Source: Pseudaquabacterium terrae (lineage in GTDB: Bacteria; Pseudomonadota; Gammaproteobacteria; Burkholderiales; Burkholderiaceae_C). Taken from it: a stretch of DNA of 64,000 nucleotides. Position 1 is the first letter of the stretch; every line of letters starts with the position of its first letter. The translations under genes and the position numbers were made by a program. The DNA lies in NCBI RefSeq assembly GCF_013266755.1, contig NZ_JABRWJ010000008.1, positions 62,001-126,000 of the forward strand, read 5' to 3'. Below the pieces are notes generated by a model. It ran no database searches. It saw only the letters and a list, made by a program, of their open reading frames with translations, and had not been told where the DNA came from. Shown here piece after piece: positions 1-64,000 of this stretch.

Positions 1-128
1 GTCGCCAGCGCTTCCTCCGCCGAGCCGTGGGCGGCCACCGCGAAGCCGGCCAGCTCCAGCGTCTGCGCCAGGCTGTGGCGCACGGGAGGATCGTCCTCCA
101 CCAGCACGACGCTGAAGCCGTCAAACAT
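1..128 (-). CDS. Response regulator, N-terminal part (DctD-like)
   Basis: The gene runs off the left edge; only the first 42 or so residues are visible. They begin MFDGFSVVLVEDDPPVRHSL, the start of a CheY-like receiver with the acidic pair after the first beta strand. The phosphorylation site and any AAA+ or DNA-binding domain lie outside the window. Its ATG overlaps the 3' end of the kinase gene by 8 bp, so the two are translationally coupled as a kinase-regulator pair. By analogy with DctB/DctD it may be a sigma-54 activator for C4-dicarboxylate uptake, but that needs the missing domains. Confidence 0.85.
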   Translation of the reverse strand, partial: MFDGFSVVLVEDDPPVRHSLAQTLELAGFAVAAHGSAEEALA

Positions 129-1956
129 GCTTTTCCTCCGTTGGGGCGGCCGCTGTTGCGGACGCATCGGCCGCCAACGCGACATCGAACTCGAACACCG
201 CGCCCGAGGCCGCCGGCACCGAGCGCAGCACGCCGCCGAATTCGCGCACGATATGCGATGAGATCACCAGGCCGAGGCCGAGGCCTTCGCCCGGCGGCTT
301 GGTCGTGAAGAAGGGCTCGAAGAGGCGATCGCTGAAGGCTGCCGGGATGCCCGCGCCGCTGTCGATCACGCGCACGCGGGCGCGGCCGTCGATGACCTCG
401 GCCTGCACCGTCAGCAACTTGTCGCTGCAGCCGCGCAGCGCGTCGGCCGCGTTGCCCATCAGGTTGACCAGCACCTGCTCCAGCCGGTAGCCGTCGCACT
501 GCACGTCCAGCGGCTCGGGCAGCTCGATGCGCAGCTCGATGCCTTCGTCCTGCAGCCGCGTGGCCAGCAGCTGGCAGGCATTGGCCACCGCCTCGTTCAT
601 CGGCAGCGGCCGCACCGACGACGGCGACTTGCGGGTGAAGGCCTTCAGCTGCGAGGTGATGCGCCCCATGCGCTCGACCAGCGCGGCGATCGACGCCAGG
701 TTCTCGCGCACCTGGTCGCCGCGGCCACGATCGAGCAGCAGCCGGCCGTTGGCCGCCAGCGCGCGCAGTGCCGTCAATGGCTGGCCGAGCTCATGCGAGA
801 TGCCGGCTGACAGCTGCCCCAGCAGCGCCAGCTTGCCGGACTGCACCAGGTCCTCCTGCGCCTGGCGCAGCACCTGCTCGGCATGCTGGCGCTCGAGCAC
901 CTCGTGGCGCAGGTCGCGGTTCGAGGTCTCGAGCTCGGCGGTGCGCTGGCGCACCTTCAGCTCGAGCTCGTCGTTGGCGCGCTGCAGCGCGGCGCGCGTG
1001 GCGAGCTTCTGCGCGACGACGCGGCGCCGCTGCACCACCAGCAGCAGCAGCAGCGCGATGCAGGTGACCAGCGTGCCGGCGCCCCAGGCGGCGGTGCGCG
1101 CGTCGCGCTGCACGCTGGCGGCGCTGGACAGGATCAGCAGTCGCCAGCCGAAGCGCGCCAGCGGCCGCTCGTGCAGCACGTGCAGGCCGGTGCCCTGCGC
1201 CGCCGGGCTCTGCAGGCGCACCAGCTGCACGCCGCCCGGCAGCATGCGCGAGGGCACCGTCAGCGAACCGAGCGGCCGGTACTTCCAGGCCGGCACCGAC
1301 GACATGATCACCATGCCGTGCGCATCGACGACCAGCGGCTTCTCGCTCTCGGCGCGGAACGCGGCGTCGACCCAGGTGACCTCGATCGGCTCCAGGCTGA
1401 TGCGCACCAGCAGCGCGCCGATCGGCTTGCCGTCGCGCACCAGCGGCCGCGCCAGGCAGACCTCGGGCGCGCCGCTGGTGGGGTCGGTCGCGAAGCGGCG
1501 CGCATCCTGGCCGGCCAGCGCCTCGGCGACGCAGGGTTCGCTGGCGGCGATGTGGTCGAGCTGGGAATCGGGGCGGTACCAGTCGCTGCTGGCGACGACG
1601 CGGCCGCGGCCGTCGATGACGCTGGCCCACAGCGCGCCCGAGCGCGTCGCGAAGCGCGTCAGCCGGCGGTTGACGGCGCCGCGGATCGTGCTCGGCTCGG
1701 GCGTGCGCAGCAGCGTCTCGATCTCGCCGTCGGCATCGATCAGCCAGGGCAGGTCGGCTTGCTTGCCGAGCTCGATGTCGAGCACCGCGGCGTAGAGGTC
1801 GAGCTGGTGCGCGGCCGCGTCGTCGAGCCGCGCGAACTCGCGCCGCTCGCCCCAGGCATAGGCGAGGGTGGCGGCCAGCGCCACCAGGCCCAGCATCAGC
1901 AGCCCGCCGAGCAGCGGGACGGCACGGCGTGCAAGCCGCGAGCGCTTCGGATTCAA
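121..1956 (-). CDS. dctB: DctB-like sensor histidine kinase
   Basis: Membrane sensor kinase, about 611 residues. A basic N-terminus precedes the first membrane helix, then comes a periplasmic double-Cache-like region, a second membrane helix (VTCIALLLLLVV), a coiled coil and the kinase core. The HisKA box reads GISHELGQPLTAL (His near residue 387), followed by N box NLMGNAADAL, G1 DSGAGIP, F box FEPFFTTK and G2 GEGLGLGL. This order is typical of C4-dicarboxylate sensors. The frame stays open upstream, and ATG at 2016 is an alternative start. I prefer TTG at 1956 because an intrinsic-terminator-like hairpin lies between the two and the protein then starts with the usual basic residues. The regulator gene follows with an 8-bp overlap. 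Confidence 0.85.
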   Translation of the reverse strand: MNPKRSRLARRAVPLLGGLLMLGLVALAATLAYAWGERREFARLDDAAAHQLDLYAAVLDIELGKQADLPWLIDADGEIETLLRTPEPSTIRGAVNRRLTRFATRSGALWASVIDGRGRVVASSDWYRPDSQLDHIAASEPCVAEALAGQDARRFATDPTSGAPEVCLARPLVRDGKPIGALLVRISLEPIEVTWVDAAFRAESEKPLVVDAHGMVIMSSVPAWKYRPLGSLTVPSRMLPGGVQLVRLQSPAAQGTGLHVLHERPLARFGWRLLILSSAASVQRDARTAAWGAGTLVTCIALLLLLVVQRRRVVAQKLATRAALQRANDELELKVRQRTAELETSNRDLRHEVLERQHAEQVLRQAQEDLVQSGKLALLGQLSAGISHELGQPLTALRALAANGRLLLDRGRGDQVRENLASIAALVERMGRITSQLKAFTRKSPSSVRPLPMNEAVANACQLLATRLQDEGIELRIELPEPLDVQCDGYRLEQVLVNLMGNAADALRGCSDKLLTVQAEVIDGRARVRVIDSGAGIPAAFSDRLFEPFFTTKPPGEGLGLGLVISSHIVREFGGVLRSVPAASGAVFEFDVALAADASATAAAPTEEKHV

Positions 1957-1969
1957 ACCATTGTTCAAG

Positions 1970-1996
1970 AAAAAGGGCGGCCCCTGCGGCCGCCTT
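1970..1996 (-). terminator. Intrinsic terminator or attenuator upstream of the sensor kinase
   Basis: On the minus strand GGCGGCC, a 5-nt loop and GGCCGCC form a perfect 7-bp stem followed by C and then TTTTT. The T tract exists only in the direction running towards the kinase gene. It sits directly before the likely translation start, so it would stop transcription entering the gene (attenuation) or end a short RNA made from the leader. Confidence 0.5.
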
Positions 1997-2182
1997 CGCG
2001 ACGCATCTTGGGGCATGCACCGCCCCCGGTCAATGCGCCGGGAAACCCCGCGTATCGAGGCCGTGACGCACCTGGCGGGGCGGGTGTGTGGAAGTCCGCA
2101 CAGCCCGAGGCCGGCCGCCTGTGGCCGACGCGGGCGGTTTACCTCTGGTGACAGCCCGGTGCCGGCTTCGCGCCATCTGTGC

Positions 2183-2198
2183 TGGCACGGCGGGTGCA
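2183..2198 (+). promoter_or_regulatory. Sigma-54-like promoter upstream of the Lrp gene
   Basis: TGGCAC, 5 nt, GTGCA, with GG and GC separated by exactly 10 nt. The -24 element is perfect and the -12 element has one mismatch (GTGCA for TTGCA). The predicted start is about 30 nt before the Lrp ATG. A chance match is possible in DNA this GC-rich. Confidence 0.25.
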
Positions 2199-2239
2199 TT
2201 GCAGGCTGCCACGACACACGCCCCGTGATGGAGCCCACG

Positions 2240-2785
2240 ATGATGAACACATCCGCCCGGTCCACGACGTCCCACACCAGCCGCCCGCTGCCGCCGCCGC
2301 TGGCCGACCCGCAGCCGCGGCCGCTGCCGCCGGTCGACGCGATCGACGCGCAGTTGCTGCGCCTGCTGCAGGACGACGGCCGCATCGCGATCACGCGGCT
2401 CGGCGAGGTGGTGGGGCTGTCACCGGCGGCGACGCACGACCGTGTCGCGCGGCTCAAGCGCGAGGGCTACATCCTCGGCTACGAGGCGGTGCTGAACGCC
2501 GAGAAGCTGACCAGCGGGCTGCTGGTGTTCGCCGAGATCAGCGTCAACGATCCGGCGCCGGGCATCGGCCGCGCGCTGAAGGCGGCGATGCAGGTGCGCC
2601 ACGAGGTCATCGAATGCCACGAGGTCGACGGCCGCTTCGACTATCTGCTGAAGACCCGCGTCGCCGACATGTACGCCTACCGCGACTTCGTCGCCTCGGT
2701 GGTGTGGAAGCTGCCGGGGGTGCGCGAGGTGCGCACCTACGCGGTGATCGACGAGATCAAGAACACCTCGCGCATTCCTGTTTGA
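2240..2785 (+). CDS. Lrp/AsnC family transcriptional regulator
   Basis: Winged-helix regulator of the feast/famine family, about 181 residues. A proline-rich N-terminal tail of about 30 residues precedes the HTH (DAQLLRLLQDDGRI, then VGLSPAATHDRVARLKREG), followed by a RAM/AsnC effector domain with the ECHEVDGRFDYLLK strand. The start is set by GGAG at 2230-2233, six bases before ATG 2240; an in-frame ATG at 2228 lacks a Shine-Dalgarno. Lrp proteins usually bind an amino acid and often control an adjacent gene, but no amino-acid enzyme is adjacent here. Downstream, a hairpin at 2863-2879 (TCGGCCC/GGGCCGA) lacks a T run. Confidence 0.88.
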   Translation: MMNTSARSTTSHTSRPLPPPLADPQPRPLPPVDAIDAQLLRLLQDDGRIAITRLGEVVGLSPAATHDRVARLKREGYILGYEAVLNAEKLTSGLLVFAEISVNDPAPGIGRALKAAMQVRHEVIECHEVDGRFDYLLKTRVADMYAYRDFVASVVWKLPGVREVRTYAVIDEIKNTSRIPV

Positions 2786-2956
2786 ACCGAGGGAAGCCGG
2801 CCGTCGTTGGCTGGCGCGCGGCAAAGCCGGGCGCGGGCTGCACTGCCCGGGCGAGATGGCGGTCGGCCCTGGGGGCCGATCGCGGCCTCCGCCCGGCCAG
2901 CGTGCCCGCCGCCGGGTTTGTCGCACTGACCGCCGCAAGCCAAACCTGCTGGTGAT

Positions 2957-3064
2957 TCACCACCAGCCGTAGAGCGCCACCAGCAGCAGCGCGGGAGCGC
3001 CGATGCCCAGAACGATCGCGGCCACCGGCAACGCGAGCGCGCCGAGGAGTTGCCTGATCGCCAT
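2957..3064 (-). CDS. Small hydrophobic membrane peptide, 35 aa
   Basis: A 35-codon frame starts at ATG 3064 and ends at 2957. The peptide begins MAIRQLLGALALP and is almost wholly hydrophobic (AAIVLGIGAPALLLVALYGWW), i.e. one membrane-spanning helix with an N-terminal Arg and a C-terminal aromatic Trp pair. AAGGA lies six bases before the start, which argues that it is a real gene. It faces the end of the Lrp gene. No family is recognised; it may be a small inner-membrane subunit or a stress peptide. Confidence 0.55.
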   Translation of the reverse strand: MAIRQLLGALALPVAAIVLGIGAPALLLVALYGWW

Positions 3065-3310
3065 GGTGGGTCCTTGAGCTTCTGAGGGCAGAGCAAGCAC
3101 TGTAGGCCGCGGTTCCGCAACGGTTCGGTGCGCTGTTGCCCCGTTGCGGTGTGAATTCCGTCACAGGCGGCGGCGCACGTCGTCGCGGCGAACTGGGGGG
3201 CAAACCCGCCGGCTTTCCGCCGATCGGCACCGTGCCGGGCGCGGTCTACTCGGCAGGCTGCCTGGCGTCTCGCACGTCCGGCACCGTGTCGTTTGCCCGG
3301 AGCCCACCGC

Positions 3311-3985
3311 ATGTTGATGAAACAGACCCCCGCCCACAGCGTCGTCAACCAGGACCTGCTGGGGCTGATCCCGCCGAATGCGCGCCGCGTCGTCGAGGTC
3401 GGCTGCATGCACGGCGCGATGGCGCGCGCCTACCGGGCGAAGAATCCGGCGGTCGAGTACGTCGGCATCGACATCGATCCCGACTACGCCGCCGTCGCCG
3501 CCGAGGCCTGCCACCAGGCACTGGCCGGCGACATCGAGACCTTCACGCCGGCCGCCTTCGACAAGCTGTTCCCGAGCGACTGCTGGATCTTCGGCGATTG
3601 CCTGGAGCACCTGCGCGACCCGTGGCGCATCGTCAAGACGATCCGCGCCGGCATCGATGCCGACGGCTGCCTCTTGGCCTGCATCCCGAACGCCCAGCAC
3701 TGGAGCGTGCAGATGCGCCTGGCGACCGGGCTCTTCCGCTACGAGGATTCGGGGCTGATGGACCGCACGCACGTGCGCTGGTTCACCCGCATCACGATGA
3801 TGGAAATGTTCTTCCAGGCCGGCTGGAAGATCGAGACCGCCTTCAGCCGCCAGCTGCCGACGCAGGCGCCGGCGACGCTGATGGCCGGCATCCGCGCGAT
3901 CGCCGAGACCGGCGGCACCGACCCCGACCAGGCCGAGCGCGACGCCAACGCGTTCCAGCTCCTGTTCAAGGTCACGCCGGCTTGA
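3311..3985 (+). CDS. Class I SAM-dependent methyltransferase
   Basis: About 224 residues with a Rossmann methyltransferase fold. Motif I is VVEVGCMHGAMARAYRA, the acidic end of beta-2 is GIDIDPDYA, and a post-motif IFGDCLEHLRDPW matches the Methyltransf_11/23 family, where the HL..P segment lies near the active site. The start is set by GGAG eight bases upstream of ATG 3311. It leads into the glycan locus, so a role in O- or N-methylating a sugar or lipid carrier is plausible, but the substrate cannot be read from the sequence. Confidence 0.82.
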   Translation: MLMKQTPAHSVVNQDLLGLIPPNARRVVEVGCMHGAMARAYRAKNPAVEYVGIDIDPDYAAVAAEACHQALAGDIETFTPAAFDKLFPSDCWIFGDCLEHLRDPWRIVKTIRAGIDADGCLLACIPNAQHWSVQMRLATGLFRYEDSGLMDRTHVRWFTRITMMEMFFQAGWKIETAFSRQLPTQAPATLMAGIRAIAETGGTDPDQAERDANAFQLLFKVTPA

Positions 3986-4025
3986 GAACCTGACCGCTCG
4001 GCCGCGCCGGGCGGAAATTGAGGCC

Positions 4026-4052
4026 GAAAAGCGGCAGCTTTTCAGCCGATTG
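4026..4052 (+). promoter_or_regulatory. Sigma-28 (FliA)-like promoter upstream of the TolC-like gene
   Basis: GAAA, 15 nt, GCCGATTG, against the enterobacterial FliA consensus TAAA-N15-GCCGATAA: 3 of 4 and 6 of 8 with exact spacing. It lies about 60 nt before ATG 4113. The AAAAGC/GCTTTT inverted repeat at 4027-4042 overlaps it and could instead be the end of the methyltransferase transcript. Confidence 0.35.
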
Positions 4053-4112
4053 CGACGAGGCCCCCCCGGGTCTACTTCAGGGAGTCGAACACCTGATCCG
4101 TCGCCCCCACCC

Positions 4113-5459
4113 ATGCCCCGATTCACCCACCTTCTTGCTCCGCTGCGCGGCGCCGTGGTGGCCTGGATCATGGTGCTGGCCGCCGGCACGGCCGGCGCGA
4201 ACTGCCCCGACGACGCCCCGCTGCCCACCCGCAGCGCACCGCCCGAGCAGGCCCGCACCGAGCTGCGCACGCTGGTGCGCCATGCGATCGACCACAGCCC
4301 GCAGGCGGGCGTGACGCGCCTGCTGGCCGAAGCCGCGCTGGACGACACGGCCGAGGCCCGCGCGGCGCGCGCGCCGCAGGCCTCGTTGAACGCGAGCGTC
4401 GGCCCGAGCCTCAGCCGCAGCGCCGGCCACACCGATTCGAGTGCCGCGCACGGCGGCGTGTCGCTGAACGTCAGCCAGCTGCTGTGGGACGGCGGCCGCA
4501 CCGATCGCCTGGTCGACTGGCGTGACCGCCTGGCCGATGCCGCGCGCTTCGGCGACCTGAGCAACCGCGAGGCGCTGGCGCTGTCCACCGTCTCGCTGGC
4601 GCTCGAGCGCAGCCGCTTCCGCCAGCAGGTGCTGGTGTACGGCCAGTACGTGCGCAAGATGCAGTGCCTGGCGGGGGCGCTGGAGCAGATCGTCGCCGCC
4701 GACCGCGGCCGCCTGTCCGAGCTGGTGCAGGTGCGCAAGTCGCTGCAGCAGGCCGAGCTGTCGCGCACGCAGACCGAATCGCAGCTGCGCCAGGTCGAGG
4801 TGCGCCTGCGCCGCCTGGTCGGCGACACCTTGCCCGGCGCCGACGACTGGTCGACCCTGCTGAGCGCGGTGCCCGATGTCACCGGCCTGCAGGTCGAAGC
4901 GCTGCGCTCGGCCGAGATTGCCCAGCTCGACGCCAGCGCCGCCGCCGCGCAGCAGTTCGCGCGCTCGGTCGAGGCCAGCCACCAGCCGCGCGTGTCGTGG
5001 ACCGGCGGCGCGAACGCGGCCTCCGGCTTCGGCGGCACGATCGGCACCAACCACAGCAAGGGCCTGTCCTTCGGCCTGGCGATCAGCATTCCGCTGATCG
5101 ACCAGGGCATCGCGGCCGCCTCCGCCGCGGCGAAGAAGCGCGCACAGGCAGCAGTGCTACAGCGTGAGGAAGCGCTGCAGGCCCGCCGCACGCGCATCGC
5201 CGAGGTTCACGAACAGACGACTTCTTCCTTCGATCGTGCCCAGCGCGTCGGCGCCGTGCTGCGCGACAGCGAACGCCTGCGCGACTTCACGCTGCAGCAG
5301 TGGCAGCAGCTCGGCCGGCGCTCCCTCTTCGACGTGATGGCCGCCGAGAGCGACCACTACGGGCTGCGCATCTCGCTGGTCAATGCCTTGCACGACGGGC
5401 AGCAGATGAACGCGATCCTGTTGTCGCTCGGGCGTGGCGTGCAGGAGTGGCTGCAATGA
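4113..5459 (+). CDS. TolC family outer membrane protein
   Basis: About 448 residues. A cleavable signal peptide (LLAPLRGAVVAWIMVLAAGTAGA) is followed by the two structural repeats of outer-membrane efflux proteins: long coiled-coil helices rich in Gln/Glu/Arg, a beta segment SLNVSQLLWDGGR, and later GLSFGLAISIPLIDQG, the matching strand of the second half. Such proteins form the trimeric outer-membrane channel of type I secretion or efflux systems. No ABC transporter or adaptor is adjacent. Its stop overlaps the next ATG (ATGA), so it is co-translated with a sugar-related gene, which hints at export of a glycan-linked product. Confidence 0.85.
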   Translation: MPRFTHLLAPLRGAVVAWIMVLAAGTAGANCPDDAPLPTRSAPPEQARTELRTLVRHAIDHSPQAGVTRLLAEAALDDTAEARAARAPQASLNASVGPSLSRSAGHTDSSAAHGGVSLNVSQLLWDGGRTDRLVDWRDRLADAARFGDLSNREALALSTVSLALERSRFRQQVLVYGQYVRKMQCLAGALEQIVAADRGRLSELVQVRKSLQQAELSRTQTESQLRQVEVRLRRLVGDTLPGADDWSTLLSAVPDVTGLQVEALRSAEIAQLDASAAAAQQFARSVEASHQPRVSWTGGANAASGFGGTIGTNHSKGLSFGLAISIPLIDQGIAAASAAAKKRAQAAVLQREEALQARRTRIAEVHEQTTSSFDRAQRVGAVLRDSERLRDFTLQQWQQLGRRSLFDVMAAESDHYGLRISLVNALHDGQQMNAILLSLGRGVQEWLQ

Positions 5460-7189
5460 GCGCCGCACACTACGACGCCCTGTTCGTCCTGCAACGCAGC
5501 GACGTGATCCACCTGGCCGCTCATCAAGAGCGTTATGCCGACACGCGTTTGCTGTTCGTCGACCCGGGCATCCTCGATGCCGCGGTCGCCGCGGGCTTTG
5601 GCCACTACGAATTCCGCCGCCTCGACGTCGGCGCCGACATCAACACCGCCGTCTACGCCGAAGCGCAGGCGCGCGCCAGCCGCATCGACCAGCGCCTGAC
5701 GCGCGAGCGCACGCGGCTGTTCGGCCGCGGCCAGTGGTCGGGCTGGGATCAGGCGCACCTGTACCTCTTCTTCCAGCGCGCGCTGACGATCGAGCGCCTG
5801 GGCCAGGCCGCCGAAAGCTCGTTTCCCGAAGCGCGCCTGGGCCTGCTGCGGCCGTCGAACCCGCAGCTGTTCAATTTCGATTCGATGCTGTCGACCGAGA
5901 TCGTCGCCGGCAACAGCGCCCGCTGGCAGATCGTCGACACCTACGGCGCAGGCCGCTTCTGGAACCCGGCGATGCTGGAGTGGTGCTTCGATGCCGAGGG
6001 CGTGCGCGCAGCCGCGGCCGGTGTCGCCGTCGAGGCGCTGACCCACATCCCCACCTGCTTCTACGACGCGCGCGGCTTCGCGCAGGCGATCGAAGCGCGC
6101 TTCGAAACCTCGATCGATCTGCCGGGCCTGTACTGCGACGTACCGGTGCGGCGCGGCGCGACGCTGCTGCTCAAGCGCATCGACGAGCTGAGCGCTGCGC
6201 AGCGTCCGATTGCCTGCGAGTTGTATGCCGAGCGGGCGCGCGCGGTCTTCATCGACGAGCTGTCCGCGCTGGTGCCGAACCGCGCCGCGCTCGAGCTGCA
6301 GGCCGCCACGCTGGCCCGCCGCTGCCTGATGCAGGCGCTGAACTATCACGGTTTGTACGCGGCCCTGGCCGGTCAACAGCCGCGGATCATCGTCGCCGAT
6401 CACGACACCGGCAACAACGGCCCGCTGTTCTCGCTGGCGCATGCGCTGCGCGCGCCGGTGACGGTGCTGCCGCATTCGGCCTACCCGACGTCGCCGCTGC
6501 CGCACGCGGACCAGGTCGAGGCGGTCGAGCTGCCGGGCTTCGCGCCGCCGGTGCGCACGGTGCTTGGGGCACCGGTTGCGCGCCGCGCGGTGGCCTTCCG
6601 CGCCCGGCCGCAGCCGACGCCGCGGCCGGCCGCGCGCCGCATCTGCCTGCTGCTGAACACGATGCAGAGCGAAGGCCTGTCGTACATCGACTTCTTCGGG
6701 CTGATCGGCTTCTACAAGGGCCTGCGCGAGCTGTGCGCACGCCATGACCGCGATCTCGTGGTGCGGCTGAAGCCCAGCACGCCGGCGCTGAACGTCGTCT
6801 CCGGCGCGCTCGGCGAGCCGGCCGGATTCTTCCAGCGCACGATGGCGCAGCCGCTCGACCAAGTGGCCGCCGAGGCCGACATCTGCGTCGCGTATGGCGA
6901 GCCGACCAGCGGCACGGTGACCTTCCTCGATGCCGGCAGCTGGGTCGTGCATGTCGGCGACCAGCACTGGGCCGCTGACTACGTGATCACGCCGCCCTAT
7001 GTCAGCGATGGCCTGGTGCCTTCGTTCACCGGCGCCGCCGCGCTGCGCGAGCTCGACGCCGTGCTGGCTTCGCCGCAACGTTATTCCGACGCGCAGGCCA
7101 CGCAGGCCCGCGCCTACGCCTGTCGCTGCCGTGCCACGCACGACGACCTCTTTCCCTCTTCAAGCCCAACTGCACTCCAAGGAGCCTGA
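5456..7189 (+). CDS. Putative GT-B glycosyltransferase-like protein of the glycan locus
   Basis: About 577 residues, cytosolic, no signal peptide. The C-terminal third resembles the nucleotide-sugar half of GT-B enzymes: a Rossmann start (RICLLLNTMQSEG), a basic RLKPS segment, a DICVAYGEPTSGTVTFLDAGS turn like the donor-binding Glu/Gly region, and a VVHVGDQHWAADYV strand. The N-terminal half is not recognised. It overlaps the TolC gene by 4 bp and is followed after 4 bp by pseB. Position and fold make it the best candidate in the window for transferring the nonulosonic acid to flagellin or another carrier; it is not a recognisable Maf/PseE. Confidence 0.55.
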   Translation: MSAAHYDALFVLQRSDVIHLAAHQERYADTRLLFVDPGILDAAVAAGFGHYEFRRLDVGADINTAVYAEAQARASRIDQRLTRERTRLFGRGQWSGWDQAHLYLFFQRALTIERLGQAAESSFPEARLGLLRPSNPQLFNFDSMLSTEIVAGNSARWQIVDTYGAGRFWNPAMLEWCFDAEGVRAAAAGVAVEALTHIPTCFYDARGFAQAIEARFETSIDLPGLYCDVPVRRGATLLLKRIDELSAAQRPIACELYAERARAVFIDELSALVPNRAALELQAATLARRCLMQALNYHGLYAALAGQQPRIIVADHDTGNNGPLFSLAHALRAPVTVLPHSAYPTSPLPHADQVEAVELPGFAPPVRTVLGAPVARRAVAFRARPQPTPRPAARRICLLLNTMQSEGLSYIDFFGLIGFYKGLRELCARHDRDLVVRLKPSTPALNVVSGALGEPAGFFQRTMAQPLDQVAAEADICVAYGEPTSGTVTFLDAGSWVVHVGDQHWAADYVITPPYVSDGLVPSFTGAAALRELDAVLASPQRYSDAQATQARAYACRCRATHDDLFPSSSPTALQGA

Positions 7190-7193
7190 CGCC

Positions 7194-8204
7194 ATGCTGA
7201 GCAACAAGTCCATCCTCATCACCGGCGGCACCGGTTCCTTCGGCAAGGCCTTCGTGCACACCGTGCTGTCGCGCCATCCGGATGTCAAGCGGCTGGTGAT
7301 CTATTCGCGCGACGAGCTGAAGCAGTTCGAGATGCAGCAACTGCTGCCGCCGAGCAAATACCCGCAGCTGCGCTACTTCATCGGCGACATCCGCGACCAG
7401 GCCCGCCTGACGCGTGCCTTGGAAGGCATCGACATCGTCGTGCACGCCGCGGCGCTGAAGCAGGTGCCGACAGCAGAGTACAACCCGTTCGAGTGCATCA
7501 AGACCAACGTGCTCGGTGCGCAGAACCTGATCGAGGCCTGCCTGGACACCAAGGTGCAGCGCGTCGTCGCGCTGTCGACCGACAAGGCCGCCGCGCCGAT
7601 CAACCTGTACGGCGCCACCAAGCTGTGCTCGGACAAGCTGTTCGTCGCCGGCAACAACATCAAGGGCTCGCGCGACCTGCGCTTCAGTGTCGTGCGCTAC
7701 GGCAACGTGATGGGCAGCCGCGGCTCGGTGATCCCGTTCTTCGCCGAGAAGCGCGCCACCGGCGTGCTGCCGATCACCGATCCGCAGATGACGCGCTTCA
7801 ACATCTCGCTGCAGGAAGGCGTGGACATGGTGCTGTGGTCGATCGAGCACGCCTGGGGCGGCGAGATCCTGGTGCCGAAGATCCCGTCCTACCGCATCAC
7901 CGACGTGGCCTCGGCCGTTGCGCCGGAAGCCGAGCAGAAGATCGTCGGCATCCGCCCCGGCGAGAAGATCCACGAAGAGATGATCACCGCCAGCGACAGC
8001 CCGAACACGGTCGACCTGGGCGGCTACTACGCGATCCTGCCGTCGGGCGCCGAGTACTCGATCGACGACTACTGCACGCGCATGAACGCCACGCGCGTCA
8101 AGCCGGGCTTCTCGTACGACAGCGGCAGCAACACGGACTTCCTGTCGGTGCCGCAGTTGCAGGCGATGATCCAGACCGAGCTCGGTCCGCAGCAAAGCCA
8201 CTGA
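7194..8204 (+). CDS. pseB: UDP-GlcNAc 4,6-dehydratase (inverting), PseB
   Basis: First enzyme of pseudaminic acid synthesis: it converts UDP-GlcNAc to UDP-2-acetamido-2,6-dideoxy-beta-L-arabino-4-hexulose using bound NADP. About 336 residues of extended SDR type with the NADP loop GGTGSFGKAF at the N-terminus, HAAALKQVP, and the TDK...YGATK active-site set characteristic of the PseB/FlaA1 class rather than the retaining dehydratases. AAGGAG lies nine bases before ATG 7194. It follows the glycosyltransferase-like gene by 4 bp but is separated from pseC by a LysR/M20 pair. Confidence 0.93.
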   Translation: MLSNKSILITGGTGSFGKAFVHTVLSRHPDVKRLVIYSRDELKQFEMQQLLPPSKYPQLRYFIGDIRDQARLTRALEGIDIVVHAAALKQVPTAEYNPFECIKTNVLGAQNLIEACLDTKVQRVVALSTDKAAAPINLYGATKLCSDKLFVAGNNIKGSRDLRFSVVRYGNVMGSRGSVIPFFAEKRATGVLPITDPQMTRFNISLQEGVDMVLWSIEHAWGGEILVPKIPSYRITDVASAVAPEAEQKIVGIRPGEKIHEEMITASDSPNTVDLGGYYAILPSGAEYSIDDYCTRMNATRVKPGFSYDSGSNTDFLSVPQLQAMIQTELGPQQSH

Positions 8205-8211
8205 CCGGTAG

Positions 8212-9120
8212 TCAAGGCCGTCGCGCCGCGACGGCCCGCGCGGCCGTCTGCAGGCAGGCCAGGAACTGCGTGGCCACCGGCGTCGGTCGGTAGGACTTGC
8301 GCATCACCACGCCCATCTGCACCCGCGCCAAGGGCTTGCGCAGTTTCACCGGCAGCAGCCCGAAGGCGGCCAGGCGTTCGGCCAGCGGCCGCGAGGCGGC
8401 GCCCAGCATGTCGGTCGACGACACCAGGCCCAGCATCACCGCGAACGACGCGTAGCGCACCGCGCCCTCTGGTGGCGTCAGGCCCGCGTTGCGGAACGCG
8501 GTGGCGACGATCGACCCCGGCTGGGCCGACCCGGCCAGTGGCTGCAACCATTGCGCACCGGCCAGCTCGGCCAGCGTGCGGGCCCCGATCAGCGGGTTTC
8601 CGGCACGCGCCACCGCGACGAAATCGGTCTCCAGCAGCGGGATGCTGCGCAGGTCGTCGTCCAGCATGTCCGGCAGCAGGTGCATCGCCGCGAAGTCGGC
8701 CTGGCCGTCGCGCAGCCGCCGCAGGCCGTGCGGATACTTCAGCTCGATGATCGACAGCTCGGCCTTCGGTGCCGACTGCCGGAACTGCAGCACGGCCTGC
8801 GGCAGCAGCGTCAGCGCGATCGACGAGGTGGTGCCGAAGGTCAGCGTGCCGCGCAGCTCGCCCTGCAGCTGCGCGATCTCCTCGCGCGCCCGGCGCGCGT
8901 CTTCCAGCAGCTGGCTGGCGCGCACTTCCAGCACCTGGCCGAAAGAGGTCAGCTCGACGCCCTTGGCGCTGCGGTTCAGCAGCACCGCGCCGAGGTCGGC
9001 TTCGAGCTCCTGGATCGTGCGCGTGATGGCCGGCTGCGTCAGCGCCAGCCGCCGGGCGGCGGCACGCAGGCTGCGCTCGCGCGCCACGTGGACGAAGACC
9101 TCGAGTTGCTGCAGCTTCAT
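8212..9120 (-). CDS. LysR family transcriptional regulator
   Basis: 302 residues. N-terminal winged HTH (MKLQQLEVFVHVARERSLR, then ALTQPAITRTIQELEADLG) and a periplasmic-binding-protein-like effector domain from about residue 90. It is transcribed divergently from the M20 peptidase gene across a 127-bp intergenic region holding an inverted repeat at 9147-9164, the classic arrangement for a LysR activator of its neighbour. It ends 7 bp past pseB on the opposite strand and interrupts the pse gene order. Confidence 0.92.
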   Translation of the reverse strand: MKLQQLEVFVHVARERSLRAAARRLALTQPAITRTIQELEADLGAVLLNRSAKGVELTSFGQVLEVRASQLLEDARRAREEIAQLQGELRGTLTFGTTSSIALTLLPQAVLQFRQSAPKAELSIIELKYPHGLRRLRDGQADFAAMHLLPDMLDDDLRSIPLLETDFVAVARAGNPLIGARTLAELAGAQWLQPLAGSAQPGSIVATAFRNAGLTPPEGAVRYASFAVMLGLVSSTDMLGAASRPLAERLAAFGLLPVKLRKPLARVQMGVVMRKSYRPTPVATQFLACLQTAARAVAARRP

Positions 9121-9146
9121 GGGTGATCAGGAAGATTGATCGCACG

Positions 9147-9164
9147 AAAGATGCTGACATCTTT
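9147..9164. promoter_or_regulatory. Inverted repeat, probable LysR operator
   Basis: AAAGATG-CTGA-CATCTTT, perfect 7-bp arms around a 4-nt centre, in the divergent region between the LysR gene and the M20 peptidase gene. Dyads of this kind in this place are usual recognition sites for LysR proteins. Confidence 0.5.
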
Positions 9165-9247
9165 TCGGCATCTGGCCAAGCGCCTAGAGTCGCCTGTCGC
9201 ACACCTCGTGCCCATCCACTGAAACACCCCCGAAGGAGAGCTGTCGA

Positions 9248-10522
9248 ATGCGTTTCCGGACTCTTTGGCTGAGCGCCGCGCTGGTACTGGCCGGCGCACC
9301 GGCTGCCCACCTGCATGCGCAACCCGTGGCCAGCGTTCAGGCGCTGGCCAGCGCCGAGAAGGCGCCGCTGCTGGATACCCTGCGCGACCTGGTGAACATC
9401 GAATCCGGCAGCAAGGACCCGCAAGGCCTGGCTCAGCTGGCCGCGCTGATCCGCGACCGCCTGGCGCAGCTGGGCGGCCAGGCGCAGCTGGTCCGCGCCG
9501 ACGAGGTCTACCGCATGGAAGACACGCCCGAGCAGATCGGCGCGATGGTGCATGCCGAGTTCAAGGGCCAGGGCAGCAGGAAGATCATGCTGATCGCGCA
9601 CATGGACACCGTGTACCTGCGCGGCATGCTGAAGGAGCAGCCCTTCCGGGTCGACGGCGACCGGGCCTACGGGCTGGGCATCCTCGACGACAAGCAGGGC
9701 ATCGCATTGATCCTGCACACGGTGGCGATGCTGAACAAGCTGAACTTCCGCGACTACGGCACGCTGACCGTGCTGATCAACGGCGACGAGGAGATCAGCT
9801 CGCCGGCCTCGCGCAGCCTCATCACCCGCCTGGCCGCCGACCAGGACGCCGTGCTCTCGTTCGAAGGCGGCGGCGAGCAGGGCAACCTGCGCCTGGCCAC
9901 CAGCGGCATCGGCTCGGCCTACTTGAGCGTGGAGGGGCGCGCCTCGCATGCCGGTTCGGCCTGGTCGCAGGGCGTCAACGCGTTGACCGAGCTGTCGCAC
10001 CAGGTGCTGCAGCTGAGCGACCTGACGCAGCCGGCCAAGGGTCTCAGCCTGAACTGGACCGTTTCGCAGGCCGGCACCAACCGCAACGTCATTCCGGCGC
10101 AGGCCAGCGCGCAGGCCGACGCCCGCGCGCTGCGCCTGGCCGACTTCGACGAGCTGCAGGCCACGCTGCAGCGGCGGGTGAAGCAGCAGCGCGTGCCCGA
10201 CGCCAAGGTGCAGTTGCGCTTCGAAATCCGCCGCCCGCCGCTGGAGGCCACAACGGATTCGCGCGCGCTCGGCGCCCGCGCGGTGGCGGTCTACGGCGAG
10301 CTCGGCCTGCCGCTGAAGGTGCTGGACGTGCCCACCGGCGGCGGCACCGACGCCGCCTTCGCGGCGGTCAAGGCGCGCGGCCCGGTGATCGAAGGTCTGG
10401 GCTTGAGCGGCGCCGGATCGCACTCCAACACGGCCGAGTACGTGAAGCTCGACTCGATCGTGCCGCGGTTGTACCTGTCGACGCGTCTCGTGATGGACGT
10501 CGCACGCGGCTCGTCGAACTGA
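9248..10522 (+). CDS. Secreted M20 family metallopeptidase (carboxypeptidase G2-like)
   Basis: About 424 residues with a signal peptide (LWLSAALVLAGAPAAHLHA), so probably periplasmic. Metal ligands of the M20 fold are visible: His/Asp in LIAHMDTVY, bridging Asp in GLGILDDKQG, the catalytic Glu-Glu in INGDEEISS and a late His in GAGSHSNTAEY. The dimerisation lid starts around SGIGSAYLSVEGRASHAGS. Family members remove C-terminal amino acids, often glutamate, from folate, peptides or N-acyl amino acids. AAGGAG precedes the start. Likely controlled by the divergent LysR gene. Confidence 0.87.
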   Translation: MRFRTLWLSAALVLAGAPAAHLHAQPVASVQALASAEKAPLLDTLRDLVNIESGSKDPQGLAQLAALIRDRLAQLGGQAQLVRADEVYRMEDTPEQIGAMVHAEFKGQGSRKIMLIAHMDTVYLRGMLKEQPFRVDGDRAYGLGILDDKQGIALILHTVAMLNKLNFRDYGTLTVLINGDEEISSPASRSLITRLAADQDAVLSFEGGGEQGNLRLATSGIGSAYLSVEGRASHAGSAWSQGVNALTELSHQVLQLSDLTQPAKGLSLNWTVSQAGTNRNVIPAQASAQADARALRLADFDELQATLQRRVKQQRVPDAKVQLRFEIRRPPLEATTDSRALGARAVAVYGELGLPLKVLDVPTGGGTDAAFAAVKARGPVIEGLGLSGAGSHSNTAEYVKLDSIVPRLYLSTRLVMDVARGSSN

Positions 10523-10532
10523 GCCGGATTCC

Positions 10533-10547
10533 GCGCCAATTCGGCGC
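10533..10547 (+). terminator. Weak hairpin after the M20 peptidase gene
   Basis: GCGCC-AATTC-GGCGC, a perfect 5-bp stem 10 nt after the stop codon. There is no T run, so it would be at best a Rho-assisted 3' end between the peptidase gene and pseC. Confidence 0.25.
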
Positions 10548-10636
10548 ATCGAGCCGGCGGGTTTGCGGGATCATGCACAGCGTGGTCCTGCGCCTGCCGC
10601 AGCCGTGCGTGCACCGGGACCCCGGAGCACCGCACG

Positions 10637-11788
10637 ATGGCCTTCATCCCGTACAGCCGCCAGCAGATCACCGACGACGACATCGCCGCCGTCACGGCGG
10701 TGCTGCGCTCGGAATTCCTGACGCAGGGCCCGGCCGTGCCGGCCTTCGAACGCGCGTTCGCCGATGTGCACCAGGTCAAGCACGCCATCGCCGTCGGCAA
10801 TGCAACCGAAGGCCTGCACATCGCCTGCCTCGCATTGGGCGTGGGTCCCGGCGCGCGGGTGTGGACCAGCCCGAACAGTTTCCTCGCGTCTGCGAACTGC
10901 GCACTCTATTGCGGCGCGACCATCGACTTCGTCGACATCGATCCGCACACGCGGAACATGTCAGTCGTCGCGCTGGCGGCGAAGCTGGAAGCCGCAAGAA
11001 CCGCCGGCACGCTGCCGCAGGTGGTGATTCCGGTCGACTTCGCCGGCCTGCCGACCGACCTGCGCGAGATCCGCACGCTGGCTGACCGCTATGGCTTTCG
11101 CATCCTGCAGGACGCCTCGCACGCCACCGGCGCCCGCTACCTCGGCGCGCCGGTCGGCAGCGCCTGGGCCGATGCCACCGTCTTCAGCTTCCACGCGGTG
11201 AAGATCGTCACCACCGCCGAGGGCGGCCTGGTGACGACGCAGGACGATGCACTGGCGCGCGAGCTGCAACTGCTGCGCTCGCACGGCATGACGCGCGATG
11301 CTGCGCTGATGGACGGCACGCCGGACGGCCCCTGGTACTACGAGCAGCAGCGCCTGGGCTACAACTTCCGCATGACCGACCTGCAGGCGGCGCTCGGGCT
11401 GTCGCAGCTGAAGCGCCTGGACGACATGCATGCCAAGCGCGCGGCCCGCGCCGAACGCTACGACGCGCTGCTGGCGGACCTGCCGGTCAAGCGCCCGGCG
11501 CGGCTGGCGGATCGGGTATCCGCCTGGCACCTCTATGCGATCGAGCTGAGCAGGGGCCACGACCGCCGCGCCGTGTTCGAAGCGCTGCGCGCCGCCGAGA
11601 TCGGCGTCAACGTGCACTACATCCCGATCCACACGCAGCCGCACTACCAGCGCCTGGGTTTCAAGCGCGGCGACTTCCCCGCGGCCGAGGCCTACTACGC
11701 GCAGGCCATCAGCCTGCCGCTGTTCCCCGAGATGACCGAGGCCGAACAGGACCGCGTGGTCGCGGTGCTGCGCGCGGCGCTCGGCTGA
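10637..11788 (+). CDS. pseC: UDP-4-amino-4,6-dideoxy-AltNAc transaminase, PseC
   Basis: PLP-dependent aminotransferase that aminates the PseB product at C4 with glutamate. 383 residues of the DegT/DnrJ/EryC1 family: N-terminal IPYSRQQITDDDI, the phosphate-binding VGNATEGLHIA, the Asp of LQDASHATGARY and the PLP lysine in SFHAVKIVTTAEGG (Lys189). The C-terminal VNVHYIPIHTQPHY segment is typical of the family. Next in the pathway after PseB, it leads the run pseC-pseF-pseG-pseH. Confidence 0.93.
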   Translation: MAFIPYSRQQITDDDIAAVTAVLRSEFLTQGPAVPAFERAFADVHQVKHAIAVGNATEGLHIACLALGVGPGARVWTSPNSFLASANCALYCGATIDFVDIDPHTRNMSVVALAAKLEAARTAGTLPQVVIPVDFAGLPTDLREIRTLADRYGFRILQDASHATGARYLGAPVGSAWADATVFSFHAVKIVTTAEGGLVTTQDDALARELQLLRSHGMTRDAALMDGTPDGPWYYEQQRLGYNFRMTDLQAALGLSQLKRLDDMHAKRAARAERYDALLADLPVKRPARLADRVSAWHLYAIELSRGHDRRAVFEALRAAEIGVNVHYIPIHTQPHYQRLGFKRGDFPAAEAYYAQAISLPLFPEMTEAEQDRVVAVLRAALG

Positions 11789-11805
11789 TCGGCGAGGCCA
11801 TCACG

Positions 11806-12492
11806 ATGCGTCTTGCCGTCATCCCCGCGCGTGGCGGCAGCAAGCGCATTCCGCGCAAGAACATCCGCGCCTTTGCCGGGCGGCCGATGATCGGCTACGC
11901 GATCGGTGCGGCGCGCGAGACCGGTGTCTTCGACCGCATCGTCGTCTCGACCGACGATGCCGAGATCGCCGCCATCGCGCGCGAACAGGGCGCCGAAGTG
12001 CCGTTCATGCGGCCGCCGGAGCTCTCGAACGACACCGCCGGCACGATGCCGGTGATCCAGCATGCGATCGACGCGCTGGCGGCCGATGGCTGGCCTGCGT
12101 CACAGGTCTGCTGCATCTATCCGGCCGTGCCGCTGCTGCAGGCGCAGGCGCTGCGCGACGCGCTGGCGCTGCTGGAGGAGGGCGGCTGCGACTACGTCTT
12201 TCCGGTGCTCGAATTCCCGTCGGCCGTGCAGCGCGCGCTGGTGCGTGATGCAGCCGGAGCCACTCGCGCGATGTACCCCGAGTACGCCGATGTGCGATCG
12301 CAAGACCTGACCCCGGCCTACCACGACGCCGGCCAGTTCTACTGGGGACGCACCGACGCCTGGCGCGCCGGCACCAGCCCGCACCTGGGCGCGAAGACGA
12401 TCGTGCTGCCGCACTGGGCTGCCGTCGACATCGACACCCCCGACGACTGGGCCCGCGCCGAGGCCTTGTTCGAAGCGCTGGGAAAACGCTGA
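11806..12492 (+). CDS. pseF: Pseudaminic acid cytidylyltransferase, PseF
   Basis: Activates pseudaminic acid with CTP to CMP-pseudaminate, the last cytoplasmic step. 228 residues; the nucleotide-binding motif IPARGGSKRIPRKNI sits at the N-terminus as in all CMP-sialate synthetase relatives, with STDDAEIAAIA and a VDIDTPDDWARAE C-terminal signature binding metal. Its stop overlaps the pseG start (TGATG), so translation is coupled. Confidence 0.93.
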   Translation: MRLAVIPARGGSKRIPRKNIRAFAGRPMIGYAIGAARETGVFDRIVVSTDDAEIAAIAREQGAEVPFMRPPELSNDTAGTMPVIQHAIDALAADGWPASQVCCIYPAVPLLQAQALRDALALLEEGGCDYVFPVLEFPSAVQRALVRDAAGATRAMYPEYADVRSQDLTPAYHDAGQFYWGRTDAWRAGTSPHLGAKTIVLPHWAAVDIDTPDDWARAEALFEALGKR

Positions 12493-13610
12493 TGCGCATC
12501 GCCGTGCGCGCCGACGCATCGCGCCGCATCGGCTGGGGCCACCTGAAGCGTTGCCTGGCGCTGGCGCAGGCGCTGCGCGAGCAGGGCGACGAGGTCTGCT
12601 TCGTCCTGCGGCCTTCGGACGTCGATGTCACTGCGCTGCTGGCGCAGGCCGGCTTCACCGCGCTGCCGATGCCACGCCTGGACGACCGGCCCGACGACGA
12701 TGCCGACGACGCACCGCCGCCGCACGGCGAGTGGCTGGAACGCCGCTGGGACCGCGACGCCGCCGACACCACCTGCGCGGTGCACGCCTGGCAGCCGCAG
12801 GTGGTGCTGGTCGACCACTACGGCATCGATGCCCGCTGGCATTGTGCGTTAGGGGCAGCGACCGGCGCGGCGATCGCGGTGATCGACGACCTGGCCGACC
12901 GCCCGCTCGCCGCGGAGCTGGTGATCGACCACAACCCGGCCGCCGACCATGCGGCGAAGTACCGCGCGGTGCTGCGCTACCCGGCGCGCATCTGCGGCGG
13001 GCCGTCGTACGCGCTGCTCGATGCGGTGTACCGCACGCATCCACGCTGCGTGATCGGCGAGCAGGTGCCGAGCATCGGAATCTTCATGGGCGGCACCGAT
13101 CCGGGCAACTGCTCGGCCTTCGCCTACGCGGCCTGCCGCGAGCACGCCGCGTGGGCCGGGCCGATCGAAGTCGCGACGACCTCGGCCAATCCGTCCTTGC
13201 CCGCGCTGCAGGCGCTGGCCGCCGCCGATGCGCTGCTGACGCTCGCCGTCGACCAGCCGAACCTCGCCGACTTCCACGCCCGCCACGGCCTGCAGATCGG
13301 CGCCGGTGGCGGCGCGCTGTGGGAGCGCTGCTGCCTCGGCACGCCGACGCTGGCGCTGATCACCGCCGAGAACCAGCGCCTGTCGGTGCCGCTGCTGGCG
13401 GCCGACGGCGTGGTGATCGGCTTCGATGCGATCGGGCAGGGCGCTGACCGCTGCAGTGCGCTCGGCACCGCGATCCGCCAGCTGATCGACACGCCGGCCG
13501 AACGCGCCGCACTGCACCACCGTTCCCTCGCGCTGGTCGATGGCCAGGGCGCCGCGCGTGTTGCCGCGGCTCTGGCATCCCTGCGCGTCCTCGAAGGAGA
13601 CTTGCGATGA
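12492..13610 (+). CDS. pseG: UDP-2,4-diacetamido-2,4,6-trideoxy-altropyranose hydrolase, PseG
   Basis: Releases UDP from the diacetamido sugar to give the free hexose used by PseI. 372 residues of GT-B fold. The N-terminal motif RADASRRIGWGHLKRCLALA carries the catalytic-loop His of the PseG family; GGTDPGN and a late GGGALWERCCLGTP segment form the UDP-binding half. In some bacteria PseG and PseH are fused; here they are separate genes with a 4-bp overlap. Confidence 0.9.
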   Translation: MRIAVRADASRRIGWGHLKRCLALAQALREQGDEVCFVLRPSDVDVTALLAQAGFTALPMPRLDDRPDDDADDAPPPHGEWLERRWDRDAADTTCAVHAWQPQVVLVDHYGIDARWHCALGAATGAAIAVIDDLADRPLAAELVIDHNPAADHAAKYRAVLRYPARICGGPSYALLDAVYRTHPRCVIGEQVPSIGIFMGGTDPGNCSAFAYAACREHAAWAGPIEVATTSANPSLPALQALAAADALLTLAVDQPNLADFHARHGLQIGAGGGALWERCCLGTPTLALITAENQRLSVPLLAADGVVIGFDAIGQGADRCSALGTAIRQLIDTPAERAALHHRSLALVDGQGAARVAAALASLRVLEGDLR

Positions 13611-14179
13611 GCTACCGACTGCGACTGGTGCGCGAAGCCGACCTCGAGATGGTGATGCGCTGGCGCATGCTGCCCGAGGTCACGAAGTACATGTACACCG
13701 ATCCGCAGTTGACGATCGAGCAGCAGCGCGCGTGGTACGAACGCATGGCCACCTCGGAGCGCGATCGCGTCTGGATCATCGAGTCGATCGACGAGGCGGG
13801 CGCCGCGCAATCGATCGGCCTGCTGAGCCTGTCGGAAATCGACTGGACCAACCGCCGCTGCGCCTGGGCGTATTACCTCGGCGAAACCAGCGCGCGCGGC
13901 ATCGGCCTGGCGAAATCGCTCGAGCTGACGATCTACGCCTACGTCTTCGACACGCTGGGCCTGAACAAGCTGTGGTGCGAGGTGTTCTCGTTCAACGACC
14001 GCGTGGTCGCGCTGCACGAGAAGTTCGGCTCGAAGGTCGAGGGTGTCGCGCGCCAGCACATCTTCAAGAACGGCGAGTGGTTCGACGTCGTGCGCATGGG
14101 CATCCTGAAGTCCGAATGGGACAGCCTGCGCGACAAGTGGACCTGGACGCCGATCGAGATCGAATCCCGGCCGGCCTGA
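13607..14179 (+). CDS. pseH: UDP-4-amino-4,6-dideoxy-AltNAc N-acetyltransferase, PseH
   Basis: GNAT enzyme that acetylates the C4 amine made by PseC using acetyl-CoA. 190 residues; typical PseH opening (LRLVREADLEMVMRWRMLPEV), the acetyl-CoA loop GETSARGIGLAKSLE and the NKLWCEVFSFNDRVVALHEKFG segment shared by RimJ-like acetyltransferases. ATGA overlap with pseG. Last gene of this pse run; what follows is on the opposite strand. Confidence 0.9.
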   Translation: MSYRLRLVREADLEMVMRWRMLPEVTKYMYTDPQLTIEQQRAWYERMATSERDRVWIIESIDEAGAAQSIGLLSLSEIDWTNRRCAWAYYLGETSARGIGLAKSLELTIYAYVFDTLGLNKLWCEVFSFNDRVVALHEKFGSKVEGVARQHIFKNGEWFDVVRMGILKSEWDSLRDKWTWTPIEIESRPA

Positions 14180-14184
14180 GGCGT

Positions 14185-14673
14185 TCAGACCAGGGTCTTG
14201 AACATCACGTAGGCATCGACGTAGCCGCGCTGCGCATGCCGGAAGGCACGGGGCAGCGTGCCGACGATGTGAAAGCCGAGCTTGCGCCACAAGCGCACCG
14301 CGCCCTCGTTGGTCGACACGACGAGGTTGAACTGCATCGCGCGAAAGCCCTGCCGGCGCGCCTCGTCCTGCGAGTGCTCGCACATCGCCGACGCGATGCC
14401 CTGGCCGCGCGCTTCGGGCGCCACCACGTAGCCGCAGTTGCAGACATGCCCGCCGAGCCCCGGCTGGTTCGGCTTCAGGATGTAGGTGCCGAGCAGCCGG
14501 CCGTCGGCAGCGCAGGCCAACCAGGTGGATTGCGGCGCATCGATCCACGCCTTGCGGATCTCCGCTTCGCTGCTGTCGGGCGCGAAGGCATAGGTGTCGC
14601 CCGCGGCGAAGGTGTCGCGCAGCAGCGGCCACAGCTGCGGCCAGTCGGCGTCTTGGAAGGGGCGGACGGTCAT
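14185..14673 (-). CDS. GNAT family N-acetyltransferase
   Basis: 162 residues. The fold starts with VRPFQDADWPQLWPLLRDTF and the acetyl-CoA signature is VVAPEARGQGIASAMCEHSQ, followed by FNLVVSTNEGAVRLWRKLGF, the usual last strand and helix. Small-molecule acetyltransferases of this type often detoxify amines or antibiotics; no substrate can be assigned. The longer open frame upstream is not used because it would run through the DUF1772 gene. ATG 14673 overlaps that gene's stop by 4 bp. Not part of the Pse pathway by sequence. Confidence 0.85.
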   Translation of the reverse strand: MTVRPFQDADWPQLWPLLRDTFAAGDTYAFAPDSSEAEIRKAWIDAPQSTWLACAADGRLLGTYILKPNQPGLGGHVCNCGYVVAPEARGQGIASAMCEHSQDEARRQGFRAMQFNLVVSTNEGAVRLWRKLGFHIVGTLPRAFRHAQRGYVDAYVMFKTLV

Positions 14674-15137
14674 GGTCTTGCGCCACGCAATGCAAGCAAT
14701 GCCGAGGCAAGCGCGACGAGGCCGATGACGGTGCGGAACCAGTGCCAGGAAGCCCAACGCGCCAGCTCTGCAGGAAGCGCTTCGTGCGTGATGCTCGCCG
14801 CGGCAAAGCTCGCATTGGCGCGCTGAAAGTACAGAAGGTAGGTTGAAAGAATGACCAATGCGAGAACGGCAGCGACAACCGACGCGGAACTCAGGGGCCG
14901 ATCGGTGGCGACGGCTGCAATTGCAGCCCCCACTGCAAGAAGCGTTGCGCTCACCGTGAGCGGCGCAAAGAAAGCGTACAGGCGGTGCGCATGCGCCGCA
15001 TGCAGTGTGAAGAATTCTTGTGGTTGCAATGTTCGCCACATCGGCACGAGCACCATGGCCTCTGTCAACAGCGCGCCAACAAACAGCGCAAGGCCCGCTG
15101 CAGAAAGAAGATGCATTACCTCAGCCAACAGATTCAT
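14670..15137 (-). CDS. DUF1772 (anthrone oxygenase-like) membrane protein
   Basis: 155 residues with four hydrophobic segments: AAGLALFVGALLTEAMVLV, FAPLTVSATLLAVGAAIAAVA, VVAAVLALVILSTYLLYF and WFRTVIGLVALASALLAL. Conserved N-terminal glycine/Glu helix and the NASFAA...LPAELARWASWHWFRT segment match the DUF1772 family, some members of which are cofactor-free oxygenases while most are uncharacterised. Its stop overlaps the GNAT start, giving a two-gene unit with no visible link to the pse genes. Confidence 0.7.
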   Translation of the reverse strand: MNLLAEVMHLLSAAGLALFVGALLTEAMVLVPMWRTLQPQEFFTLHAAHAHRLYAFFAPLTVSATLLAVGAAIAAVATDRPLSSASVVAAVLALVILSTYLLYFQRANASFAAASITHEALPAELARWASWHWFRTVIGLVALASALLALRGARP

Positions 15138-15153
15138 GGACTCTCCGTTGCAG

Positions 15154-15315
15154 TCATTGGACGCCTATGACGTGTATACATGCGAGCGCGACGAACTCGC
15201 CGTCGAACCGTCCAGCCACCTCGTCGCCGTAGCGCACGATGGACGCCACGGCGATACGCGCCTTGCCCTTGCGCTTCAGCATCCGCATGAAGCCGTCCCA
15301 CGCGGCAACACTCAC
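15154..15315 (-). pseudogene. 3' remnant resembling a YiiD_C/DUF4442 hotdog thioesterase
   Basis: A 53-codon frame starts with a GTG that overlaps the IclR stop (GTGA). Residues WDGFMRMLKRKGKARI, then GRFDGEFVAL, resemble the last 40 to 45 residues of YiiD C-terminal-domain thioesterases (W..FM.ML.R.GKARI.V......G.....F.G.FVAL). The first two thirds of such a domain, including the hotdog helix, are missing. It may be a decayed fragment left by a deletion, or a coupled small ORF. G/C-ending codons persist along it. Confidence 0.4.
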
Positions 15316-16064
15316 CCCGGCCACCCCAGCTCGCGCGACAGCCCCTGCGCCGCACGCGTCAGCGCATCGACATGCGGTGCCAGGTCGGCCGGCGCGCGCA
15401 CCTCGGGGATCGACATGCCGAGCGCTGCGATGACCTCGCCTCGGGCATCGAGCACCGGCACGGCGGCCGCGACGACGCCGCCGAAGACCTCGCCCTTCGA
15501 CACCGCATAACCCTGCTCGCGCACCTGCGCGATCTCGCGGGCGAGCTTGGCGCGCTGCGACAGCGTCTGCGGCGTGAATCGTTCGAGCGGGCCGTCGAGC
15601 ACCTGCTGCTGCAGCGCCTCGGGCGCGAAGGCCAGCAGCAGCTTGCCGGACGCGCCGGCGTGCAGCGCGCGCCGCACGCCGATGTCGCTGTGCACGCGCA
15701 CGCCCTGCGACGAATCCCACTTGACCACCGTCACCGAGACCAGCCCGTCGCGCACGCGGATTTGCACGTTCTCGTCGAAGCGCTGGCCCAGCGCCTCCAG
15801 GTGCCTGCGGCCCAGCCTTGCCAGGCTGACCTGCTCCTGGGCCGCGAGCCCGAGCACCAGCGCGATCGGGCCCAGCACGTAGTCGGTATCGGTGGGCCCG
15901 CGCTGCACGAAGCCGGACTGCTCCAGCGTCGTCAGCAGCCGGAAGGTGCGCGCCTTGGTATTGCCCGAGCGGCGCGCGATTTCGGTGACGCCCAGGCCCG
16001 GCGCATGGGCGACGTGCATCAGCACGCTCAAGGCTTCGTGAACGGCAGCGACCGTGTATTCCAT
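15312..16064 (-). CDS. IclR family transcriptional regulator
   Basis: 250 residues: winged HTH (VHEALSVLMHVAHAPGLGVTEIARRSGNTKARTFRLLTTLEQ region) and a GAF-like effector domain with the HAGASGKLLLAF signature and PVLDARGEVIAALGMSIP near the C-terminus. The start chosen is ATG 16064 (MEYTVAAVHEAL), as the upstream extension is low-complexity Ala/Arg. It is divergent from an N-formylglutamate-amidohydrolase-like gene and shares a 123-bp intergenic region with repeated GTTTCAA sequences, so it probably controls that operon. Confidence 0.9.
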   Translation of the reverse strand: MEYTVAAVHEALSVLMHVAHAPGLGVTEIARRSGNTKARTFRLLTTLEQSGFVQRGPTDTDYVLGPIALVLGLAAQEQVSLARLGRRHLEALGQRFDENVQIRVRDGLVSVTVVKWDSSQGVRVHSDIGVRRALHAGASGKLLLAFAPEALQQQVLDGPLERFTPQTLSQRAKLAREIAQVREQGYAVSKGEVFGGVVAAAVPVLDARGEVIAALGMSIPEVRAPADLAPHVDALTRAAQGLSRELGWPG

Positions 16065-16137
16065 CGCGGCGATTGTGCGTCGCGGTCGTGCGGGCGCTGC
16101 GGCCGCGCTTGCGCCGCGCGCCGCGATGGCGCACAAT

Positions 16138-16166
16138 GTTTCAAACACTGTGACAGCGTTTCAACC
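16138..16166. promoter_or_regulatory. Repeated GTTTCAA sites, candidate IclR operator
   Basis: GTTTCAAAC at 16138-16146 and GTTTCAACC at 16158-16166 are 20 bp apart, two helical turns, so both faces align. A further GAAACTCTCAAAC lies at 16170-16182 just before the hydrolase start. The position between divergent IclR and target genes suggests a regulator binding site. Confidence 0.4.
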
Positions 16167-16187
16167 AACGAAACTCTCAAACCACGA

Positions 16188-17102
16188 ATGCTTCCGACCC
16201 CCGATCCTGCCGCAGCTTTCGCCGTCATCGGCCCGACCGCGCCGGTGCACGGTCCGCTGGTCTTCGATTCACCGCACAGCTGGCCGCACTGGCCGGCCGA
16301 CGGCACGCCGACCCTGGCGACACCGGCCGAGCTGGCGACCAGCTGGGACGCCTGGGTCGACGAGCTCTGGGCGGCTGCCGTCGCCGGCCGCGCGCCGCTG
16401 CTCGCCGCGCGCTTCCACCGCGCCTACATCGATGCCAACCGCGCCCGCGACGATCTCGATCCCGCGCTGCTCGCCGCACCGTGGCCCGAGCCGCTGCACC
16501 CGGCGCCGACCTCGCAGCGCGGCATGGGCCTGATCCGGCGCGACGTATTGCCGGGCGTGCCGATGTACGCGCAACCGCTGCCGGTCGATGAGGTGCGCGG
16601 CCGGCTGCAGCGCTGCTACGAGCCCTACCACGCGCGGCTGGCCGCGCTGGTGGATGCCGCGTTTGCGCGCTGGGGCTTCAGCGTGCACGTGGACTGCCAT
16701 TCGATGAAGTCGGTCGGCAACGCAATGAACGAGGACTGCGGCCGTCCGCGGCCCGACCTGGTGGTCAGCGACCTCGACGGCCGCGGCGCCGATGCGCGCC
16801 TCGTCGCCTGGGTCGTCGAGAACCTGCGCGGCCTGGGCTACAGCGTCGGCATCAACGACCCGTACCGCGGCGGCGAGCTCGTGCGCCGCCATGGCCGGCC
16901 GGCCGCCGGCCGCCACAGCCTGCAGATCGAGATCAAGCGCTCGCTGTACATGGACGAGGCGCGTTGCGAGCGCCACGCCGGCTTCGAGCGCCTGGCCGCC
17001 GACCTCGGCCGCTTCGTCCACGCCCTCGACAGCGCGCTCGCCGGCGAGCTCGGCGCGGTGCTGAAGCCCATTCCATCCCCCCCACCAGGAGCCCGCGCGT
17101 GA
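16188..17102 (+). CDS. N-formylglutamate amidohydrolase family protein
   Basis: 304 residues. Family features visible: VFDSPHSWPHWP near the N-terminus, AYIDANRARDDLDP, the metal site around VHVDCHSMKS, GINDPYRGGELVRRHG and LQIEIKRSLYMDE near the end. Members hydrolyse N-formyl-L-glutamate in histidine breakdown or related N-acyl amino acids. No other hut gene is present; instead it shares an operon with a porin, a Bug receptor and an M14 peptidase, which suggests scavenging of an N-acylated amino acid or peptide. ATG 16188 follows the IclR intergenic region. Confidence 0.82.
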   Translation: MLPTPDPAAAFAVIGPTAPVHGPLVFDSPHSWPHWPADGTPTLATPAELATSWDAWVDELWAAAVAGRAPLLAARFHRAYIDANRARDDLDPALLAAPWPEPLHPAPTSQRGMGLIRRDVLPGVPMYAQPLPVDEVRGRLQRCYEPYHARLAALVDAAFARWGFSVHVDCHSMKSVGNAMNEDCGRPRPDLVVSDLDGRGADARLVAWVVENLRGLGYSVGINDPYRGGELVRRHGRPAAGRHSLQIEIKRSLYMDEARCERHAGFERLAADLGRFVHALDSALAGELGAVLKPIPSPPPGARA

Positions 17103-18112
17103 AGAAGTATTCGATTCGCCGATCGTTGACCGTTGTCATGGTCGCCGCCGCGCTGCCGGCCATCGCACCGGCGCAGTCCGTGCAGGTCGGCGGCCAGATC
17201 CGCCTGTCGGTCAACCGCGTGCAAACCGGCGACCAGGGCGCCGTGCACGAGTTGCGCGACAACGCATCGCGGCTGTCCTTCCGCGGCACCGAGGACCTGG
17301 GCGGTGGCCTGCGCGCACAGTTCGGGCTGGAGATGGGCTTCAACGCCGATTCGGGCGAGCTGACCGCCCCGGCCTACCGCTATTCGTACGTGGGGCTCGG
17401 CGGCGGCTTCGGCACGCTGGCGCTCGGCCGGCTCGACTCGGGCAACCCGACCGGCTCGCCGCTGTACTCGCAGGTCACCGCGATCACCAGCTTCGCCGCC
17501 AACGATGCCGGCGCGACGGCGATCGGCACCACGATGCTGAACGCGCGCAACCGCACCTCCAACTCGATCGGCTACCGCAGCCCGGCCTTCGGCGGAGCCG
17601 AGCTGATGGCGCGCTATTACTGGCGCGGCGCGGGCACCGCCACCGAGGCCGAGGACGATGCGCGTTCGCTCGACCTGGGCGTGCTGGTCCGCGCCGGGCC
17701 GGTGATCGCCGCGCTCGGATATGCCAAGGACAGCCGCGCCGGGGGCCTGAAGGCCAACGAGTTCGACGACAAGTGGCAGGCCGGCGTGCGTTACGACGGC
17801 GGCGCCATCGAGCCCTACGTGCTGTTCGGCGTCGACCGCTACCGCAACACGGCGAGCACGCGGCGCGACGTCAAGTACGCGATCGTCGGCGCGCTCTACC
17901 GCGCCGGCCAGCACAGCCTGGTGCTGAACCTGCTGCAGCGCGATGTGCAGGCCAACCGCAGCGGTGACCGCCGCCGCGTGCAGGCCGCGTGGCTCTATGC
18001 ACTGTCCAAGCGCAGCGAGCTGCAGGCCTTCGCCGACAGCGACGGCATCGACTCGACGAAGTCGAACGTGCGTGTGCGTGCGCTCGGCGCCGGCATCAAG
18101 CATGTCTTCTGA
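17099..18112 (+). CDS. Gram-negative porin (Burkholderia type)
   Basis: 337 residues with a signal peptide (RSLTVVMVAAALPAIAPA) and a general-porin beta barrel: QIRLSVNRV first strand, SRLSFRGTEDLGGGLRAQFGLEMGF, the LGRLDSG eyelet strand, and a C-terminal aromatic residue (KHVF). The start is a GTG overlapping the previous stop (GTGA) with AGGAG upstream; the longer open frame is out of phase with the hydrolase gene. Passive entry of the substrate that the rest of the operon processes is the likely job. Confidence 0.9.
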   Translation: MKKYSIRRSLTVVMVAAALPAIAPAQSVQVGGQIRLSVNRVQTGDQGAVHELRDNASRLSFRGTEDLGGGLRAQFGLEMGFNADSGELTAPAYRYSYVGLGGGFGTLALGRLDSGNPTGSPLYSQVTAITSFAANDAGATAIGTTMLNARNRTSNSIGYRSPAFGGAELMARYYWRGAGTATEAEDDARSLDLGVLVRAGPVIAALGYAKDSRAGGLKANEFDDKWQAGVRYDGGAIEPYVLFGVDRYRNTASTRRDVKYAIVGALYRAGQHSLVLNLLQRDVQANRSGDRRRVQAAWLYALSKRSELQAFADSDGIDSTKSNVRVRALGAGIKHVF

Positions 18113-18146
18113 TTTCCGACCGCATCACACTGCAAGGATGGCCGCC

Positions 18147-19109
18147 ATGAACAAGCGCCAGGTTCTCCTGCTGGCCGCCGCGCTGGCCGCTTTCGGCGGC
18201 GCCGCGCGTGCCGGCGACTTTCCCGAGCGCCCGGTGCGCGTGATCGTGCCGTTCCCGGCCGGCGGCGCGGCCGATGCCGCGATGCGCGTGGTCGCCAGGA
18301 AACTGACCGAATACTGGAAGCAGCAGGTGCTGGTGGAGAACAGCGCCGGCGTGCACGCGATCAAGGCGGGCGCCGCGGCGCCCGCCGACGGCCACCACCT
18401 GCTGCTGGCCGCCGGCTCGCAGATCGTCACCGGCCCGCTGCTGCGCCCGAAGCTGCCGTACAACCCGCAGCGCGACCTGGTGCCGGTGGGCCGGCTGGTC
18501 ACCAACCCGCCGGTGCTGCTGGCGCATCCGTCGCTGGGCATCAAGTCGGTCAAGGACCTGATCGCGCTGGCGAAGAAGAAGCCCGGCGAGCTGAACTTCA
18601 GCTCCAGCGGCATCGGCAGCCCGAACCAGCTGGCGATGGAGATGTTCCAGGCGATGACCGGCACCAGCATGGTCCACGTGCCCTACAAGGGCGGCGCGCC
18701 GTCGGTGATCGAGCTGGTCGGCGGCCAGGTGCAGGTGGGCATCAACGCGATCCCGAGCGTACTGACGCACGTGCGCGCCAACAAGCTGGTCGCGCTGGCG
18801 GTGGCCAGCAGCCAGCGCGCCCGCGCGCTGCCCGAGCTGCCGACGATCGCCGAGGCCGGCGTGCCCGGCTTCGAGTACACGATCTGGTATGCGCTGTTCG
18901 CGCCGGCGAAGACGCCGCAGCCGGTGGTCGACCGCATCAGCGACGACCTGCAGCGCGCGCTCGCCGATCCGGAGGTCGTGCGAATGCTCATTGAGCAGGG
19001 CAACGAGCCGGCGCCCAGCTCGGCGGGCAAGCTGGCGCAGTTCATCCAGCAGGACCAGCACCGCTGGGCCAAGCTGGTGCGCGAACGCAATCTGAAGATC
19101 GAGGACTGA
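18147..19109 (+). CDS. Bug family tripartite tricarboxylate transporter receptor (TctC-like)
   Basis: Periplasmic solute-binding protein, about 320 residues. Signal peptide (VLLLAAALAAFGGAARA), then the Bug signature FPERPVRVIVPFPAGGAADAAMR, the beta strand VENSAG, HVPYKGGAPSVIELVGGQV, and the C-terminal GFEYTIWYALFAPAKTP. These receptors bind carboxylates or amides and are greatly expanded in Burkholderiales, usually as orphans without TctAB, as here. AAGGA sits eight bases before ATG 18147, preferred over ATG 18138. Lies 34 bp after the porin gene. Confidence 0.93.
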   Translation: MNKRQVLLLAAALAAFGGAARAGDFPERPVRVIVPFPAGGAADAAMRVVARKLTEYWKQQVLVENSAGVHAIKAGAAAPADGHHLLLAAGSQIVTGPLLRPKLPYNPQRDLVPVGRLVTNPPVLLAHPSLGIKSVKDLIALAKKKPGELNFSSSGIGSPNQLAMEMFQAMTGTSMVHVPYKGGAPSVIELVGGQVQVGINAIPSVLTHVRANKLVALAVASSQRARALPELPTIAEAGVPGFEYTIWYALFAPAKTPQPVVDRISDDLQRALADPEVVRMLIEQGNEPAPSSAGKLAQFIQQDQHRWAKLVRERNLKIED

Positions 19110-19111
19110 CG

Positions 19112-20764
19112 ATGGCCCGCTGGCCGGTCCTCGCAGTCGTGTTTGCCGCCGCTGCCGCGGCAGGGGGCGCCTTCGCGCAGTTCGATCCGGAGAAGGTCGT
19201 GCGGGAGACACCGGCCGTCGCCGAGCGTTATCCCGATCCGCCGGTGCGCTACGACACGCCGGCGTTTCGCGAGGGCCGCGCCGACTTCACCACGCATGCC
19301 GAGGTGATGGCCTTCGCCGAACGGCTGGCGGCCGGTACGGCGCACCTGAAGCTGAGCGAGGCCGGCACCTCGCAACGCGGCCGGCCGGTGCCCTTGCTGA
19401 CGCTGACCGCGCAAGGACGCATCGACCCTGCGCTGCCGACGGTGCTGGTGATCGGCCAGCAGCACGGCAACGAACCGGCCGGCGGCGAGGCAGTGCTGGC
19501 GCTGGCGCAGCTGTTCGCCGGGCCGCGCTCGGGCCTGCTCGACCGCGTCAACCTGCTGCTGCTGCCGCGCGCCAATCCCGATGGTGCCGAGGCCTTCGTG
19601 CGCACCACGCCCAACGGCATCGACGTCAACCGCGACCACCTGCTGCTGCGCACGCCCGAGGGCCAGGCGATCGCCGACGTGCTGGCGCGCCATCGGCCGC
19701 AGGTCGTGCTCGACCTGCACGAATTCACTGTCGCCGGCCGCTGGATCGAGAAGTTCGGCGCGCTGCAGAAGGTCGACGCGCAGCTGCAGCCGGCCACGGT
19801 CGGCAACCTCGACCCGGGCTTGAGCGCAGCAACGCGGCGCGAGTTCGTCGAGCGTCTGCACGCCGCCTGGGCCACGCAGGGCTACAGCAGCGACGACTAC
19901 CAGACCGGCTCGTCGGATCCGAAGGACCGGGTGGTCTCGATGGGCGGTGTGCAACCCGACACCGGACGCAACACCGCCGGGCTGCGGCCGGCGGTGAGCC
20001 TGCTGGTGGAGGTGCGCGGCATTGGCCTGGGCCGCGCGCACCTGCTGCGGCGCGTGCATGCGCACGTCGTCGCCGCGGCCAGCGTGATCGACACCGCGGC
20101 GGCGCTGGGCCCGCGGCTGCTCGCGCTGGTCGAACAGGCCGGCCGCGACACCGCGGCGCAGGCCTGCCAGGGCGAGCTGGTGATCGCCGCGCGCCACTCG
20201 AACACACGCCGCCGCATCGTGCTGCTCGATCCGCGCAGCGGCGCCGACCTGCCGCTGGAGGTCGACTGGCGCGCCGCCGAGCCGCTGCAGGTCGAGCGCA
20301 CGCGGCCGCGGCCCTGCGGCTACCTGTTCGATGCCGCGCAGGCGCCGGCCGCGCTGGAGCGCCTGCACCTGCTCGGTGCGCGCTGGCAGCGCGTGGCTGT
20401 GCCCGGTCGCTGGGCGGTCGAGCGCTACGTCGTCGGCGCCGAAGCCAGCGGGCAGCGCCAGGACAGCCGCGGCGCGATCGACGACGGCGGCGGCCCGCCG
20501 GTGCGGCTGCTGCAGGTGCGTACCGAGGCGGCGGACGAGCCGATCGGCGCCGGCATGGTCTACGTGCCGCTGGACCAGCCGCTGGCCGGCTTGATCGCCG
20601 CGGCGCTGGAGCCGGACAGCCAGAACAGCTTCGCCGCCAATCATCTGCTGGACCTCGACATGGCCCGGCTGCGGCGCGTGATGCAGCGGCCGCCCGCGCA
20701 GGCCTTGGGCGACCCCGTGAAGCCGTCGTCTATAAACGCGGGGTGCACCACGACGTTCCCCTGA
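19112..20764 (+). CDS. M14 family zinc carboxypeptidase
   Basis: 550 residues, signal peptide (VLAVVFAAAAAAGGAFA), likely periplasmic. Zinc ligands: HxxE in VIGQQHGNEPAGG and a second His in LDLHEFT; the catalytic Glu probably lies in LLVEVRGIG. Residues after 330 form a beta-rich C-terminal region of unknown role. It starts 2 bp after the Bug gene and its last 22 bp overlap the antiporter gene. Family members trim C-terminal residues from peptides or cell-wall peptides; here the operon suggests hydrolysis of an imported substrate. Confidence 0.85.
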   Translation: MARWPVLAVVFAAAAAAGGAFAQFDPEKVVRETPAVAERYPDPPVRYDTPAFREGRADFTTHAEVMAFAERLAAGTAHLKLSEAGTSQRGRPVPLLTLTAQGRIDPALPTVLVIGQQHGNEPAGGEAVLALAQLFAGPRSGLLDRVNLLLLPRANPDGAEAFVRTTPNGIDVNRDHLLLRTPEGQAIADVLARHRPQVVLDLHEFTVAGRWIEKFGALQKVDAQLQPATVGNLDPGLSAATRREFVERLHAAWATQGYSSDDYQTGSSDPKDRVVSMGGVQPDTGRNTAGLRPAVSLLVEVRGIGLGRAHLLRRVHAHVVAAASVIDTAAALGPRLLALVEQAGRDTAAQACQGELVIAARHSNTRRRIVLLDPRSGADLPLEVDWRAAEPLQVERTRPRPCGYLFDAAQAPAALERLHLLGARWQRVAVPGRWAVERYVVGAEASGQRQDSRGAIDDGGGPPVRLLQVRTEAADEPIGAGMVYVPLDQPLAGLIAAALEPDSQNSFAANHLLDLDMARLRRVMQRPPAQALGDPVKPSSINAGCTTTFP

Positions 20765-22476
20765 TCACCACCCTCGCTGCCGCGTTCGGCCTCGCGCTGA
20801 TGCTCGGCTTCGTCGCCGCGCGGCTGAAGTTGCCGGCGCTGGTCGGCTACCTGCTGGCCGGCATCGTTATCGGCCCGGCCACGCCGGGTTACGTCGCCGA
20901 CCTGGGCGTCGCCAGTCAGCTGTCGGAGATCGGCGTGATGCTGCTGATGTTCGGCGTCGGCCTGCACTTCTCGCTCGCCGACCTGATGGCGGTGCGCAAG
21001 ATCGCGCTGCCCGGTGCCGTGGTGCAGATGGTCGTCGCCACCGCGATGGGCATGGCGGTGAGCCACTGGTGGGGCTGGAGCCTGGGCGCCGGGCTGGTCT
21101 TCGGCCTGGCGCTGTCGGTGGCCAGCACCGTCGTGCTGCTGAAGGCGCTGGAGGGGCAAGGCGCGGTGGAGTCGATGAACGGCCGCATCGCAGTCGGCTG
21201 GCTGGTCGTCGAGGACCTGGCGATGGTGCTGGTGCTCGTCTTGCTGCCGGCGCTGGCGGGGCCCTTGGGTGGTTCCAGCGGGGACAGCGGGCAGGGCGCC
21301 CAGAACGGCGCGGCGCTCTGGCTGGCGCTGGGCCGCACCTTGCTCCAGGTCGGCGCCTTCGTCGTGCTGATGCTGGTGGTCGGCCGGCGCCTCTTCCCGT
21401 GGCTGTTGTGGCAGGTGGCCAAGACCGGCTCGCGCGAGCTGTTCACGCTGTGCGTCGTCGCCGCGGCGGTCAGCATCGCCTACGGCTCGGCCGAGCTCTT
21501 CGGTGTGTCGTTCGCGCTCGGCGCCTTCTTCGCCGGCATGGTGCTGCGCGAGTCGCAGTTCAGCCAGCGCGCGGCCGAGGAGTCGCTGCCGCTGCGCGAC
21601 GCCTTCTCGGTGCTGTTCTTCGTCTCGGTCGGCATGCTGTTCGATCCGCGCGTGCTGGTCGAGCGGCCGCTGCAGGTGCTGGCGGTGGTGGCGATCATCG
21701 TGCTCGGAAAATCGGTCGCCGCGGGCGCACTGGTGCTCTTGTTCCGTTACCCGCTGAACACGGCGCTGACGGTGTCGGCCAGCCTGGCGCAGATCGGCGA
21801 GTTCTCGTTCATCCTGGCCGCGCTCGGCGTGTCGCTGAAGCTGCTGCCGCCCGAGGGGCAGAGCCTGATCCTGGCGGGCGCGCTGATCTCGATCACGCTG
21901 AACCCGCTGGTCTTCGCGCTGATCGAGCCGGCGCAGCGCTGGATCCGCGCGCGCTCGGCGCTGGCGCGGCGGCTCGAAACCCGCGACGACCCGCTGGCCG
22001 AGCTGCCGCTGGAGACGGCCGAGGCGTTCCTGAAGCGCCAGGTCGTGATCGTCGGCCACGGCCGCGTCGGCCGCAGCATCGCCGAGGCGCTGCAGCGCGC
22101 CGGCACGCCCTTCGTCGTCGCCGACCAGAACCGCGAGCGCATCGAGGCGCTGCGCGAGCGGGGCATCGCGGCGGTGGTCGGCGACGCCACCGACCCCGCA
22201 GTGCTGATCCAGGCCCACGTCGCCGAGGCGCGTGTGCTGGTGATCGCGATTCCCGACACGGTGGGCGCGACGGCGATGATCGAGACCGCGCGCACGCTGA
22301 ACCCGGAGATCCGCATCGTGCTGCGCTGCCACAACGAGCACGAGGCGCGGCTGCTGGCCGCGCTGCCGAACACGCGGGTCTTCCTCGGCGAGCAGGCGCT
22401 GGCCGAGGCGATGCTGGCGGATGTGCAGCTGACCGGCCGCGCGCCCCCCGTGGCGCCCGCCGCCCACGCCGCCTGA
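20743..22476 (+). CDS. ybaL: YbaL/KefB-type cation:proton antiporter with TrkA-N domain
   Basis: 577 residues. Starts at a GTG with MHHDVPLITTLAAAFGL, the conserved opening of YbaL proteins. An N-terminal CPA2 Na+/H+ exchanger domain of about 12 membrane segments (LVGYLLAGIVIGP, LMFGVGLHFSLADL, SVASTVVLLKALE, SFALGAFFAGMVL) is followed near residue 425 by a Rossmann RCK/TrkA-N domain (VVIVGHGRVGRSIAEAL) that senses nucleotide or redox state. It exchanges K+ or Na+ for protons at the inner membrane. A TATAAA-like box lies just before the GTG inside the peptidase gene. Confidence 0.9.
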   Translation: MHHDVPLITTLAAAFGLALMLGFVAARLKLPALVGYLLAGIVIGPATPGYVADLGVASQLSEIGVMLLMFGVGLHFSLADLMAVRKIALPGAVVQMVVATAMGMAVSHWWGWSLGAGLVFGLALSVASTVVLLKALEGQGAVESMNGRIAVGWLVVEDLAMVLVLVLLPALAGPLGGSSGDSGQGAQNGAALWLALGRTLLQVGAFVVLMLVVGRRLFPWLLWQVAKTGSRELFTLCVVAAAVSIAYGSAELFGVSFALGAFFAGMVLRESQFSQRAAEESLPLRDAFSVLFFVSVGMLFDPRVLVERPLQVLAVVAIIVLGKSVAAGALVLLFRYPLNTALTVSASLAQIGEFSFILAALGVSLKLLPPEGQSLILAGALISITLNPLVFALIEPAQRWIRARSALARRLETRDDPLAELPLETAEAFLKRQVVIVGHGRVGRSIAEALQRAGTPFVVADQNRERIEALRERGIAAVVGDATDPAVLIQAHVAEARVLVIAIPDTVGATAMIETARTLNPEIRIVLRCHNEHEARLLAALPNTRVFLGEQALAEAMLADVQLTGRAPPVAPAAHAA

Positions 22477-22619
22477 CCTGGCTCAAAACCACGCCGGAAA
22501 CCCCCGCTTTTTCGGCGCATGCCGGGCCACCGGCTGGCCGATGATGGGCGAACCCCCAGGAGTCCCTCGGCCATGGTTCTGTCTGCCCATTTCTCGTCCA
22601 CCCTCCCCGGAGTCCCGTC

Positions 22620-23666
22620 ATGAAGATCGGTCACCGCGGCATCGGGCGCGAGCATCGCCCCTATGTCATCGCCGAGATGTCGGGCAACCACAACCAGTCG
22701 CTCGACCGGGCGCTGGCGATCGTCGACGCAGCGGCCGATGCCGGCGCCGATGCGATCAAGCTGCAGACCTACACGGCCGAGACGATGACGCTGGACTCGG
22801 ACGCACCCGGCTTCGTGATCGACGATCCGAAGAGCCTGTGGGCCGGCCGCCAGCTCTTCGACCTGTACCACGAGGCCCACACGCCCTGGGACTGGCATCC
22901 GGCGATCTTCGAGCGCGCTGCGGCACGCGGCCTGCACGCCTTCAGCACGCCCTTCGACGAGAGCGCGGTCGATTTCCTCGAATCGCTGCACGTCCCGGCC
23001 TACAAGATCGCCTCGTTCGAGTGCACCGACCTGCCGCTGATCCGCAAGGTGGCGGCGACGGGCAAGCCGATGATCATCTCGACCGGCATGGCCTCGGTCG
23101 CCGAGATCGACGAGACCTTGCGCACCGCGCGCACGGCCGGCGCCCGCGACATCGTGCTGCTGAAGTGCACCAGCACCTACCCGGCGACGCCAGCGAACAC
23201 CAACCTGAACACGATCCCCGTATTGCGCCAAACCTTCGGCTGCGAAGTCGGCCTGTCCGACCACACGATGGGCTGCGGCGCGGCGATTGCCGCGGTCGCG
23301 CTGGGCGCGACGGTGATCGAAAAGCACTTCACGCTGGCGCGCGCCGACGGCGGCGTCGATTCGACCTTCTCGCTCGAACCGCACGAGCTCGCGCTGCTGT
23401 GCACCGAGAGCGAACGGGCTTGGGCAGCGATGGGCGGCGTGGTCTTCGGCGGCACCGCGGCGGAAGCCAAGTCGCTGGCCTACCGGCGCTCGCTCTACGT
23501 CGTCAAGGACATGCAGCCGGGTGAGGCCTTCAGCGCCGACAACGTGCGTGCGATCCGACCCGGCATGGGCCTGGCGCCGAAATACTTCGAGACCGTGCTC
23601 GGCATGCGCGCGGTGAAGTCGATCGCCCGCGGCACGCCGCTCGACTGGGCGCTGCTGAAGGGTTGA
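22620..23666 (+). CDS. pseI: Pseudaminic acid synthase, PseI
   Basis: Condenses 2,4-diacetamido-2,4,6-trideoxy-L-altrose with phosphoenolpyruvate to pseudaminic acid. 348 residues: NeuB TIM barrel with VIAEMSGNHNQSLDRAL, IKLQTYTAETMT (the PseI/NeuB lysine motif), FSTPFDESAVDFLE, YKIASFE and GLSDHT, then a short SAF/antifreeze-like domain from about residue 285. The pseudaminate-type reading comes from the full set of PseB, C, H and G enzymes here rather than NeuC-type enzymes. It opens the second half of the locus, 10 bp before the amidotransferase. Confidence 0.9.
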   Translation: MKIGHRGIGREHRPYVIAEMSGNHNQSLDRALAIVDAAADAGADAIKLQTYTAETMTLDSDAPGFVIDDPKSLWAGRQLFDLYHEAHTPWDWHPAIFERAAARGLHAFSTPFDESAVDFLESLHVPAYKIASFECTDLPLIRKVAATGKPMIISTGMASVAEIDETLRTARTAGARDIVLLKCTSTYPATPANTNLNTIPVLRQTFGCEVGLSDHTMGCGAAIAAVALGATVIEKHFTLARADGGVDSTFSLEPHELALLCTESERAWAAMGGVVFGGTAAEAKSLAYRRSLYVVKDMQPGEAFSADNVRAIRPGMGLAPKYFETVLGMRAVKSIARGTPLDWALLKG

Positions 23667-23676
23667 CGAGGTCGCG

Positions 23677-24804
23677 ATGAAATACTGCTGCCGCTGCCTG
23701 CAACCCGACACCCGCCCGAACACGCATTTCAGCGAGTCCGGCGTCTGCCCGGCCTGCGACTACGTCGAGGCGATCAAGCACGTCGACTGGCAGGAACGCA
23801 TCGACATCCTGGGCGACATCTTCGCGTCGCGCAAACGCAAGCCCGGCGTCTTCCACGACTGCATCATCGGCGTCTCCGGCGGCAAGGATTCGACGCGTCA
23901 GGCGATGTGGGTGCGCGACAAGTTCGGCATCAATCCGCTGCTGGTGTGCCTGAGCTATCCGCCCGAGCAGGCCACCGAGCGGGGCATGGCGAACCTGTCG
24001 AACCTGATCGAGCTGGGCTTCGACGTCGTCGTCTCCGCGCCGGCCCCGGCCACGTGGAAGGGCCTGAAGCGCGACGGCTTCGCGCAGTTCACCAATTCGT
24101 TCCGCTCGACCGAGCTGGCGCTGTTCTCGGCGGTGCCGCAGGTCGCGCTGCGCTACGGCATCGACCTGATCCTGTGGGGCGAGAACCCCGCGCTGCAGTT
24201 GGGTGACCTGAAGACGCTGGGCAAGACCGGCTACGACGGCAACAACCTGCGCCACATGAACACGCTGTCCTCGGGCACGCAGTGGATGCTCGATGCCGGC
24301 TACACGCCGCAGCAGCTGCTGCCGTACCAGTACCCGCAGAGCGAGGCGTTCATCGCTTCGGGCCTGCAGATCATCTACCTCGGCTGGTTCCTCGGCGACT
24401 GGTCGCTGGTCAACAACGCGATGTACTCCTGCGGCGACGGCCTCGAGATCCGCGCCGACCGGGTCGGCAATACCGGTGACCTCTACGGCGTTACCGCGCT
24501 CGACGAGGACTTCACGCCGATCAACCAGATGATCAAGTACTACAAGTTCGGCTTCGGCCGGACGACAGACTACGTCAACGAAGAGATCCGGCTCGGCCGG
24601 CTCTCGCGCGACGACGGCATTCAGCTGGTCGCGCAATTCGACGACGCGTGCGCACCGGGCTATATCGCCAAATACTGCGACTACCTCGGCATCAGCGTCG
24701 ATGCCTTCTGGGCCCAGGTGCATGCGGCGACGAACCGGCGCCTGTTCGACATCCAGGCCGACGGCAGGATCACGCGCAAGTTCCAGGTGGGGGTCGGGTT
24801 GTGA
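23677..24804 (+). CDS. pseA: N-acetyl sugar amidotransferase, PseA/WbpG family
   Basis: 375 residues. Two CxxC pairs at the N-terminus (CCRC and CPAC) form a zinc knuckle, followed by the ATP pyrophosphatase loop GVSGGKDSTRQAMW. WbpG/PseA enzymes use ATP and ammonia to turn an N-acetyl group on a sugar into an acetamidino group; in Campylobacter PseA makes the acetamidino form of pseudaminic acid. The next gene starts in its stop codon (GTGA) and encodes the glutaminase that would supply ammonia. Confidence 0.87.
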   Translation: MKYCCRCLQPDTRPNTHFSESGVCPACDYVEAIKHVDWQERIDILGDIFASRKRKPGVFHDCIIGVSGGKDSTRQAMWVRDKFGINPLLVCLSYPPEQATERGMANLSNLIELGFDVVVSAPAPATWKGLKRDGFAQFTNSFRSTELALFSAVPQVALRYGIDLILWGENPALQLGDLKTLGKTGYDGNNLRHMNTLSSGTQWMLDAGYTPQQLLPYQYPQSEAFIASGLQIIYLGWFLGDWSLVNNAMYSCGDGLEIRADRVGNTGDLYGVTALDEDFTPINQMIKYYKFGFGRTTDYVNEEIRLGRLSRDDGIQLVAQFDDACAPGYIAKYCDYLGISVDAFWAQVHAATNRRLFDIQADGRITRKFQVGVGL

Positions 24805-25415
24805 GCAGCAAACGAATCACTGCGGGCCTGGTCGACTACGGCGCCGGCAACATCGCCTCGGTCGCACGTGCGTTGACGGGCCTGGGCTACCGCTGCCGCA
24901 TCAGCCGCGACATGGAAACGCTCGGCGCCGCCGACGTGATGGTGCTGCCGGGTGTCGGCGCCTTTCCCGCGGCGATGGAGGCCCTGCACAAGCACCGCCT
25001 GGTCGACTTCATCCAGAACCAGGCCCGCCGCGGCCAGCCGATGGTCGGCATCTGCCTCGGCATGCAATTGCTCGCCGAAACGTCGAGCGAACATCGCCTG
25101 ACCGCCGGCCTCGGGCTGATCCCGGGCCAGGTCGTGCCCTTGGGCGATGCCAAATGGCACATCGGCTGGAACACCATCGAAGTGCTCGGCGACGAACCGC
25201 TCTTGAAACCCAGCGATGCGAAGTCGCTGTACTTCAACCATTCGTATGTCTTCGAGGCGCCGCACGAGTACCGTGTCTGCGTCTCGCGCCTGGAGTCACC
25301 ATTCACCGTGGCCGTGCGCCGCGGCAACATCGTTGGGCTGCAGTTCCACCCGGAAAAAAGCCAGATCGCCGGACGAGAGCTGCTGAAGAACGTCATCGAA
25401 GGACTGATGCAGTGA
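24801..25415 (+). CDS. hisH: HisH-like glutamine amidotransferase
   Basis: 204 residues, class I glutaminase. Starts with GTG overlapping the previous stop. The catalytic triad is complete: Cys85 in GICLGMQLLAE, His183 and Glu185 in LQFHPEKS. The oxyanion strand VLPGVGAFPAAM is present. In histidine synthesis HisH feeds ammonia to HisF; here it sits between sugar amidotransferases and is followed by a HisF-like gene, as in the wbpG-hisH2-hisF2 clusters of O-antigen loci, so it is probably dedicated to glycan amidation rather than histidine. Confidence 0.9.
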   Translation: MSSKRITAGLVDYGAGNIASVARALTGLGYRCRISRDMETLGAADVMVLPGVGAFPAAMEALHKHRLVDFIQNQARRGQPMVGICLGMQLLAETSSEHRLTAGLGLIPGQVVPLGDAKWHIGWNTIEVLGDEPLLKPSDAKSLYFNHSYVFEAPHEYRVCVSRLESPFTVAVRRGNIVGLQFHPEKSQIAGRELLKNVIEGLMQ

Positions 25416-26185
25416 TCAAGAAGAGACTGGTGGGCGTGGTCACGGTCAAGGATGGTTGGGCCGTGCAGTCGATGGGCTTCGAACGCCATCTGCCGATGGG
25501 CAAGCCCGAGGTGGTGATCGAGAACCTCGATCGCTGGGGCGCCGACGAGATCCTGGTGCAGTGCATCGACCGCACACGCCAGAATCTCGGGCCGGATTTG
25601 AAACTGCTCGAACGCATCAGCCGCAAGGGCTTGTCGACGCCGCTGATCTACGTCGGCGGCATCCGCAGTGTCGAGGAGGGCGTGGCCGCCGTGCAGGCCG
25701 GCGCCGAGCGCATCGGCATCGACACGCTGCTGCGCGAAGACCCCGCCACCGCCGCCGCGCTGGCCGAGCCGCTGGGCGCGCAGGCGCTGATCGCGATGCT
25801 GCCGCTGTCGATCAAGGACGGCAAGCTCACCTGGCTCGACCACCGCCACGCCCGCTCGACGGCCATCGGCGCCGAGACCACGGCCGTGCTGAAGGCCGGT
25901 GCGATCTCGGAGGCCCTGGTGATCGACTGGAAGCACGAAGGCCAGCGCGAAGGTTTCGACACCCGGCTGCTGGATCGTTTTCCGGTCGCCAACATGCCGC
26001 TGATCGCTTTCGGCGGCTTGAGCGACGCCGATCAATTGCGCGCGGTGCTGGAGCGGCCGAATGTGGTCGCCGCCGGCATCGGCAATTTCCTGGCGTATCG
26101 TGAGCACGCGGTGCAGCAGTTCAAGCAGCAGTTGCTGGGGCTGCCGCTGCGGCCGCCGACCTACGCAGAACCCGCCTGGGCTTGA
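25412..26185 (+). CDS. hisF: HisF-like protein lacking cyclase aspartates
   Basis: 257 residues, TIM barrel with the two phosphate-binding glycine sites (IYVGGIRSVEEG and LIAFGGLSDAD). The start is GTG in a GTGA overlap with hisH. By hand alignment to Thermotoga HisF the cyclase acids are gone: position 11 is Thr (VVTVKDG) and the region of Asp130 reads AMLPLSIKDG. The ammonia-gate residues look kept: Arg5, a Glu in ADEILVQ, Arg in place of Lys99 (GAERIGID) and a Glu in ISEALVID. This suits an ammonia-conducting partner rather than a histidine enzyme. Confidence 0.88.
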   Translation: MIKKRLVGVVTVKDGWAVQSMGFERHLPMGKPEVVIENLDRWGADEILVQCIDRTRQNLGPDLKLLERISRKGLSTPLIYVGGIRSVEEGVAAVQAGAERIGIDTLLREDPATAAALAEPLGAQALIAMLPLSIKDGKLTWLDHRHARSTAIGAETTAVLKAGAISEALVIDWKHEGQREGFDTRLLDRFPVANMPLIAFGGLSDADQLRAVLERPNVVAAGIGNFLAYREHAVQQFKQQLLGLPLRPPTYAEPAWA

Positions 26186-26186
26186 A

Positions 26187-27440
26187 ATGACTTACCAGCG
26201 CCTCGGTTGCAAACGCTGCCTCTACACGCCGGACCACGCGCTCGGCCTGACGCTCGATGCCGAAGGCATCTGCTCGGGCTGCCGCATCCACGAAGAGAAG
26301 GATCGGCTCGACTGGGATGCGCGCTGGCGCCGGCTCGAAGCCATCGTCGCGCCGTACCGCAGCGCCGGGGCGCAGAACTACGACTGCATCGTGCCGGTCT
26401 CGGGCGCCAACGATTCGTACTGGATCGTGCACTTGGTCAAGCACAAGCTCGGCCTGAATCCGCTGCTGGTCACCTACAACAAGTACTTCAATACCAGCCT
26501 CGGCATTCGCAACCTGGCGAACCTGAGAATCAAATTCGATTGCGACATCCTCTACCAGAACGTCAATCCGCGTTCGGTGAAGAAGATCGTGCGCACGACC
26601 TTGCGTGAATTCGGCAGCCTGTATTGGCATTGCCTGGCCGGCCAGACGGTGTTTCCCGTTCAGACGGCGGTGCGCTACCAGGTGCCGCTGATCATCTGGG
26701 GCGCGCACCAGGGCCTGGAGCAGGTGGGCATGTTCTCGCACGAGCACGAGGTCGAGATGACCCGGCGCTACCGCAAGGACCACGACCTGATGGGCTACGA
26801 GGCCGATGACCTCTTGACCACCTTCGACACGCTGAAGGAAGAGGACATCTGGCAGTACCGCTATCCGGACGACGCGGCGCTGAACAGCATCGGCGTGCGC
26901 GGCCTCTACCTCGGCAACTTCGCGCGCTGGGATCCGAAGGCCCAGCACGAGAAGATGATCGAGCAGTTCGACTACCGGTCGGCGCGTTTCGCGCGCACCT
27001 TCGACACCTACGACCACGTCGATTGCTACAACTTCATGGACCTGCACGACCAGCTGAAGCTGTACAAGCACGGCTACTCGAAGGTCACCGACCACGCCTG
27101 CCGCGAGATCCGCCACGGCCGCATCAACCGCGAGCAGGCGATTGCGCTGGTCAAGCGCCACGAGCACGCGCCGCTCGAGCACGTCGACAAATTCTGCGAA
27201 TGGCTGGGCCTCGACCGCAGCGGCCTGCAGTTCCTGATGGACCGCTGGCGCAACCCGGCGCACTGGACGCCCACGTCACCGGGCGAATGGCAATTCACCG
27301 GCTGGAGCACGCGCTTCGAGGAAGACCCGGCCTACATGCCGAGTGATCTCGGCGGCGCCGCGAGCTTCATCGCCAACGACGAGCTGGCGCACGACGGCCA
27401 GCCGGGTTACGTGGTCGTCGGCAAAGGTTATCCTGCCTGA
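26187..27440 (+). CDS. Second N-acetyl sugar amidotransferase-like protein
   Basis: 417 residues, same family as the pseA product: N-terminal CxxC pairs (CKRC and CSGC) and a PP-loop, but the loop reads VPVSGANDSYWIV instead of SGGKDS, so one glycine is Ala and the Lys is Asn. Long segments (GLNPLLVTYNKYFNTSLG, IIWGAHQGLEQVG, HGYSKVTDHACREIRHGRI) parallel the first copy (the last as FGRTTDYVNEEIRLGRL). It may amidate a second position, form a heteromer with the first copy, or be a weakened paralogue. It starts one base after the hisF stop and closes the cassette. Confidence 0.78.
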   Translation: MTYQRLGCKRCLYTPDHALGLTLDAEGICSGCRIHEEKDRLDWDARWRRLEAIVAPYRSAGAQNYDCIVPVSGANDSYWIVHLVKHKLGLNPLLVTYNKYFNTSLGIRNLANLRIKFDCDILYQNVNPRSVKKIVRTTLREFGSLYWHCLAGQTVFPVQTAVRYQVPLIIWGAHQGLEQVGMFSHEHEVEMTRRYRKDHDLMGYEADDLLTTFDTLKEEDIWQYRYPDDAALNSIGVRGLYLGNFARWDPKAQHEKMIEQFDYRSARFARTFDTYDHVDCYNFMDLHDQLKLYKHGYSKVTDHACREIRHGRINREQAIALVKRHEHAPLEHVDKFCEWLGLDRSGLQFLMDRWRNPAHWTPTSPGEWQFTGWSTRFEEDPAYMPSDLGGAASFIANDELAHDGQPGYVVVGKGYPA

Positions 27441-27512
27441 GGACTCGACTCCTGCAGCAGTACCCGGGTGAGCGACCCCGGACCAAGACCGGCGTTCGCC
27501 GCTGTTTCTCCC

Positions 27513-28025
27513 CTACGCGGGCAAGCGCCGCAGCATCGCCGGCACGATCAGCTTGTGCACCGGGCCGACGAAGAAGATGTAGACGTGGCCGAGCAGGTTG
27601 TGGATGTGCACCACGGTCGACACCGCGGCCGCCGGGCGTTCGGCGCTCCCGGTCTTGCAGACCGAGATCTTCGCATCGAGGTGCCGGTCCGAATCGGCGA
27701 ACACCACTTCGCGCTCGGACAGCGAGTGGATCGTGAAGATGCCGACGCGATCGCCGATCCGGTAGGCCGAGGCGGGCTTGGCGCGGTCGATCGCGCCGAG
27801 GCTGCCGAGGTTCTTCAGCCCGAACCAGCCAACGACCCGATTGCGCGTGCTCATCAGCCGCTCGACCCAGCCCGGCGTGCGCGAGACGACGCTCAGATAG
27901 ATCTCCAGCGCCGACAGGCGGCCGTCCGGCAGCGCCGCCTCGTAGGCATCGAAGAAGTGCGCGCCGCGCAGGTGGCGCGCGATGTCGCTGTCCGCAGGAA
28001 CGGCGACGGCATTGACGGGGTTCAT
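27513..28025 (-). CDS. DUF2867 family protein
   Basis: 170 residues. The core (HFFDAYEAALPDGRLSALEIYL, GWFGLKNLG, YRIGDRVGIFTIHSLSEREVVFADSDRHLDAKISV, then VVHIHNLLGHVYIFFVGPVHKLIVP) fits DUF2867, a domain of unknown function that is also fused to some NAD-dependent epimerases. It starts at ATG 28025, overlapping the preceding gene's stop by 4 bp, with GGAG upstream. Cytosolic; role unknown. Confidence 0.7.
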   Translation of the reverse strand: MNPVNAVAVPADSDIARHLRGAHFFDAYEAALPDGRLSALEIYLSVVSRTPGWVERLMSTRNRVVGWFGLKNLGSLGAIDRAKPASAYRIGDRVGIFTIHSLSEREVVFADSDRHLDAKISVCKTGSAERPAAAVSTVVHIHNLLGHVYIFFVGPVHKLIVPAMLRRLPA

Positions 28026-28345
28026 CGAGCTTTCTCCATTGACAACCATTCTCTTCGCACGCGACCCCGTGCGTCGAACTTCACGCCCTCGAGCTCGAGC
28101 CGGATGCGTTGCTCCAGTTCGGCGCCGGGCACGCTGCGGCGGCTGATCTCGCCGCGTGCATTGACGACCCGATGCCATGGCACGGGGCTGTGGTCGGGCA
28201 GGGCGTGCAGCGCGTAGCCCACCTGGCGTGCCATCGCGCCCAGGCCGGCTGCGGCGGCGACCTGACCGTAGGTGAGCACGCGGCCGCGCGGAATGCGTTG
28301 CACGACCGCGTAGACGCGGGCATTGCGCCCTTCGGTTTCATTCAT
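28022..28345 (-). CDS. Alkyltransferase-like (ATL) MGMT-family protein
   Basis: 107 residues. Matches the DNA-binding half of O6-alkylguanine-DNA alkyltransferases: RIPRGRVLTYGQVAAAAG helix-turn-helix, then VGYALHAL and the active-site strand PVPWHRVVNARGEISR. The catalytic Cys of PCHRV is Trp (PWHRV), the mark of ATL proteins, which bind alkylated guanine without repairing it and hand it to nucleotide excision repair. Translationally coupled with the DUF2867 gene. Confidence 0.88.
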   Translation of the reverse strand: MNETEGRNARVYAVVQRIPRGRVLTYGQVAAAAGLGAMARQVGYALHALPDHSPVPWHRVVNARGEISRRSVPGAELEQRIRLELEGVKFDARGRVRREWLSMEKAR

Positions 28346-28438
28346 TGACCGACTGGCTTCTCGGCGAAGGCTGTTGGCGCTTCGCGCGTGGCCGGTGAAT
28401 TTAGCATCGCCATCCGATTCCACTTCCATTGCGTTTCC

Positions 28439-28888
28439 ATGCAGTCTCCCACGACGCCGCGCCGAATCAATGTCTTCTTCTATGGCAGCTTCATCCGCCC
28501 CGATGTCATGGCCCGCGGCGGCCTGCAGCCCGAAACGGTGGACGTCGCCCGCCTGAGCGGCTTCGATATCCGCATCGATCCGCATGCCAGCATCAGTCGA
28601 TCGGATCGGCATGCGATCTACGGCATCCTGGTGCAGGCCACGCACGAGGAACTGAATCGCCTGTACGGCCGCGACGGCGTCGGCGTCTTCCTGCCCGAGG
28701 CGGTGATCGTGGAAACGGCCGGTCGGCGCCTGCAGCCGGCGATCTGCTACATCTCGCCTGCCCATGGCGGGCAGCCCGCCGACATCGACTACCTCGATCG
28801 CCTGCTGGCCGCGGCCGCCGACTACGGATTCCCGCAGTGGTATCGGGACCATCTGGCGAGCTTCAGGACGCCTGCGGCAGCGAGATGA
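28439..28888 (+). CDS. Gamma-glutamylcyclotransferase-like (AIG2) protein
   Basis: 149 residues. Begins RRINVFFYGSFIRPDVM, the substrate-binding YGS motif of the gamma-glutamylcyclotransferase fold, followed by a strand pair AIYGILVQATHEELNRLY that fits the family's acidic-residue region. The catalytic Glu may be one of the pair in ATHEELNRLY, but I cannot place it firmly. Such proteins release 5-oxoproline from gamma-glutamyl amines or have unknown substrates. ATG 28439 is preferred to an upstream start at 28388 in a hydrophobic, poorly conserved stretch. Confidence 0.65.
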   Translation: MQSPTTPRRINVFFYGSFIRPDVMARGGLQPETVDVARLSGFDIRIDPHASISRSDRHAIYGILVQATHEELNRLYGRDGVGVFLPEAVIVETAGRRLQPAICYISPAHGGQPADIDYLDRLLAAAADYGFPQWYRDHLASFRTPAAAR

Positions 28889-28927
28889 GGCGTTCACCGG
28901 CGGCGGCCGGTTCGATACGATGGCGGG

Positions 28928-29731
28928 ATGTCCATTGCGAATCGCGTCAATGAATGGCGGGTGCTTGCCAGGCGGCATCCGCTCGGCACCGTCTTGCCGG
29001 TGCATCAACACCAGACCGCACAACTCGTATTTGCAATCACCGGCGTCATGCTCGTCGAGGCCGGTGATTCGCGCTGGACCGTGCCGCCGCAGCGCGCGCT
29101 GTGGATTCCGCCGGACGAGCCGCATTCGATCCGCATGCTGTCGGACACCGCATTGCGTACCGTCTATTTCCAGCCCGCGTTCGTCGACGAACACGGGACT
29201 TTCCGGCGTCGCGCCGCGGTCCACGTGGTGATGGCCTCGGGGTTGATCCGCGAGCTCGTGCTCGGGCTCTTCGACGAGCAGCGCGGGCATGGCATGCAAA
29301 GCCTGACGGCGCGCTTGCTGCTGCACGCGCTCGACGAGACCGCCTGCCTGCCGACGCAACTGCCGATGCCGGACAGCGCGGATCTGCACCGCGCGGCGCT
29401 GCGGCTGATCGAATCCAATGCCTGGCACCTGTCCTTGTCGGATCTGGCCGAAGCGGCGGCAGTGTCCGAACGCAGCTTCTCCCGTCGCTTCACGGCCGAA
29501 GCCGGCATCAGCTTTCGCGCCTGGCGCCAGCGCGCCCGCCTGATCGCATCGCTGGACCTGCTGGCCGGCGATCAGTCGATCAAGGCGATTGCGCACAAGA
29601 TGGGATTCCAGAATCCGGCCGCCTATTCGACGGCCTTCGGTGAATTGTTCGGCCAGCCGCCACAGGAATTCCGCGGCGGTGCCATGCCGCTGTCCAATCT
29701 ATCACCGCCTGTCGGGCATGTCGCCGACTGA
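28928..29731 (+). CDS. AraC family transcriptional regulator with cupin sensor
   Basis: 267 residues. N-terminal cupin (HPLGTVLPVHQHQTAQLVFAI, then WTVPPQRALWIPPDEPHSIRML) and a C-terminal AraC DNA-binding pair of HTHs (SLSDLAEAAAVSERSFSRRFTAEAGISFRAWRQRARL; SIKAIAHKMGFQNPAAYSTAFGELFGQPPQEFR). This architecture usually responds to a small ligand and controls a neighbouring efflux or metabolic gene, but neighbours here give no clear target. Confidence 0.9.
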   Translation: MSIANRVNEWRVLARRHPLGTVLPVHQHQTAQLVFAITGVMLVEAGDSRWTVPPQRALWIPPDEPHSIRMLSDTALRTVYFQPAFVDEHGTFRRRAAVHVVMASGLIRELVLGLFDEQRGHGMQSLTARLLLHALDETACLPTQLPMPDSADLHRAALRLIESNAWHLSLSDLAEAAAVSERSFSRRFTAEAGISFRAWRQRARLIASLDLLAGDQSIKAIAHKMGFQNPAAYSTAFGELFGQPPQEFRGGAMPLSNLSPPVGHVAD

Positions 29732-29778
29732 CGGAACTCAATTTATTGATCGCGCCTGATCGATTTCATCGCTGGCGC

Positions 29779-31302
<1,524 letters not shown>

Positions 31303-31309
31303 GCGGGGC

Positions 31310-32812
31310 TCACCGCGGCGGCGAAGCGCCGTCGTCGACCGGCACCGGCACGCCGGTCAGGATGCCGCGGAAATTGCGCAGCGGCGGGCCGACGTTGATG
31401 CCGCTGCTGCTCAGCGTGAAGGCGCGGATCGTGCGCTCGTGCGCGCCGCCGCGCTTCTTGATCACCGAGATCGCCTGCCGCACCTCGCCGGCGAACTCGT
31501 AGTAGCGCAGCATCAGCACGGCGTCCGCGAGGTAGCTGGCGTCCAACGGCGATGACATCTGCATGCCCATCAGGCCGTGCTGCGCGCCGATCAGCAGCGT
31601 GGCAACGCCCGCCTGGCCGAGGTAGGTCAGCAGCTCGTGCAGGTGCACGATCAGGAAGCGCTCGTCCGGCATCGCGTTCATGTAGCCGTTGAGGCTGTCG
31701 ATGACGACGATGGAGGCGTGGCGCTGGGTCACCGCTGCGGTCAGCTCGTGCGCGAGCTCGCCGGGCGACAGCTCGGCCGGGTCGATCTGGCGCACGCTGA
31801 TGCGGCCGGAGGCGAGGTGGGGCCCCAGGTCCATGCCCATGCCCAGGCAGCGCGTGCGCAGCGTGGCGATGCTTTCGTCGAAGATGAACAGCGCGGCCGT
31901 TTCGCCGCGCTCGGCCGCGGCGAGCGAGAACTGCACCGCCAGGCTCGACTTGCCGGTGCCCGGCGCGCCGATGACCAGCGTGCTGGTGCCTTTCTCGATG
32001 CCGCCGCCGAGCAACTCGTCGAGCGCGGCGATGCCGCTGGGCAGGCGGGTCTGCGGCAGCGTGGGCGGATGCTCGGCGGCGACCAGGCGCGGAAAGACCT
32101 GCAGCCCGCCGCGCACGATCTTGTAGTCGTGGAAGCCGTCGCGATAGGCGCGCCCGCGGTACTTGGTGACGATCAGCCGGCGCCGCGTCGCGCCGTAGTC
32201 GGAGTTCATCTGCTCCAGCCGCACCACCGCGTGCGCGATGCTCTGCACCTGCAGGTCGTGCTCCATCGCCGTCATGTCGTCGAGCAGCAGCACGGTGCAC
32301 TGGCGGCCGGCGAAGAACTGCTTCAGCGCCAGGATCTGGCGCCGGTAGCGCAGCGAGTTGCCGGCCAGCAGGCGCAGCTCGGACAGCGAATCGAAGACCA
32401 CGCGCGTCGGCTTGATGCGCTGCACGTCGGCCAGGATCTTCAGCGTCGTCTGCCCGAGCTCGACCTCCGACGGATGGAACAACGTGTACTGCTCGTCGGG
32501 CTCCAGCGCGTCTTCGGGCGGCAGCATCTCGTGCACCGCGATGCCGGTCAGGTCCCAGCCGTGCGAGTCGGCGACGCCTTGCAGCTCGATGGCAGTTTCG
32601 GACAGCGTGATGTACAGCACCGGCTCGCGCAGCGCGGCGCCGTCGAGCAGGAACTGCAGCGCCACCGTCGTCTTGCCGGCGCCGGGGGCGCCTTCGAGCA
32701 GGTAGAGCCGGTTCGCGGTGAGCCCCCCGCCGAGCACGTTGTCGAGCCCGGGCACGCCGGTTCGCAGCAAGGAAGGGCCGGCGGGGTCGCCGCCGGGCGG
32801 TTGTGCTTGCAT
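31310..32812 (-). CDS. KaiC-like double-domain ATPase
   Basis: About 500 residues with two tandem RecA/KaiC domains: CI with Walker A EGAPGAGKTT (near residue 47) and VVFDSLSEL, CII with GAPGTGKSS (near residue 287) and IVVIDSLNGY. Catalytic acids after beta-2 read TLSET and FDES. Aligning the end of CII with cyanobacterial KaiC by hand, the autophosphorylation pair Ser431-Thr432 becomes Ser-Tyr. The start is ATG 32812; the open frame extends to 32878. No kaiA or kaiB is nearby. Probably an ATP-driven signalling partner of the downstream hybrid kinase. Confidence 0.88.
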   Translation of the reverse strand: MQAQPPGGDPAGPSLLRTGVPGLDNVLGGGLTANRLYLLEGAPGAGKTTVALQFLLDGAALREPVLYITLSETAIELQGVADSHGWDLTGIAVHEMLPPEDALEPDEQYTLFHPSEVELGQTTLKILADVQRIKPTRVVFDSLSELRLLAGNSLRYRRQILALKQFFAGRQCTVLLLDDMTAMEHDLQVQSIAHAVVRLEQMNSDYGATRRRLIVTKYRGRAYRDGFHDYKIVRGGLQVFPRLVAAEHPPTLPQTRLPSGIAALDELLGGGIEKGTSTLVIGAPGTGKSSLAVQFSLAAAERGETAALFIFDESIATLRTRCLGMGMDLGPHLASGRISVRQIDPAELSPGELAHELTAAVTQRHASIVVIDSLNGYMNAMPDERFLIVHLHELLTYLGQAGVATLLIGAQHGLMGMQMSSPLDASYLADAVLMLRYYEFAGEVRQAISVIKKRGGAHERTIRAFTLSSSGINVGPPLRNFRGILTGVPVPVDDGASPPR

Positions 32813-32892
32813 TCGGGTCCCCCAGAATCGGATGCGGATCGCCGGAACGGGCAGTATCGCCGCGGCGCGGGCCGACATCGGCGCAACAATGC

Positions 32893-32919
32893 TTAATGTT
32901 GAAAGCCACCGTCCGATAG
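32893..32919 (+). promoter_or_regulatory. Sigma-28-like promoter directly before a GGDEF/EAL gene
   Basis: TTAA, 15 nt, TCCGATAG, compared with TAAA-N15-GCCGATAA: 3 of 4 and 6 of 8 with exact spacing. The -10 box ends only 6 nt before ATG 32926, so the transcript would be nearly leaderless. If real, a motility sigma factor would control a c-di-GMP-type protein, a familiar pairing. Confidence 0.35.
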
Positions 32920-32925
32920 GCTGGC

Positions 32926-35469
32926 ATGCACCGGCTGTTGTCGATCGAATCGTCGCCGACGCTGCGCCGTGGCATCGAGCGCCTGCTCGTCGAGCGCGGC
33001 TTCGCCGTGCGCTCGGTGGCGGCCGACGATGCCGCGCTGCCCGCGCTCGAGCAGGAGCTGGCCCTCGGCCTGTCCGCGGTGCTGCTCGGCTGGAACACAG
33101 CGCCCGAGCCGCTGACCAGCGCGATCGTCGCCCGCCTGGCGCAGCCGGACTGCCGCGAGATCGCGCTGCTGGTGTTGACGCCGCAGCCCGCGGCCGTGGC
33201 GCCCGCGCTGCTGGCCGAACGCAAGCACACGCGCATCGAACGGCTGGCCTTTCCGGAGCAGGTGCCCGGCTTCGTGCGCAGCCTGCTGGCGCAGAGCCGC
33301 CGGCCGCCGCCGGCGCGGCTCAAGCGCGACGCGCTGAAGGTGCTGCTGGTCGACGACTCGAAGACCAGCCGCACCAAGTACCGCCGGCTGCTGCAAACGC
33401 GCGGCTACGCGGTGACCACCTGCGACGATCCGCACCAGGCGCTGGAGCTCGTGGGCCGCGGCGCCGATCGCTTCGACCTGGCGATCATCGACTACTACAT
33501 GCCCGGCATGAACGGCGCCGCGCTGTGCCGAACGCTGCGCGGGCTGCCGGCGACGCAGGACCTGACGCTGGCGATCCTGACCGCCTCGTACACCGACGAG
33601 CTGATCCACGACTGCCTCGAAGCGGGCGCCGCCGAGTGCATGTTCAAGGACGAGTCGAACGCGCTCTTCCTGGCCCGCGTGCACAGCATGGCGCGGCTGC
33701 GCGAGCGCGAGCTGCGATTGAACGAGGAGCGCCAGCGCCTGGCGCTGATCCTCGATTCGGTCGGCGACGGGCTGTACGGCGTCGATCGTTCGGGCCATGT
33801 CACCTTCGCCAACCGCGCCGCGCTGCGGGCGCTGGGCTACGCGCGCGAAGACGAGCTGGTCGGCGAATCGGCGCACGATCGCATCCACCCGGCCGACGAG
33901 CAGGGCCGCCCGATCGCCGCCGACTCCAGCTTCCTGCAGCATGCCTACGAGCTCGGCGATTCGCTGAGCGACTGGGAAACCGTGTTCTGGCGCGCCGACG
34001 GCGAACCGCTGTCGGTGGAGTGCAACGTGCGCCCGCAATACCAGGGCGAGCACTGCAGCGGCGTGGTCGTCGCTTTCCGCGACATCACCGAGCGCAAGCG
34101 CTTCGAGGCCGAGCTGCAGTGGCAGCTGCAGCACGACCACCTGACGCGGCTGTACAACCGCCGCCACTTCGAGCACCTGCTGGAGCAGGAGGTGATCCGG
34201 CTGCGCCGCAGCAGCGAACAATCGGCGCTGCTGTTCATCGACCTCGATCGCTTCAAGCACATCAACGACACCGCCGGCCATGCCGCCGGCGACGCGCTGC
34301 TGGCGACGATCGGCCGCAAGCTGCACGCGCGGGCGCGCGAATCCGATGCGGTCGCGCGGCTGTCCGGCGACGAGTTCGCGGTGCTGCTGCGCAACGTCGA
34401 CGACCACGGCCTGCTGGCGCTGGCCGAGACCTTCCGCGCGATCCTCGACGACAGCCGCTTCGCGCACGGCGGCCGCGAGTTCGAGGTTTCCGGCAGTGTC
34501 GGCGCGATCCACCTCGACCGCCACACCGCCTCGCCGGCCCATGCGATGAACTGCGCCGACGCCGCCTGCCGGCTCGCCAAGCAGCAGGGCCGCAACCGCA
34601 TCCACCGTTTCGACCTGCGGCAGGACACCGGCGCGGTGGCCGAGCTGCACCAGTCGTGGTCGCAGCGGCTGCGCAGCGCGCTCGAGTCCGACGGCTTCGC
34701 GTTGCAGTACCAGGCCATCGTCGACCTGCCGTCCTTGCCGCAGGAGGCGATGGTGGCCGACGACGGCACGCAGCACCTGCAGCGCGCCGCGCGCGCCGCG
34801 CGCCATGGCCACGAAGTGTTCCTGCGCCTCGATGACCTGGGCACACGGCTGCATCCCAAGGCCTTCCTGTCGCATGCCGAGCGCTTCAACCTGCTGCCGG
34901 CGCTGGATGCCTGGGTGCTCGAGCGCATCGGCGCGCGCCTGACGACGGCCGGCGCCGGCGCGCCGGGGCGCTATCACGTGAATGTGGCGGCCGCGTCCTT
35001 GCTCGATGTCGCTTATGTCGCCAAGCTCGAGGCGCTGGCCCGCCACGGCAGTTTCGCGCCCGGCTGCCTGTACCTGGAGCTGAAGGAAAGCGACCTGGCG
35101 CCGCAGCTGGCCCGGCTGTTGCCGACGATGAACGAGTTGGCGGCGCTCGGCGTGCGCTTCGTGCTCGACGAGTTCGGCCGCGGCTTCGCGCCGCTGGACA
35201 AGCTGCGCAGCCTGCCGATCTCGGCCGTGAAGCTCGACGCCAGCCTGGTGCAGGCGCTGGCGCGCGACCCCTTCGGCGCGACGCTGGTGCGCACGATGAC
35301 CGAGCTCGCGCATGCGATGAACCTGAAGGTGATCGCGCCGGCGGTCGAAGACCTCGCCACGCTGCGGCTGCTGCAGTCGCTGGGGCTCGACCGGGCGCAG
35401 GGCTTCGTGCTGGAGCGGCCGGCTGATCCGGCCGGGTCGGCGCCGGCCTGCGTCGAGTCGGTCTGGTAG
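32926..35469 (+). CDS. Receiver-PAS-GGDEF-EAL signalling protein with degenerate EAL
   Basis: 847 residues, cytosolic. A degenerate receiver (about 1-120), a real receiver (VLLVDDSKTS, IIDYYMPGMNG, near 140-255), a PAS domain (near 275-390), GGDEF (LYNRRHF, FIDLDRFKHIND, signature LSGDEFAV near residue 480) and an EAL-like domain from about 585. The EAL signature is lost (LQYQAIVDL), DDFGTG is DEFGRG, while ELKES and VKLD remain. The cyclase site (SGDEF) may still work; the phosphodiesterase half is probably inactive and may bind c-di-GMP or a partner. Divergent from kaiC. Confidence 0.88.
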   Translation: MHRLLSIESSPTLRRGIERLLVERGFAVRSVAADDAALPALEQELALGLSAVLLGWNTAPEPLTSAIVARLAQPDCREIALLVLTPQPAAVAPALLAERKHTRIERLAFPEQVPGFVRSLLAQSRRPPPARLKRDALKVLLVDDSKTSRTKYRRLLQTRGYAVTTCDDPHQALELVGRGADRFDLAIIDYYMPGMNGAALCRTLRGLPATQDLTLAILTASYTDELIHDCLEAGAAECMFKDESNALFLARVHSMARLRERELRLNEERQRLALILDSVGDGLYGVDRSGHVTFANRAALRALGYAREDELVGESAHDRIHPADEQGRPIAADSSFLQHAYELGDSLSDWETVFWRADGEPLSVECNVRPQYQGEHCSGVVVAFRDITERKRFEAELQWQLQHDHLTRLYNRRHFEHLLEQEVIRLRRSSEQSALLFIDLDRFKHINDTAGHAAGDALLATIGRKLHARARESDAVARLSGDEFAVLLRNVDDHGLLALAETFRAILDDSRFAHGGREFEVSGSVGAIHLDRHTASPAHAMNCADAACRLAKQQGRNRIHRFDLRQDTGAVAELHQSWSQRLRSALESDGFALQYQAIVDLPSLPQEAMVADDGTQHLQRAARAARHGHEVFLRLDDLGTRLHPKAFLSHAERFNLLPALDAWVLERIGARLTTAGAGAPGRYHVNVAAASLLDVAYVAKLEALARHGSFAPGCLYLELKESDLAPQLARLLPTMNELAALGVRFVLDEFGRGFAPLDKLRSLPISAVKLDASLVQALARDPFGATLVRTMTELAHAMNLKVIAPAVEDLATLRLLQSLGLDRAQGFVLERPADPAGSAPACVESVW

Positions 35470-35478
35470 CCGCTGCGG

Positions 35479-36354
35479 TCAGGCGAGGGGACCCGAATCG
35501 GTCGACAGCGCTTCGCGGCAGTGGTGCGGCAACTCCATGCCGCGTGACGGGTCGTCGACGGCTCGCGCGTTGATCACCGGCGGCTGCGCCTTGACGCCGC
35601 CGAAGATCGTCGCCACCGCCACGTCGGCCGCGTCGCGCCCGGTGCCCAGCCGCACGAAGGCCATCGGAATCGCCGTGCCCGACGGATCGAAGATGTACCA
35701 GCGGCCGCCGACGTAGACCTCGACGTAGGCGTGGAAATCCGGCGGGCCGAGGGCCACGTCGGCGCCGTAGTCGGTGCCGGTCGCGAAGCGCGCCGGAATG
35801 CTGAGCGCGCGGCACAGCGCGATCATCAGGTGCGCAAAGTCGCGGCACACGCCGGCCTGCTCGATCAGCGTATCCACCGCCGAGGTGTTCGAGTTCGACG
35901 CGCCCGGCCTGAACGTCACGCGCTGCTGCACCCAGTCGCGGATCGCCATCACGCGTTGGTAGCCCTGCGGCAGGCCGCCGAACTCGCGGATCGCCAGGTT
36001 GATCAGCCGATCGGATTCGCAGTAGCGGCTCGGGTAGACATAACCGATCACCTCGGGCGGCAGGTCGCGCACCGGCACCTCGGCCAGCTGCGCCGGCTCG
36101 GCGCGGTGGTGCAGCAGGTCGGCGGTGGCCGAGTAAGTCAGCGCCAGGTGCCCGGGCAGCCCGCTGGCGCGCAGGTAGCGGCTGCCGCTGACCGGATCGG
36201 TGTGCAGCCGCGTGCTCACCGGCTGGCTGAGCAGCAGCTTTTCGGCCGAGATCGTCTGGCTCAGCGTGTGGGCCGCGTGGATGTTGAACACGAAGTCGGC
36301 GCCGTGCTCGTCGATCTCGTAGTTCAGGTCGATCTGCAGTTCGATTCGGACCAT
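35479..36354 (-). CDS. Transglutaminase-like cysteine protease family protein
   Basis: 291 residues, cytosolic. N-terminal bacterial transglutaminase-like beta region (LQIDLNYEI, then AEKLLLSQPVSTRLH) and a core with the Cys-His-Asp triad: Cys in EQAGVCRDFAHLMIALCRAL, His in PDFHAYVEVYVGG, Asp in WYIFDPSG. Proteins like this are often next to alpha-E/circularly permuted ATP-grasp genes, but none is present here. Substrate unknown; possibly a peptidase or amidase. It ends 9 bp from the GGDEF gene, facing it. Confidence 0.87.
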   Translation of the reverse strand: MVRIELQIDLNYEIDEHGADFVFNIHAAHTLSQTISAEKLLLSQPVSTRLHTDPVSGSRYLRASGLPGHLALTYSATADLLHHRAEPAQLAEVPVRDLPPEVIGYVYPSRYCESDRLINLAIREFGGLPQGYQRVMAIRDWVQQRVTFRPGASNSNTSAVDTLIEQAGVCRDFAHLMIALCRALSIPARFATGTDYGADVALGPPDFHAYVEVYVGGRWYIFDPSGTAIPMAFVRLGTGRDAADVAVATIFGGVKAQPPVINARAVDDPSRGMELPHHCREALSTDSGPLA

Positions 36355-36453
36355 GGCCGAGTATGCGCCTTTGCTGCCGCCCGCCGCGCGGCGGGTGGGA
36401 CGCTCCGGTGACGCTATAGGATCAGCGTTTTCCGTCTTCTTCTGGAGTCACCG

Positions 36454-37041
36454 ATGAACAAGCGCCATTTCCTCGCCGCTTCCGGCCTCGCCGGGCTGCT
36501 GCCGGCGGCCGAGAGCCTCGCCGCCGCACCGGCCGGCGGCGGCCAGCCGACGCTGCTGACCGTCAGCGGCGCGATCGGCCAGGGCAACCGCGGCCCCTTC
36601 GACCCGGCGCTCGACCAGATGATGGGCAAGCACGGCATCAAGTTCGACAAGGCCTTCGCCTTCGACGCGCCGGCGCTCGCGAAGCTGGCGGCGGTGACGA
36701 TCAAGCCGACGCTCGAGTACGACGCGAAGCCGCACACGCTGCGCGGGCCGCTGCTCGGCACGGTGCTGGCGGCCGCCGGCGTGAAGCCGGGCAGCGCCGT
36801 GCAACTGGGCTTGCGCGCGGTCGATGGCTACAACGTCGGCATCAGCCTGTCCGACGTGAACACCTACCGCATGATCGTCGCCACCCACATCGACGGCCAG
36901 CCGCTGGGGCTGGGCGGGCTGGGGCCGCAGTGGGCGGTGTATGAAGCCGACACGGTGGCGCCGTTCAAGGACAAGCCGCTGAAGGAACGCTTCGGGTTGT
37001 GTCCGTGGGGGCTGTACCACATCGACGTCAAGGCTGCTTGA
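36454..37041 (+). CDS. Exported molybdopterin-oxidoreductase-fold protein
   Basis: 195 residues with a short N-terminal export signal (KRHFLAASGLAGLLPAAESLAAA). The mature part (TLLTVSGAIG, LRGPLLGTVLAAAGVKPGSAVQLGLRAVDGYNVGISLSDV, YRMIVATHIDGQPL, LGPQWAVYEAD) fits the sulfite-oxidase-like domain found in proteins annotated as molybdopterin-dependent oxidoreductases. The Cys that ligates molybdenum in true enzymes is not evident, so it may be a non-catalytic relative. Spacing to a GGAG upstream is good. Its last 14 bp overlap the opposite-strand hydrolase. Confidence 0.6.
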   Translation: MNKRHFLAASGLAGLLPAAESLAAAPAGGGQPTLLTVSGAIGQGNRGPFDPALDQMMGKHGIKFDKAFAFDAPALAKLAAVTIKPTLEYDAKPHTLRGPLLGTVLAAAGVKPGSAVQLGLRAVDGYNVGISLSDVNTYRMIVATHIDGQPLGLGGLGPQWAVYEADTVAPFKDKPLKERFGLCPWGLYHIDVKAA

Positions 37042-38020
37042 GGAAGGCGCGCACCGCCGCCAGGCAACGCTCGGGCTGGTCGTTGAACATGAAGTGACCG
37101 GCCTGCGGGATCACTTCCAGTCGGGCTTGCGCGAAGTGGCCTATCAGCTTGCGCTGATGCGCTTCGCCGACCACCCGGTTGCAGCCGCCGGCGAGGAACA
37201 GCGTCGGCCCCTGGAACGCGTCGACGCCCTTGCGGAAGTCGAGCTGGCGGGCGAAGGCCGGGTCGTCCATCATGCGGCCCACGGTGGCCTGGAAATTCGA
37301 GCTGCCGAAGCGCCAGGCCTGCATCGCGGGCAAGCCGCCATCGCACATCTCGTCGGCGCCCTGGGTCAGCGGCAGCACCTGCAGCAGGAACCAATCGTCG
37401 CGGGCATAGGCGTCGCCCTCGGTGCGCACGAACCACTTGCCGATCCAGGCCGCGGCAAAGCCCCACATCACCCGCAGCGGCGGCATGCCGCCCGCGCTGA
37501 ACACGCCGGCGGTGGACGTATCGAGGAACGCCGGCTCGGCCAGGATCAGCCGGCTGACCTTGGCAGGGTGTGAGCCGGTGTAGGCCGAGGCCAGCATCGC
37601 GCCCCACGAATGGCCCAGCAGATGCACCGGCCGGCCGCGGCCGAAGGTCTCGACGAAGGCGTCCAGATCGTCGATGAAGCGCTGCACGGTGATCGAGCCG
37701 GCCGGCACACGCGGCGACAGGCCCGTGCCACGCTGGTCGTAGAACACCACCTGGTAATCGTCGGCCAGCGCCTTCAGGCCCAGCAGGTAGCGGTAGTCGG
37801 CACCCGGCCCACCGTGCAGCACGATCAGCACCGGCTTGTCGGGTTGGCCAAAATGTTCGGCGTGGAAGGCATAACCCCCGAGCTCCACGCGCGGCAGCGT
37901 GGCATCGTGCTCGACCGTCGGCGGCACGCTGGGGCGCGCCTGAGCCGGCAACAGCGCGGCCGCGAGCAGCGGGCCGATCAGCAGCCCGGCGAAGGCCAGG
38001 GAACGAAGATGCGACGACAT
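37028..38020 (-). CDS. Secreted alpha/beta hydrolase (proline iminopeptidase-like)
   Basis: 330 residues. Signal peptide (LAFAGLLIGPLLAAALLPAQA), then the oxyanion motif LHGGPGADYRYLLG, FYDQRGTGLSPR, the nucleophile elbow LGHSWGAMLASAY (Ser) and a C-terminal IPQAGHFMFNDQP containing the His. The HGGPG and DQRG motifs are those of prolyl aminopeptidase-like S33 hydrolases, though many have other ester or amide substrates. Start ATG 38020 is chosen because the upstream frame lacks a signal and is basic. Confidence 0.87.
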   Translation of the reverse strand: MSSHLRSLAFAGLLIGPLLAAALLPAQARPSVPPTVEHDATLPRVELGGYAFHAEHFGQPDKPVLIVLHGGPGADYRYLLGLKALADDYQVVFYDQRGTGLSPRVPAGSITVQRFIDDLDAFVETFGRGRPVHLLGHSWGAMLASAYTGSHPAKVSRLILAEPAFLDTSTAGVFSAGGMPPLRVMWGFAAAWIGKWFVRTEGDAYARDDWFLLQVLPLTQGADEMCDGGLPAMQAWRFGSSNFQATVGRMMDDPAFARQLDFRKGVDAFQGPTLFLAGGCNRVVGEAHQRKLIGHFAQARLEVIPQAGHFMFNDQPERCLAAVRAFLKQP

Positions 38021-38115
38021 GGTGACGAGAGCCGCAGCGCGGCCGTGGTGAACGAGGCCGCATCGTCGGCGGGCCGGACGCGGCGCGCCACAACATTGGA
38101 TAAGTGGCCGCATCG

Positions 38116-38793
38116 ATGAGCCGATCGACGACACGCCCGCCGCTGGCGCACGCGGGTGCAGCGACGCCGCTGTCAGCGCCGGACCGTCAGGCCGTGCTGG
38201 CGATTGCCAGCGCGCTGGCGCCGCTCGAGGCCGGCGCCTTCGATCCGCTGCTGCAAGCCATCACCGTGCAGCAGCTGCCGGCGGGCGACACGCTGTTGCG
38301 CGCGGGCGAACCGGGAGCGCGCGAGTTCTTCGTGCTGGACGGCGTGCTGAGGTCCTGGGTCGGCGACGCCGCGGGACGCGAGGTGACGCTGGCCTTCCAC
38401 GTCGGCCCCGGGGTCCTGACACCGGCCATCGGCCGCGTGGTCGACGGCTGCTCCCGCGTGCACTGCCAGGCGCTGACGGCAGTGCGTGTGGCCGGGTTCG
38501 AGGCCAGCGCGCTGGTGGCCTGCATGCTGCGCGATCCGACCGTGCAGCGCTGGGGGGATGCGGTGCTGCGGGCCGAGCTGATGCGCCGCGCCGACCGGGA
38601 ATGGGCACTGGCCGCGCTGCCCGCCGCGCAGCGGCTGCAACAGTTCCGCCAGCAGTTTCCGGGGCTGGAGGCGCGCATCGCGCAGCACCACATTGCGAGT
38701 TATCTGGGGATCACGCCGGTGAGCCTGAGCCGGCTGCGGGCGCAGGAGCGGGCGGCGAGCGGCAGGCCGGGTCGCAGCGCAGGACGGGCGTGA
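38116..38793 (+). CDS. Crp/Fnr family transcriptional regulator
   Basis: 225 residues. A cyclic-nucleotide-binding-like beta roll (LPAGDTLLRAGEPGAREFFVLDGVLRSWV, then REVTLAFHVGPG) is followed by a dimer helix and a C-terminal HTH (IASYLGITPVSLSRLRAQER). Fnr cysteines are absent and the cAMP phosphate-binding Arg-Ser pair is not seen, so the ligand is unknown. ATG 38116 is used; an in-frame GTG at 38104 is possible. Divergent from the hydrolase gene. Confidence 0.85.
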   Translation: MSRSTTRPPLAHAGAATPLSAPDRQAVLAIASALAPLEAGAFDPLLQAITVQQLPAGDTLLRAGEPGAREFFVLDGVLRSWVGDAAGREVTLAFHVGPGVLTPAIGRVVDGCSRVHCQALTAVRVAGFEASALVACMLRDPTVQRWGDAVLRAELMRRADREWALAALPAAQRLQQFRQQFPGLEARIAQHHIASYLGITPVSLSRLRAQERAASGRPGRSAGRA

Positions 38794-38826
38794 CGGCCGG
38801 ACGCGCCCAGGCATCTGCGGGCGCAT

Positions 38827-39441
38827 CTACTTCTTGCCTACCTCGCTCCTCAGGTTGGCGATTCGCTTCTTGGTCTCCTCGAGCAGGCAGGCGCCGGCAA
38901 ACGCATTCTTCCAGCCATCCGATCCGCCTTCGGTTTCGCCGTACAGGGCGCAGGTTGCGTCGCGATAGGTCCGCCACGCCGTCACCTCCTGTGCCAAGAC
39001 ACGCTGTGCGTGCTCGCGATTGTTCGAGGAATCGACTACGAGCGTTCGGCGGCGTTCCTCGAGCGGCGGGAGCTGTCGTTCGAGCAGACGCAGCTGGAAC
39101 GACGTGCATCGATTGCTGCCGAGCGCCGAGCCCGCCATCCGACCGTCCCTGTCGCACGCCAGCTCCGCGATGCGTTCGTCATGGCGTTGCTTGATGCAGG
39201 GCATGTCGGTGCATTGATTCCGGGTAACCAGCCAGGCCCTCTGCGCCGACTTGAGCCGCTGTGCGGCGTGCTCGCGCTCGAGTTCGAGCTGGAACATCTC
39301 GGCCAGCAGTTCGTCGAGATCCGAGAGCTCGGCATTCGTGCAGATGAGGCGTTCGACCTGGGTGCCGGCCTTGGCGCAGTCGAAGCTTGCGGCTTGGGCG
39401 GATCCGAGGAAGAGCAGGAGCAGGAGGCTGCGAGCGAGCAT
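38827..39441 (-). CDS. LprI-family (DUF1311) exported protein
   Basis: 204 residues with a signal peptide (LARSLLLLLFLGSAQA). The mature start SFDCAKAGTQVERLICTNAELSDLDELLAEMF is the Cys-paired LprI/DUF1311 signature also found in lysozyme inhibitors, followed by Cys-rich helices (QCTDMPCIKQRHDERI). Probably periplasmic and disulfide-bonded; an anti-lysozyme role is only an analogy. A second LprI-like half appears at EVTAWRTYRDATCALYG. Confidence 0.8.
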   Translation of the reverse strand: MLARSLLLLLFLGSAQAASFDCAKAGTQVERLICTNAELSDLDELLAEMFQLELEREHAAQRLKSAQRAWLVTRNQCTDMPCIKQRHDERIAELACDRDGRMAGSALGSNRCTSFQLRLLERQLPPLEERRRTLVVDSSNNREHAQRVLAQEVTAWRTYRDATCALYGETEGGSDGWKNAFAGACLLEETKKRIANLRSEVGKK

Positions 39442-39493
39442 GCGGGACGGACGGATGGAGGCCGGCCGTGGCACGAGCCGGCATGGTGCAACT

Positions 39494-41026
39494 TTACGAC
39501 TCACGCCAACGCCTGCCTTCCAGGTCCAGCACGACCCGCCGATCACTTGCCACGTGGCTCTCCGAGCCTTCCGTAAGCGTTGCCACGATCCCGCCGGATA
39601 CCTCGATCTTCTGCGCCGGTCGAAGTTGCGCCCTGTGCTTGTAGATCCATCCCGGCCCGGGCCCGTCGATGGGCAGCCGCTCGATCCGGAAGTCATGCAG
39701 GTCGAGTCGGTACACCGGCGTCGAGCCGAACTCGCGCCGGCCCTGATATCCCAGCGCCCCGATCAGGATGATCGTGTCGCCGACCAGCGTCGCCGTGTGG
39801 AAGTCGGTCGGTGCGAAGACGTCTTCGGGATAACCGTAGATGTCGACGTGGCCGTCCGGGTGGTGCACGAACACGTCGTTGTAGATGCAGAAGTCGGGAT
39901 CGTAGGAGTCTTCGTGCTCGCCGGCGATCTGCACGATGCGGCCATCGGGCAGCCAGGTGATCGACTGGCCGAAGCGCCTGGCGCACCACACCGGCGGCCG
40001 GCTGAGGTCTCGTCCCGGCTCGAAGCGCTGGCTGGCCTCGTAGCCGCTGACGCCAGCGCGAATCATCGCCAGCCAGAACGGTTCGTCGATCTGCTCCGGA
40101 TTGCGTTTGCCCCGGCGCGGCAGGCGGGCGCGCTCGAAGTGCGTCTGCGTGACGCCATCCAGGGCGTCGGGATCGGGCTCGCGCGGGAGGCCGAGCAGTT
40201 CGCGCCGCGACTCGTCCGACAGGTGGGCCGGATCGGCGCCGGCTTTCAGCAGGCGCAGCGTGTCCACGGCATGGAGGGTAGCGCTCAGCGCCGTGCCGCC
40301 GCCGTTGCGCGCGCGGTCGACTTCGGCGCCGACGTCGAGCAGCAGCGCCAGGCCTTCGCTGTGGCCATGTTCTGCCGCCTCGATCAAGGCGGTGGCGCCG
40401 AACTCGTCCGTCTGCTCGGCGTCCTGGCCGCCTTGCAGCAGCCAGTGCAGCATCATCGTCCGGTGGCATTGCACGGCGTAGAAAAGCGGCGGCTGGCCGC
40501 AGCGGCCGCGGGCATTCATGTCGGCGCCTTGCTCGCCCAGCCAACGCGCCTTGTCAACATCCCCGGTCTGAATCGCCACCAGCCACGCGGTGCGTGACCA
40601 CCGGTCGCGGTCCTCCAGAGCGGCACCGTCACGCACCAGCGCCTGCACATCGGCCAGGGTACCGAGCGCCGCGGCCTTGATCAGCGGCGTCCAGCCGAGC
40701 TGCGATTCGTCCGCGCCCGCTTCCAGCAGCAGGCGCACGGCGTCGAAGCGGCCGATGCGCGACAACACGCGCAGCGCGCTCTCCTGGTAGCTGCTGATGT
40801 CGTTCAAGGCGGCGCCGCGTTCGACCAGCAGGCGCAGCAGGGACTGCAGCCGCTCGTCGCGCATGACATCGCGGCCGTGCACTGCATGGAGCAGGGCGCT
40901 GTAGCCGTGCTCGTCGTTGTCGGGCAGGGCCTGGCCTGCATCGAGCAGCGCTTGCACCTCGGCGGGGTCGCCGCGCCGCAGCGCGTCGATCAGGCGGCGC
41001 TTCGTGTGCTTGGGTTTGCGGGCCAT
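39494..41026 (-). CDS. Ankyrin-repeat protein with kelch-like C-terminal half
   Basis: 510 residues, cytosolic. Residues 1-270 hold about seven ankyrin repeats (for example YSALLHAVHGRD, WTPLIKAAALGTLADVQALVRDGA, ATALIEAAEHGHSEGLALLLDVGAEV). From about 330 the protein changes to beta-rich repeats with RFGQSITWLPDGRIVQIAGEHE, YNDVFVHHPDGHVDIYGYP, DFHTATLVGDTIILIGALGYQG and TPVYRLDLHDFRIERLP, like blades of a kelch propeller. Both halves are protein-binding scaffolds; the partner is unknown. Start ATG 41026; the open frame upstream is low-complexity. Confidence 0.8.
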   Translation of the reverse strand: MARKPKHTKRRLIDALRRGDPAEVQALLDAGQALPDNDEHGYSALLHAVHGRDVMRDERLQSLLRLLVERGAALNDISSYQESALRVLSRIGRFDAVRLLLEAGADESQLGWTPLIKAAALGTLADVQALVRDGAALEDRDRWSRTAWLVAIQTGDVDKARWLGEQGADMNARGRCGQPPLFYAVQCHRTMMLHWLLQGGQDAEQTDEFGATALIEAAEHGHSEGLALLLDVGAEVDRARNGGGTALSATLHAVDTLRLLKAGADPAHLSDESRRELLGLPREPDPDALDGVTQTHFERARLPRRGKRNPEQIDEPFWLAMIRAGVSGYEASQRFEPGRDLSRPPVWCARRFGQSITWLPDGRIVQIAGEHEDSYDPDFCIYNDVFVHHPDGHVDIYGYPEDVFAPTDFHTATLVGDTIILIGALGYQGRREFGSTPVYRLDLHDFRIERLPIDGPGPGWIYKHRAQLRPAQKIEVSGGIVATLTEGSESHVASDRRVVLDLEGRRWRES

Positions 41027-41355
41027 GGGCGCAATCCTCGACAGGGCAGGTCCTCGTCCGTGGCACGGACGCCCCCTGAGAGACGCCCCCTTAGAATTGC
41101 GCCCCTTCCCAAGACAAGCTGAACCGTGACATTGGACAAGAGAACCGCGGAGGGGGCGAGCCCCGACCCGACGACAAGGCAAGCACCGAGACGCAACAGG
41201 GCACGACGTGGCGCCACGGCACCGGAGCCCGCAACGTTCAGGACGGTGTTGATCCCGTCGGTTGGCTGGCCCACGGAAGGAGCGGCCGTCGCGCCCTCCA
41301 AGCGGTCGACCAGGCGCTGAGCGCGCGGCGGACGCCGCGCAGGGCGGAACGAGGC
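41027..41355. other. Intergenic region with no recognisable gene
   Basis: Both strands have short open frames (for example plus 41126-41320 and minus 40990-41301) but neither shows a Shine-Dalgarno or a protein pattern I recognise. The stretch separates two minus-strand genes and has a C/G-rich repetitive look near 41070-41105 (cgccccct, cgccccc, cgcccct). It may be an old insertion scar; nothing firmer can be said. Confidence 0.4.
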
Positions 41356-42063
41356 TCACCGGCGGGATGGGCGGGCCGACGTTACCGCCTCGGTGTCGAC
41401 GACCAGTGGAAAGTGATCGCTCAGCGCACACCACTGCGGCTCGGCAGCAATGCGGACCTCCAGTCGATGCTGCGCCCAGGCGCGCGGAACGAAGCAGAAG
41501 TCGATGTGAAACGGACGCTCGGCCTTGCGCAGGAAATGATGCGTCGCATGCGGCTCGTCGCCGAACGCCACGGCATTGAACGCGTGGTAAGCGCTGACGA
41601 GACCGGCGTCCTGCAGCAACGAGAAGCCATTCGTCCACCACTTGATGCGCTGCGTCGGCTTGTCGAACGCGGGACTGCCGTTGAAGTCTCCGGCGACCAC
41701 GGCCGGACCCCGGCGCAGCAGGCCGGCATACGCTGACAAGCCGTTCATGAAGGCCCGGGTGTAGCTCGGCGCAGGCCAGGTCCAGACGGCGAGCAGATTG
41801 AAGCTGACGGGACCGCTGACGCGCACCGGCACGACGCAGTTCGGCAGATCGGCGACCTTCAACCGCTTCAACCGGTGCGGGCCGAAGGACCTGACCTGAA
41901 TGCCCAGACGCGAGGCATTGGACGGGAACCAGAGCAACTGGTCTGACTCCGCACTCGGCGCGAGCGCTTCGGCAATCACCGCGATGTCCGGCTGAAGCGC
42001 TTCGAGCGCCGACATCTTGCGCGGGATCGGACCCCTGCAGCAGTTCCAGGCGACGATGCGCAT
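41356..42063 (-). CDS. Endonuclease/exonuclease/phosphatase family protein
   Basis: 235 residues. EEP-fold motifs in order: RIVAWNCCRG (Asn), an early catalytic Glu in IAEAL, VVAGDFNGSPAFD (Asp/Asn), HIDFCFVP and the terminal LSDHFPLVV (Asp-His). These residues make the single-metal active site of DNase I-like nucleases and phosphodiesterases. No signal peptide, so cytosolic. Nucleic-acid or phosphoester substrate not predictable. Confidence 0.88.
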   Translation of the reverse strand: MRIVAWNCCRGPIPRKMSALEALQPDIAVIAEALAPSAESDQLLWFPSNASRLGIQVRSFGPHRLKRLKVADLPNCVVPVRVSGPVSFNLLAVWTWPAPSYTRAFMNGLSAYAGLLRRGPAVVAGDFNGSPAFDKPTQRIKWWTNGFSLLQDAGLVSAYHAFNAVAFGDEPHATHHFLRKAERPFHIDFCFVPRAWAQHRLEVRIAAEPQWCALSDHFPLVVDTEAVTSARPSRR

Positions 42064-42084
42064 CGCGTTGTCACTCTCCCTTGC

Positions 42085-42552
42085 CTAGGCCTGCGGAACG
42101 GCCAGGCCACCGCCGCGCTTGGCTGCATCCAGCACCACGTGCGTCGTGAAGCTGCGCACGTTCGCGTCGTGCAGCAGGCAGTCGGCGCAGAAGGCATCGT
42201 ACGCCGCCAGGTCCGGCACGATCACGACCAGCACGTAGTCGATGCTGCCGGCAACGCCATAACACTGCTGCACTTCGCTGCGGGCGACCAGCCTGTCGCG
42301 GAACGCGTGCGCCGCGCGCGCTGATTCGTCGATCAGGTCGACGTGCACGATCGCGGTGACGCCGAGGCCGAGCGCGCGGCAGTCGAGCTGCGCCGTTTCG
42401 GCGACGATCACACCGGCCTCGCGCAGGCGCTTCAGCCGCCGCTGCACCGCCGCGGCCGACAGGCCCACCGCCGCGCCGATCCGTTCGCTCGGCACGCGCG
42501 TGTCGCGCTGGTAGAGATCGAGGATGCGGCGGTCGAGCGTGTCGAGGGTCAT
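42085..42552 (-). CDS. Lrp/AsnC family transcriptional regulator
   Basis: 155 residues: LDRRILDLYQRDTRVPSERIGAAVGLSAAAVQRRLKRLREAGVI is the HTH, then a RAM domain with VQQCYGVAGSIDYVLVVIVPD. It is divergent from a PLP-dependent lyase gene with 114 bp between starts, the typical setting of an Lrp regulator of an amino-acid catabolic gene. The start is ATG 42552; a longer open frame reaches into the neighbour's coding region. Confidence 0.9.
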   Translation of the reverse strand: MTLDTLDRRILDLYQRDTRVPSERIGAAVGLSAAAVQRRLKRLREAGVIVAETAQLDCRALGLGVTAIVHVDLIDESARAAHAFRDRLVARSEVQQCYGVAGSIDYVLVVIVPDLAAYDAFCADCLLHDANVRSFTTHVVLDAAKRGGGLAVPQA

Positions 42553-42666
42553 GGATGGGTCTTCAGGCGTTTCGCCGCTGCACGGCGGCCGTCGATGCGG
42601 TTTTGCCGCGTGCGGCGGGCTTCGATCGCGGCCGGACGCCGCGCCTTCGCACGCACACTGCGTCGC

Positions 42667-43665
42667 ATGCCGATTATCGAGACCCCGCCCCACCGCCTGT
42701 CGCTCGCGAACATCGAATCCGCCGCGACATCGATCCACCCGCTGTTCCGCAACAGCCCGCAGTTCGAGTGCGAGCCGCTGACGCAAGCGCTCGGTGCCGG
42801 ATCACTGCTGCTGAAGCTGGAGACCGCCAATCCGCTGCGCTCGTTCAAGGGCCGCGGTGCCGACTTCTTCATGCAGCGCAACGCCGCGGCGCTGGCCGGC
42901 CGCACGCTGGTCTGCGCCACCGCGGGCAACTGGGGCCAGGCGATGGCCTGGGTCTGCCGTGCGCGCGGCTGGCCGCTGGTGGTCTACAGCGCGCTCAATG
43001 CCAATCCGCTGAAGGTCGAGCGCATGCGCGCGATGGGCGCCGAAGTGCGCCAGGTCGGCGACGACTTCGACGCGGCGAAGGATGCGGCGCGCCGCTTCTG
43101 CGCCGAGTCGGGCGCGGTCTTCGTCGAGGACGGCTGCGATGCCGCGATCGCCGAGGGCGCCGGCTCGATCGGCGTCGAGCTGCTGGCCGGCGGCGATTCC
43201 TTCGACAGCGTGCTGCTGCCGCTGGGCAATGGCGCGCTGCTGACCGGCGTCGGCCGCTGGATCAAGGCGCATGCGCCGGCGGTGCAGGTGATCGGCGTTG
43301 CCGCCGCCGGAGCGGATGCGATGGCCGCGTCGTGGCGGGCCGGCCGGGTGGTCGACCGCGATGCGGTGCAGACGATCGCCGATGGCATCGCCGTGCGGCG
43401 GCCGGTGCCCGAAGCCGTGGCCGACATGGCCGGCACCGTCGACGACGTGCTGCTGGTCGACGAGCCGGCGATCGAGCGCGCGATGCGGCTCGTCTACACG
43501 TGCGCCGGGCTGGTGGTCGAGCCGGCCGGTGTCGTCGGCATCGCGGCGCTGCTGGCCCATGCATCGGCGCTGCGCGGCCGGCGGCTGGCGACGGTGCTGT
43601 GCGGCAGCAACCTGACCGACGCGCAGATGGCGCGCTGGCTGAACCTGCGAGGAGACAACCCATGA
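42667..43665 (+). CDS. PLP-dependent threonine/serine dehydratase-like enzyme
   Basis: 332 residues of fold-type II PLP enzymes. The lysine motif is NPLRSFKGRGADFF (PLP Lys), followed by TAGNWGQAMAWVCRARG (Asn ring contact), a PLP phosphate loop LPLGNGALLTG and VEPAGVVGIAAL. It probably deaminates a hydroxy amino acid. Divergent from an Lrp regulator and overlapping a VOC-family gene by 4 bp, so likely an Lrp-controlled catabolic unit. Substrate among Ser, Thr or 3-hydroxy-Asp not decided. Confidence 0.85.
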   Translation: MPIIETPPHRLSLANIESAATSIHPLFRNSPQFECEPLTQALGAGSLLLKLETANPLRSFKGRGADFFMQRNAAALAGRTLVCATAGNWGQAMAWVCRARGWPLVVYSALNANPLKVERMRAMGAEVRQVGDDFDAAKDAARRFCAESGAVFVEDGCDAAIAEGAGSIGVELLAGGDSFDSVLLPLGNGALLTGVGRWIKAHAPAVQVIGVAAAGADAMAASWRAGRVVDRDAVQTIADGIAVRRPVPEAVADMAGTVDDVLLVDEPAIERAMRLVYTCAGLVVEPAGVVGIAALLAHASALRGRRLATVLCGSNLTDAQMARWLNLRGDNP

Positions 43666-44036
43666 TCGATCACTTGTCCATCGGCACGCATCGTTATGCC
43701 GAAGCCGTCGCCTTCTACCAGCGCGTGCTGGCGCCGCTGGGCCGGGAACTGCTGCGCGACACCGGCGCCGAGGCCGCCTTCGGCACCGCGGCGCAATGGT
43801 CCTTCTTCCTGTATCCGGTGCCGGAAGGCGAGCCGGTGACTGCGCGCGGCACCCACATCGCATTCGCGGCGCCATCGCGTGCAGCGGTGCGGGCGGTGCA
43901 TGCCGCGGCACTCGAGGCGGCCGGGCAGGATCTGTTCACGCCGCGCGAGCGGCCGGACGTCAGCCCGACGTACTACGGGGCGATGTTCAGCGATCCGGAC
44001 GGGCACCGGATCGAGGTGGTGACGAACGCCGCTTGA
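43662..44036 (+). CDS. VOC family (glyoxalase-like) protein
   Basis: 124 residues, one vicinal-oxygen-chelate module: MIDHLSIGTHRYAEAVAFYQRVLAPLG, then THIAFAAPSRAAVRAVHAAALEAAG and YYGAMFSDPDGHRIEVVTNA. Metal-ligand positions His3 (of IDHLSIG), His in THIAF and Glu in RIEVV are kept. May act on the keto product of the upstream dehydratase, with which it is translationally coupled (ATGA). Confidence 0.88.
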   Translation: MIDHLSIGTHRYAEAVAFYQRVLAPLGRELLRDTGAEAAFGTAAQWSFFLYPVPEGEPVTARGTHIAFAAPSRAAVRAVHAAALEAAGQDLFTPRERPDVSPTYYGAMFSDPDGHRIEVVTNAA

Positions 44037-44067
44037 GATGCACTTGCTGCGGCGATCGTCGTGCCGT

Positions 44068-44415
44068 TCACTCGGCGCGCCAGTTGAAGACCTCTGTCGT
44101 CGGCGGGCCGAGCGGAGCGACGTTCGGATCCACGCCGGTGAGATGCAGGATCTGCTGCTTGAACCACGCGTGGAATCCTTCGGAGGCCGCCGCGTAACGC
44201 GGAGCGGCTTCCTTGGCGTCGGACAGGACGGTGACGACGATCAGGATCTTCTTGCCCGGGCCGAGGTCCTGGAGATAGGCGATCTCCTGGGTCACACCGT
44301 ACTGGCCATAGAAACGCGCGGCGTCGGCGCTCTTCTCGGCCTTCAGGGCGGCGAGAAACGCCTGCAATTCCTCGACAGGCCGTATCAGCGGGAAGGCCCG
44401 CACCAGATAGCCCAT
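44068..44415 (-). CDS. Hypothetical protein, 115 aa
   Basis: Begins MGYLVRAFPLIRPVEELQAFLAALKAEKSADAARFY and continues GVTQEIAYLQDLGPGKKILIVVTVLSD, then GFHAWFKQQILHLTGVDPN. The alternation of a strand, a helix and a strand suggests a small alpha/beta barrel of the dimeric type, which would fit a monooxygenase-like or stress-responsive fold, but I do not recognise the family. Cytosolic. It stands alone between the VOC gene and a thioesterase gene on the minus strand. Confidence 0.6.
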   Translation of the reverse strand: MGYLVRAFPLIRPVEELQAFLAALKAEKSADAARFYGQYGVTQEIAYLQDLGPGKKILIVVTVLSDAKEAAPRYAAASEGFHAWFKQQILHLTGVDPNVAPLGPPTTEVFNWRAE

Positions 44416-44507
44416 GAGCTGTCTCCTTGCTGTTGTTGATCCAGGCGCCTTTGCCCGGGGCGTGGATCGTACTGCGCGGTGAATGCGATCAACAAGACCT
44501 TGGCGAG

Positions 44508-44918
44508 CTACGCCTTGACGCTGACCGTGGCAGTGGCGTGGATGCCGAGCTGACCGTCGGCTCCCCACAGCCTGGCTTCTACAAAGGCCAGGGACTTTCC
44601 AGCCTTGATCACTCGGGCTTCGCCTCTGCACTCACCCAACTTTGCCGGCGCAACGAAGCTGCTCTTGATCTCGACGGTCGGGCACCACTGACGCAGCTTG
44701 GCGTATGCGGCCACGGAAACGAGGACATCGATCAGCGCGACGCCGAAGCCGCCTTGAATGTTCCCCCAGTGATTCGAGAATGCGGGTTGCTCGGAAAATC
44801 GCAGCGCAACGAAGCCCGCATCGAAGTCTGCGTCGACCACCTCGAACGGCGTGAGCTTGGCGCAAACCGGCTTGGGCTGAGAGTCGAGAAGCGCGCTGAG
44901 TTCGGACGCGTTGTTCAT
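44508..44918 (-). CDS. PaaI family hotdog thioesterase
   Basis: 136 residues. Hotdog fold with the PaaI signature: FSNHWGNIQGGFGVALIDVLVSVAAY (HxGxxxGG helix) followed by TVEIKSSFVAPAKLGECRGEARVIKAGKSLAFVEARLW. The catalytic Asp/Glu position is occupied by Asp in ALID. Likely an acyl-CoA or aryl-CoA hydrolase of unknown substrate. It opens a run of less GC-rich small genes on the minus strand. Confidence 0.8.
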   Translation of the reverse strand: MNNASELSALLDSQPKPVCAKLTPFEVVDADFDAGFVALRFSEQPAFSNHWGNIQGGFGVALIDVLVSVAAYAKLRQWCPTVEIKSSFVAPAKLGECRGEARVIKAGKSLAFVEARLWGADGQLGIHATATVSVKA

Positions 44919-44931
44919 GGCAGCACCTCAT

Positions 44932-45303
44932 TCAGCGTGGGATCGGGACCGGTGGCCTGCGCATGCGCACGAGATCGGTTCCCTGGTCGATGGCATTCAT
45001 CAGGTACTTCAGCGTGACTTCGAGTTCGTCCTGATTGCACCAGTAGTCATCGATCGTTCCGTATGCGGTGTAGTTCGATCGATTGAATCCGTCTTCGATG
45101 TCGTTGTACCAGATCACGGAACGTCCAATCACCGCAATGACCCAGAATCCGTTTCCGGCCTCGCCGTACGGGCGTTGCGCCCACTTCTCGGGTTCGATCC
45201 GAATGGCATCCCACAGTCTGCGTTCCGATGCGGACATGCGAGATGCGCCTTGCGAGACCCGCTTGCGGAGCGCGTCTTCGGCGATGGGTTGCCAGCGGAT
45301 CAT
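44932..45303 (-). CDS. Conserved hypothetical protein, 123 aa
   Basis: Begins MIRWQPIAEDALRKRV; core GNGFWVIAVIGRSVIWYNDIEDGFNRSNYTAYG, then YWCNQDELEVTLKYLMNAIDQG. The aromatic beta strands and a short helix suggest a small intracellular domain. I do not recognise a functional family. A TTG two codons earlier (45309) is an alternative start. Base use is less GC-rich than the surroundings. Confidence 0.55.
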   Translation of the reverse strand: MIRWQPIAEDALRKRVSQGASRMSASERRLWDAIRIEPEKWAQRPYGEAGNGFWVIAVIGRSVIWYNDIEDGFNRSNYTAYGTIDDYWCNQDELEVTLKYLMNAIDQGTDLVRMRRPPVPIPR

Positions 45304-45377
45304 GGTCAAGCCGTGTGCCTTCTGAGTTGGTTGACAGGTGATTGCAATGGCCGCCGGCGCTGCCGCTGCGTCGTGGG

Positions 45378-45950
45378 CTATTGGAGCGGCAACTGGTGCC
45401 AGAACGTACCAAGCGATGTCGTCTCGTTCGCCCCTGCCAGACCAAGAGGGCCGCTGTTGCGGTCGGCAGTGGTGCGGTAGTCGAACAGCAGCTTGTTCAG
45501 GCCGCGTCCGCGGATGAAGACCTCTGCATTCGGAAACGTGTCACCCTTCACTTCACCGATGACGGTAATGCCGGCGGGACCGAATTGGATCTCCATCTCC
45601 AGGTGAGTGTCGATGTCCGGGGCGAAGGGGACCATTGGGTTCGAACCGGACGTGCTTGCATTGAACCTGACTCGGTTTCCGGCCACCTGAATTGTCTTTG
45701 CCGTACAAGTGACGGACGAATACCACCTCCCAAGGAATTCTTCTATGTCTCGGCCAAGGCCGACATGCGAAGTGCCGGAACTGAATGCCACAAGTGCAAC
45801 GGCCCCTTCCGGGCCGACCTGCACCAGGCCGGATGTCCGAGAGGACGCATTGAGGTTCGTGGAGGGGGCGGTCCGGTGATCTCCTTCGAAGCCCAGCCCG
45901 AATGAAGAAAAAGGAGCATATCGACGAACGAAAATCAAGAACTTGCTCAC
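45378..45950 (-). CDS. Hypothetical protein, about 190 aa (DUF3238-like?)
   Basis: Starts at GTG 45950 with AGGAGG just upstream. N-terminal KFLIFVRRYAPFSSFGLGFEGDHRTAP, then TSGLVQVGPEGAVALVAFSSGTSHVG and a lipocalin-like run of strands (MEIQFGPAGITVIGEVKGDTFPNAEVFI). The opening resembles DUF3238-type proteins, but I cannot confirm this. No signal peptide. Part of the lower-GC cluster 44.5-46 kb. Confidence 0.5.
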   Translation of the reverse strand: MSKFLIFVRRYAPFSSFGLGFEGDHRTAPSTNLNASSRTSGLVQVGPEGAVALVAFSSGTSHVGLGRDIEEFLGRWYSSVTCTAKTIQVAGNRVRFNASTSGSNPMVPFAPDIDTHLEMEIQFGPAGITVIGEVKGDTFPNAEVFIRGRGLNKLLFDYRTTADRNSGPLGLAGANETTSLGTFWHQLPLQ

Positions 45951-46136
45951 CTTGCCTCCTGATGCTTGCTGACGACGAGTCAAGGCGCAGTGTGAAGCAG
46001 TCCAGGAGACTGCTCTTCAGCCGTTTGAAGGATGCCCTGAGCGACCCGGCCGCGCGAAGGCCTACTCCGCCCGCCGCCGGCGACCCGCCGCCCAGCCGTC
46101 TAGCATCGCCGCTTTCTGCCCCACCTCGCGCTCCTC

Positions 46137-46784
46137 ATGAAAATCGACTTCGTTTCCGACATTGCCTGCCCCTGGTGCGCCATCGGCCTGAACGCGCTCG
46201 AACGCGCCCTCGAGCGCCTCGGCCCCGACTTGCCCGTCGAGCTGCATTTCCAACCCTTCGAGCTGAACCCGCAGATGCCCGCCGAAGGCGAGGACACCGT
46301 CGAGCACCTGTCGCGCAAGTACGGCCTGACGCCGGAGCAGCTGGCGAAGAACCGCGAGGCGCTGAACGAGCGCGGCCTGGCGGTCGGTTTTCGCTTCGGC
46401 GCCCGCCCGCGCATCTGGAACACCTTCGACGGCCATCGGCTGCTGCATTGGGCCGGCCTGCAGGGTCCGCAGGCGCAGCGCGCGCTGAAGCACGCGCTGC
46501 TGCAGGCCTACCACGGCGAGGGCCGCAACCCCGGCGCGCCTGACGTGCTGCTGCAGGCTGCGAGCGCCGCCGGCCTGGACGCCGAACAGGCCCGCGCGGT
46601 CATCGAATCGAACGCCTATGCCGACGAGGTGCGCGCCGCCGAGCGCCATTTCCAGCAGCTCGGCATCCAGGCGGTGCCGTCGGTGATCGTCGATGGCCGC
46701 CACCTGATCCAGGGCGGCCAGCCGCCGGAGGTTTTCGAGCAGGCGCTGCGCCGCCTGGCCGCGTCGGAGCAGGCTGCGCGATAG
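46137..46784 (+). CDS. DsbA family oxidoreductase (FrnE-like)
   Basis: 215 residues, cytosolic, no signal peptide. Redox site CPWC in VSDIACPWCAIGLNAL at the N-terminus, alpha-helical insert with FGARPRIWNTFDGHRLLHWA, then the thioredoxin-fold strand AVPSVIVDGRHLIQGGQPPE holding the cis-Pro. FrnE-type proteins isomerise disulfides or take part in oxidative-stress defence. Nucleotide gap of 7 bp to the next gene, also a thioredoxin-fold protein. Confidence 0.9.
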   Translation: MKIDFVSDIACPWCAIGLNALERALERLGPDLPVELHFQPFELNPQMPAEGEDTVEHLSRKYGLTPEQLAKNREALNERGLAVGFRFGARPRIWNTFDGHRLLHWAGLQGPQAQRALKHALLQAYHGEGRNPGAPDVLLQAASAAGLDAEQARAVIESNAYADEVRAAERHFQQLGIQAVPSVIVDGRHLIQGGQPPEVFEQALRRLAASEQAAR

Positions 46785-46791
46785 TCGCTTC

Positions 46792-47304
46792 ATGATCCTT
46801 CGCCGTCGCGATGCCCTGATCACGCTGGCCGCCGGCCTCGTGCCGTTGCCGGCCGTGGCGGTCGAGCCGCAACCGATGCCCTGGCCGAAGGCCCGCGCGC
46901 TGCCGCCGCTGGCGCTGCCGGCGCTCGACGGCCCCGCCTGGGACCTCGCCGCGGCGAAGGGCCAGGTCGTCGTGCTGAACTTCTGGGCCAGCTGGTGCGA
47001 GCCCTGCCGCAGCGAGATGCCCTCGCTCGAGCTGCTGGCCGAGCGGCACCAGGCGCACAAGCTCGCGGTGATCGCTGTCAACTTCAAGGAGACCGAGGCG
47101 ACGATCCGGCGCTACGTTGCGCAGTCGGCGTTGACCTTGCCGATCGTGCGTGACGCCGACGGTGCGGCCGCGCGGGCCTTCGGCGTGCGCGTCTTTCCGT
47201 CGACGATCGTGGTCGGCCGCGACGGCAGGCCGGTGTTCACCATCACCGGCGAGGTCGACTGGACCGGCGCCGAGGCGCGGCGCTGGATCACGCCGCTGCT
47301 GTAG
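46792..47304 (+). CDS. TlpA family thiol-disulfide oxidoreductase
   Basis: 170 residues. N-terminal signal or anchor (ALITLAAGLVPLPAVAV), then a thioredoxin fold with NFWASWCEPCRSEMPSLE (WCxxC active site) and VFPSTIVVGRDG (cis-Pro). Periplasmic, probably reduces cytochrome c or other disulfides. Adjacent to the DsbA-like gene, though the two differ in cellular side. Confidence 0.9.
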   Translation: MILRRRDALITLAAGLVPLPAVAVEPQPMPWPKARALPPLALPALDGPAWDLAAAKGQVVVLNFWASWCEPCRSEMPSLELLAERHQAHKLAVIAVNFKETEATIRRYVAQSALTLPIVRDADGAAARAFGVRVFPSTIVVGRDGRPVFTITGEVDWTGAEARRWITPLL

Positions 47305-47339
47305 CCTCGCGGCATTCCGATTCCCCAGGAGGACCGCTG

Positions 47340-48458
47340 ATGACCCCCATCCACCACCCGAACCGCCGCACGCTGCTGATGCAAGGCTGCGCCGCCGCGG
47401 CGCTGCCGCTCATCGCTGGCCGCGCGGCCGCGCAGCAGCGCACGTTCGAGCCGCGCGTCGAGGCCTGGCGCAGCTTCGAGATCACGACGACGGTGAACAT
47501 CGCCGAGGCGCAGGGCACCACGCGGATCTGGCTGCCGGTGCCCTCGCTGGAGACCGACTACCAGCGCTCGCTCGACAACGCCTGGAGCGGCAACGCCGCG
47601 GTCGCGCAATTGCTGTCGGACCCGGCGCGCGGCGCGCGCGTGCTGTATGCCGAGTTTCCGGCGGCGGTCAAGCAGCCGGCGCTGCAGCTGATCAGCCGCG
47701 TGCAGACGCGCAACCGCGCCGTCGACTGGTCGCGCTCGGCCAAGGTCCAGGAAGACCCGGCTGTGCTGCGCGCCGCGTTGCAGCCCGCCGAGCTGATGCC
47801 GCTCGACGGCATCGTGCGCAAGACCGCGCTCGACGCCACGCGCGGCGCGGCGACCGATGCCGACAAGGCGCGCGCGCTCTACCGCTGGGTGGTGGCCAAC
47901 GCGCATCGCGAGCCCAAGGTGCGCGGCTGCGGCACCGGCGACATCAAGACGATGCTCGAGACCGGCAACCTCGGCGGCAAGTGCGCCGACCTGAATGCCG
48001 TCTTCGTCGGGCTGTGCCGCTCGGTCGGCGTGCCGGCGCGCGACATCTACGGCCTGCGCTTGGTGCCGTCGGCCTTCGGCTACCGCGAGCTCGGCGGCAA
48101 CCCGGCCAACCTGAAGGGCGCGCAGCATTGCCGCGCCGAGGTCTTCCTGAAGGCCCACGGCTGGGTGGCGATGGACCCGGCCGACGTGCTGAAGGTGATG
48201 CGCCAGGAAACGCCCGAGTGGATCAAGGACCCGGCCCATCCGCTGGTCGCACCGGTGGCCAAGGGCCTGTTCGGCAGCTGGGAAGGCAACTGGCTCGCCT
48301 ACAACGACGCGCACGACGTGCGGCTGCCGCACGCCGCGGCCAAGGCGACGCTGCCGTTCCTGATGTATCCGCAAGGCGAGAACGCGCAGGGCCGCTTCGA
48401 CGAGCTGGCGCCGGACAGCTTCAAGTACACGATCAGTGCGCGGGAAGTCACTGCGTGA
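47340..48458 (+). CDS. Exported transglutaminase-like protein
   Basis: 372 residues. Twin-arginine-like export signal (NRRTLLMQGCAAAALPLIAGRAAA). A beta-rich N-terminal half (VNIAEAQGTTRIWLPVPSLETDYQ) precedes the transglutaminase core with Cys in GGKCADLNAVFVGLCRSVGVPAR, His in HCRAEVFLKAHG and Asp in WVAMDPADV, a complete triad. Found beside thiol-redox proteins. Substrate unknown; periplasmic peptide hydrolysis or cross-linking is possible. Confidence 0.87.
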   Translation: MTPIHHPNRRTLLMQGCAAAALPLIAGRAAAQQRTFEPRVEAWRSFEITTTVNIAEAQGTTRIWLPVPSLETDYQRSLDNAWSGNAAVAQLLSDPARGARVLYAEFPAAVKQPALQLISRVQTRNRAVDWSRSAKVQEDPAVLRAALQPAELMPLDGIVRKTALDATRGAATDADKARALYRWVVANAHREPKVRGCGTGDIKTMLETGNLGGKCADLNAVFVGLCRSVGVPARDIYGLRLVPSAFGYRELGGNPANLKGAQHCRAEVFLKAHGWVAMDPADVLKVMRQETPEWIKDPAHPLVAPVAKGLFGSWEGNWLAYNDAHDVRLPHAAAKATLPFLMYPQGENAQGRFDELAPDSFKYTISAREVTA

Positions 48459-48577
48459 GAGGCTGCCATCGAGAACCCCCTTCGGGCGATTGAGAAGACC
48501 CGTCAGCGCCGCTCGTACACCAAGTAACGCCTCAGGCCGACTACCCGAAAGGGTCTTCGCTCCCTAGAGTGCGGAGC

Positions 48578-51500
48578 ATGGAACTGGAACGCGCACGGCC
48601 CAATGGTGGGCCCCTGGTGATGCCGGCGATCGTGCTGACGATCGGCGCGGCCTTGTCGCTGGCACTGGGCCTCGCGGCGCGGCAGGAGATCGTCGGCGGC
48701 GCACAGCAGCGCTTCGATGCGCAGGCCCTCGAGCTGACGCTGAAGATCGAGGATCGCTTCGATGCCTATTCCGGCGCATTGACCGGCCTGCGCGCGCTGT
48801 TCGCCAGCAGCGAGACGGTCACTCGCCAGCAATTCCGCCAATATGTCGCGGGGCTGGCGCGTTCGGCCGAATACGCCGGCTTCCAGGTCCTGAACTACGC
48901 ACCGCACGTGCCGGCGGCCGACAAGGCCGGCTTCGAGGCGCGGCTGCGCGCCGAACCCGGCGCCGGCGCGCAATTCGCGCGCGACTTCGCGATCAGCCCG
49001 GCCGGTGAACGGGCCGACTACTACCCGCTGACCTTCATCGAGCCGCTGGAGGGCAACGAGCGCGCCCTCGGCCGCGATCTGGGCGCCTTCCCCGAGACGC
49101 TGAAGGCGCTGCTCGAATCGCGTGACAGCGGCGCGCTGGCCTCCTCGGGCCGCATCATCGCCGTGCAGGATCGCGCCGGCGATGTCGGGCTGGCGATGCG
49201 GCTGCCGGTCTACCGCAGCGGCTGGCCGCTCGACAGCGTGCCAGCGCGGCGCGCGGCCTACCTGGGCTCGGTCGGCGCGGGCTTTCGGGTTTCGGAGCTG
49301 ATGCGCGACATGGTGTTCGTGCAGGCCGCCAGCGGCTGGAACGTGCGGGTGCTCGACGGCGGCCCGCTCGCCGGCCCGCCGCGCGGCCACGGCGAGATCC
49401 AGCGCGTCGAGCACCCGTTGGCGGCCGATGCGCAACTGCTGTTCGACAGCACGCCGGCCGAGGCGCGCACGCTCGGCGCCCTGCCGGCCACGGCGCGCGC
49501 CGGCGCCGACGACCGCTTCCAGCGCACGCTGTCGTTCGCCCTCGGTGGCCGCGCCTGGGCGGTGGAGGTCAGTGCGCCGGCCGGCGCATTGATCAGCACG
49601 ACGGCGCAGGCGCTGCCCTGGCTGCTGGGCATCGGCGGCCTGGCGATCAGCGTGCTGCTGGCCGGCATCGTCTACTCGCTGACCACCTCGCGGCGCCGTG
49701 CCGAGACCATCGCCCGCGACATGACGCGCCACCTGCGTGCCAGCGAGCAGCAGCTCGAGGAAGCACAGCACCTGGCCGGCCTCGGCAGCTGGGTGCTCGA
49801 CACGACCAGCGGCCTGCTGCGCTGCTCCGACGAAGCGCGCCGCATCCTCGGCTTCGGCGACGACCTGTCGTCACCGGGCCTCGCGGCGCTGCTCGCGCGC
49901 GTGCCGGCGGAAGAGCGCGGCAGCGTCGACCAGCGCATCGCACACGCGGCGCTGTACGGCGGTCGCGTCGAATTCGAGCATCGCCTGCTGCTGCCCGACG
50001 GCAGCGAGCGTTGGGTGCAGTCGATCGTCGAGGCCACCGAGCAGGGCGGTCCCGCGGTACTGCGAGGTACCGTGCGCGACGACACGCAGCGCAGCAAGGC
50101 AGCGCTGCGGCTGCGGCTGGAGCACGAGGTCGCGCAGCGGCTGATCGGCGACGAGGAGCCGGTCAAGGTGATCACCGCCGTGCTCGAAGCCGCCTGCCGG
50201 CGCCTGGGCTGGGACGGTGGCGCCGCGTGGAGCGCCGGCGAGGACGGCCTGGCACGCTGCGGCGCGAGCTGGCACCTGCGCGGCGACACGACCGTCGAGC
50301 GCTTCATCGCGCTCGGCTCGCAGCGCGGCTACACGCGCAGCGAGGGCGTGCTCGGCCGCGCCTGGACCAGCGCCGAGCCGGTGAGCTTCGATCCGCGCGA
50401 GGCCGAGGCTGATCTCGGCCAGCTCGCCGACCGCGCCGGCCTGACCGCCGGCCTGATCGTGCCGATGTGCTCGGCCGACAGCCTGACGGCGCTCGAATTC
50501 TTCAGCCGCTCGGCGCGGCCGGTCGATGCCGAGACCATCGAGTCGCTGCGTGCGATCGCCGCGCAGGTCGACCAGTATGCGCAGCGCAAGCGCGCCGAAT
50601 CGCGGCTGCGCTTCGTCGCCGGCCACGATGCGCTGACGGGCCTGGCCAACCGCAGCACGCTGCAGCGCGACCTGGTGCGCGCAATCTTCCGCAGCCAGCG
50701 CCATCGCAAGTCGTTCGCGGTGATGTTCATCGACCTGGACTGCTTCAAGCGCATCAACGACACGCTCGGCCATGGCGTCGGCGACGCGCTGATCAAGGCC
50801 TGCGGCGAGCGCCTGTCGCGCGTGTTGCGCGGCGAGGACTCGGCGGCCCGCTTCGGTGGCGACGAATTCGTGCTGATCATCGAGGACCTGGCGCTGCCGG
50901 GTGATGCGGCGATCGTCGCCGAGAAGGTGCTGGCCTGCTGCGCCGAGCCCTTCGTCATCGACGGCGCCGAGCTCCACGTCACCGGCAGCATCGGCGTCAG
51001 CGTGTATCCGGAGGACGGCATCGACGGCGAGGCGCTGCTGAAGAACGCCGACACCGCGATGTACCGCGCGAAGGACAAGGGCGGCGCCTGCTACCAGTTC
51101 TACACCGCGGCGATGAATGCGCATGGCAACGAGCGGCTGCGGCTCGAGGCGGACCTGCGCCGCGCGCTCGAACGCGGCGAACTGCAGATGCACTACCAGC
51201 CGAAGATGAATCTGCGCACGCAGGCCATCGTCGGCGTTGAGGCGCTGATGCGCTGGCGCCACCCGGTGCTGGGGCAGGTGTCGCCGGCGCAGTTCATTCC
51301 GATCGCCGAGGACACCGGGCTGATCGTCGCAATGGGCCGCTTCGCGCTGGAGGCCGCCTGCGCGGACGCCCAGGAATGGCGCCGCCGCGGGCTGCCGCCG
51401 GTGCAGATGAGCGTCAACCTGTCGCCGCGCCAGCTCACCGGTGCGACGCTGGTCAGCGACATCGCCGGCGTGCTGCAGCGCAGCGGGCTCGACCCGACGC

Positions 51501-51970
51501 TGCTCGAGCTCGAGATCACCGAGGGCGCGATGATGAAGAGCCCGGAGACCGCCGCGGCGCTGCTGCACGAGCTGCGTGCGCTCGGCGTCGGCCTGGCGAT
51601 CGACGACTTCGGCACCGGCTACTCGTCGCTGTCGTACCTGAAGCGCTTCCCGCTGTCGACGGTGAAGATCGACCGCAGCTTCGTGCGCGACCTCTCGACC
51701 GACCCCGACGCGCGCGCGCTGGCCAACGGCATCATCACGCTCGCCCACGGGCTGCGGATGAAGGTGGTGGCCGAAGGTGTCGAGACCGCCGAGCAGCTCG
51801 AGCACCTGCGCAGCCAGGACTGCGACGAGATCCAGGGCTATTGGCTGTGCAAGCCGATGCCGGCCGAGCAGGCGTATGAGTTCATGGCCGAGCGCCGGGT
51901 GCCGCTTCCGTGGCAGGCGGAAGTGAATGCCGTTCGGCATCAGACCGCGCGGGGGCTGGTCGTGCACTGA
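48578..51970 (+). CDS. CHASE-PAS-GAF-GGDEF-EAL membrane protein
   Basis: About 1,130 residues, inner membrane. TM1 near residues 14-35, a periplasmic CHASE sensor (GFQVLNYAPHVPAADKAGFEA region), TM2 near 346-370 (PWLLGIGGLAISVLLAGIVYSL), PAS, GAF (VPMCSADSLTALEFFS), GGDEF (FGGDEFVLIIEDLA) and EAL with intact motifs: EALMRW, SVNLSPRQL, ELEITEG, DDFGTGYSSL, KIDRSFV, AEGVET. Both c-di-GMP synthesis and breakdown look possible. ATG 48578 is preferred to GTG 48569. A short GAAA-tetraloop hairpin (ACCC-GAAA-GGGT) precedes it near 48545. Confidence 0.9.
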   Translation: MELERARPNGGPLVMPAIVLTIGAALSLALGLAARQEIVGGAQQRFDAQALELTLKIEDRFDAYSGALTGLRALFASSETVTRQQFRQYVAGLARSAEYAGFQVLNYAPHVPAADKAGFEARLRAEPGAGAQFARDFAISPAGERADYYPLTFIEPLEGNERALGRDLGAFPETLKALLESRDSGALASSGRIIAVQDRAGDVGLAMRLPVYRSGWPLDSVPARRAAYLGSVGAGFRVSELMRDMVFVQAASGWNVRVLDGGPLAGPPRGHGEIQRVEHPLAADAQLLFDSTPAEARTLGALPATARAGADDRFQRTLSFALGGRAWAVEVSAPAGALISTTAQALPWLLGIGGLAISVLLAGIVYSLTTSRRRAETIARDMTRHLRASEQQLEEAQHLAGLGSWVLDTTSGLLRCSDEARRILGFGDDLSSPGLAALLARVPAEERGSVDQRIAHAALYGGRVEFEHRLLLPDGSERWVQSIVEATEQGGPAVLRGTVRDDTQRSKAALRLRLEHEVAQRLIGDEEPVKVITAVLEAACRRLGWDGGAAWSAGEDGLARCGASWHLRGDTTVERFIALGSQRGYTRSEGVLGRAWTSAEPVSFDPREAEADLGQLADRAGLTAGLIVPMCSADSLTALEFFSRSARPVDAETIESLRAIAAQVDQYAQRKRAESRLRFVAGHDALTGLANRSTLQRDLVRAIFRSQRHRKSFAVMFIDLDCFKRINDTLGHGVGDALIKACGERLSRVLRGEDSAARFGGDEFVLIIEDLALPGDAAIVAEKVLACCAEPFVIDGAELHVTGSIGVSVYPEDGIDGEALLKNADTAMYRAKDKGGACYQFYTAAMNAHGNERLRLEADLRRALERGELQMHYQPKMNLRTQAIVGVEALMRWRHPVLGQVSPAQFIPIAEDTGLIVAMGRFALEAACADAQEWRRRGLPPVQMSVNLSPRQLTGATLVSDIAGVLQRSGLDPTLLELEITEGAMMKSPETAAALLHELRALGVGLAIDDFGTGYSSLSYLKRFPLSTVKIDRSFVRDLSTDPDARALANGIITLAHGLRMKVVAEGVETAEQLEHLRSQDCDEIQGYWLCKPMPAEQAYEFMAERRVPLPWQAEVNAVRHQTARGLVVH

Positions 51971-52057
51971 GCCCGCCTCGGGATGTTTGTCGAGAAATTT
52001 GACGGTCGTCCGCGGGCCGAAATGTAATCGCTTGTCTAATCAAGCACATAGCGGCGC

Positions 52058-52073
52058 GGTACGGACATTGCTT
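52058..52073 (+). promoter_or_regulatory. Sigma-54 promoter of the PEP-CTERM gene
   Basis: GGTAC, 5 nt, TTGCTT, with GG (52058-52059) and GC (52070-52071) separated by exactly 10 nt. It lies 54 nt before ATG 52127. Upstream at 52032-52045 CTTG and CAAG form an inverted repeat (with flanking G and C) that could bind an activator. PEP-CTERM genes are often controlled by PrsK/PrsR and RpoN, so position and sequence agree. Confidence 0.55.
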
Positions 52074-52126
52074 CACGCTCGTGTCGGGCTTGTTCCGGGC
52101 CCCCGTTAGCGCGAGAGGTAGTTCAA

Positions 52127-52774
52127 ATGAACTTGCGCAACAACCTTCTTGGAGCCGTCGTGTTGGTGGCGGCCCTTTGCGGCAGCACCGCCGCCCACGC
52201 ATTAGCGGCACCGGTGTCCTGCGCCGGCCCGCCGGGGCTGCGGATCCTCACGATCGATCCAGCGCTGGTCGGCGGCCTGTGCCACACGCAGGAAGGCAAC
52301 CTCCAGCCCGCCGACATCACTGCTCTGGGCCTCGATCTCTACGCCAAGGAGAATGTCGGCGGCCCGAGCGAGGATCCGTTCAACGTTCTGGACTTCACGA
52401 TGAACGGCGCCGGCACCAGCGGCACGTGGACCATCGCTGCATCGGTGTGGGCGCTGTTCAACGAGGTCTACCTCGGCTTCCACTTCGGCGGCGGCGGCCA
52501 AGGCGACGAGAGCAATCCTGATTCGTTCATCGTGCAGCTGTCACCCTCCGACTTGACCGGCACGTGGTTGCTCGATGGCTTGCCGGGCGTGAAGCTCAAC
52601 GCCCTGTCGCACATCGACTTGATCGTCTGCCAGGCCAGCGCGCCGGATTGCGAAGGCGGCGGCGGTGGTGGTGGTGGCGCGCCCGAACCGGCCAGTTGGC
52701 TGTTGGCCGCGATCGGCTTGGCCGTGGTCGGCGGCCTGCGCCGCATCGCCGCGCGCGTGCCGCCCCTCGCCTGA
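52127..52774 (+). CDS. PEP-CTERM domain protein
   Basis: 215 residues, exported. Signal peptide (LLGAVVLVAALCGSTAAHALA), Cys-containing mature domain without a recognised fold, a glycine-rich linker (EGGGGGGGG) and a C-terminal PEP-CTERM sorting tail: PEPASWLLAAIGLAVVGGLRR (PEP motif, membrane helix, basic end). Such proteins are cleaved and released by an exosortase and are tied to EPS and floc formation. The exosortase is not in this window. Confidence 0.88.
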   Translation: MNLRNNLLGAVVLVAALCGSTAAHALAAPVSCAGPPGLRILTIDPALVGGLCHTQEGNLQPADITALGLDLYAKENVGGPSEDPFNVLDFTMNGAGTSGTWTIAASVWALFNEVYLGFHFGGGGQGDESNPDSFIVQLSPSDLTGTWLLDGLPGVKLNALSHIDLIVCQASAPDCEGGGGGGGGAPEPASWLLAAIGLAVVGGLRRIAARVPPLA

Positions 52775-52781
52775 GTTCGGC

Positions 52782-54536
52782 CTAGTTGCTGACGCTGACC
52801 GTGACGCTGCTGGTGTTGCCGGCAGCGTCGCGCGCTTCGGCGCGCAACGTGTGCGTGCCGGTCGCCACCTTGCGGGTGTTCCAGGTGTAGCTCAGGCTGC
52901 TGCCGGTGCCGGTGGCCTTCAGCGTGCCGTCGATGTAGAGCTTCTGCGTGATGCCGGCGGCGCCGGCGTTGTCGCTGGCGGCCAGCGTGATCTGCACGTT
53001 GCCCAGGACGCGGCTGCCCGCGACCGGGTTGCTGATCGTCACCACCGGCGGCGTCGTATCGGCCACCACCGCATTCGCCACGTTGACCGACAGCGCCGTC
53101 GAGGCCTTGCTGTTGCCGGCGGCGTCGTAGGCGGTCGCGACCAGGCTCTTCATGCCGTTGCTGACGGTCGCGCTGTTCCAGCTGAAGGCGAAGGGCGCGC
53201 TGGTATCGGTGGCGACCAGGCTGCCGTTGACGCGCAGCTCGACCTTCGTGACGCCGACGTTGTCGCTGGCCTGCACGTCGACCGGCACGACGCCGCTGAC
53301 GCTGGCGCTGGCCAGCGGGTTGATGATGCCGATGGTCGGCGCCGTGGTGTCCGGCGCGGGCGTGGCCAGTGCCGCGGCGACTGCCGCAGCGACATTCAGG
53401 CGGCCATGGCCGTAGACCGCGTCGCGGCCGGCCGCCCCCAGGTCGACTGATGAGCTGTAGAGCAGCGCCTCGACCTGGCTGCCGGTCAGCGCGGGGTTGG
53501 CGGCCATCGCCAGCGCGGCGGCGCCGGCGACGATCGGGCTGGCGAACGAGGTGCCGTTCCAGGCACCGTAGCCGCCGGCGCGCGTCGTGGTCCAGATGCC
53601 GGTGCCCGGCGCGGACAACGCGACGAAATTGCCCCAGCTCGAAAAGCTGGACTTGGCGTCGTTCGAGTCGGTGGCCGAGACGGGGATCATCGTCGTCGTC
53701 GGCGCGATCGTTTCGGCGATGTTGTTGTTGCCGGCGCAGACGACCACCAGGCCGCCCTTGTTCTTCATGTACTGCGCTGCGTTCTGAACCGACAGGCTGC
53801 CGGCGACGCCGACGTAGCTGATGTTGGCGACGCGCGCGCCGTTGTCGGCGGCCCAGGTCAGGCCCTGCGCGACGGTGCTCCAGTAGGCGTAGGCGTTCGC
53901 ATCGGCGATGCGTACCGGCATGATCTTCGCGCGCCCGGCGACGGCGGCGACACCGACGGCGTTGTTGGTCGCCGCAGCCGCGGCGCCGGCGACAGCGGTG
54001 CCGTGGCCATGCACGTCGGCGGTGTTGTTGTTGTTGTCGATGAAGTTCCAGCCCGGCACCAGGTTCGCGGCCAGGTCGGCATGCGTGGCGGAGACGCCGC
54101 TGTCGAGGATCGCGATCGTCACGCCCAGGCCCTGCGAGCTGTCCCAGGCCGTCGGCGCGCCGATCTTGTTCAGATGCCAGGCACTGCCGGTGTACGGATC
54201 GTTCACCGCCATCGCCGCGGAGACCTTGCGGTCGAGCTCGGCGAACTTCAGGTGCGGGTGGTGCTTCAGCTGGGCTTGCACCGCGGTTTCGGAGGCGTGG
54301 GCCGGCAGGTCGACGATGTGCAGGTCGCTGTTGCCGATGCGGCGCGCCTTGCCGCCGTGCGGCTTGACGGCCTTGTCGAGGTCGTCGGCCGAGAGGCCGG
54401 CACGCGACATCACGAGCAGGCGGCCTTTGGCCCAGTCGGTCGCTTCCTGCGCGGTGGCCGGTCCGCAGAGGGTCAACGCGGCGAGCGCGGCGGCCAGGAG
54501 GGTGGGGAGGGGAGAAGGACGGGAAAACGTGCGCAC
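52782..54536 (-). CDS. Secreted S8 subtilase with C-terminal Ig-like domains
   Basis: About 584 residues. The start is GTG 54536 with AAGGAAG seven bases upstream; the longer frame has no signal, whereas this one begins RTFSRPSPLPTLLAAALAALTLCGPATA. Propeptide, then the catalytic triad Asp (AILDSGVSATH, near 144), His (DVHGHGTAVAG, near 175) and Ser (NGTSFASPIVAG, near 330), with the oxyanion Asn in VCAGNNN. Two bacterial Ig-like domains follow (DTTAPTIGIINP, DTTPPVVTISNP). Extracellular protease. It faces the PEP-CTERM gene, ends 8 bp away, and has its own sigma-54-like element. Confidence 0.9.
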   Translation of the reverse strand: MRTFSRPSPLPTLLAAALAALTLCGPATAQEATDWAKGRLLVMSRAGLSADDLDKAVKPHGGKARRIGNSDLHIVDLPAHASETAVQAQLKHHPHLKFAELDRKVSAAMAVNDPYTGSAWHLNKIGAPTAWDSSQGLGVTIAILDSGVSATHADLAANLVPGWNFIDNNNNTADVHGHGTAVAGAAAAATNNAVGVAAVAGRAKIMPVRIADANAYAYWSTVAQGLTWAADNGARVANISYVGVAGSLSVQNAAQYMKNKGGLVVVCAGNNNIAETIAPTTTMIPVSATDSNDAKSSFSSWGNFVALSAPGTGIWTTTRAGGYGAWNGTSFASPIVAGAAALAMAANPALTGSQVEALLYSSSVDLGAAGRDAVYGHGRLNVAAAVAAALATPAPDTTAPTIGIINPLASASVSGVVPVDVQASDNVGVTKVELRVNGSLVATDTSAPFAFSWNSATVSNGMKSLVATAYDAAGNSKASTALSVNVANAVVADTTPPVVTISNPVAGSRVLGNVQITLAASDNAGAAGITQKLYIDGTLKATGTGSSLSYTWNTRKVATGTHTLRAEARDAAGNTSSVTVSVSN

Positions 54537-54598
54537 AGAGTTACTTCCTTGCCGGGGCGGGCCCAGGCACTCTTTGGCCAAGGGGATGACTTGCAGGC

Positions 54599-54614
54599 TG
54601 CAGAAAGCAGGCCA
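54599..54614 (-). promoter_or_regulatory. Sigma-54-like promoter upstream of the subtilase gene
   Basis: Minus strand TGGCC, 7 nt, TGCA, with GG and GC separated by 10 nt. Start would fall about 50 nt before the GTG. The -24 TGGC and -12 TGCA cores are good; the remainder is variable. Chance matches occur, so support is limited. Confidence 0.3.
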
Positions 54615-54621
54615 GGTCGCG

Positions 54622-54637
54622 GGGCCGTTTACGGCCC
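54622..54637. promoter_or_regulatory. 16-bp palindrome in the subtilase upstream region
   Basis: GGGCCGTTTACGGCCC, palindromic apart from its central TT, just upstream of the sigma-54-like element. It could be an operator or activator site. The remaining bases between 54638 and 54843 hold a short hairpin (CTGCC/GGCAG near 54818) after the hipA stop and nothing else recognised. Confidence 0.35.
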
Positions 54638-54843
54638 GACACAACATCGACTTGGCATCCAGCGATCCGTGAATCTGCGCACGCGAGAAATCCACGGACA
54701 AGCCTCAAGGTTCGGCGCTTCGGGCCGAGCGGCCGCGATTCTGCCCGCCTGCAACTGACGAACGCCGGCTCAGGCGGTCACAAGGCGCGTCGATCTTGTA
54801 AGGACTTGCGACGAGGCTGCCGCTTTATGGCAGTCGCCGCGGC

Positions 54844-56079
54844 CTACGCACCGTGACGCGCGTACGCCAGGCCGATGTCCCACTGCGCCCGCAGATCGTC
54901 GACGAGGCCCGCCGCTACCCGCGCATCGCCGCGCGCGGCGTGCAGCGTCGCGCTCATGGCGTCGGCGATGCGCTCGATCACCTGCTGCGGATGGGCCACC
55001 TGGCAGACCGCCCGGCCGAAACCGAGCAAGGCCTCGGTGTCGGGGTAGGCGCGGCTGCGGTCGCCGCGACGCAGGCGCAGCGCGAGCGTGCGGTCCTCGG
55101 CCAGGAAGCCGCCCGGACGCTCGTAGCGGTAGATCGCCGTGGTCACGACATCGAACAGCGGCGACAGCCAGGGATGCGCCGGGTCGTCGTAGAGCAGGCC
55201 GAAGTTCTTCAGGTGCGCGTCGCCGTTGCGCACCATGATCGACAGCGCCACCTGCTCGAAGAGCCGCTGCAGGTTCTGAATCACGCGGTCGCCGCCGGTC
55301 AGGCGGATCGCCTCGGCCACCGCTTCGTACGAGCCGTGGTACTTGCGGTTCGACAGGCGATCGTGAACGCGCAGGCCCATCAGCGCGGCGATGTCCTCGA
55401 AACCCAGGCGATGGACGGGTCCGTCGCCGCCAAGGTCGAAACGATCGATCAACAACAGGCTTGCGTCGTCGTTCAGCTCGAAGCGCGGCACCGCGATGCC
55501 GGCCGCGGCGGCGGCCGACAGGCAGAGGAACTCGTTCGCCGCCAGTCGCGGGTAGTCGGCGCCTTCGGCCTTGACGATCAGGTCGGGGATCGGGACGGAA
55601 GTGCGCGAGGGCAGCATCAGCTTGGGCTGCACGCCGGCCACGCCGATCGAGCTGCCGAGGTAGGCGTCGACCAGGTCCTCGAACACCGCTCCAGCGCTGC
55701 TGCGCAACAGCTGCTGCCGGTCGACTGCCGCCGTCGCGCGCGCGGGCCGGTCGTCTAACGCATAACCGACGCGGCCGATGCCGTTGTCGCCCATCAGCGC
55801 GAGCAGGTGCATCTTCGTGATGCCGGACTTGCGAAAGCGCTCGTGGATGCGCTGGAACAGGTAACCCTCGGGCAGGTTCATGTCCATCGCCGGAAACAGC
55901 TCGCCGTCGCTGAACTCGATCGCCTCGGGCGGCATGAACAGGCTTACCGCCTGGCGCGCCGGCACCCCTTCGGCGTAGCGGAAGCTGTAGACGCTGTGCT
56001 TGATCAGTTCGCCGACCGGCGTGTTTGCGCTCGATACGCGCAGGCGGGCGATGCGTTCGGGCAGCACGGCGGGCCTCAC
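54844..56079 (-). CDS. hipA: HipA family serine/threonine kinase toxin
   Basis: 411 residues, near the length of E. coli HipA. Couple-HipA N-domain, then the kinase core: VAGVQPKLMLPSR (ATP loop and Ser region), LIVKAEG (Lys), LLLIDRFD, the catalytic loop RNGDAHLKNFGLLYD (HipA-type D..xxN) and the metal-binding SPLFDVV. HipA toxins phosphorylate a translation component such as glutamyl-tRNA synthetase and are held by HipB. Starts at GTG overlapping the hipB stop (GTGA). Confidence 0.9.
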   Translation of the reverse strand: MRPAVLPERIARLRVSSANTPVGELIKHSVYSFRYAEGVPARQAVSLFMPPEAIEFSDGELFPAMDMNLPEGYLFQRIHERFRKSGITKMHLLALMGDNGIGRVGYALDDRPARATAAVDRQQLLRSSAGAVFEDLVDAYLGSSIGVAGVQPKLMLPSRTSVPIPDLIVKAEGADYPRLAANEFLCLSAAAAAGIAVPRFELNDDASLLLIDRFDLGGDGPVHRLGFEDIAALMGLRVHDRLSNRKYHGSYEAVAEAIRLTGGDRVIQNLQRLFEQVALSIMVRNGDAHLKNFGLLYDDPAHPWLSPLFDVVTTAIYRYERPGGFLAEDRTLALRLRRGDRSRAYPDTEALLGFGRAVCQVAHPQQVIERIADAMSATLHAARGDARVAAGLVDDLRAQWDIGLAYARHGA

Positions 56080-56366
56080 TGCGATGCCGGCGGGTCGTCT
56101 TCCGGTGTGTCGAGCTCGGCGAAGTGCGCGCTCATCTCCTGCAGCGTCGGCCGGCCGGCGCGCGGGAGCGATAGGCCATGGCCGAGTGCCGCGAGGATGT
56201 TGAGCAGCGAGCTGACCGAGACGTCTTGCCCGCGCTCGAGCCGGTTCAGCACGTCGCGGCTGCGGCCGCTGTGGCGGGCGATCTCCAGGGTCGATTTGCC
56301 CGACGCACTGCGCAGCGCGCGGATGGCCTCGCCGAGGGCGGTGAGTGAAGTGATGCTGTCCGACAT
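56076..56366 (-). CDS. hipB: HipB-like XRE antitoxin
   Basis: 96 residues. HTH_3 fold (LGEAIRALRSASGKSTLEIARHSGRSRDVLNRLERGQDVSVSSLLNILAALG) with a C-terminal tail (FAELDTPEDDPPASQ) suited to plug the toxin. ATG 56375 is a possible start, but it lies inside the promoter; ATG 56366 is placed just at the predicted transcription start. Represses the operon with HipA. Confidence 0.85.
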   Translation of the reverse strand: MSDSITSLTALGEAIRALRSASGKSTLEIARHSGRSRDVLNRLERGQDVSVSSLLNILAALGHGLSLPRAGRPTLQEMSAHFAELDTPEDDPPASQ

Positions 56367-56374
56367 TCCGGACA
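56357..56374. promoter_or_regulatory. HipB operator (inverted repeat)
   Basis: TGTCCG-ACATTC-CGGACA, perfect 6-bp arms with a 6-nt spacer, abutting the -10 box and covering the start of hipB. The position would block initiation when HipB (HipBA) binds, matching the autoregulation known for HipB proteins. Confidence 0.55.
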
Positions 56375-56402
56375 AACTAGGTCAGAGACCGTCATTTGTC
56401 AA
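56374..56402 (-). promoter_or_regulatory. hipBA promoter with predicted leaderless start
   Basis: Minus strand TTGACA (56402-56397), 17 nt, TAGTTT (56379-56374). Perfect -35, exact spacing, fair -10. The start point would be near 56367, so ATG 56366 would be the first codon of the mRNA. Confidence 0.55.
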
Positions 56403-57232
56403 GTATTCAGGACAGCCGCACCGGCCTGAAAGCGCTCGCGGATCGCAGCAAAGGCCTGCAGGTACTGCGGAAAGCGCTGGTCGCGCCAGGCGATCTTCAG
56501 GGCGTCGCTGATGTAGGCCTCGTTCGGATGGTCGCGGAAGCGCGACACCGACCAGCCCATGCCGAAGGGGTTGTGCGCGACGCTGCGCCAGGGCTGCGTT
56601 GCCAGCAGTAGCGAGGCGGCGCGCTCCATCAGGAACACCTTGCGCTGCGCGCCACCGCCACCCGGGCCGGGGTAGCTGGTCGACGCGGTCAGCGCCGCCT
56701 TCAGGTCGTTGTCCGGGCCTTCGCAGAGGGCGAACATCGCTTCGTTGAGCTTCAGCCACTCGCGCCAGAACGCCGGCCGGGCGACGAAGTAGTTCGAGAA
56801 CACCGTCTGGCGCGAATCCATCACCAGCGCGCGCAGCGGCAGCGGCCGGCCGATGTGGGCGAGGAAAGCTTCGTAGGCGGCGATCAGGCCGGGATCGAAG
56901 GTCTCGCCCTGCTCGAAGACATTCAGGAAGAAGGCGCCCATGTCGGGCTGCGGCGAGAACAGCACGACGTCGGCCTGCGGGGCCGACTCGCGCACGAAGG
57001 CTTGCACCTGCGCGTGCGACAGGCTGGTCTTGTGGCCGAACTTCGGCGAGAAGAAACCGTAGAAGGCGTCGTCGTCGAGCGGCTGGCTCAGCAGGTGGCG
57101 GCGGATCGGCCAGTACTCGTACCAATCCGGGCGCTCATTGCCCAGGTTGTCGAGCAGCGCGTAGCCGGGCTCGAGCTTGTCGAGCGTGGCCGGCGAATAG
57201 GCGATCTGGTAGAGGTGGACGGCAGTCTCCAT
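56399..57232 (-). CDS. Conserved hypothetical protein, 277 aa
   Basis: Begins METAVHLYQIAYSPATLDKLEPGYALLDNLGNERPDWYEYWPIRRHLL, then FYGFFSPKFGHKTSLSHAQV, ADVVLFSPQPDMGAFFLNVFEQGE and RPLPLRALVMDSRQTVFSNYFVARPAFWREWL. Aromatic-rich alpha/beta pattern without signal or membrane segment. The rather conserved-looking opening suggests a specific family, possibly linked to surface carbohydrate, but I do not recognise it. Lies just downstream of the repeat-protein gene and its terminator hairpin. Confidence 0.65.
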   Translation of the reverse strand: METAVHLYQIAYSPATLDKLEPGYALLDNLGNERPDWYEYWPIRRHLLSQPLDDDAFYGFFSPKFGHKTSLSHAQVQAFVRESAPQADVVLFSPQPDMGAFFLNVFEQGETFDPGLIAAYEAFLAHIGRPLPLRALVMDSRQTVFSNYFVARPAFWREWLKLNEAMFALCEGPDNDLKAALTASTSYPGPGGGGAQRKVFLMERAASLLLATQPWRSVAHNPFGMGWSVSRFRDHPNEAYISDALKIAWRDQRFPQYLQAFAAIRERFQAGAAVLNT

Positions 57233-57270
57233 GGCACAGGAGTCTCGCAGTCCGATTCGAGCCCGAAAGC

Positions 57271-57302
57271 GCGAACAGCGCCGCGGAGGCGGCGCTGTTC
57301 GC
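57271..57302 (-). terminator. Strong terminator hairpin after the repeat-protein gene
   Basis: A perfect 14-bp stem (GCGAACAGCGCCGC with its complement) and a 4-nt GGAG loop, 25 nt after the repeat-protein stop. On the minus strand it is followed by GCTTTCGG, only a short T run. It probably ends that transcript and separates it from the 277-aa gene. Confidence 0.6.
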
Positions 57303-57327
57303 TCGGGGGGGCTGCAAGCCCCGGGGA

Positions 57328-60300
57328 TCAGACCAGCGGCAGGGTGCGCAGCAGCTCGTCGTCGAGCGAGGCGCGCTGGGCCGGCATCACCGCTGCGTGG
57401 GCGCTGCCGCCGCTGCCGCCGTTGCTGCCGAGCAGCTCGCCGCTCGGCGCGGACAGCAGCTCGTCGAGCTTCGGCCCGGCGTCACGGCTGAACCAGACGT
57501 CGGCCATCTCGTGCGAGGCACCGTCGGCCGTCGTGTAGCTCGACACCAGGCCGACAGCGTTGCCGTTGTCGACGCGGGCGCTCGCCGCGGCGTCCAGGTT
57601 GAGCCCGGTGATGCCGAGCTCGACCAGTCCCTTCAGCTCGCCCAAGTCGGTCTTGCCGTCGTGGTTGGCATCGACCCACACCTTCAGCTCGCCGAAGTTC
57701 GCGTCGCTGGCGTTGACCACGCCGTCGCCGTTGCTGTCTTCGGCGGCCAGCGCCGCATACCCGTTGCCGGCGCGGTGGCCGTCGGCGAGTTGCGTGCCGG
57801 TGCCGTAGAGCTCGCGGCCATCGTCGATCTTCCCGTTGCCGTCGCGGTCGCGCACCAGCAGGCCGTCGTTGCTGCCGACCCAGCCGAAGCGATCGGCGCG
57901 GCCGGTGCCGGCGACGTCGAAGTGCACGCCGTTGGCCGCCGCCAGCGTCTGCACGCCGTTGCCGTCGAGGTCGAGCACGATCGGCGTGGCGCTCATCAGC
58001 GCGTCGACCTGCGCGTTCGACATCACCTGGATGTCGGCGGCTTCGAAGGCGTTGGCCTGGGCCGTCGTCATCGCCGCGATGTCCGCGGTCTCCAGGCCGG
58101 CGATCTGCGCGGTCTGGAAGGCGACGATCTGCGCCGTCGTCAGGTTGTCGATCTGCGCCGTCGTGAAGGCGGCGATCTGGCTCGTCGTCAGCGCAGCGAA
58201 GTTGGCGGTCGAGATGCCGGCGACCTGGGCGCTCGTGAGCGATCCCCACTGCGAGGTCGACAGCGAGTTCAGGTCGGACGAACCCATCGCATTGAGCTGC
58301 GTGGCGCTGAAGGACGCCAGGCTGGCGGTCGTCAGCGCGGCCAGCTGCGTGGTCGACAGCGCCTCGATCTCGGCGGTGCCGAAGGCGCGGATCTGCGTCG
58401 CGCTGAGCGCGGCGAAGTCGGCCGAGTCCATCGCGGCGATATGGCCGGTGTTGATCGCGACGATCTGCGCGGTCGTCAGGCCGCCGAGCTGCGCGCTGGT
58501 CAGCGCGACGAGCTCATTGGTCGTCAGGGCGTCGATCTGCGCGGTCGAGAAGGCTCGGATCTGCGCCGTGCCCAGGGCCGCCAGGTCAGTGGTTTCGAGG
58601 CTCGCGACCTGCGTCGTGCTCAGGCCGCGGAGCTGCGAGGTGCCGAAGGCGGCGAACTGCGTGGCCGACAGCGCGTTCAGGTCGGCCGTGTCCAGGCTGC
58701 CGAGCTGCGCGGTCGTCAGCGCACGGACCTGGTCGGTCTCCAGCGCGATGAGCTGCGTCGTCGACAGGCCGGCGAGCTGCGTCGTCGTCAGCGCGGCGAT
58801 CTGGCCGGTGCCCAGTGCGGCGAGCGTCGTCGTCGACACGGTCGCGAGATCGGCGGCGCCGAAGCCGCGGATCTGCGCGGAGCTGAGCGCGGCGAACTGC
58901 GCGGTGGACAGCGAATCCATCTGCGTGGTCGACAGCGCATCGAGCTGCGTGGTCGTGAAGCCGCGCATCTGCGCGGTCGTCAGGCCCGCGAGGTCGGCGG
59001 TGTCGAGGTTGGCGATCTGCGTCGTCGACAGGCCGGCGATCTGCGTGGTGCGCAGCGCGCCGTACTGCGAGCTGCTCAGCACGTTGAGGTCGCTGGTGCC
59101 GAAGCTGGCCAGTTGCGCGGTGGTGAACGCGGCGACCTGGCCGGTCGTCAGCGCGACGAGCTGCGTGGTGGTCAGCGAGTCGAGCTGGCTGGTGGTCAGC
59201 GTGGCGATCTGGCTGGTGGTCATGGCCACCAGCGACGAGGTGGCGATCCAGCCGATGTCGGCGGTCTCGATGCCGCGGGTCTGTGCGGTGGTCAGCGCGG
59301 CGATCTGGCCGGTGGCGAAGCCGGCGAGCTGGCTGGTGGTCAGCGCCTCGATCTGCGCGCTGGTGAAGCCGCGCATCTGGGCGGTGCTCAGCGTGACGAG
59401 GTCAGCGGTCTCGAGGTTGGTGACCTGCGTGGTCGTCAGGCGGGCCAGCTGCGAGGTCGACAGCGCGCCGAACTGCGCGCTGGTCAGCGCGTTGAGGTCG
59501 GAGGTGGCCAGGCTGGACAGCTGCGCGGTGGTCAGCGCGCGGATCTGGTCGGTCTCCAGCGCGACGAGCTGGGTGGTGTCCAGCGCGTCGAGCTGCGTGG
59601 TGGTCAGCGCGGCGATCTGCCCGCTGCCCAGCGAGGCCAGCGTGGTGGTGCTGAGCGTGGCGAGGTCGGCGGTGGCGAAGCCGCGGATCTGGCTGCTCGA
59701 CAGCGCGGCGAACTGCCCCGTCGACAGCGCGGCCATCTGGCTGCTGGACAAGGCGTCGAGCTGCGTGGTGGTGAAGCCGCGCAGCTGCGCGGTGGTCAGC
59801 CCGGCCAGGTCGGCGGTGTCGAGGTTGGCCACCTGCGTGGTCGACAGGCCGGCGACCTGCGAGGTCGACAGCGCGGCGAACTGCGCGCTGCCGAGCACGT
59901 TGAGCTCGGCGGTGCCCAGGCTGGCGAGCTGCGCGGTCGTCAGCGCACGGACCTGGTCGGTCTCCAGCGCGACGAGCTGCGTCGTCGTCAGGGCGTCGAA
60001 CTGCGTCGTCGTCAGCGCGGCGATCTGGCCGGTGCTCAGGCCGGCGAGCGTCGTCGTCGACAGCGTCGCGAGGTCGGCGGCGCCGAAGCCGCGGATCTGC
60101 GCGGAGCTGAGCGCGGCGAACTGCGCGGTGGACAGCGAATCCATCTGCGTGGTCGACAGCGCATCGAGCTGCGTGGTCGTGAAGCCGCGCATCTGTGCGG
60201 TCGTCAGGCCCGCGAGGTCGGCGGTGTCGAGGTTGGCGATCTGCGTCGTCGACAGGCCGGCGATCTGCGCGGTGCGCAGCGCGCCGTACTGCGAGCTGCT

Positions 60301-62052
60301 CAGCACGTTGAGGTCGCTGGTGCCGAAGCTGGCCAGTTGCGCGGTGGTGAACGCGGCGACCTGGCCGGTGGTCAGCGCGACGAGCTGCGTGGTGGTCAGC
60401 GAATCGAGCTGGCTGGTGGTCAGCGTGGCGATCTGGCTGGTGGTCATGGCCACCAGCGACGAGGTGGCGATCCAGCCGATGTCGGCGGTCTCGATGCCGC
60501 GGGTCTGCGCGGTGGTCAGCGCGGCGATCTGGCCGGTGGCGAAGCCGGCGAGCTGGCTGGTGGTCAGCGCCTCGATCTGCGCGCTGGTGAAGCCGCGCAT
60601 CTGGGCGGTGCTCAGCGTGACGAGGTCAGCGGTCTCGAGGTTGGTGATCTGCGTGGTCGTCAGGCGGGCCAGCTGCGAGGTCGACAGCGCGCCGAACTGC
60701 GCGCTGGTCAGCGCATTGAGGTCGGAGGTGGCCAGGCTGGACAGCTGCGCGGTGGTGAGGGCGCGGATCTGGTCGGTCTCCAGCGCGACGAGCTGGGTGG
60801 TGTCCAGCGCGTCGAGCTGCGTGGTGGTCAGCGCGGCGATCTGGCCGCTGCCCAGCGAGGCCAGCGTGGTGGTGCTGAGCGTGGCGAGGTCGGCGGTGGC
60901 GAAGCCACGGATCTGGCTGGTCGACAGCGCGGCGAACTGCCCCGTCGACAGCGCGGCCATCTGGCTGCTGGACAAGGCGTCGAGCTGCGTGGTGGTGAAG
61001 CCGCGCAGCTGCGCGGTGGTCAGCCCGGCCAGGTCGGCGGTGTCGAGGTTGGCCACCTGCGTGGTCGACAGGCCGGCGACCTGCGAGGTCGACAGCGCGG
61101 CGAACTGCGCGCTGCCGAGCACGTTGAGCTCGGCGGTGCCCAGGCTGGCGAGTTGCGCGGTCGTCAGCGCCCGGACCTGGTCGGTCTCCAGCGCGACGAG
61201 CTGCGTCGTCGTCAAGGCGTCGAACTGCGTCGTCGTCAGCGCGGCGATCTGGCCGGTGCCCAGTGCGGCGAGCGTCGTCGTCGACAGGCTCGCGAGGTCG
61301 GTGGTGTCGAAGCCGCGGATCTGCGAGGTCGACAGCGCCGCGAACTGCGCCGTCGACAGCGAGGCCATCTGCGACGACGACAGCGCGTCGAGCTGCGTCG
61401 ACGTGAAGCCGCGCACCTGCGCGGTCGACAGCGCCGCCAGGTCGGCGGTTTCGAGGTTCGAGACCTGCGTCGTCGACAGGCTGGCGAGCTGGCTGGTGCG
61501 CATCGCGGCGAACTGCGCCGTCGTCAGCGCATCGAGCGAGCTCGTGCCCAGCGAGGCGAGCTGCACCGTCGACAGCGCGGCGACCTGGTCGGTCTCCAGC
61601 GCGGCCAGCTGCGTCGTCGAGAAGCCGGCGAGCTGCGTCGTCGTCAGCGCGCCGATCTGGCCCGTGCCCAGCGCTGCCAGCGCCGTCGTGCTCAGGGCCG
61701 TGAAGTCGCTGGTCGACAGGCCGCGCAGCTGCGCGCTGGTCAGCGCGGCGAACTGGCTGGTCGACAGCGCCGTCAGCTCGCTGGTGGTCAGCGCGTCGAT
61801 CTGCGTGCTGGTGAAGGCCCGCATCTGCGTCGTCGACAGCACCGCGAGGTCGGTGGTTTCGATCGCCGCGAGCGACGTCGTCGTCAGCGCCGCCAGGCCC
61901 CGAGTCGGGATCGCCGCGAACTGGCCGGTCGTCAGCGCGACGATCTGATCGGTCGCGAACGCTGCCCAGTCCTCCGTCGTCAGCCCGGAAAGCGTCGCGG
62001 TCGACAGGGCGGCGATCTGCGAAGTGGTCAGGTTCGGAATGTTGGTGGCCAT
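57328..62052 (-). CDS. Giant octapeptide-repeat protein with EF-hand-like C-terminus
   Basis: 1,574 residues. Seven N-terminal residues are followed by 168 uninterrupted octads, consensus L-S/T-T-x-Q-I/L-x-A (residues 8-1351), then a C-terminal domain with EF-hand-like calcium loops: IVLDLDGNGVQTL, DRDGNGKIDDGRE, DSNGDGVVNASD and DANHDGKTDLGE. No signal peptide, no Cys in the repeats. Each octad has a Ser/Thr-x-x-Gln helix-capping pattern, so a stacked short-helix solenoid is plausible. AAGGA is eight bases before ATG 62052, and a sigma-28-like promoter lies about 105 nt upstream. It faces away from flhB. A surface-attached or secreted calcium-binding adhesin-like role tied to motility is inferred, not shown. 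Confidence 0.8.
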   Translation of the reverse strand: MATNIPNLTTSQIAALSTATLSGLTTEDWAAFATDQIVALTTGQFAAIPTRGLAALTTTSLAAIETTDLAVLSTTQMRAFTSTQIDALTTSELTALSTSQFAALTSAQLRGLSTSDFTALSTTALAALGTGQIGALTTTQLAGFSTTQLAALETDQVAALSTVQLASLGTSSLDALTTAQFAAMRTSQLASLSTTQVSNLETADLAALSTAQVRGFTSTQLDALSSSQMASLSTAQFAALSTSQIRGFDTTDLASLSTTTLAALGTGQIAALTTTQFDALTTTQLVALETDQVRALTTAQLASLGTAELNVLGSAQFAALSTSQVAGLSTTQVANLDTADLAGLTTAQLRGFTTTQLDALSSSQMAALSTGQFAALSTSQIRGFATADLATLSTTTLASLGSGQIAALTTTQLDALDTTQLVALETDQIRALTTAQLSSLATSDLNALTSAQFGALSTSQLARLTTTQITNLETADLVTLSTAQMRGFTSAQIEALTTSQLAGFATGQIAALTTAQTRGIETADIGWIATSSLVAMTTSQIATLTTSQLDSLTTTQLVALTTGQVAAFTTAQLASFGTSDLNVLSSSQYGALRTAQIAGLSTTQIANLDTADLAGLTTAQMRGFTTTQLDALSTTQMDSLSTAQFAALSSAQIRGFGAADLATLSTTTLAGLSTGQIAALTTTQFDALTTTQLVALETDQVRALTTAQLASLGTAELNVLGSAQFAALSTSQVAGLSTTQVANLDTADLAGLTTAQLRGFTTTQLDALSSSQMAALSTGQFAALSSSQIRGFATADLATLSTTTLASLGSGQIAALTTTQLDALDTTQLVALETDQIRALTTAQLSSLATSDLNALTSAQFGALSTSQLARLTTTQVTNLETADLVTLSTAQMRGFTSAQIEALTTSQLAGFATGQIAALTTAQTRGIETADIGWIATSSLVAMTTSQIATLTTSQLDSLTTTQLVALTTGQVAAFTTAQLASFGTSDLNVLSSSQYGALRTTQIAGLSTTQIANLDTADLAGLTTAQMRGFTTTQLDALSTTQMDSLSTAQFAALSSAQIRGFGAADLATVSTTTLAALGTGQIAALTTTQLAGLSTTQLIALETDQVRALTTAQLGSLDTADLNALSATQFAAFGTSQLRGLSTTQVASLETTDLAALGTAQIRAFSTAQIDALTTNELVALTSAQLGGLTTAQIVAINTGHIAAMDSADFAALSATQIRAFGTAEIEALSTTQLAALTTASLASFSATQLNAMGSSDLNSLSTSQWGSLTSAQVAGISTANFAALTTSQIAAFTTAQIDNLTTAQIVAFQTAQIAGLETADIAAMTTAQANAFEAADIQVMSNAQVDALMSATPIVLDLDGNGVQTLAAANGVHFDVAGTGRADRFGWVGSNDGLLVRDRDGNGKIDDGRELYGTGTQLADGHRAGNGYAALAAEDSNGDGVVNASDANFGELKVWVDANHDGKTDLGELKGLVELGITGLNLDAAASARVDNGNAVGLVSSYTTADGASHEMADVWFSRDAGPKLDELLSAPSGELLGSNGGSGGSAHAAVMPAQRASLDDELLRTLPLV
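58000..62031 (-). repeat. 168 in-frame 24-bp (octapeptide) repeats
   Basis: Coding for residues 8-1351 of the giant protein in exactly 168 units. Above the octad there is a 17-octad super-repeat (136 residues, 408 bp): the octad beginning LSTT(T/A)LA or an equivalent recurs at octads 15, 32, 49, 66, 83 and onwards at the same spacing, and LETADLA-type octads fall at fixed offsets within it. About 9.9 super-repeats fit. Confidence 0.9.
58840..61287 (-). repeat. Tandem duplication of 1,224 bp (51 octads), two copies
   Basis: Copies at 60064-61287 and 58840-60063 are nearly identical: about five residues differ in 408 by my reading. Direct comparison at 59041 with 60265 and at 59761 with 60985 shows the same sequence at a constant offset of 1,224 bp, which is 3 x 408 bp. 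Points to a recent tandem duplication or ongoing gene conversion, and to likely copy-number variation between strains. Confidence 0.85.
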
Positions 62053-62162
62053 CTCGGACGTCCTTTGGCTCGAAATCGTGGTCAGTGATGCGGGTCTTGG
62101 TCTCTAGGGGGCTGGCGGGGAAGCCATTGACGGCTTGCCCTTCCTGCACTTCCTTCGTCCGG

Positions 62163-62190
62163 TTATCGGGCCTGACTTTCTGTAACTTGA
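62163..62190 (-). promoter_or_regulatory. Sigma-28-like promoter of the repeat-protein gene
   Basis: Minus strand TCAA, 16 nt, CCCGATAA (TCAAGTTA at 62190-62183, CCCGATAA at 62170-62163), against TAAA-N15-GCCGATAA. The -10 matches 7 of 8, the -35 3 of 4, spacing one longer than consensus. It shares CTCAAGTT with the elements before flhB and flhA. The remaining 62053-62373 region holds flhB leader sequence with GC-rich inverted repeats (GCCGGC at 62321-62337). Confidence 0.55.
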
Positions 62191-62292
62191 GCGGCCGAAC
62201 CGAATAGGCGCCGGAATGCCAACTTTTTCGGGCGTTCCGGGCCGGGGCTGGCACGGCGCTGGCGGGCGCGGCGGGATTACCCGGGGTTTCCG

Positions 62293-62313
62293 GCCGCTTA
62301 TCCGGCTCAAGTT
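62293..62313 (+). promoter_or_regulatory. 21-nt element upstream of flhB, identical to the one before flhA
   Basis: Contains CGCTTATCCGGCTCAAGTT. Identical over 21 nt to 63555-63575. Downstream CCGGCAAC at a 14-nt distance from TCAA may act as a -10, so it could be a flagellar-class promoter with short spacing. 60 nt before ATG 62374. Confidence 0.5.
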
Positions 62314-62373
62314 CGACGGATCGGCCGGCAACATGCCGGCATTGCGGCCCGAGAGGCCGTGTGACGCACTGCC

Positions 62374-63540
62374 ATGGCCGACGCGCAAGACCGCAACCTC
62401 CCAGCCTCAGAACGCAAGATCCGCAAGTCCCGTGAAGACGGGCAGGTGGCGCGTTCGCGCGACCTGGCGCACCTGGCGATGGTGGGCGGGGGTGGGGCGC
62501 TGCTGGTGGCCTTCGCGCCCGCGCTGGCCGGCTGGATGCAGAAGATCCTGGCGTTGGGTCTGCGCTTCGACGCCAAGCTGTTGACGCAACCCGATGTGCT
62601 GACCCACCGCCTCGGCGAACTGGCCGCCGGCTGGCTGCTGGTGCTGCTGGTGATCGGCGGCGTCGGGCTGGCGCTGGCGATCGGCTCGGGCGTCGCCGCC
62701 GGCGGCTGGAACTTCACGATGAAGCCGCTGGCGCCGAAGTTCGACAAGCTCAACCCGCTGACCGGCATCGGCCGCATGTTCTCGGCCGACCACCTGTCGC
62801 AGGTCGGCAAGGCCTGCCTGCTGGCGCTGCTGCTCGGCGTGATCGGCGCTTTCTATCTAAAGGGGCACCTGGCCGAATTTCACGATGCGCTGAGCATGCC
62901 GCTGCCCCAGGCGATGAAGCACACCACGCAGGCGCTGCTCGGCGGGCTGATGCTGCTGGTGATCGCGCTGGTCGTCTTCGCGGCGATCGACGTGCCGCTG
63001 CAGCGCTTCATGCTCCTGAAGCGGCTGAAGATGAGCCACCAGGAGATGAAGCAGGAATACAAGGACGCCGAGGGCAACGTCGAGGTCAAGGCCAAGGTCA
63101 AGGCGCGCATGCGCGAGATGGCCAAGAAGCGCATGCTGGCCGCGGTGCCGAGCGCCGACCTGGTCGTGATGAACCCGACCCACTACGCGGTGGCGCTGAA
63201 GTACGAGGACTCGAAGATGGCCGCGCCGCGCGTCGTCGCCAAGGGCGCCGACCTGGTGGCGATGAAGATCCGCGACATCGCGCGCGAGAACAAGGTGCCG
63301 GTGCTGCAGAGCCCGGCGCTGGCGCGCGCGCTCTACGCCCACACCGAGGTCGACCAGGAAGTGCCGCAGCGCCTCTTCTCGGCCGTCGCCCAGGTGCTGG
63401 CCTACGTCTACCAGCTGCGCGCGGCGCTCGCCGGCCGCGGCAAGATGCCGGCCGACCTGGCGCCGATCGTCGTGCCGCCGGACCTGGATCCGCACAACAA
63501 GCCGGCTACCGGTGCGGCCGACGAGGCCGACGAAGCTTAA
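62374..63540 (+). CDS. flhB: Flagellar type III export protein FlhB
   Basis: 388 residues, inner-membrane component of the flagellar export gate that switches substrate specificity from hook to filament. Cytosolic N-terminus ASERKIRKSREDGQVARSRDL, four membrane segments, cytosolic linker helix (MSHQEMKQEYKDAEG), and the autocleavage site NPTH at Asn267, with the C-terminal domain ending near residue 360 and an acidic tail. Followed after a 63-bp gap by flhA. Confidence 0.96.
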   Translation: MADAQDRNLPASERKIRKSREDGQVARSRDLAHLAMVGGGGALLVAFAPALAGWMQKILALGLRFDAKLLTQPDVLTHRLGELAAGWLLVLLVIGGVGLALAIGSGVAAGGWNFTMKPLAPKFDKLNPLTGIGRMFSADHLSQVGKACLLALLLGVIGAFYLKGHLAEFHDALSMPLPQAMKHTTQALLGGLMLLVIALVVFAAIDVPLQRFMLLKRLKMSHQEMKQEYKDAEGNVEVKAKVKARMREMAKKRMLAAVPSADLVVMNPTHYAVALKYEDSKMAAPRVVAKGADLVAMKIRDIARENKVPVLQSPALARALYAHTEVDQEVPQRLFSAVAQVLAYVYQLRAALAGRGKMPADLAPIVVPPDLDPHNKPATGAADEADEA

Positions 63541-63554
63541 AGCGCGGTTTCCCC

Positions 63555-63575
63555 GCCGCTTATCCGGCTCAAGTT
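63555..63575 (+). promoter_or_regulatory. 21-nt element upstream of flhA, identical to the one before flhB
   Basis: Same 21 nt as 62293-62313. Its TCAAGTT is followed by CCGGAACA with the same 14-nt distance after TCAA. 28 nt before ATG 63604, so flhA may have its own promoter. Confidence 0.5.
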
Positions 63576-63603
63576 TCCCGGTCGACCCGGAACAATCGCG
63601 GCC

Positions 63604-64000
63604 ATGAATGCGTTCATGGCTCAACTGCAGTCGCTGATCGGTCCCAAGGCGGGCGTGCTGAAGGCGCTGATGGCGCCGCTGTTCATCGTGATGGTTCTCG
63701 CGATGATGGTGCTGCCGCTGCCGGCCTTCGCGCTCGACCTGTTCTTCACCTTCAACATCGCGCTGGCGCTGATGGTGATGCTGGTGGCCGCCAACATGAT
63801 CAAGCCGCTGGACTTCGCGGCCTTCCCGACCATCCTGCTGGTGACGACGCTGCTGCGCCTGTCGCTGAACGTCGCCTCGACCCGCGTCGTGCTGCTCGAG
63901 GGCCACACCGGCACGGCGGCAGCCGGCAAGGTGATCGAGAGCTTCGGCCACTTCCTGATCGGCGGCAATTTCGCGGTCGGGCTGATCGTCTTCGCGATCC
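63604..64000 (+). CDS. flhA: Flagellar export protein FlhA, N-terminal part
   Basis: Runs off the right edge; about 132 residues are visible. Membrane helices begin VLKALMAPLFIVMVLAMMVLPLPAFALDLFFTFNIALALMVMLVA, followed by the FHIPEP signature region PTILLVTTLLRLSLNVASTRVVLLEGH. FlhA forms the nonameric export gate with FlhB. ATG 63604 is used; ATG 63616 is possible. Confidence 0.95.
   Translation, partial: MNAFMAQLQSLIGPKAGVLKALMAPLFIVMVLAMMVLPLPAFALDLFFTFNIALALMVMLVAANMIKPLDFAAFPTILLVTTLLRLSLNVASTRVVLLEGHTGTAAAGKVIESFGHFLIGGNFAVGLIVFAI

What the first reader, a model, noticed from the sequence alone, without database searches (positions are those of the whole stretch)
57328..62052. Exactly 168 octads, organised as 8 -> 17 -> 51, in one giant protein
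The octapeptide array is gap-free over 1,344 residues and has a strict 17-octad super-period (408 bp), three of which make the 51-octad duplicated unit. Such strict hierarchy suggests a solenoid whose turns hold a fixed number of octads, rather than random low complexity. The EF-hand-like C-terminus gives calcium control of a surface protein. I do not recognise it as a described family.
Basis: seen in the sequence. Interest (0 to 1): 0.85.

Follow-up and report, generated by a model that had tools for sequence, protein, structure and literature searches.

The report
Flagella-linked secreted giant octad screw
The giant repeat protein is real and belongs to an already named repeat family; its repeats appear to wind as a screw with about 3.4 eight-residue units per turn, and its gene carries a flagellar-type promoter and goes with a sugar-adding enzyme and a one-step secretion machine, which suggests a sugar-coated surface or adhesion protein made together with the flagellum.

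Summary
In detail: 168 octads in one register (residues 9-1352 of 1574), a 17-octad super-period and a recent 51-octad duplication. The claim that it is no described family fails: Pfam PF20080 (ALTTAQ repeat), E=3.7e-292, and a C-terminal SPM domain like that of FrpC (solved, E about 1e-36). New here: (1) across the family octads recur with a period of 3.40-3.45 octads, measurable from lags shorter than any super-repeat. 17 octads is therefore 5 turns; other relatives use units such as 24, 27, 34 or 51, mostly close to whole turns (58 of 63 proteins; 37 of 40 counting one per named locus). (2) AlphaFold2 folds 51 octads as 51 short helices (pLDDT 94). (3) A FliA-type promoter box lies 110 bases upstream, and such boxes are enriched before relatives. 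(4) The genome's only GT41 glycosyltransferase sits in a type I secretion operon, orthologous to operons near octad genes elsewhere. (5) The SPM keeps calcium ligands but lacks the Asp of the self-cleavage site, here and in the 86 relatives parsed. Best reading: a flagellum-co-regulated, type-I-secreted, O-glycosylated alpha-screw at the cell surface. Secretion, glycosylation and adhesion are inferred; the model's twist could not be measured.

The parts
57328..62052 (-). Octad (ALTTAQ) protein gene, 1574 aa
   Evidence: Pfam PF20080 E=3.7e-292, 57 stretches
57997..62028 (-). 168 gap-free octads, residues 9-1352
58693..61284 (-). Span of the recent 51-octad duplication (octads 32-88 and 83-139)
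   Evidence: 97.8% DNA identity at lag 51
57481..57984 (-). SPM domain, residues 1357-1524; positions aligned with FrpC Ca ligands include D1361, D1363, N1365, D1396, D1402, E1414, D1439, D1461, E1472
   Evidence: PDB 6sjw/6sjx by phmmer, E about 1e-36; ligand map
57985..57987 (-). Thr1356, where FrpC has the cleaved Asp414
   Evidence: Asp414-Pro415 from PMC7078468 (passages)
57331..57480 (-). C-terminal tail of 50 residues after the SPM, possible type I secretion signal
   Evidence: inference from position only (sequence); not tested
62163..62190 (-). FliA (sigma-28) type promoter box, 110 bases before the ATG
   Evidence: (1 match, 0.02 expected in window)
56399..57232 (-). 277-aa companion gene downstream; relatives near octad genes in 8 loci (7 distinct contigs)
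   Evidence: no Pfam, PDB-sequence or significant fold match
62374..63540 (+). flhB, divergent neighbour
   Evidence: TIGR00328; also in other octad loci
63604..64000 (+). flhA, start of the gene
   Evidence: PF00771 / TIGR01398 over the part in the window

Best explanation
A late-flagellar (FliA-controlled) surface protein. The octad array folds into an alpha-screw with one short helix per octad and about 3.4 octads (27 residues) per turn, so a 17-octad unit is five turns and particular side chains recur on fixed faces along the rod. In the cytosol a GT41 enzyme adds sugars to Ser/Thr of the array; a type I machine (ABC, HlyD, outer membrane channel) exports it; extracellular calcium folds the SPM, which here acts as a folding cap and not as a protease, because the Asp of the cleaved bond is absent. 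The product probably serves attachment or surface coating of motile cells. Shown by computation: register, periodicity, predicted fold, SPM homology, promoter box, operon orthology. Inferred: export by that machine, glycosylation and its sites, folding order, the adhesion or coat role.
For: Turn: pooled octad autocorrelation gives 3.425 octads from lags 2-16 and 3.413 from lags 2-60 (172 runs); lags 2-11 alone give 3.40, and a bootstrap over 74 proteins gives 3.41-3.45 for lags 2-16; named loci plus window alone give 3.407, 3.431 and 3.413. 58 of 63 dominant super-periods lie within 0.1 turn of a whole number, 37 of 40 with one protein per named locus. 61 of 86 runs of 51+ octads have their spectral maximum at 0.285-0.303 per octad. 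Fold: 51 helices, pLDDT 94.2. Promoter: box in the window; the motif TCAAG-N12-16-CCGATAA hits the genome 12 times against 0 for the reversed control, among them before fliS, fliD and a cheY-like gene; score 13+ in 30 of 94 octad genes against 10 of 704 neighbours, 23 of 54 against 6 of 557 with one gene per named locus. Export and sugar: the own genome's only GT41 gene lies beside ABC and HlyD genes whose closest relatives near octad genes are 54-66% identical over the longer alignments, against 23-38% for the genome's other T1SS; GT41 at 35%+ identity to the own one in 20 of 78 named octad loci; GT41 in 24 of 27 octad-positive and 26 of 53 octad-negative genomes.
Against: In the window alone the 5/17 harmonic is only slightly the strongest (221 against 199 and 195). 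25 of 86 long runs peak elsewhere, 15 of them at 0.206-0.209, about 5/24. Units of 38, 48 and 54 octads (5 of 63 proteins) miss whole turns by more than 0.1. The GT41 operon is about 80 kb from the gene here; 58 of 78 named loci show no such GT41 in the fetched flanks, and where it is present it is the immediate neighbour in 9 of 20. GT41 and FliA associations across genomes may reflect ancestry. 2 of 27 octad-positive genomes gave no FliA over the cut-off. The -35 form TCAAGTTT was chosen after seeing the window's site; the spacer is 12, not 11, and the form TAAAG-N12-16-CCGATAA has no match in the genome. Three of the 12 motif hits precede no gene I can tie to motility or signalling. No secretion signal was tested, the TolC partner in this genome was not identified, and one search shows no RTX-repeat family.
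Confidence: 0.55

Rival explanations
1. An unglycosylated T1SS-exported solenoid; the GT41 acts on flagellin or another protein.
For: GT41 also occurs in 26 of 53 octad-negative genomes; the own GT41 lies about 5 kb from motAB, cheY-like and cheZ genes.
Against: GT41 at 35%+ identity to the own one in 20 of 78 named octad loci, immediate neighbour of the octad gene in 9 of these; 402 of 1344 array residues are Ser or Thr.
Confidence: 0.25
2. The SPM is an active clip-and-link module as in FrpC.
For: Clear SPM homology with the aligned Ca ligands largely kept.
Against: Thr precedes the Pro here; among 90 SPMs following octad arrays the residue is T in 55, S in 31, not parsed in 4 and D in 0; D was parsed in 5 of 20 SPM regions classed as without octads, and 2 more unparsed rows there show D-P.
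Confidence: 0.05
3. Neutral repeat expansion: the 17-octad period only reflects duplication of units of arbitrary length.
For: Near-identical 51-octad copies show recent duplication.
Against: The same period is measured from lags 2-11, below the dominant units; 8 of 11 different super-periods, held by 58 of 63 proteins, lie within 0.1 turn of whole turns.
Confidence: 0.07
4. Ice-nucleation-like beta-solenoid (octapeptide hierarchy, recalled).
For: Similar kind of hierarchy (recalled).
Against: No ice-nucleation family among the Pfam matches up to E=1; predicted all-helical.
Confidence: 0.01

Closest known systems
Pfam PF20080, ALTTAQ repeat
   Same: Same octad family, E=3.7e-292, 57 stretches
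   Different: Model is 38 positions long; no paper found for 'ALTTAQ' or 'PF20080' in the library searched, so I found no description of turn, promoter or partners
HeliScrew4, PDB 9zem (120 aa)
   Same: Octads of similar kind, phmmer E=3.2e-14 to residues 77-185
   Different: Seen as name and sequence alignment only; structure not examined; not among the 50 of 466 Foldseek rows shown; no paper for 'HeliScrew'
FrpC self-processing module (PDB 6sjw, 6sjx)
   Same: Residues 1357-1524, E about 1e-36, aligned Ca ligands largely kept
   Different: No Asp before the Pro; an octad array precedes it
FrhA of Vibrio cholerae (flagellum-regulated RTX adhesin)
   Same: Large adhesin whose expression fell without FliA in strain O395 (PMC6890996, passages)
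   Different: No sequence relation tested; FrhA has an N-terminal retention module cut by LapG, here octads start at residue 9
Mesothelin
   Same: Most frequent among the best Foldseek matches, probability up to 1.00, E=3.4e-4
   Different: TM scores of full-length chains 0.20-0.34; no homology claimed
HMW1C / GT41 adhesin glycosylation
   Same: GT41 enzyme paired with a large exported adhesin (PMC3012730, search listing and start of abstract)
   Different: HMW1 is Asn-linked and two-partner secreted; the window array has 1 N-X-S/T sequon

Membership tests
PF20080 ALTTAQ repeat | Score over the curated cut-off | tested here: met
   942.1 bits against 26.4
FrpC-type SPM | SPM by sequence | tested here: met
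[quoted passage not shown]
   Thr1356-Pro1357
FrpC-type SPM | Residues of the four Ca sites | tested here: met
   15 of 16 mapped positions are D, N or E; the 16th, FrpC 511, reads A in both chains because my numbering is off by one there; binding not measured
Type I secreted proteins | Cognate ABC-HlyD-TolC genes | tested here: inconclusive
   orthologous ABC and HlyD about 80 kb away; own TolC not identified
Type I secreted proteins | C-terminal secretion signal | not tested
   no call
FliA regulon | Promoter of the TAAAGTTT-N11-GCCGATAA type | tested here: met
   TCAAGTTA-N12-CCCGATAA: 6 + 7 of 16 bases against the published form, 14 with the TCAAGTTT variant, spacer 12; consensus from PMC7286023 (passages)
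FliA regulon | Expression depends on fliA | not testable with these tools
   needs experiment
LapA-type retained adhesins | N-terminal retention module before the repeats | tested here: not met
   octads begin at residue 9; judged by lack of room, no model searched
Ice nucleation proteins | Ice-nucleation octapeptide family | tested here: not met
   absent from Pfam matches up to E=1; model all-helical
HMW1C N-glycosylated adhesins | Several N-X-S/T sequons | tested here: not met
   1 in the 1344-residue array

The most novel reading that the evidence does not exclude
The octads act like residues of one giant helix: a rod with 17 octads in 5 turns, hence faces that do not drift, with acidic and Arg positions kept on different faces and dense Ser/Thr for sugars. 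Such rods, up to 6,100 residues in relatives, would be secreted by a FliA-controlled GT41-T1SS module and assemble laterally into a glycosylated coat or fibre: a class of flagellum-co-regulated surface filament whose length evolves mostly in whole turns.
Probability: 0.3. Interest if true: 0.8.

Novelty: new variant of a known kind. Interest (0 to 1): 0.62.

Why it matters
It turns an apparently low-complexity giant into a protein with a measurable geometric rule: super-repeat length tracks whole turns of the solenoid, read from sequence alone and testable on one structure. It also ties a Pfam family for which I found no paper to flagellar control, GT41 glycosylation and type I secretion, so its role can be tested in an ordinary freshwater or soil bacterium.

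Tried and rejected
Leucine-rich repeats: many weak PDB hits, rejected because the model is all-helical. Other Pfam hits to the array (LRR_EndoS, DUF4351, Phage_TAC_7) have no stretch that passes on its own and are taken as compositional. Ice nucleation: as above. The 277-aa neighbour as a glycosyltransferase: not supported (no Pfam or PDB sequence match; model pLDDT 67.9, 194 fold matches with E up to 10 but none at 0.001); left as unknown. Neighbour cluster 0 mixes GT41 with other transferases, so counts use only matches at 35%+ identity to the own GT41. Opposed acidic and basic faces: 169 degrees between Asp4 and Arg6 in the window but 97 (Asp4-Arg6) and 126 (acid-base) in the family, so only segregation is claimed, and octad phases leave out side-chain direction. 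A FliA pattern with TAAAG gave no match in the own genome. With the published -35 form alone, score 13+ drops to 12 of 54 octad loci against 2 of 557 other genes.

Full report
WHAT IS THERE. The gene at 57328-62052 (minus) codes for 1574 residues. From residue 9 to 1352 there are 168 octads in one register. Lag-17 octad identity is 0.603 against a median of 0.385, and no lag exceeded 0.461 in 1000 shuffles of octad order. A 51-octad unit has been duplicated recently (octads 32-88 and 83-139, 97.8% DNA identity).

WHAT FAMILY. Pfam PF20080, ALTTAQ repeat, matches with E=3.7e-292. [quoted passage not shown] A 120-residue PDB molecule called HeliScrew4 (9zem) has a similar octad; I saw its name and alignment only. 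No paper in the searched library holds 'ALTTAQ', 'HeliScrew' or 'PF20080'.

RELATIVES. PF20080 matches in 27 of 100 genomes sampled from the window's family, 25 over the curated cut-off. A scan of named genomes found 102 relatives and kept 78 loci, from Aquabacterium humicola (69% in the best segment), Ideonella, Pelomonas, Roseateles, Paucibacter, Leptothrix, Sphaerotilus, Rubrivivax and others. One relative reaches 6104 residues (L048). The same-genus genome G160 has a contig of 74,700 bases, the length of a record of Rubrivivax pictus W35, which suggests the window's genus; this is inference.

WHY 17. Among 106 proteins the mean excess identity over octad lags is largest at 17, then 34, 24, 10 and 7. 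These are near-multiples of 3.4. Pooled over 172 gap-free runs, lags 2-16 give a period of 3.425 octads and lags 2-60 give 3.413; the spread of the curve is ten times the largest of 100 shuffled sets, and 100 of 172 runs have their best frequency between 0.27 and 0.32. Lags 2-11 alone give 3.40, and a bootstrap over 74 proteins for lags 2-16 gives 3.41-3.45. With that value, the dominant super-periods of 63 proteins (17 in 19, 24 in 15, 34 in 7, 27 in 7, 51 in 6, 44, 38 and 48 in 2 each, 41, 54 and 58 in 1 each) lie within 0.1 turn of a whole number in 58. Because some contigs are present under two names, I repeated this on named loci plus the window: periods 3.407, 3.431 and 3.413, and 37 of 40 loci within 0.1 turn, one protein each. 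Of the 24 position-residue features ranked highest in the band around 0.294, 21 also have their overall maximum at 0.290-0.294; the ranking selects for this; Asp at positions 3 and 4 lead. Against: 25 of 86 long runs peak elsewhere, and in the window alone the fifth harmonic of 17 is only slightly ahead. Proteins are related, so counts are not independent events. Sequence alone cannot tell +106 from -106 degrees, nor add whole turns.

FOLD. AlphaFold2 on 51 octads of the window with 42 further octad segments gives pLDDT 94.2, pTM 0.77, and 51 helices, one per octad, from octad position 2 to 5-7. Foldseek's best solved matches are mesothelin chains, with low TM scores.

SPM. Of 16 FrpC ligand positions that I mapped, 15 carry D, N or E here; at the remaining one my numbering is off by one. 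The residue before the Pro is Thr here; among 90 SPMs after octad arrays it is T in 55, S in 31, not parsed in 4 and D in none. D was parsed in 5 of 20 SPM regions that my filter classed as without octads, and two more unparsed rows show D-P; two of those 20, L073 and L106, are in fact octad proteins. FrpC cuts Asp414-Pro415 (PMC7078468, passages). Cleavage is therefore not expected; calcium-driven folding is.

FLAGELLAR CONTROL. The gene is divergent from flhB, with flhA next; flhB was found in 7 octad loci, of which L066 and L090 are one contig. TCAAGTTACAGAAAGTCAGGCCCGATAA lies at 62163-62190 (minus), 110 bases before the ATG. The FliA consensus in PMC7286023 is TAAAGTTT-N11-GCCGATAA (passages); the window's box differs at three bases and has a spacer of 12. 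TCAAGTT-N10-14-CCGATAA occurs once in 8.04 Mb, here. TCAAG-N12-16-CCGATAA occurs 12 times against 0 for the reversed control: this gene, fliS, fliD, a cheY-like gene, four GGDEF genes, one HD-domain gene, and three others without a link to motility. The TAAAG version has no match. Upstream of octad genes a score of 13 or more is found in 30 of 94, against 10 of 704 other genes in the same loci, the two best of those ten being in the flhB cluster (Fisher 5e-22). With one gene per named locus it is 23 of 54 against 6 of 557, and with the published consensus alone 12 of 54 against 2 of 557; relatives are not independent. The FliA family is over its cut-off in 25 of 27 octad-positive and 33 of 53 octad-negative genomes. 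FrhA of Vibrio cholerae is a precedent for a flagellum-regulated large adhesin (PMC6890996, passages).

SUGAR AND EXPORT. Neighbour genes of octad loci include GT41 with TPR, ABC transporter, HlyD, outer membrane efflux protein, sugar aminotransferase and further glycosyltransferases. The own genome has one GT41 gene, followed by ABC and HlyD genes, together G000:C55:38144-43364, about 80 kb from the octad gene and about 5 kb after motA, motB, a cheY-like gene and cheZ. Compared with genes in octad loci, the two best GT41 matches are 60% and 73% identical (the latter over 385 residues; the next are 47-49%), the long ABC matches 62-66% and eight HlyD 54-59%, while the other T1SS of the genome gives 23-38%. 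A GT41 at 35%+ identity is in 20 of 78 named loci, next to the octad gene in 9 of them. Read by eye from the rows shown, both cut lists, 15 of 27 octad-positive genomes have a GT41 within about 40 kb of an octad match. GT41 is in 24 of 27 octad-positive against 26 of 53 octad-negative genomes (Fisher 5e-4). Adhesins glycosylated by such enzymes are known (HMW1, PMC3012730, listing and start of abstract) but on Asn; with one sequon and 402 Ser/Thr in 1344 residues O-linkage is the likelier choice here.

VERDICT. The repeat is real and its family is named. The new content is the 3.4-octad period, the FliA box, the GT41-T1SS link and the Asp-less SPM. Secretion, glycosylation and adhesin or coat function are inference.

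Noticed in passing
window 57397-62088 and 57836-61948 (+): Open frames of 1563 and 1370 residues run antisense to the octad gene; they probably follow from its GC-rich 24-base repeat and are unlikely to be genes.
   Followed up: no
window 54844-56375 (-): A HipA-like protein with a small HTH partner (HipBA-type pair) lies downstream of the 277-aa gene.
   Followed up: partly
window 56399-57232 (-): The 277-aa companion has many invariant residues among 8 aligned sequences and no known family or fold.
   Followed up: yes
window 52782-54701 (-): Subtilisin-like S8 protease with Ig-like domains; relatives lie in octad loci L068 and L072.
   Followed up: partly
window 39494-41641 (-): 715-aa protein with matches to named Dot/Icm ankyrin effector models far below their cut-offs; probably only shared ankyrin repeats.
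   Followed up: no
   Followed up: partly
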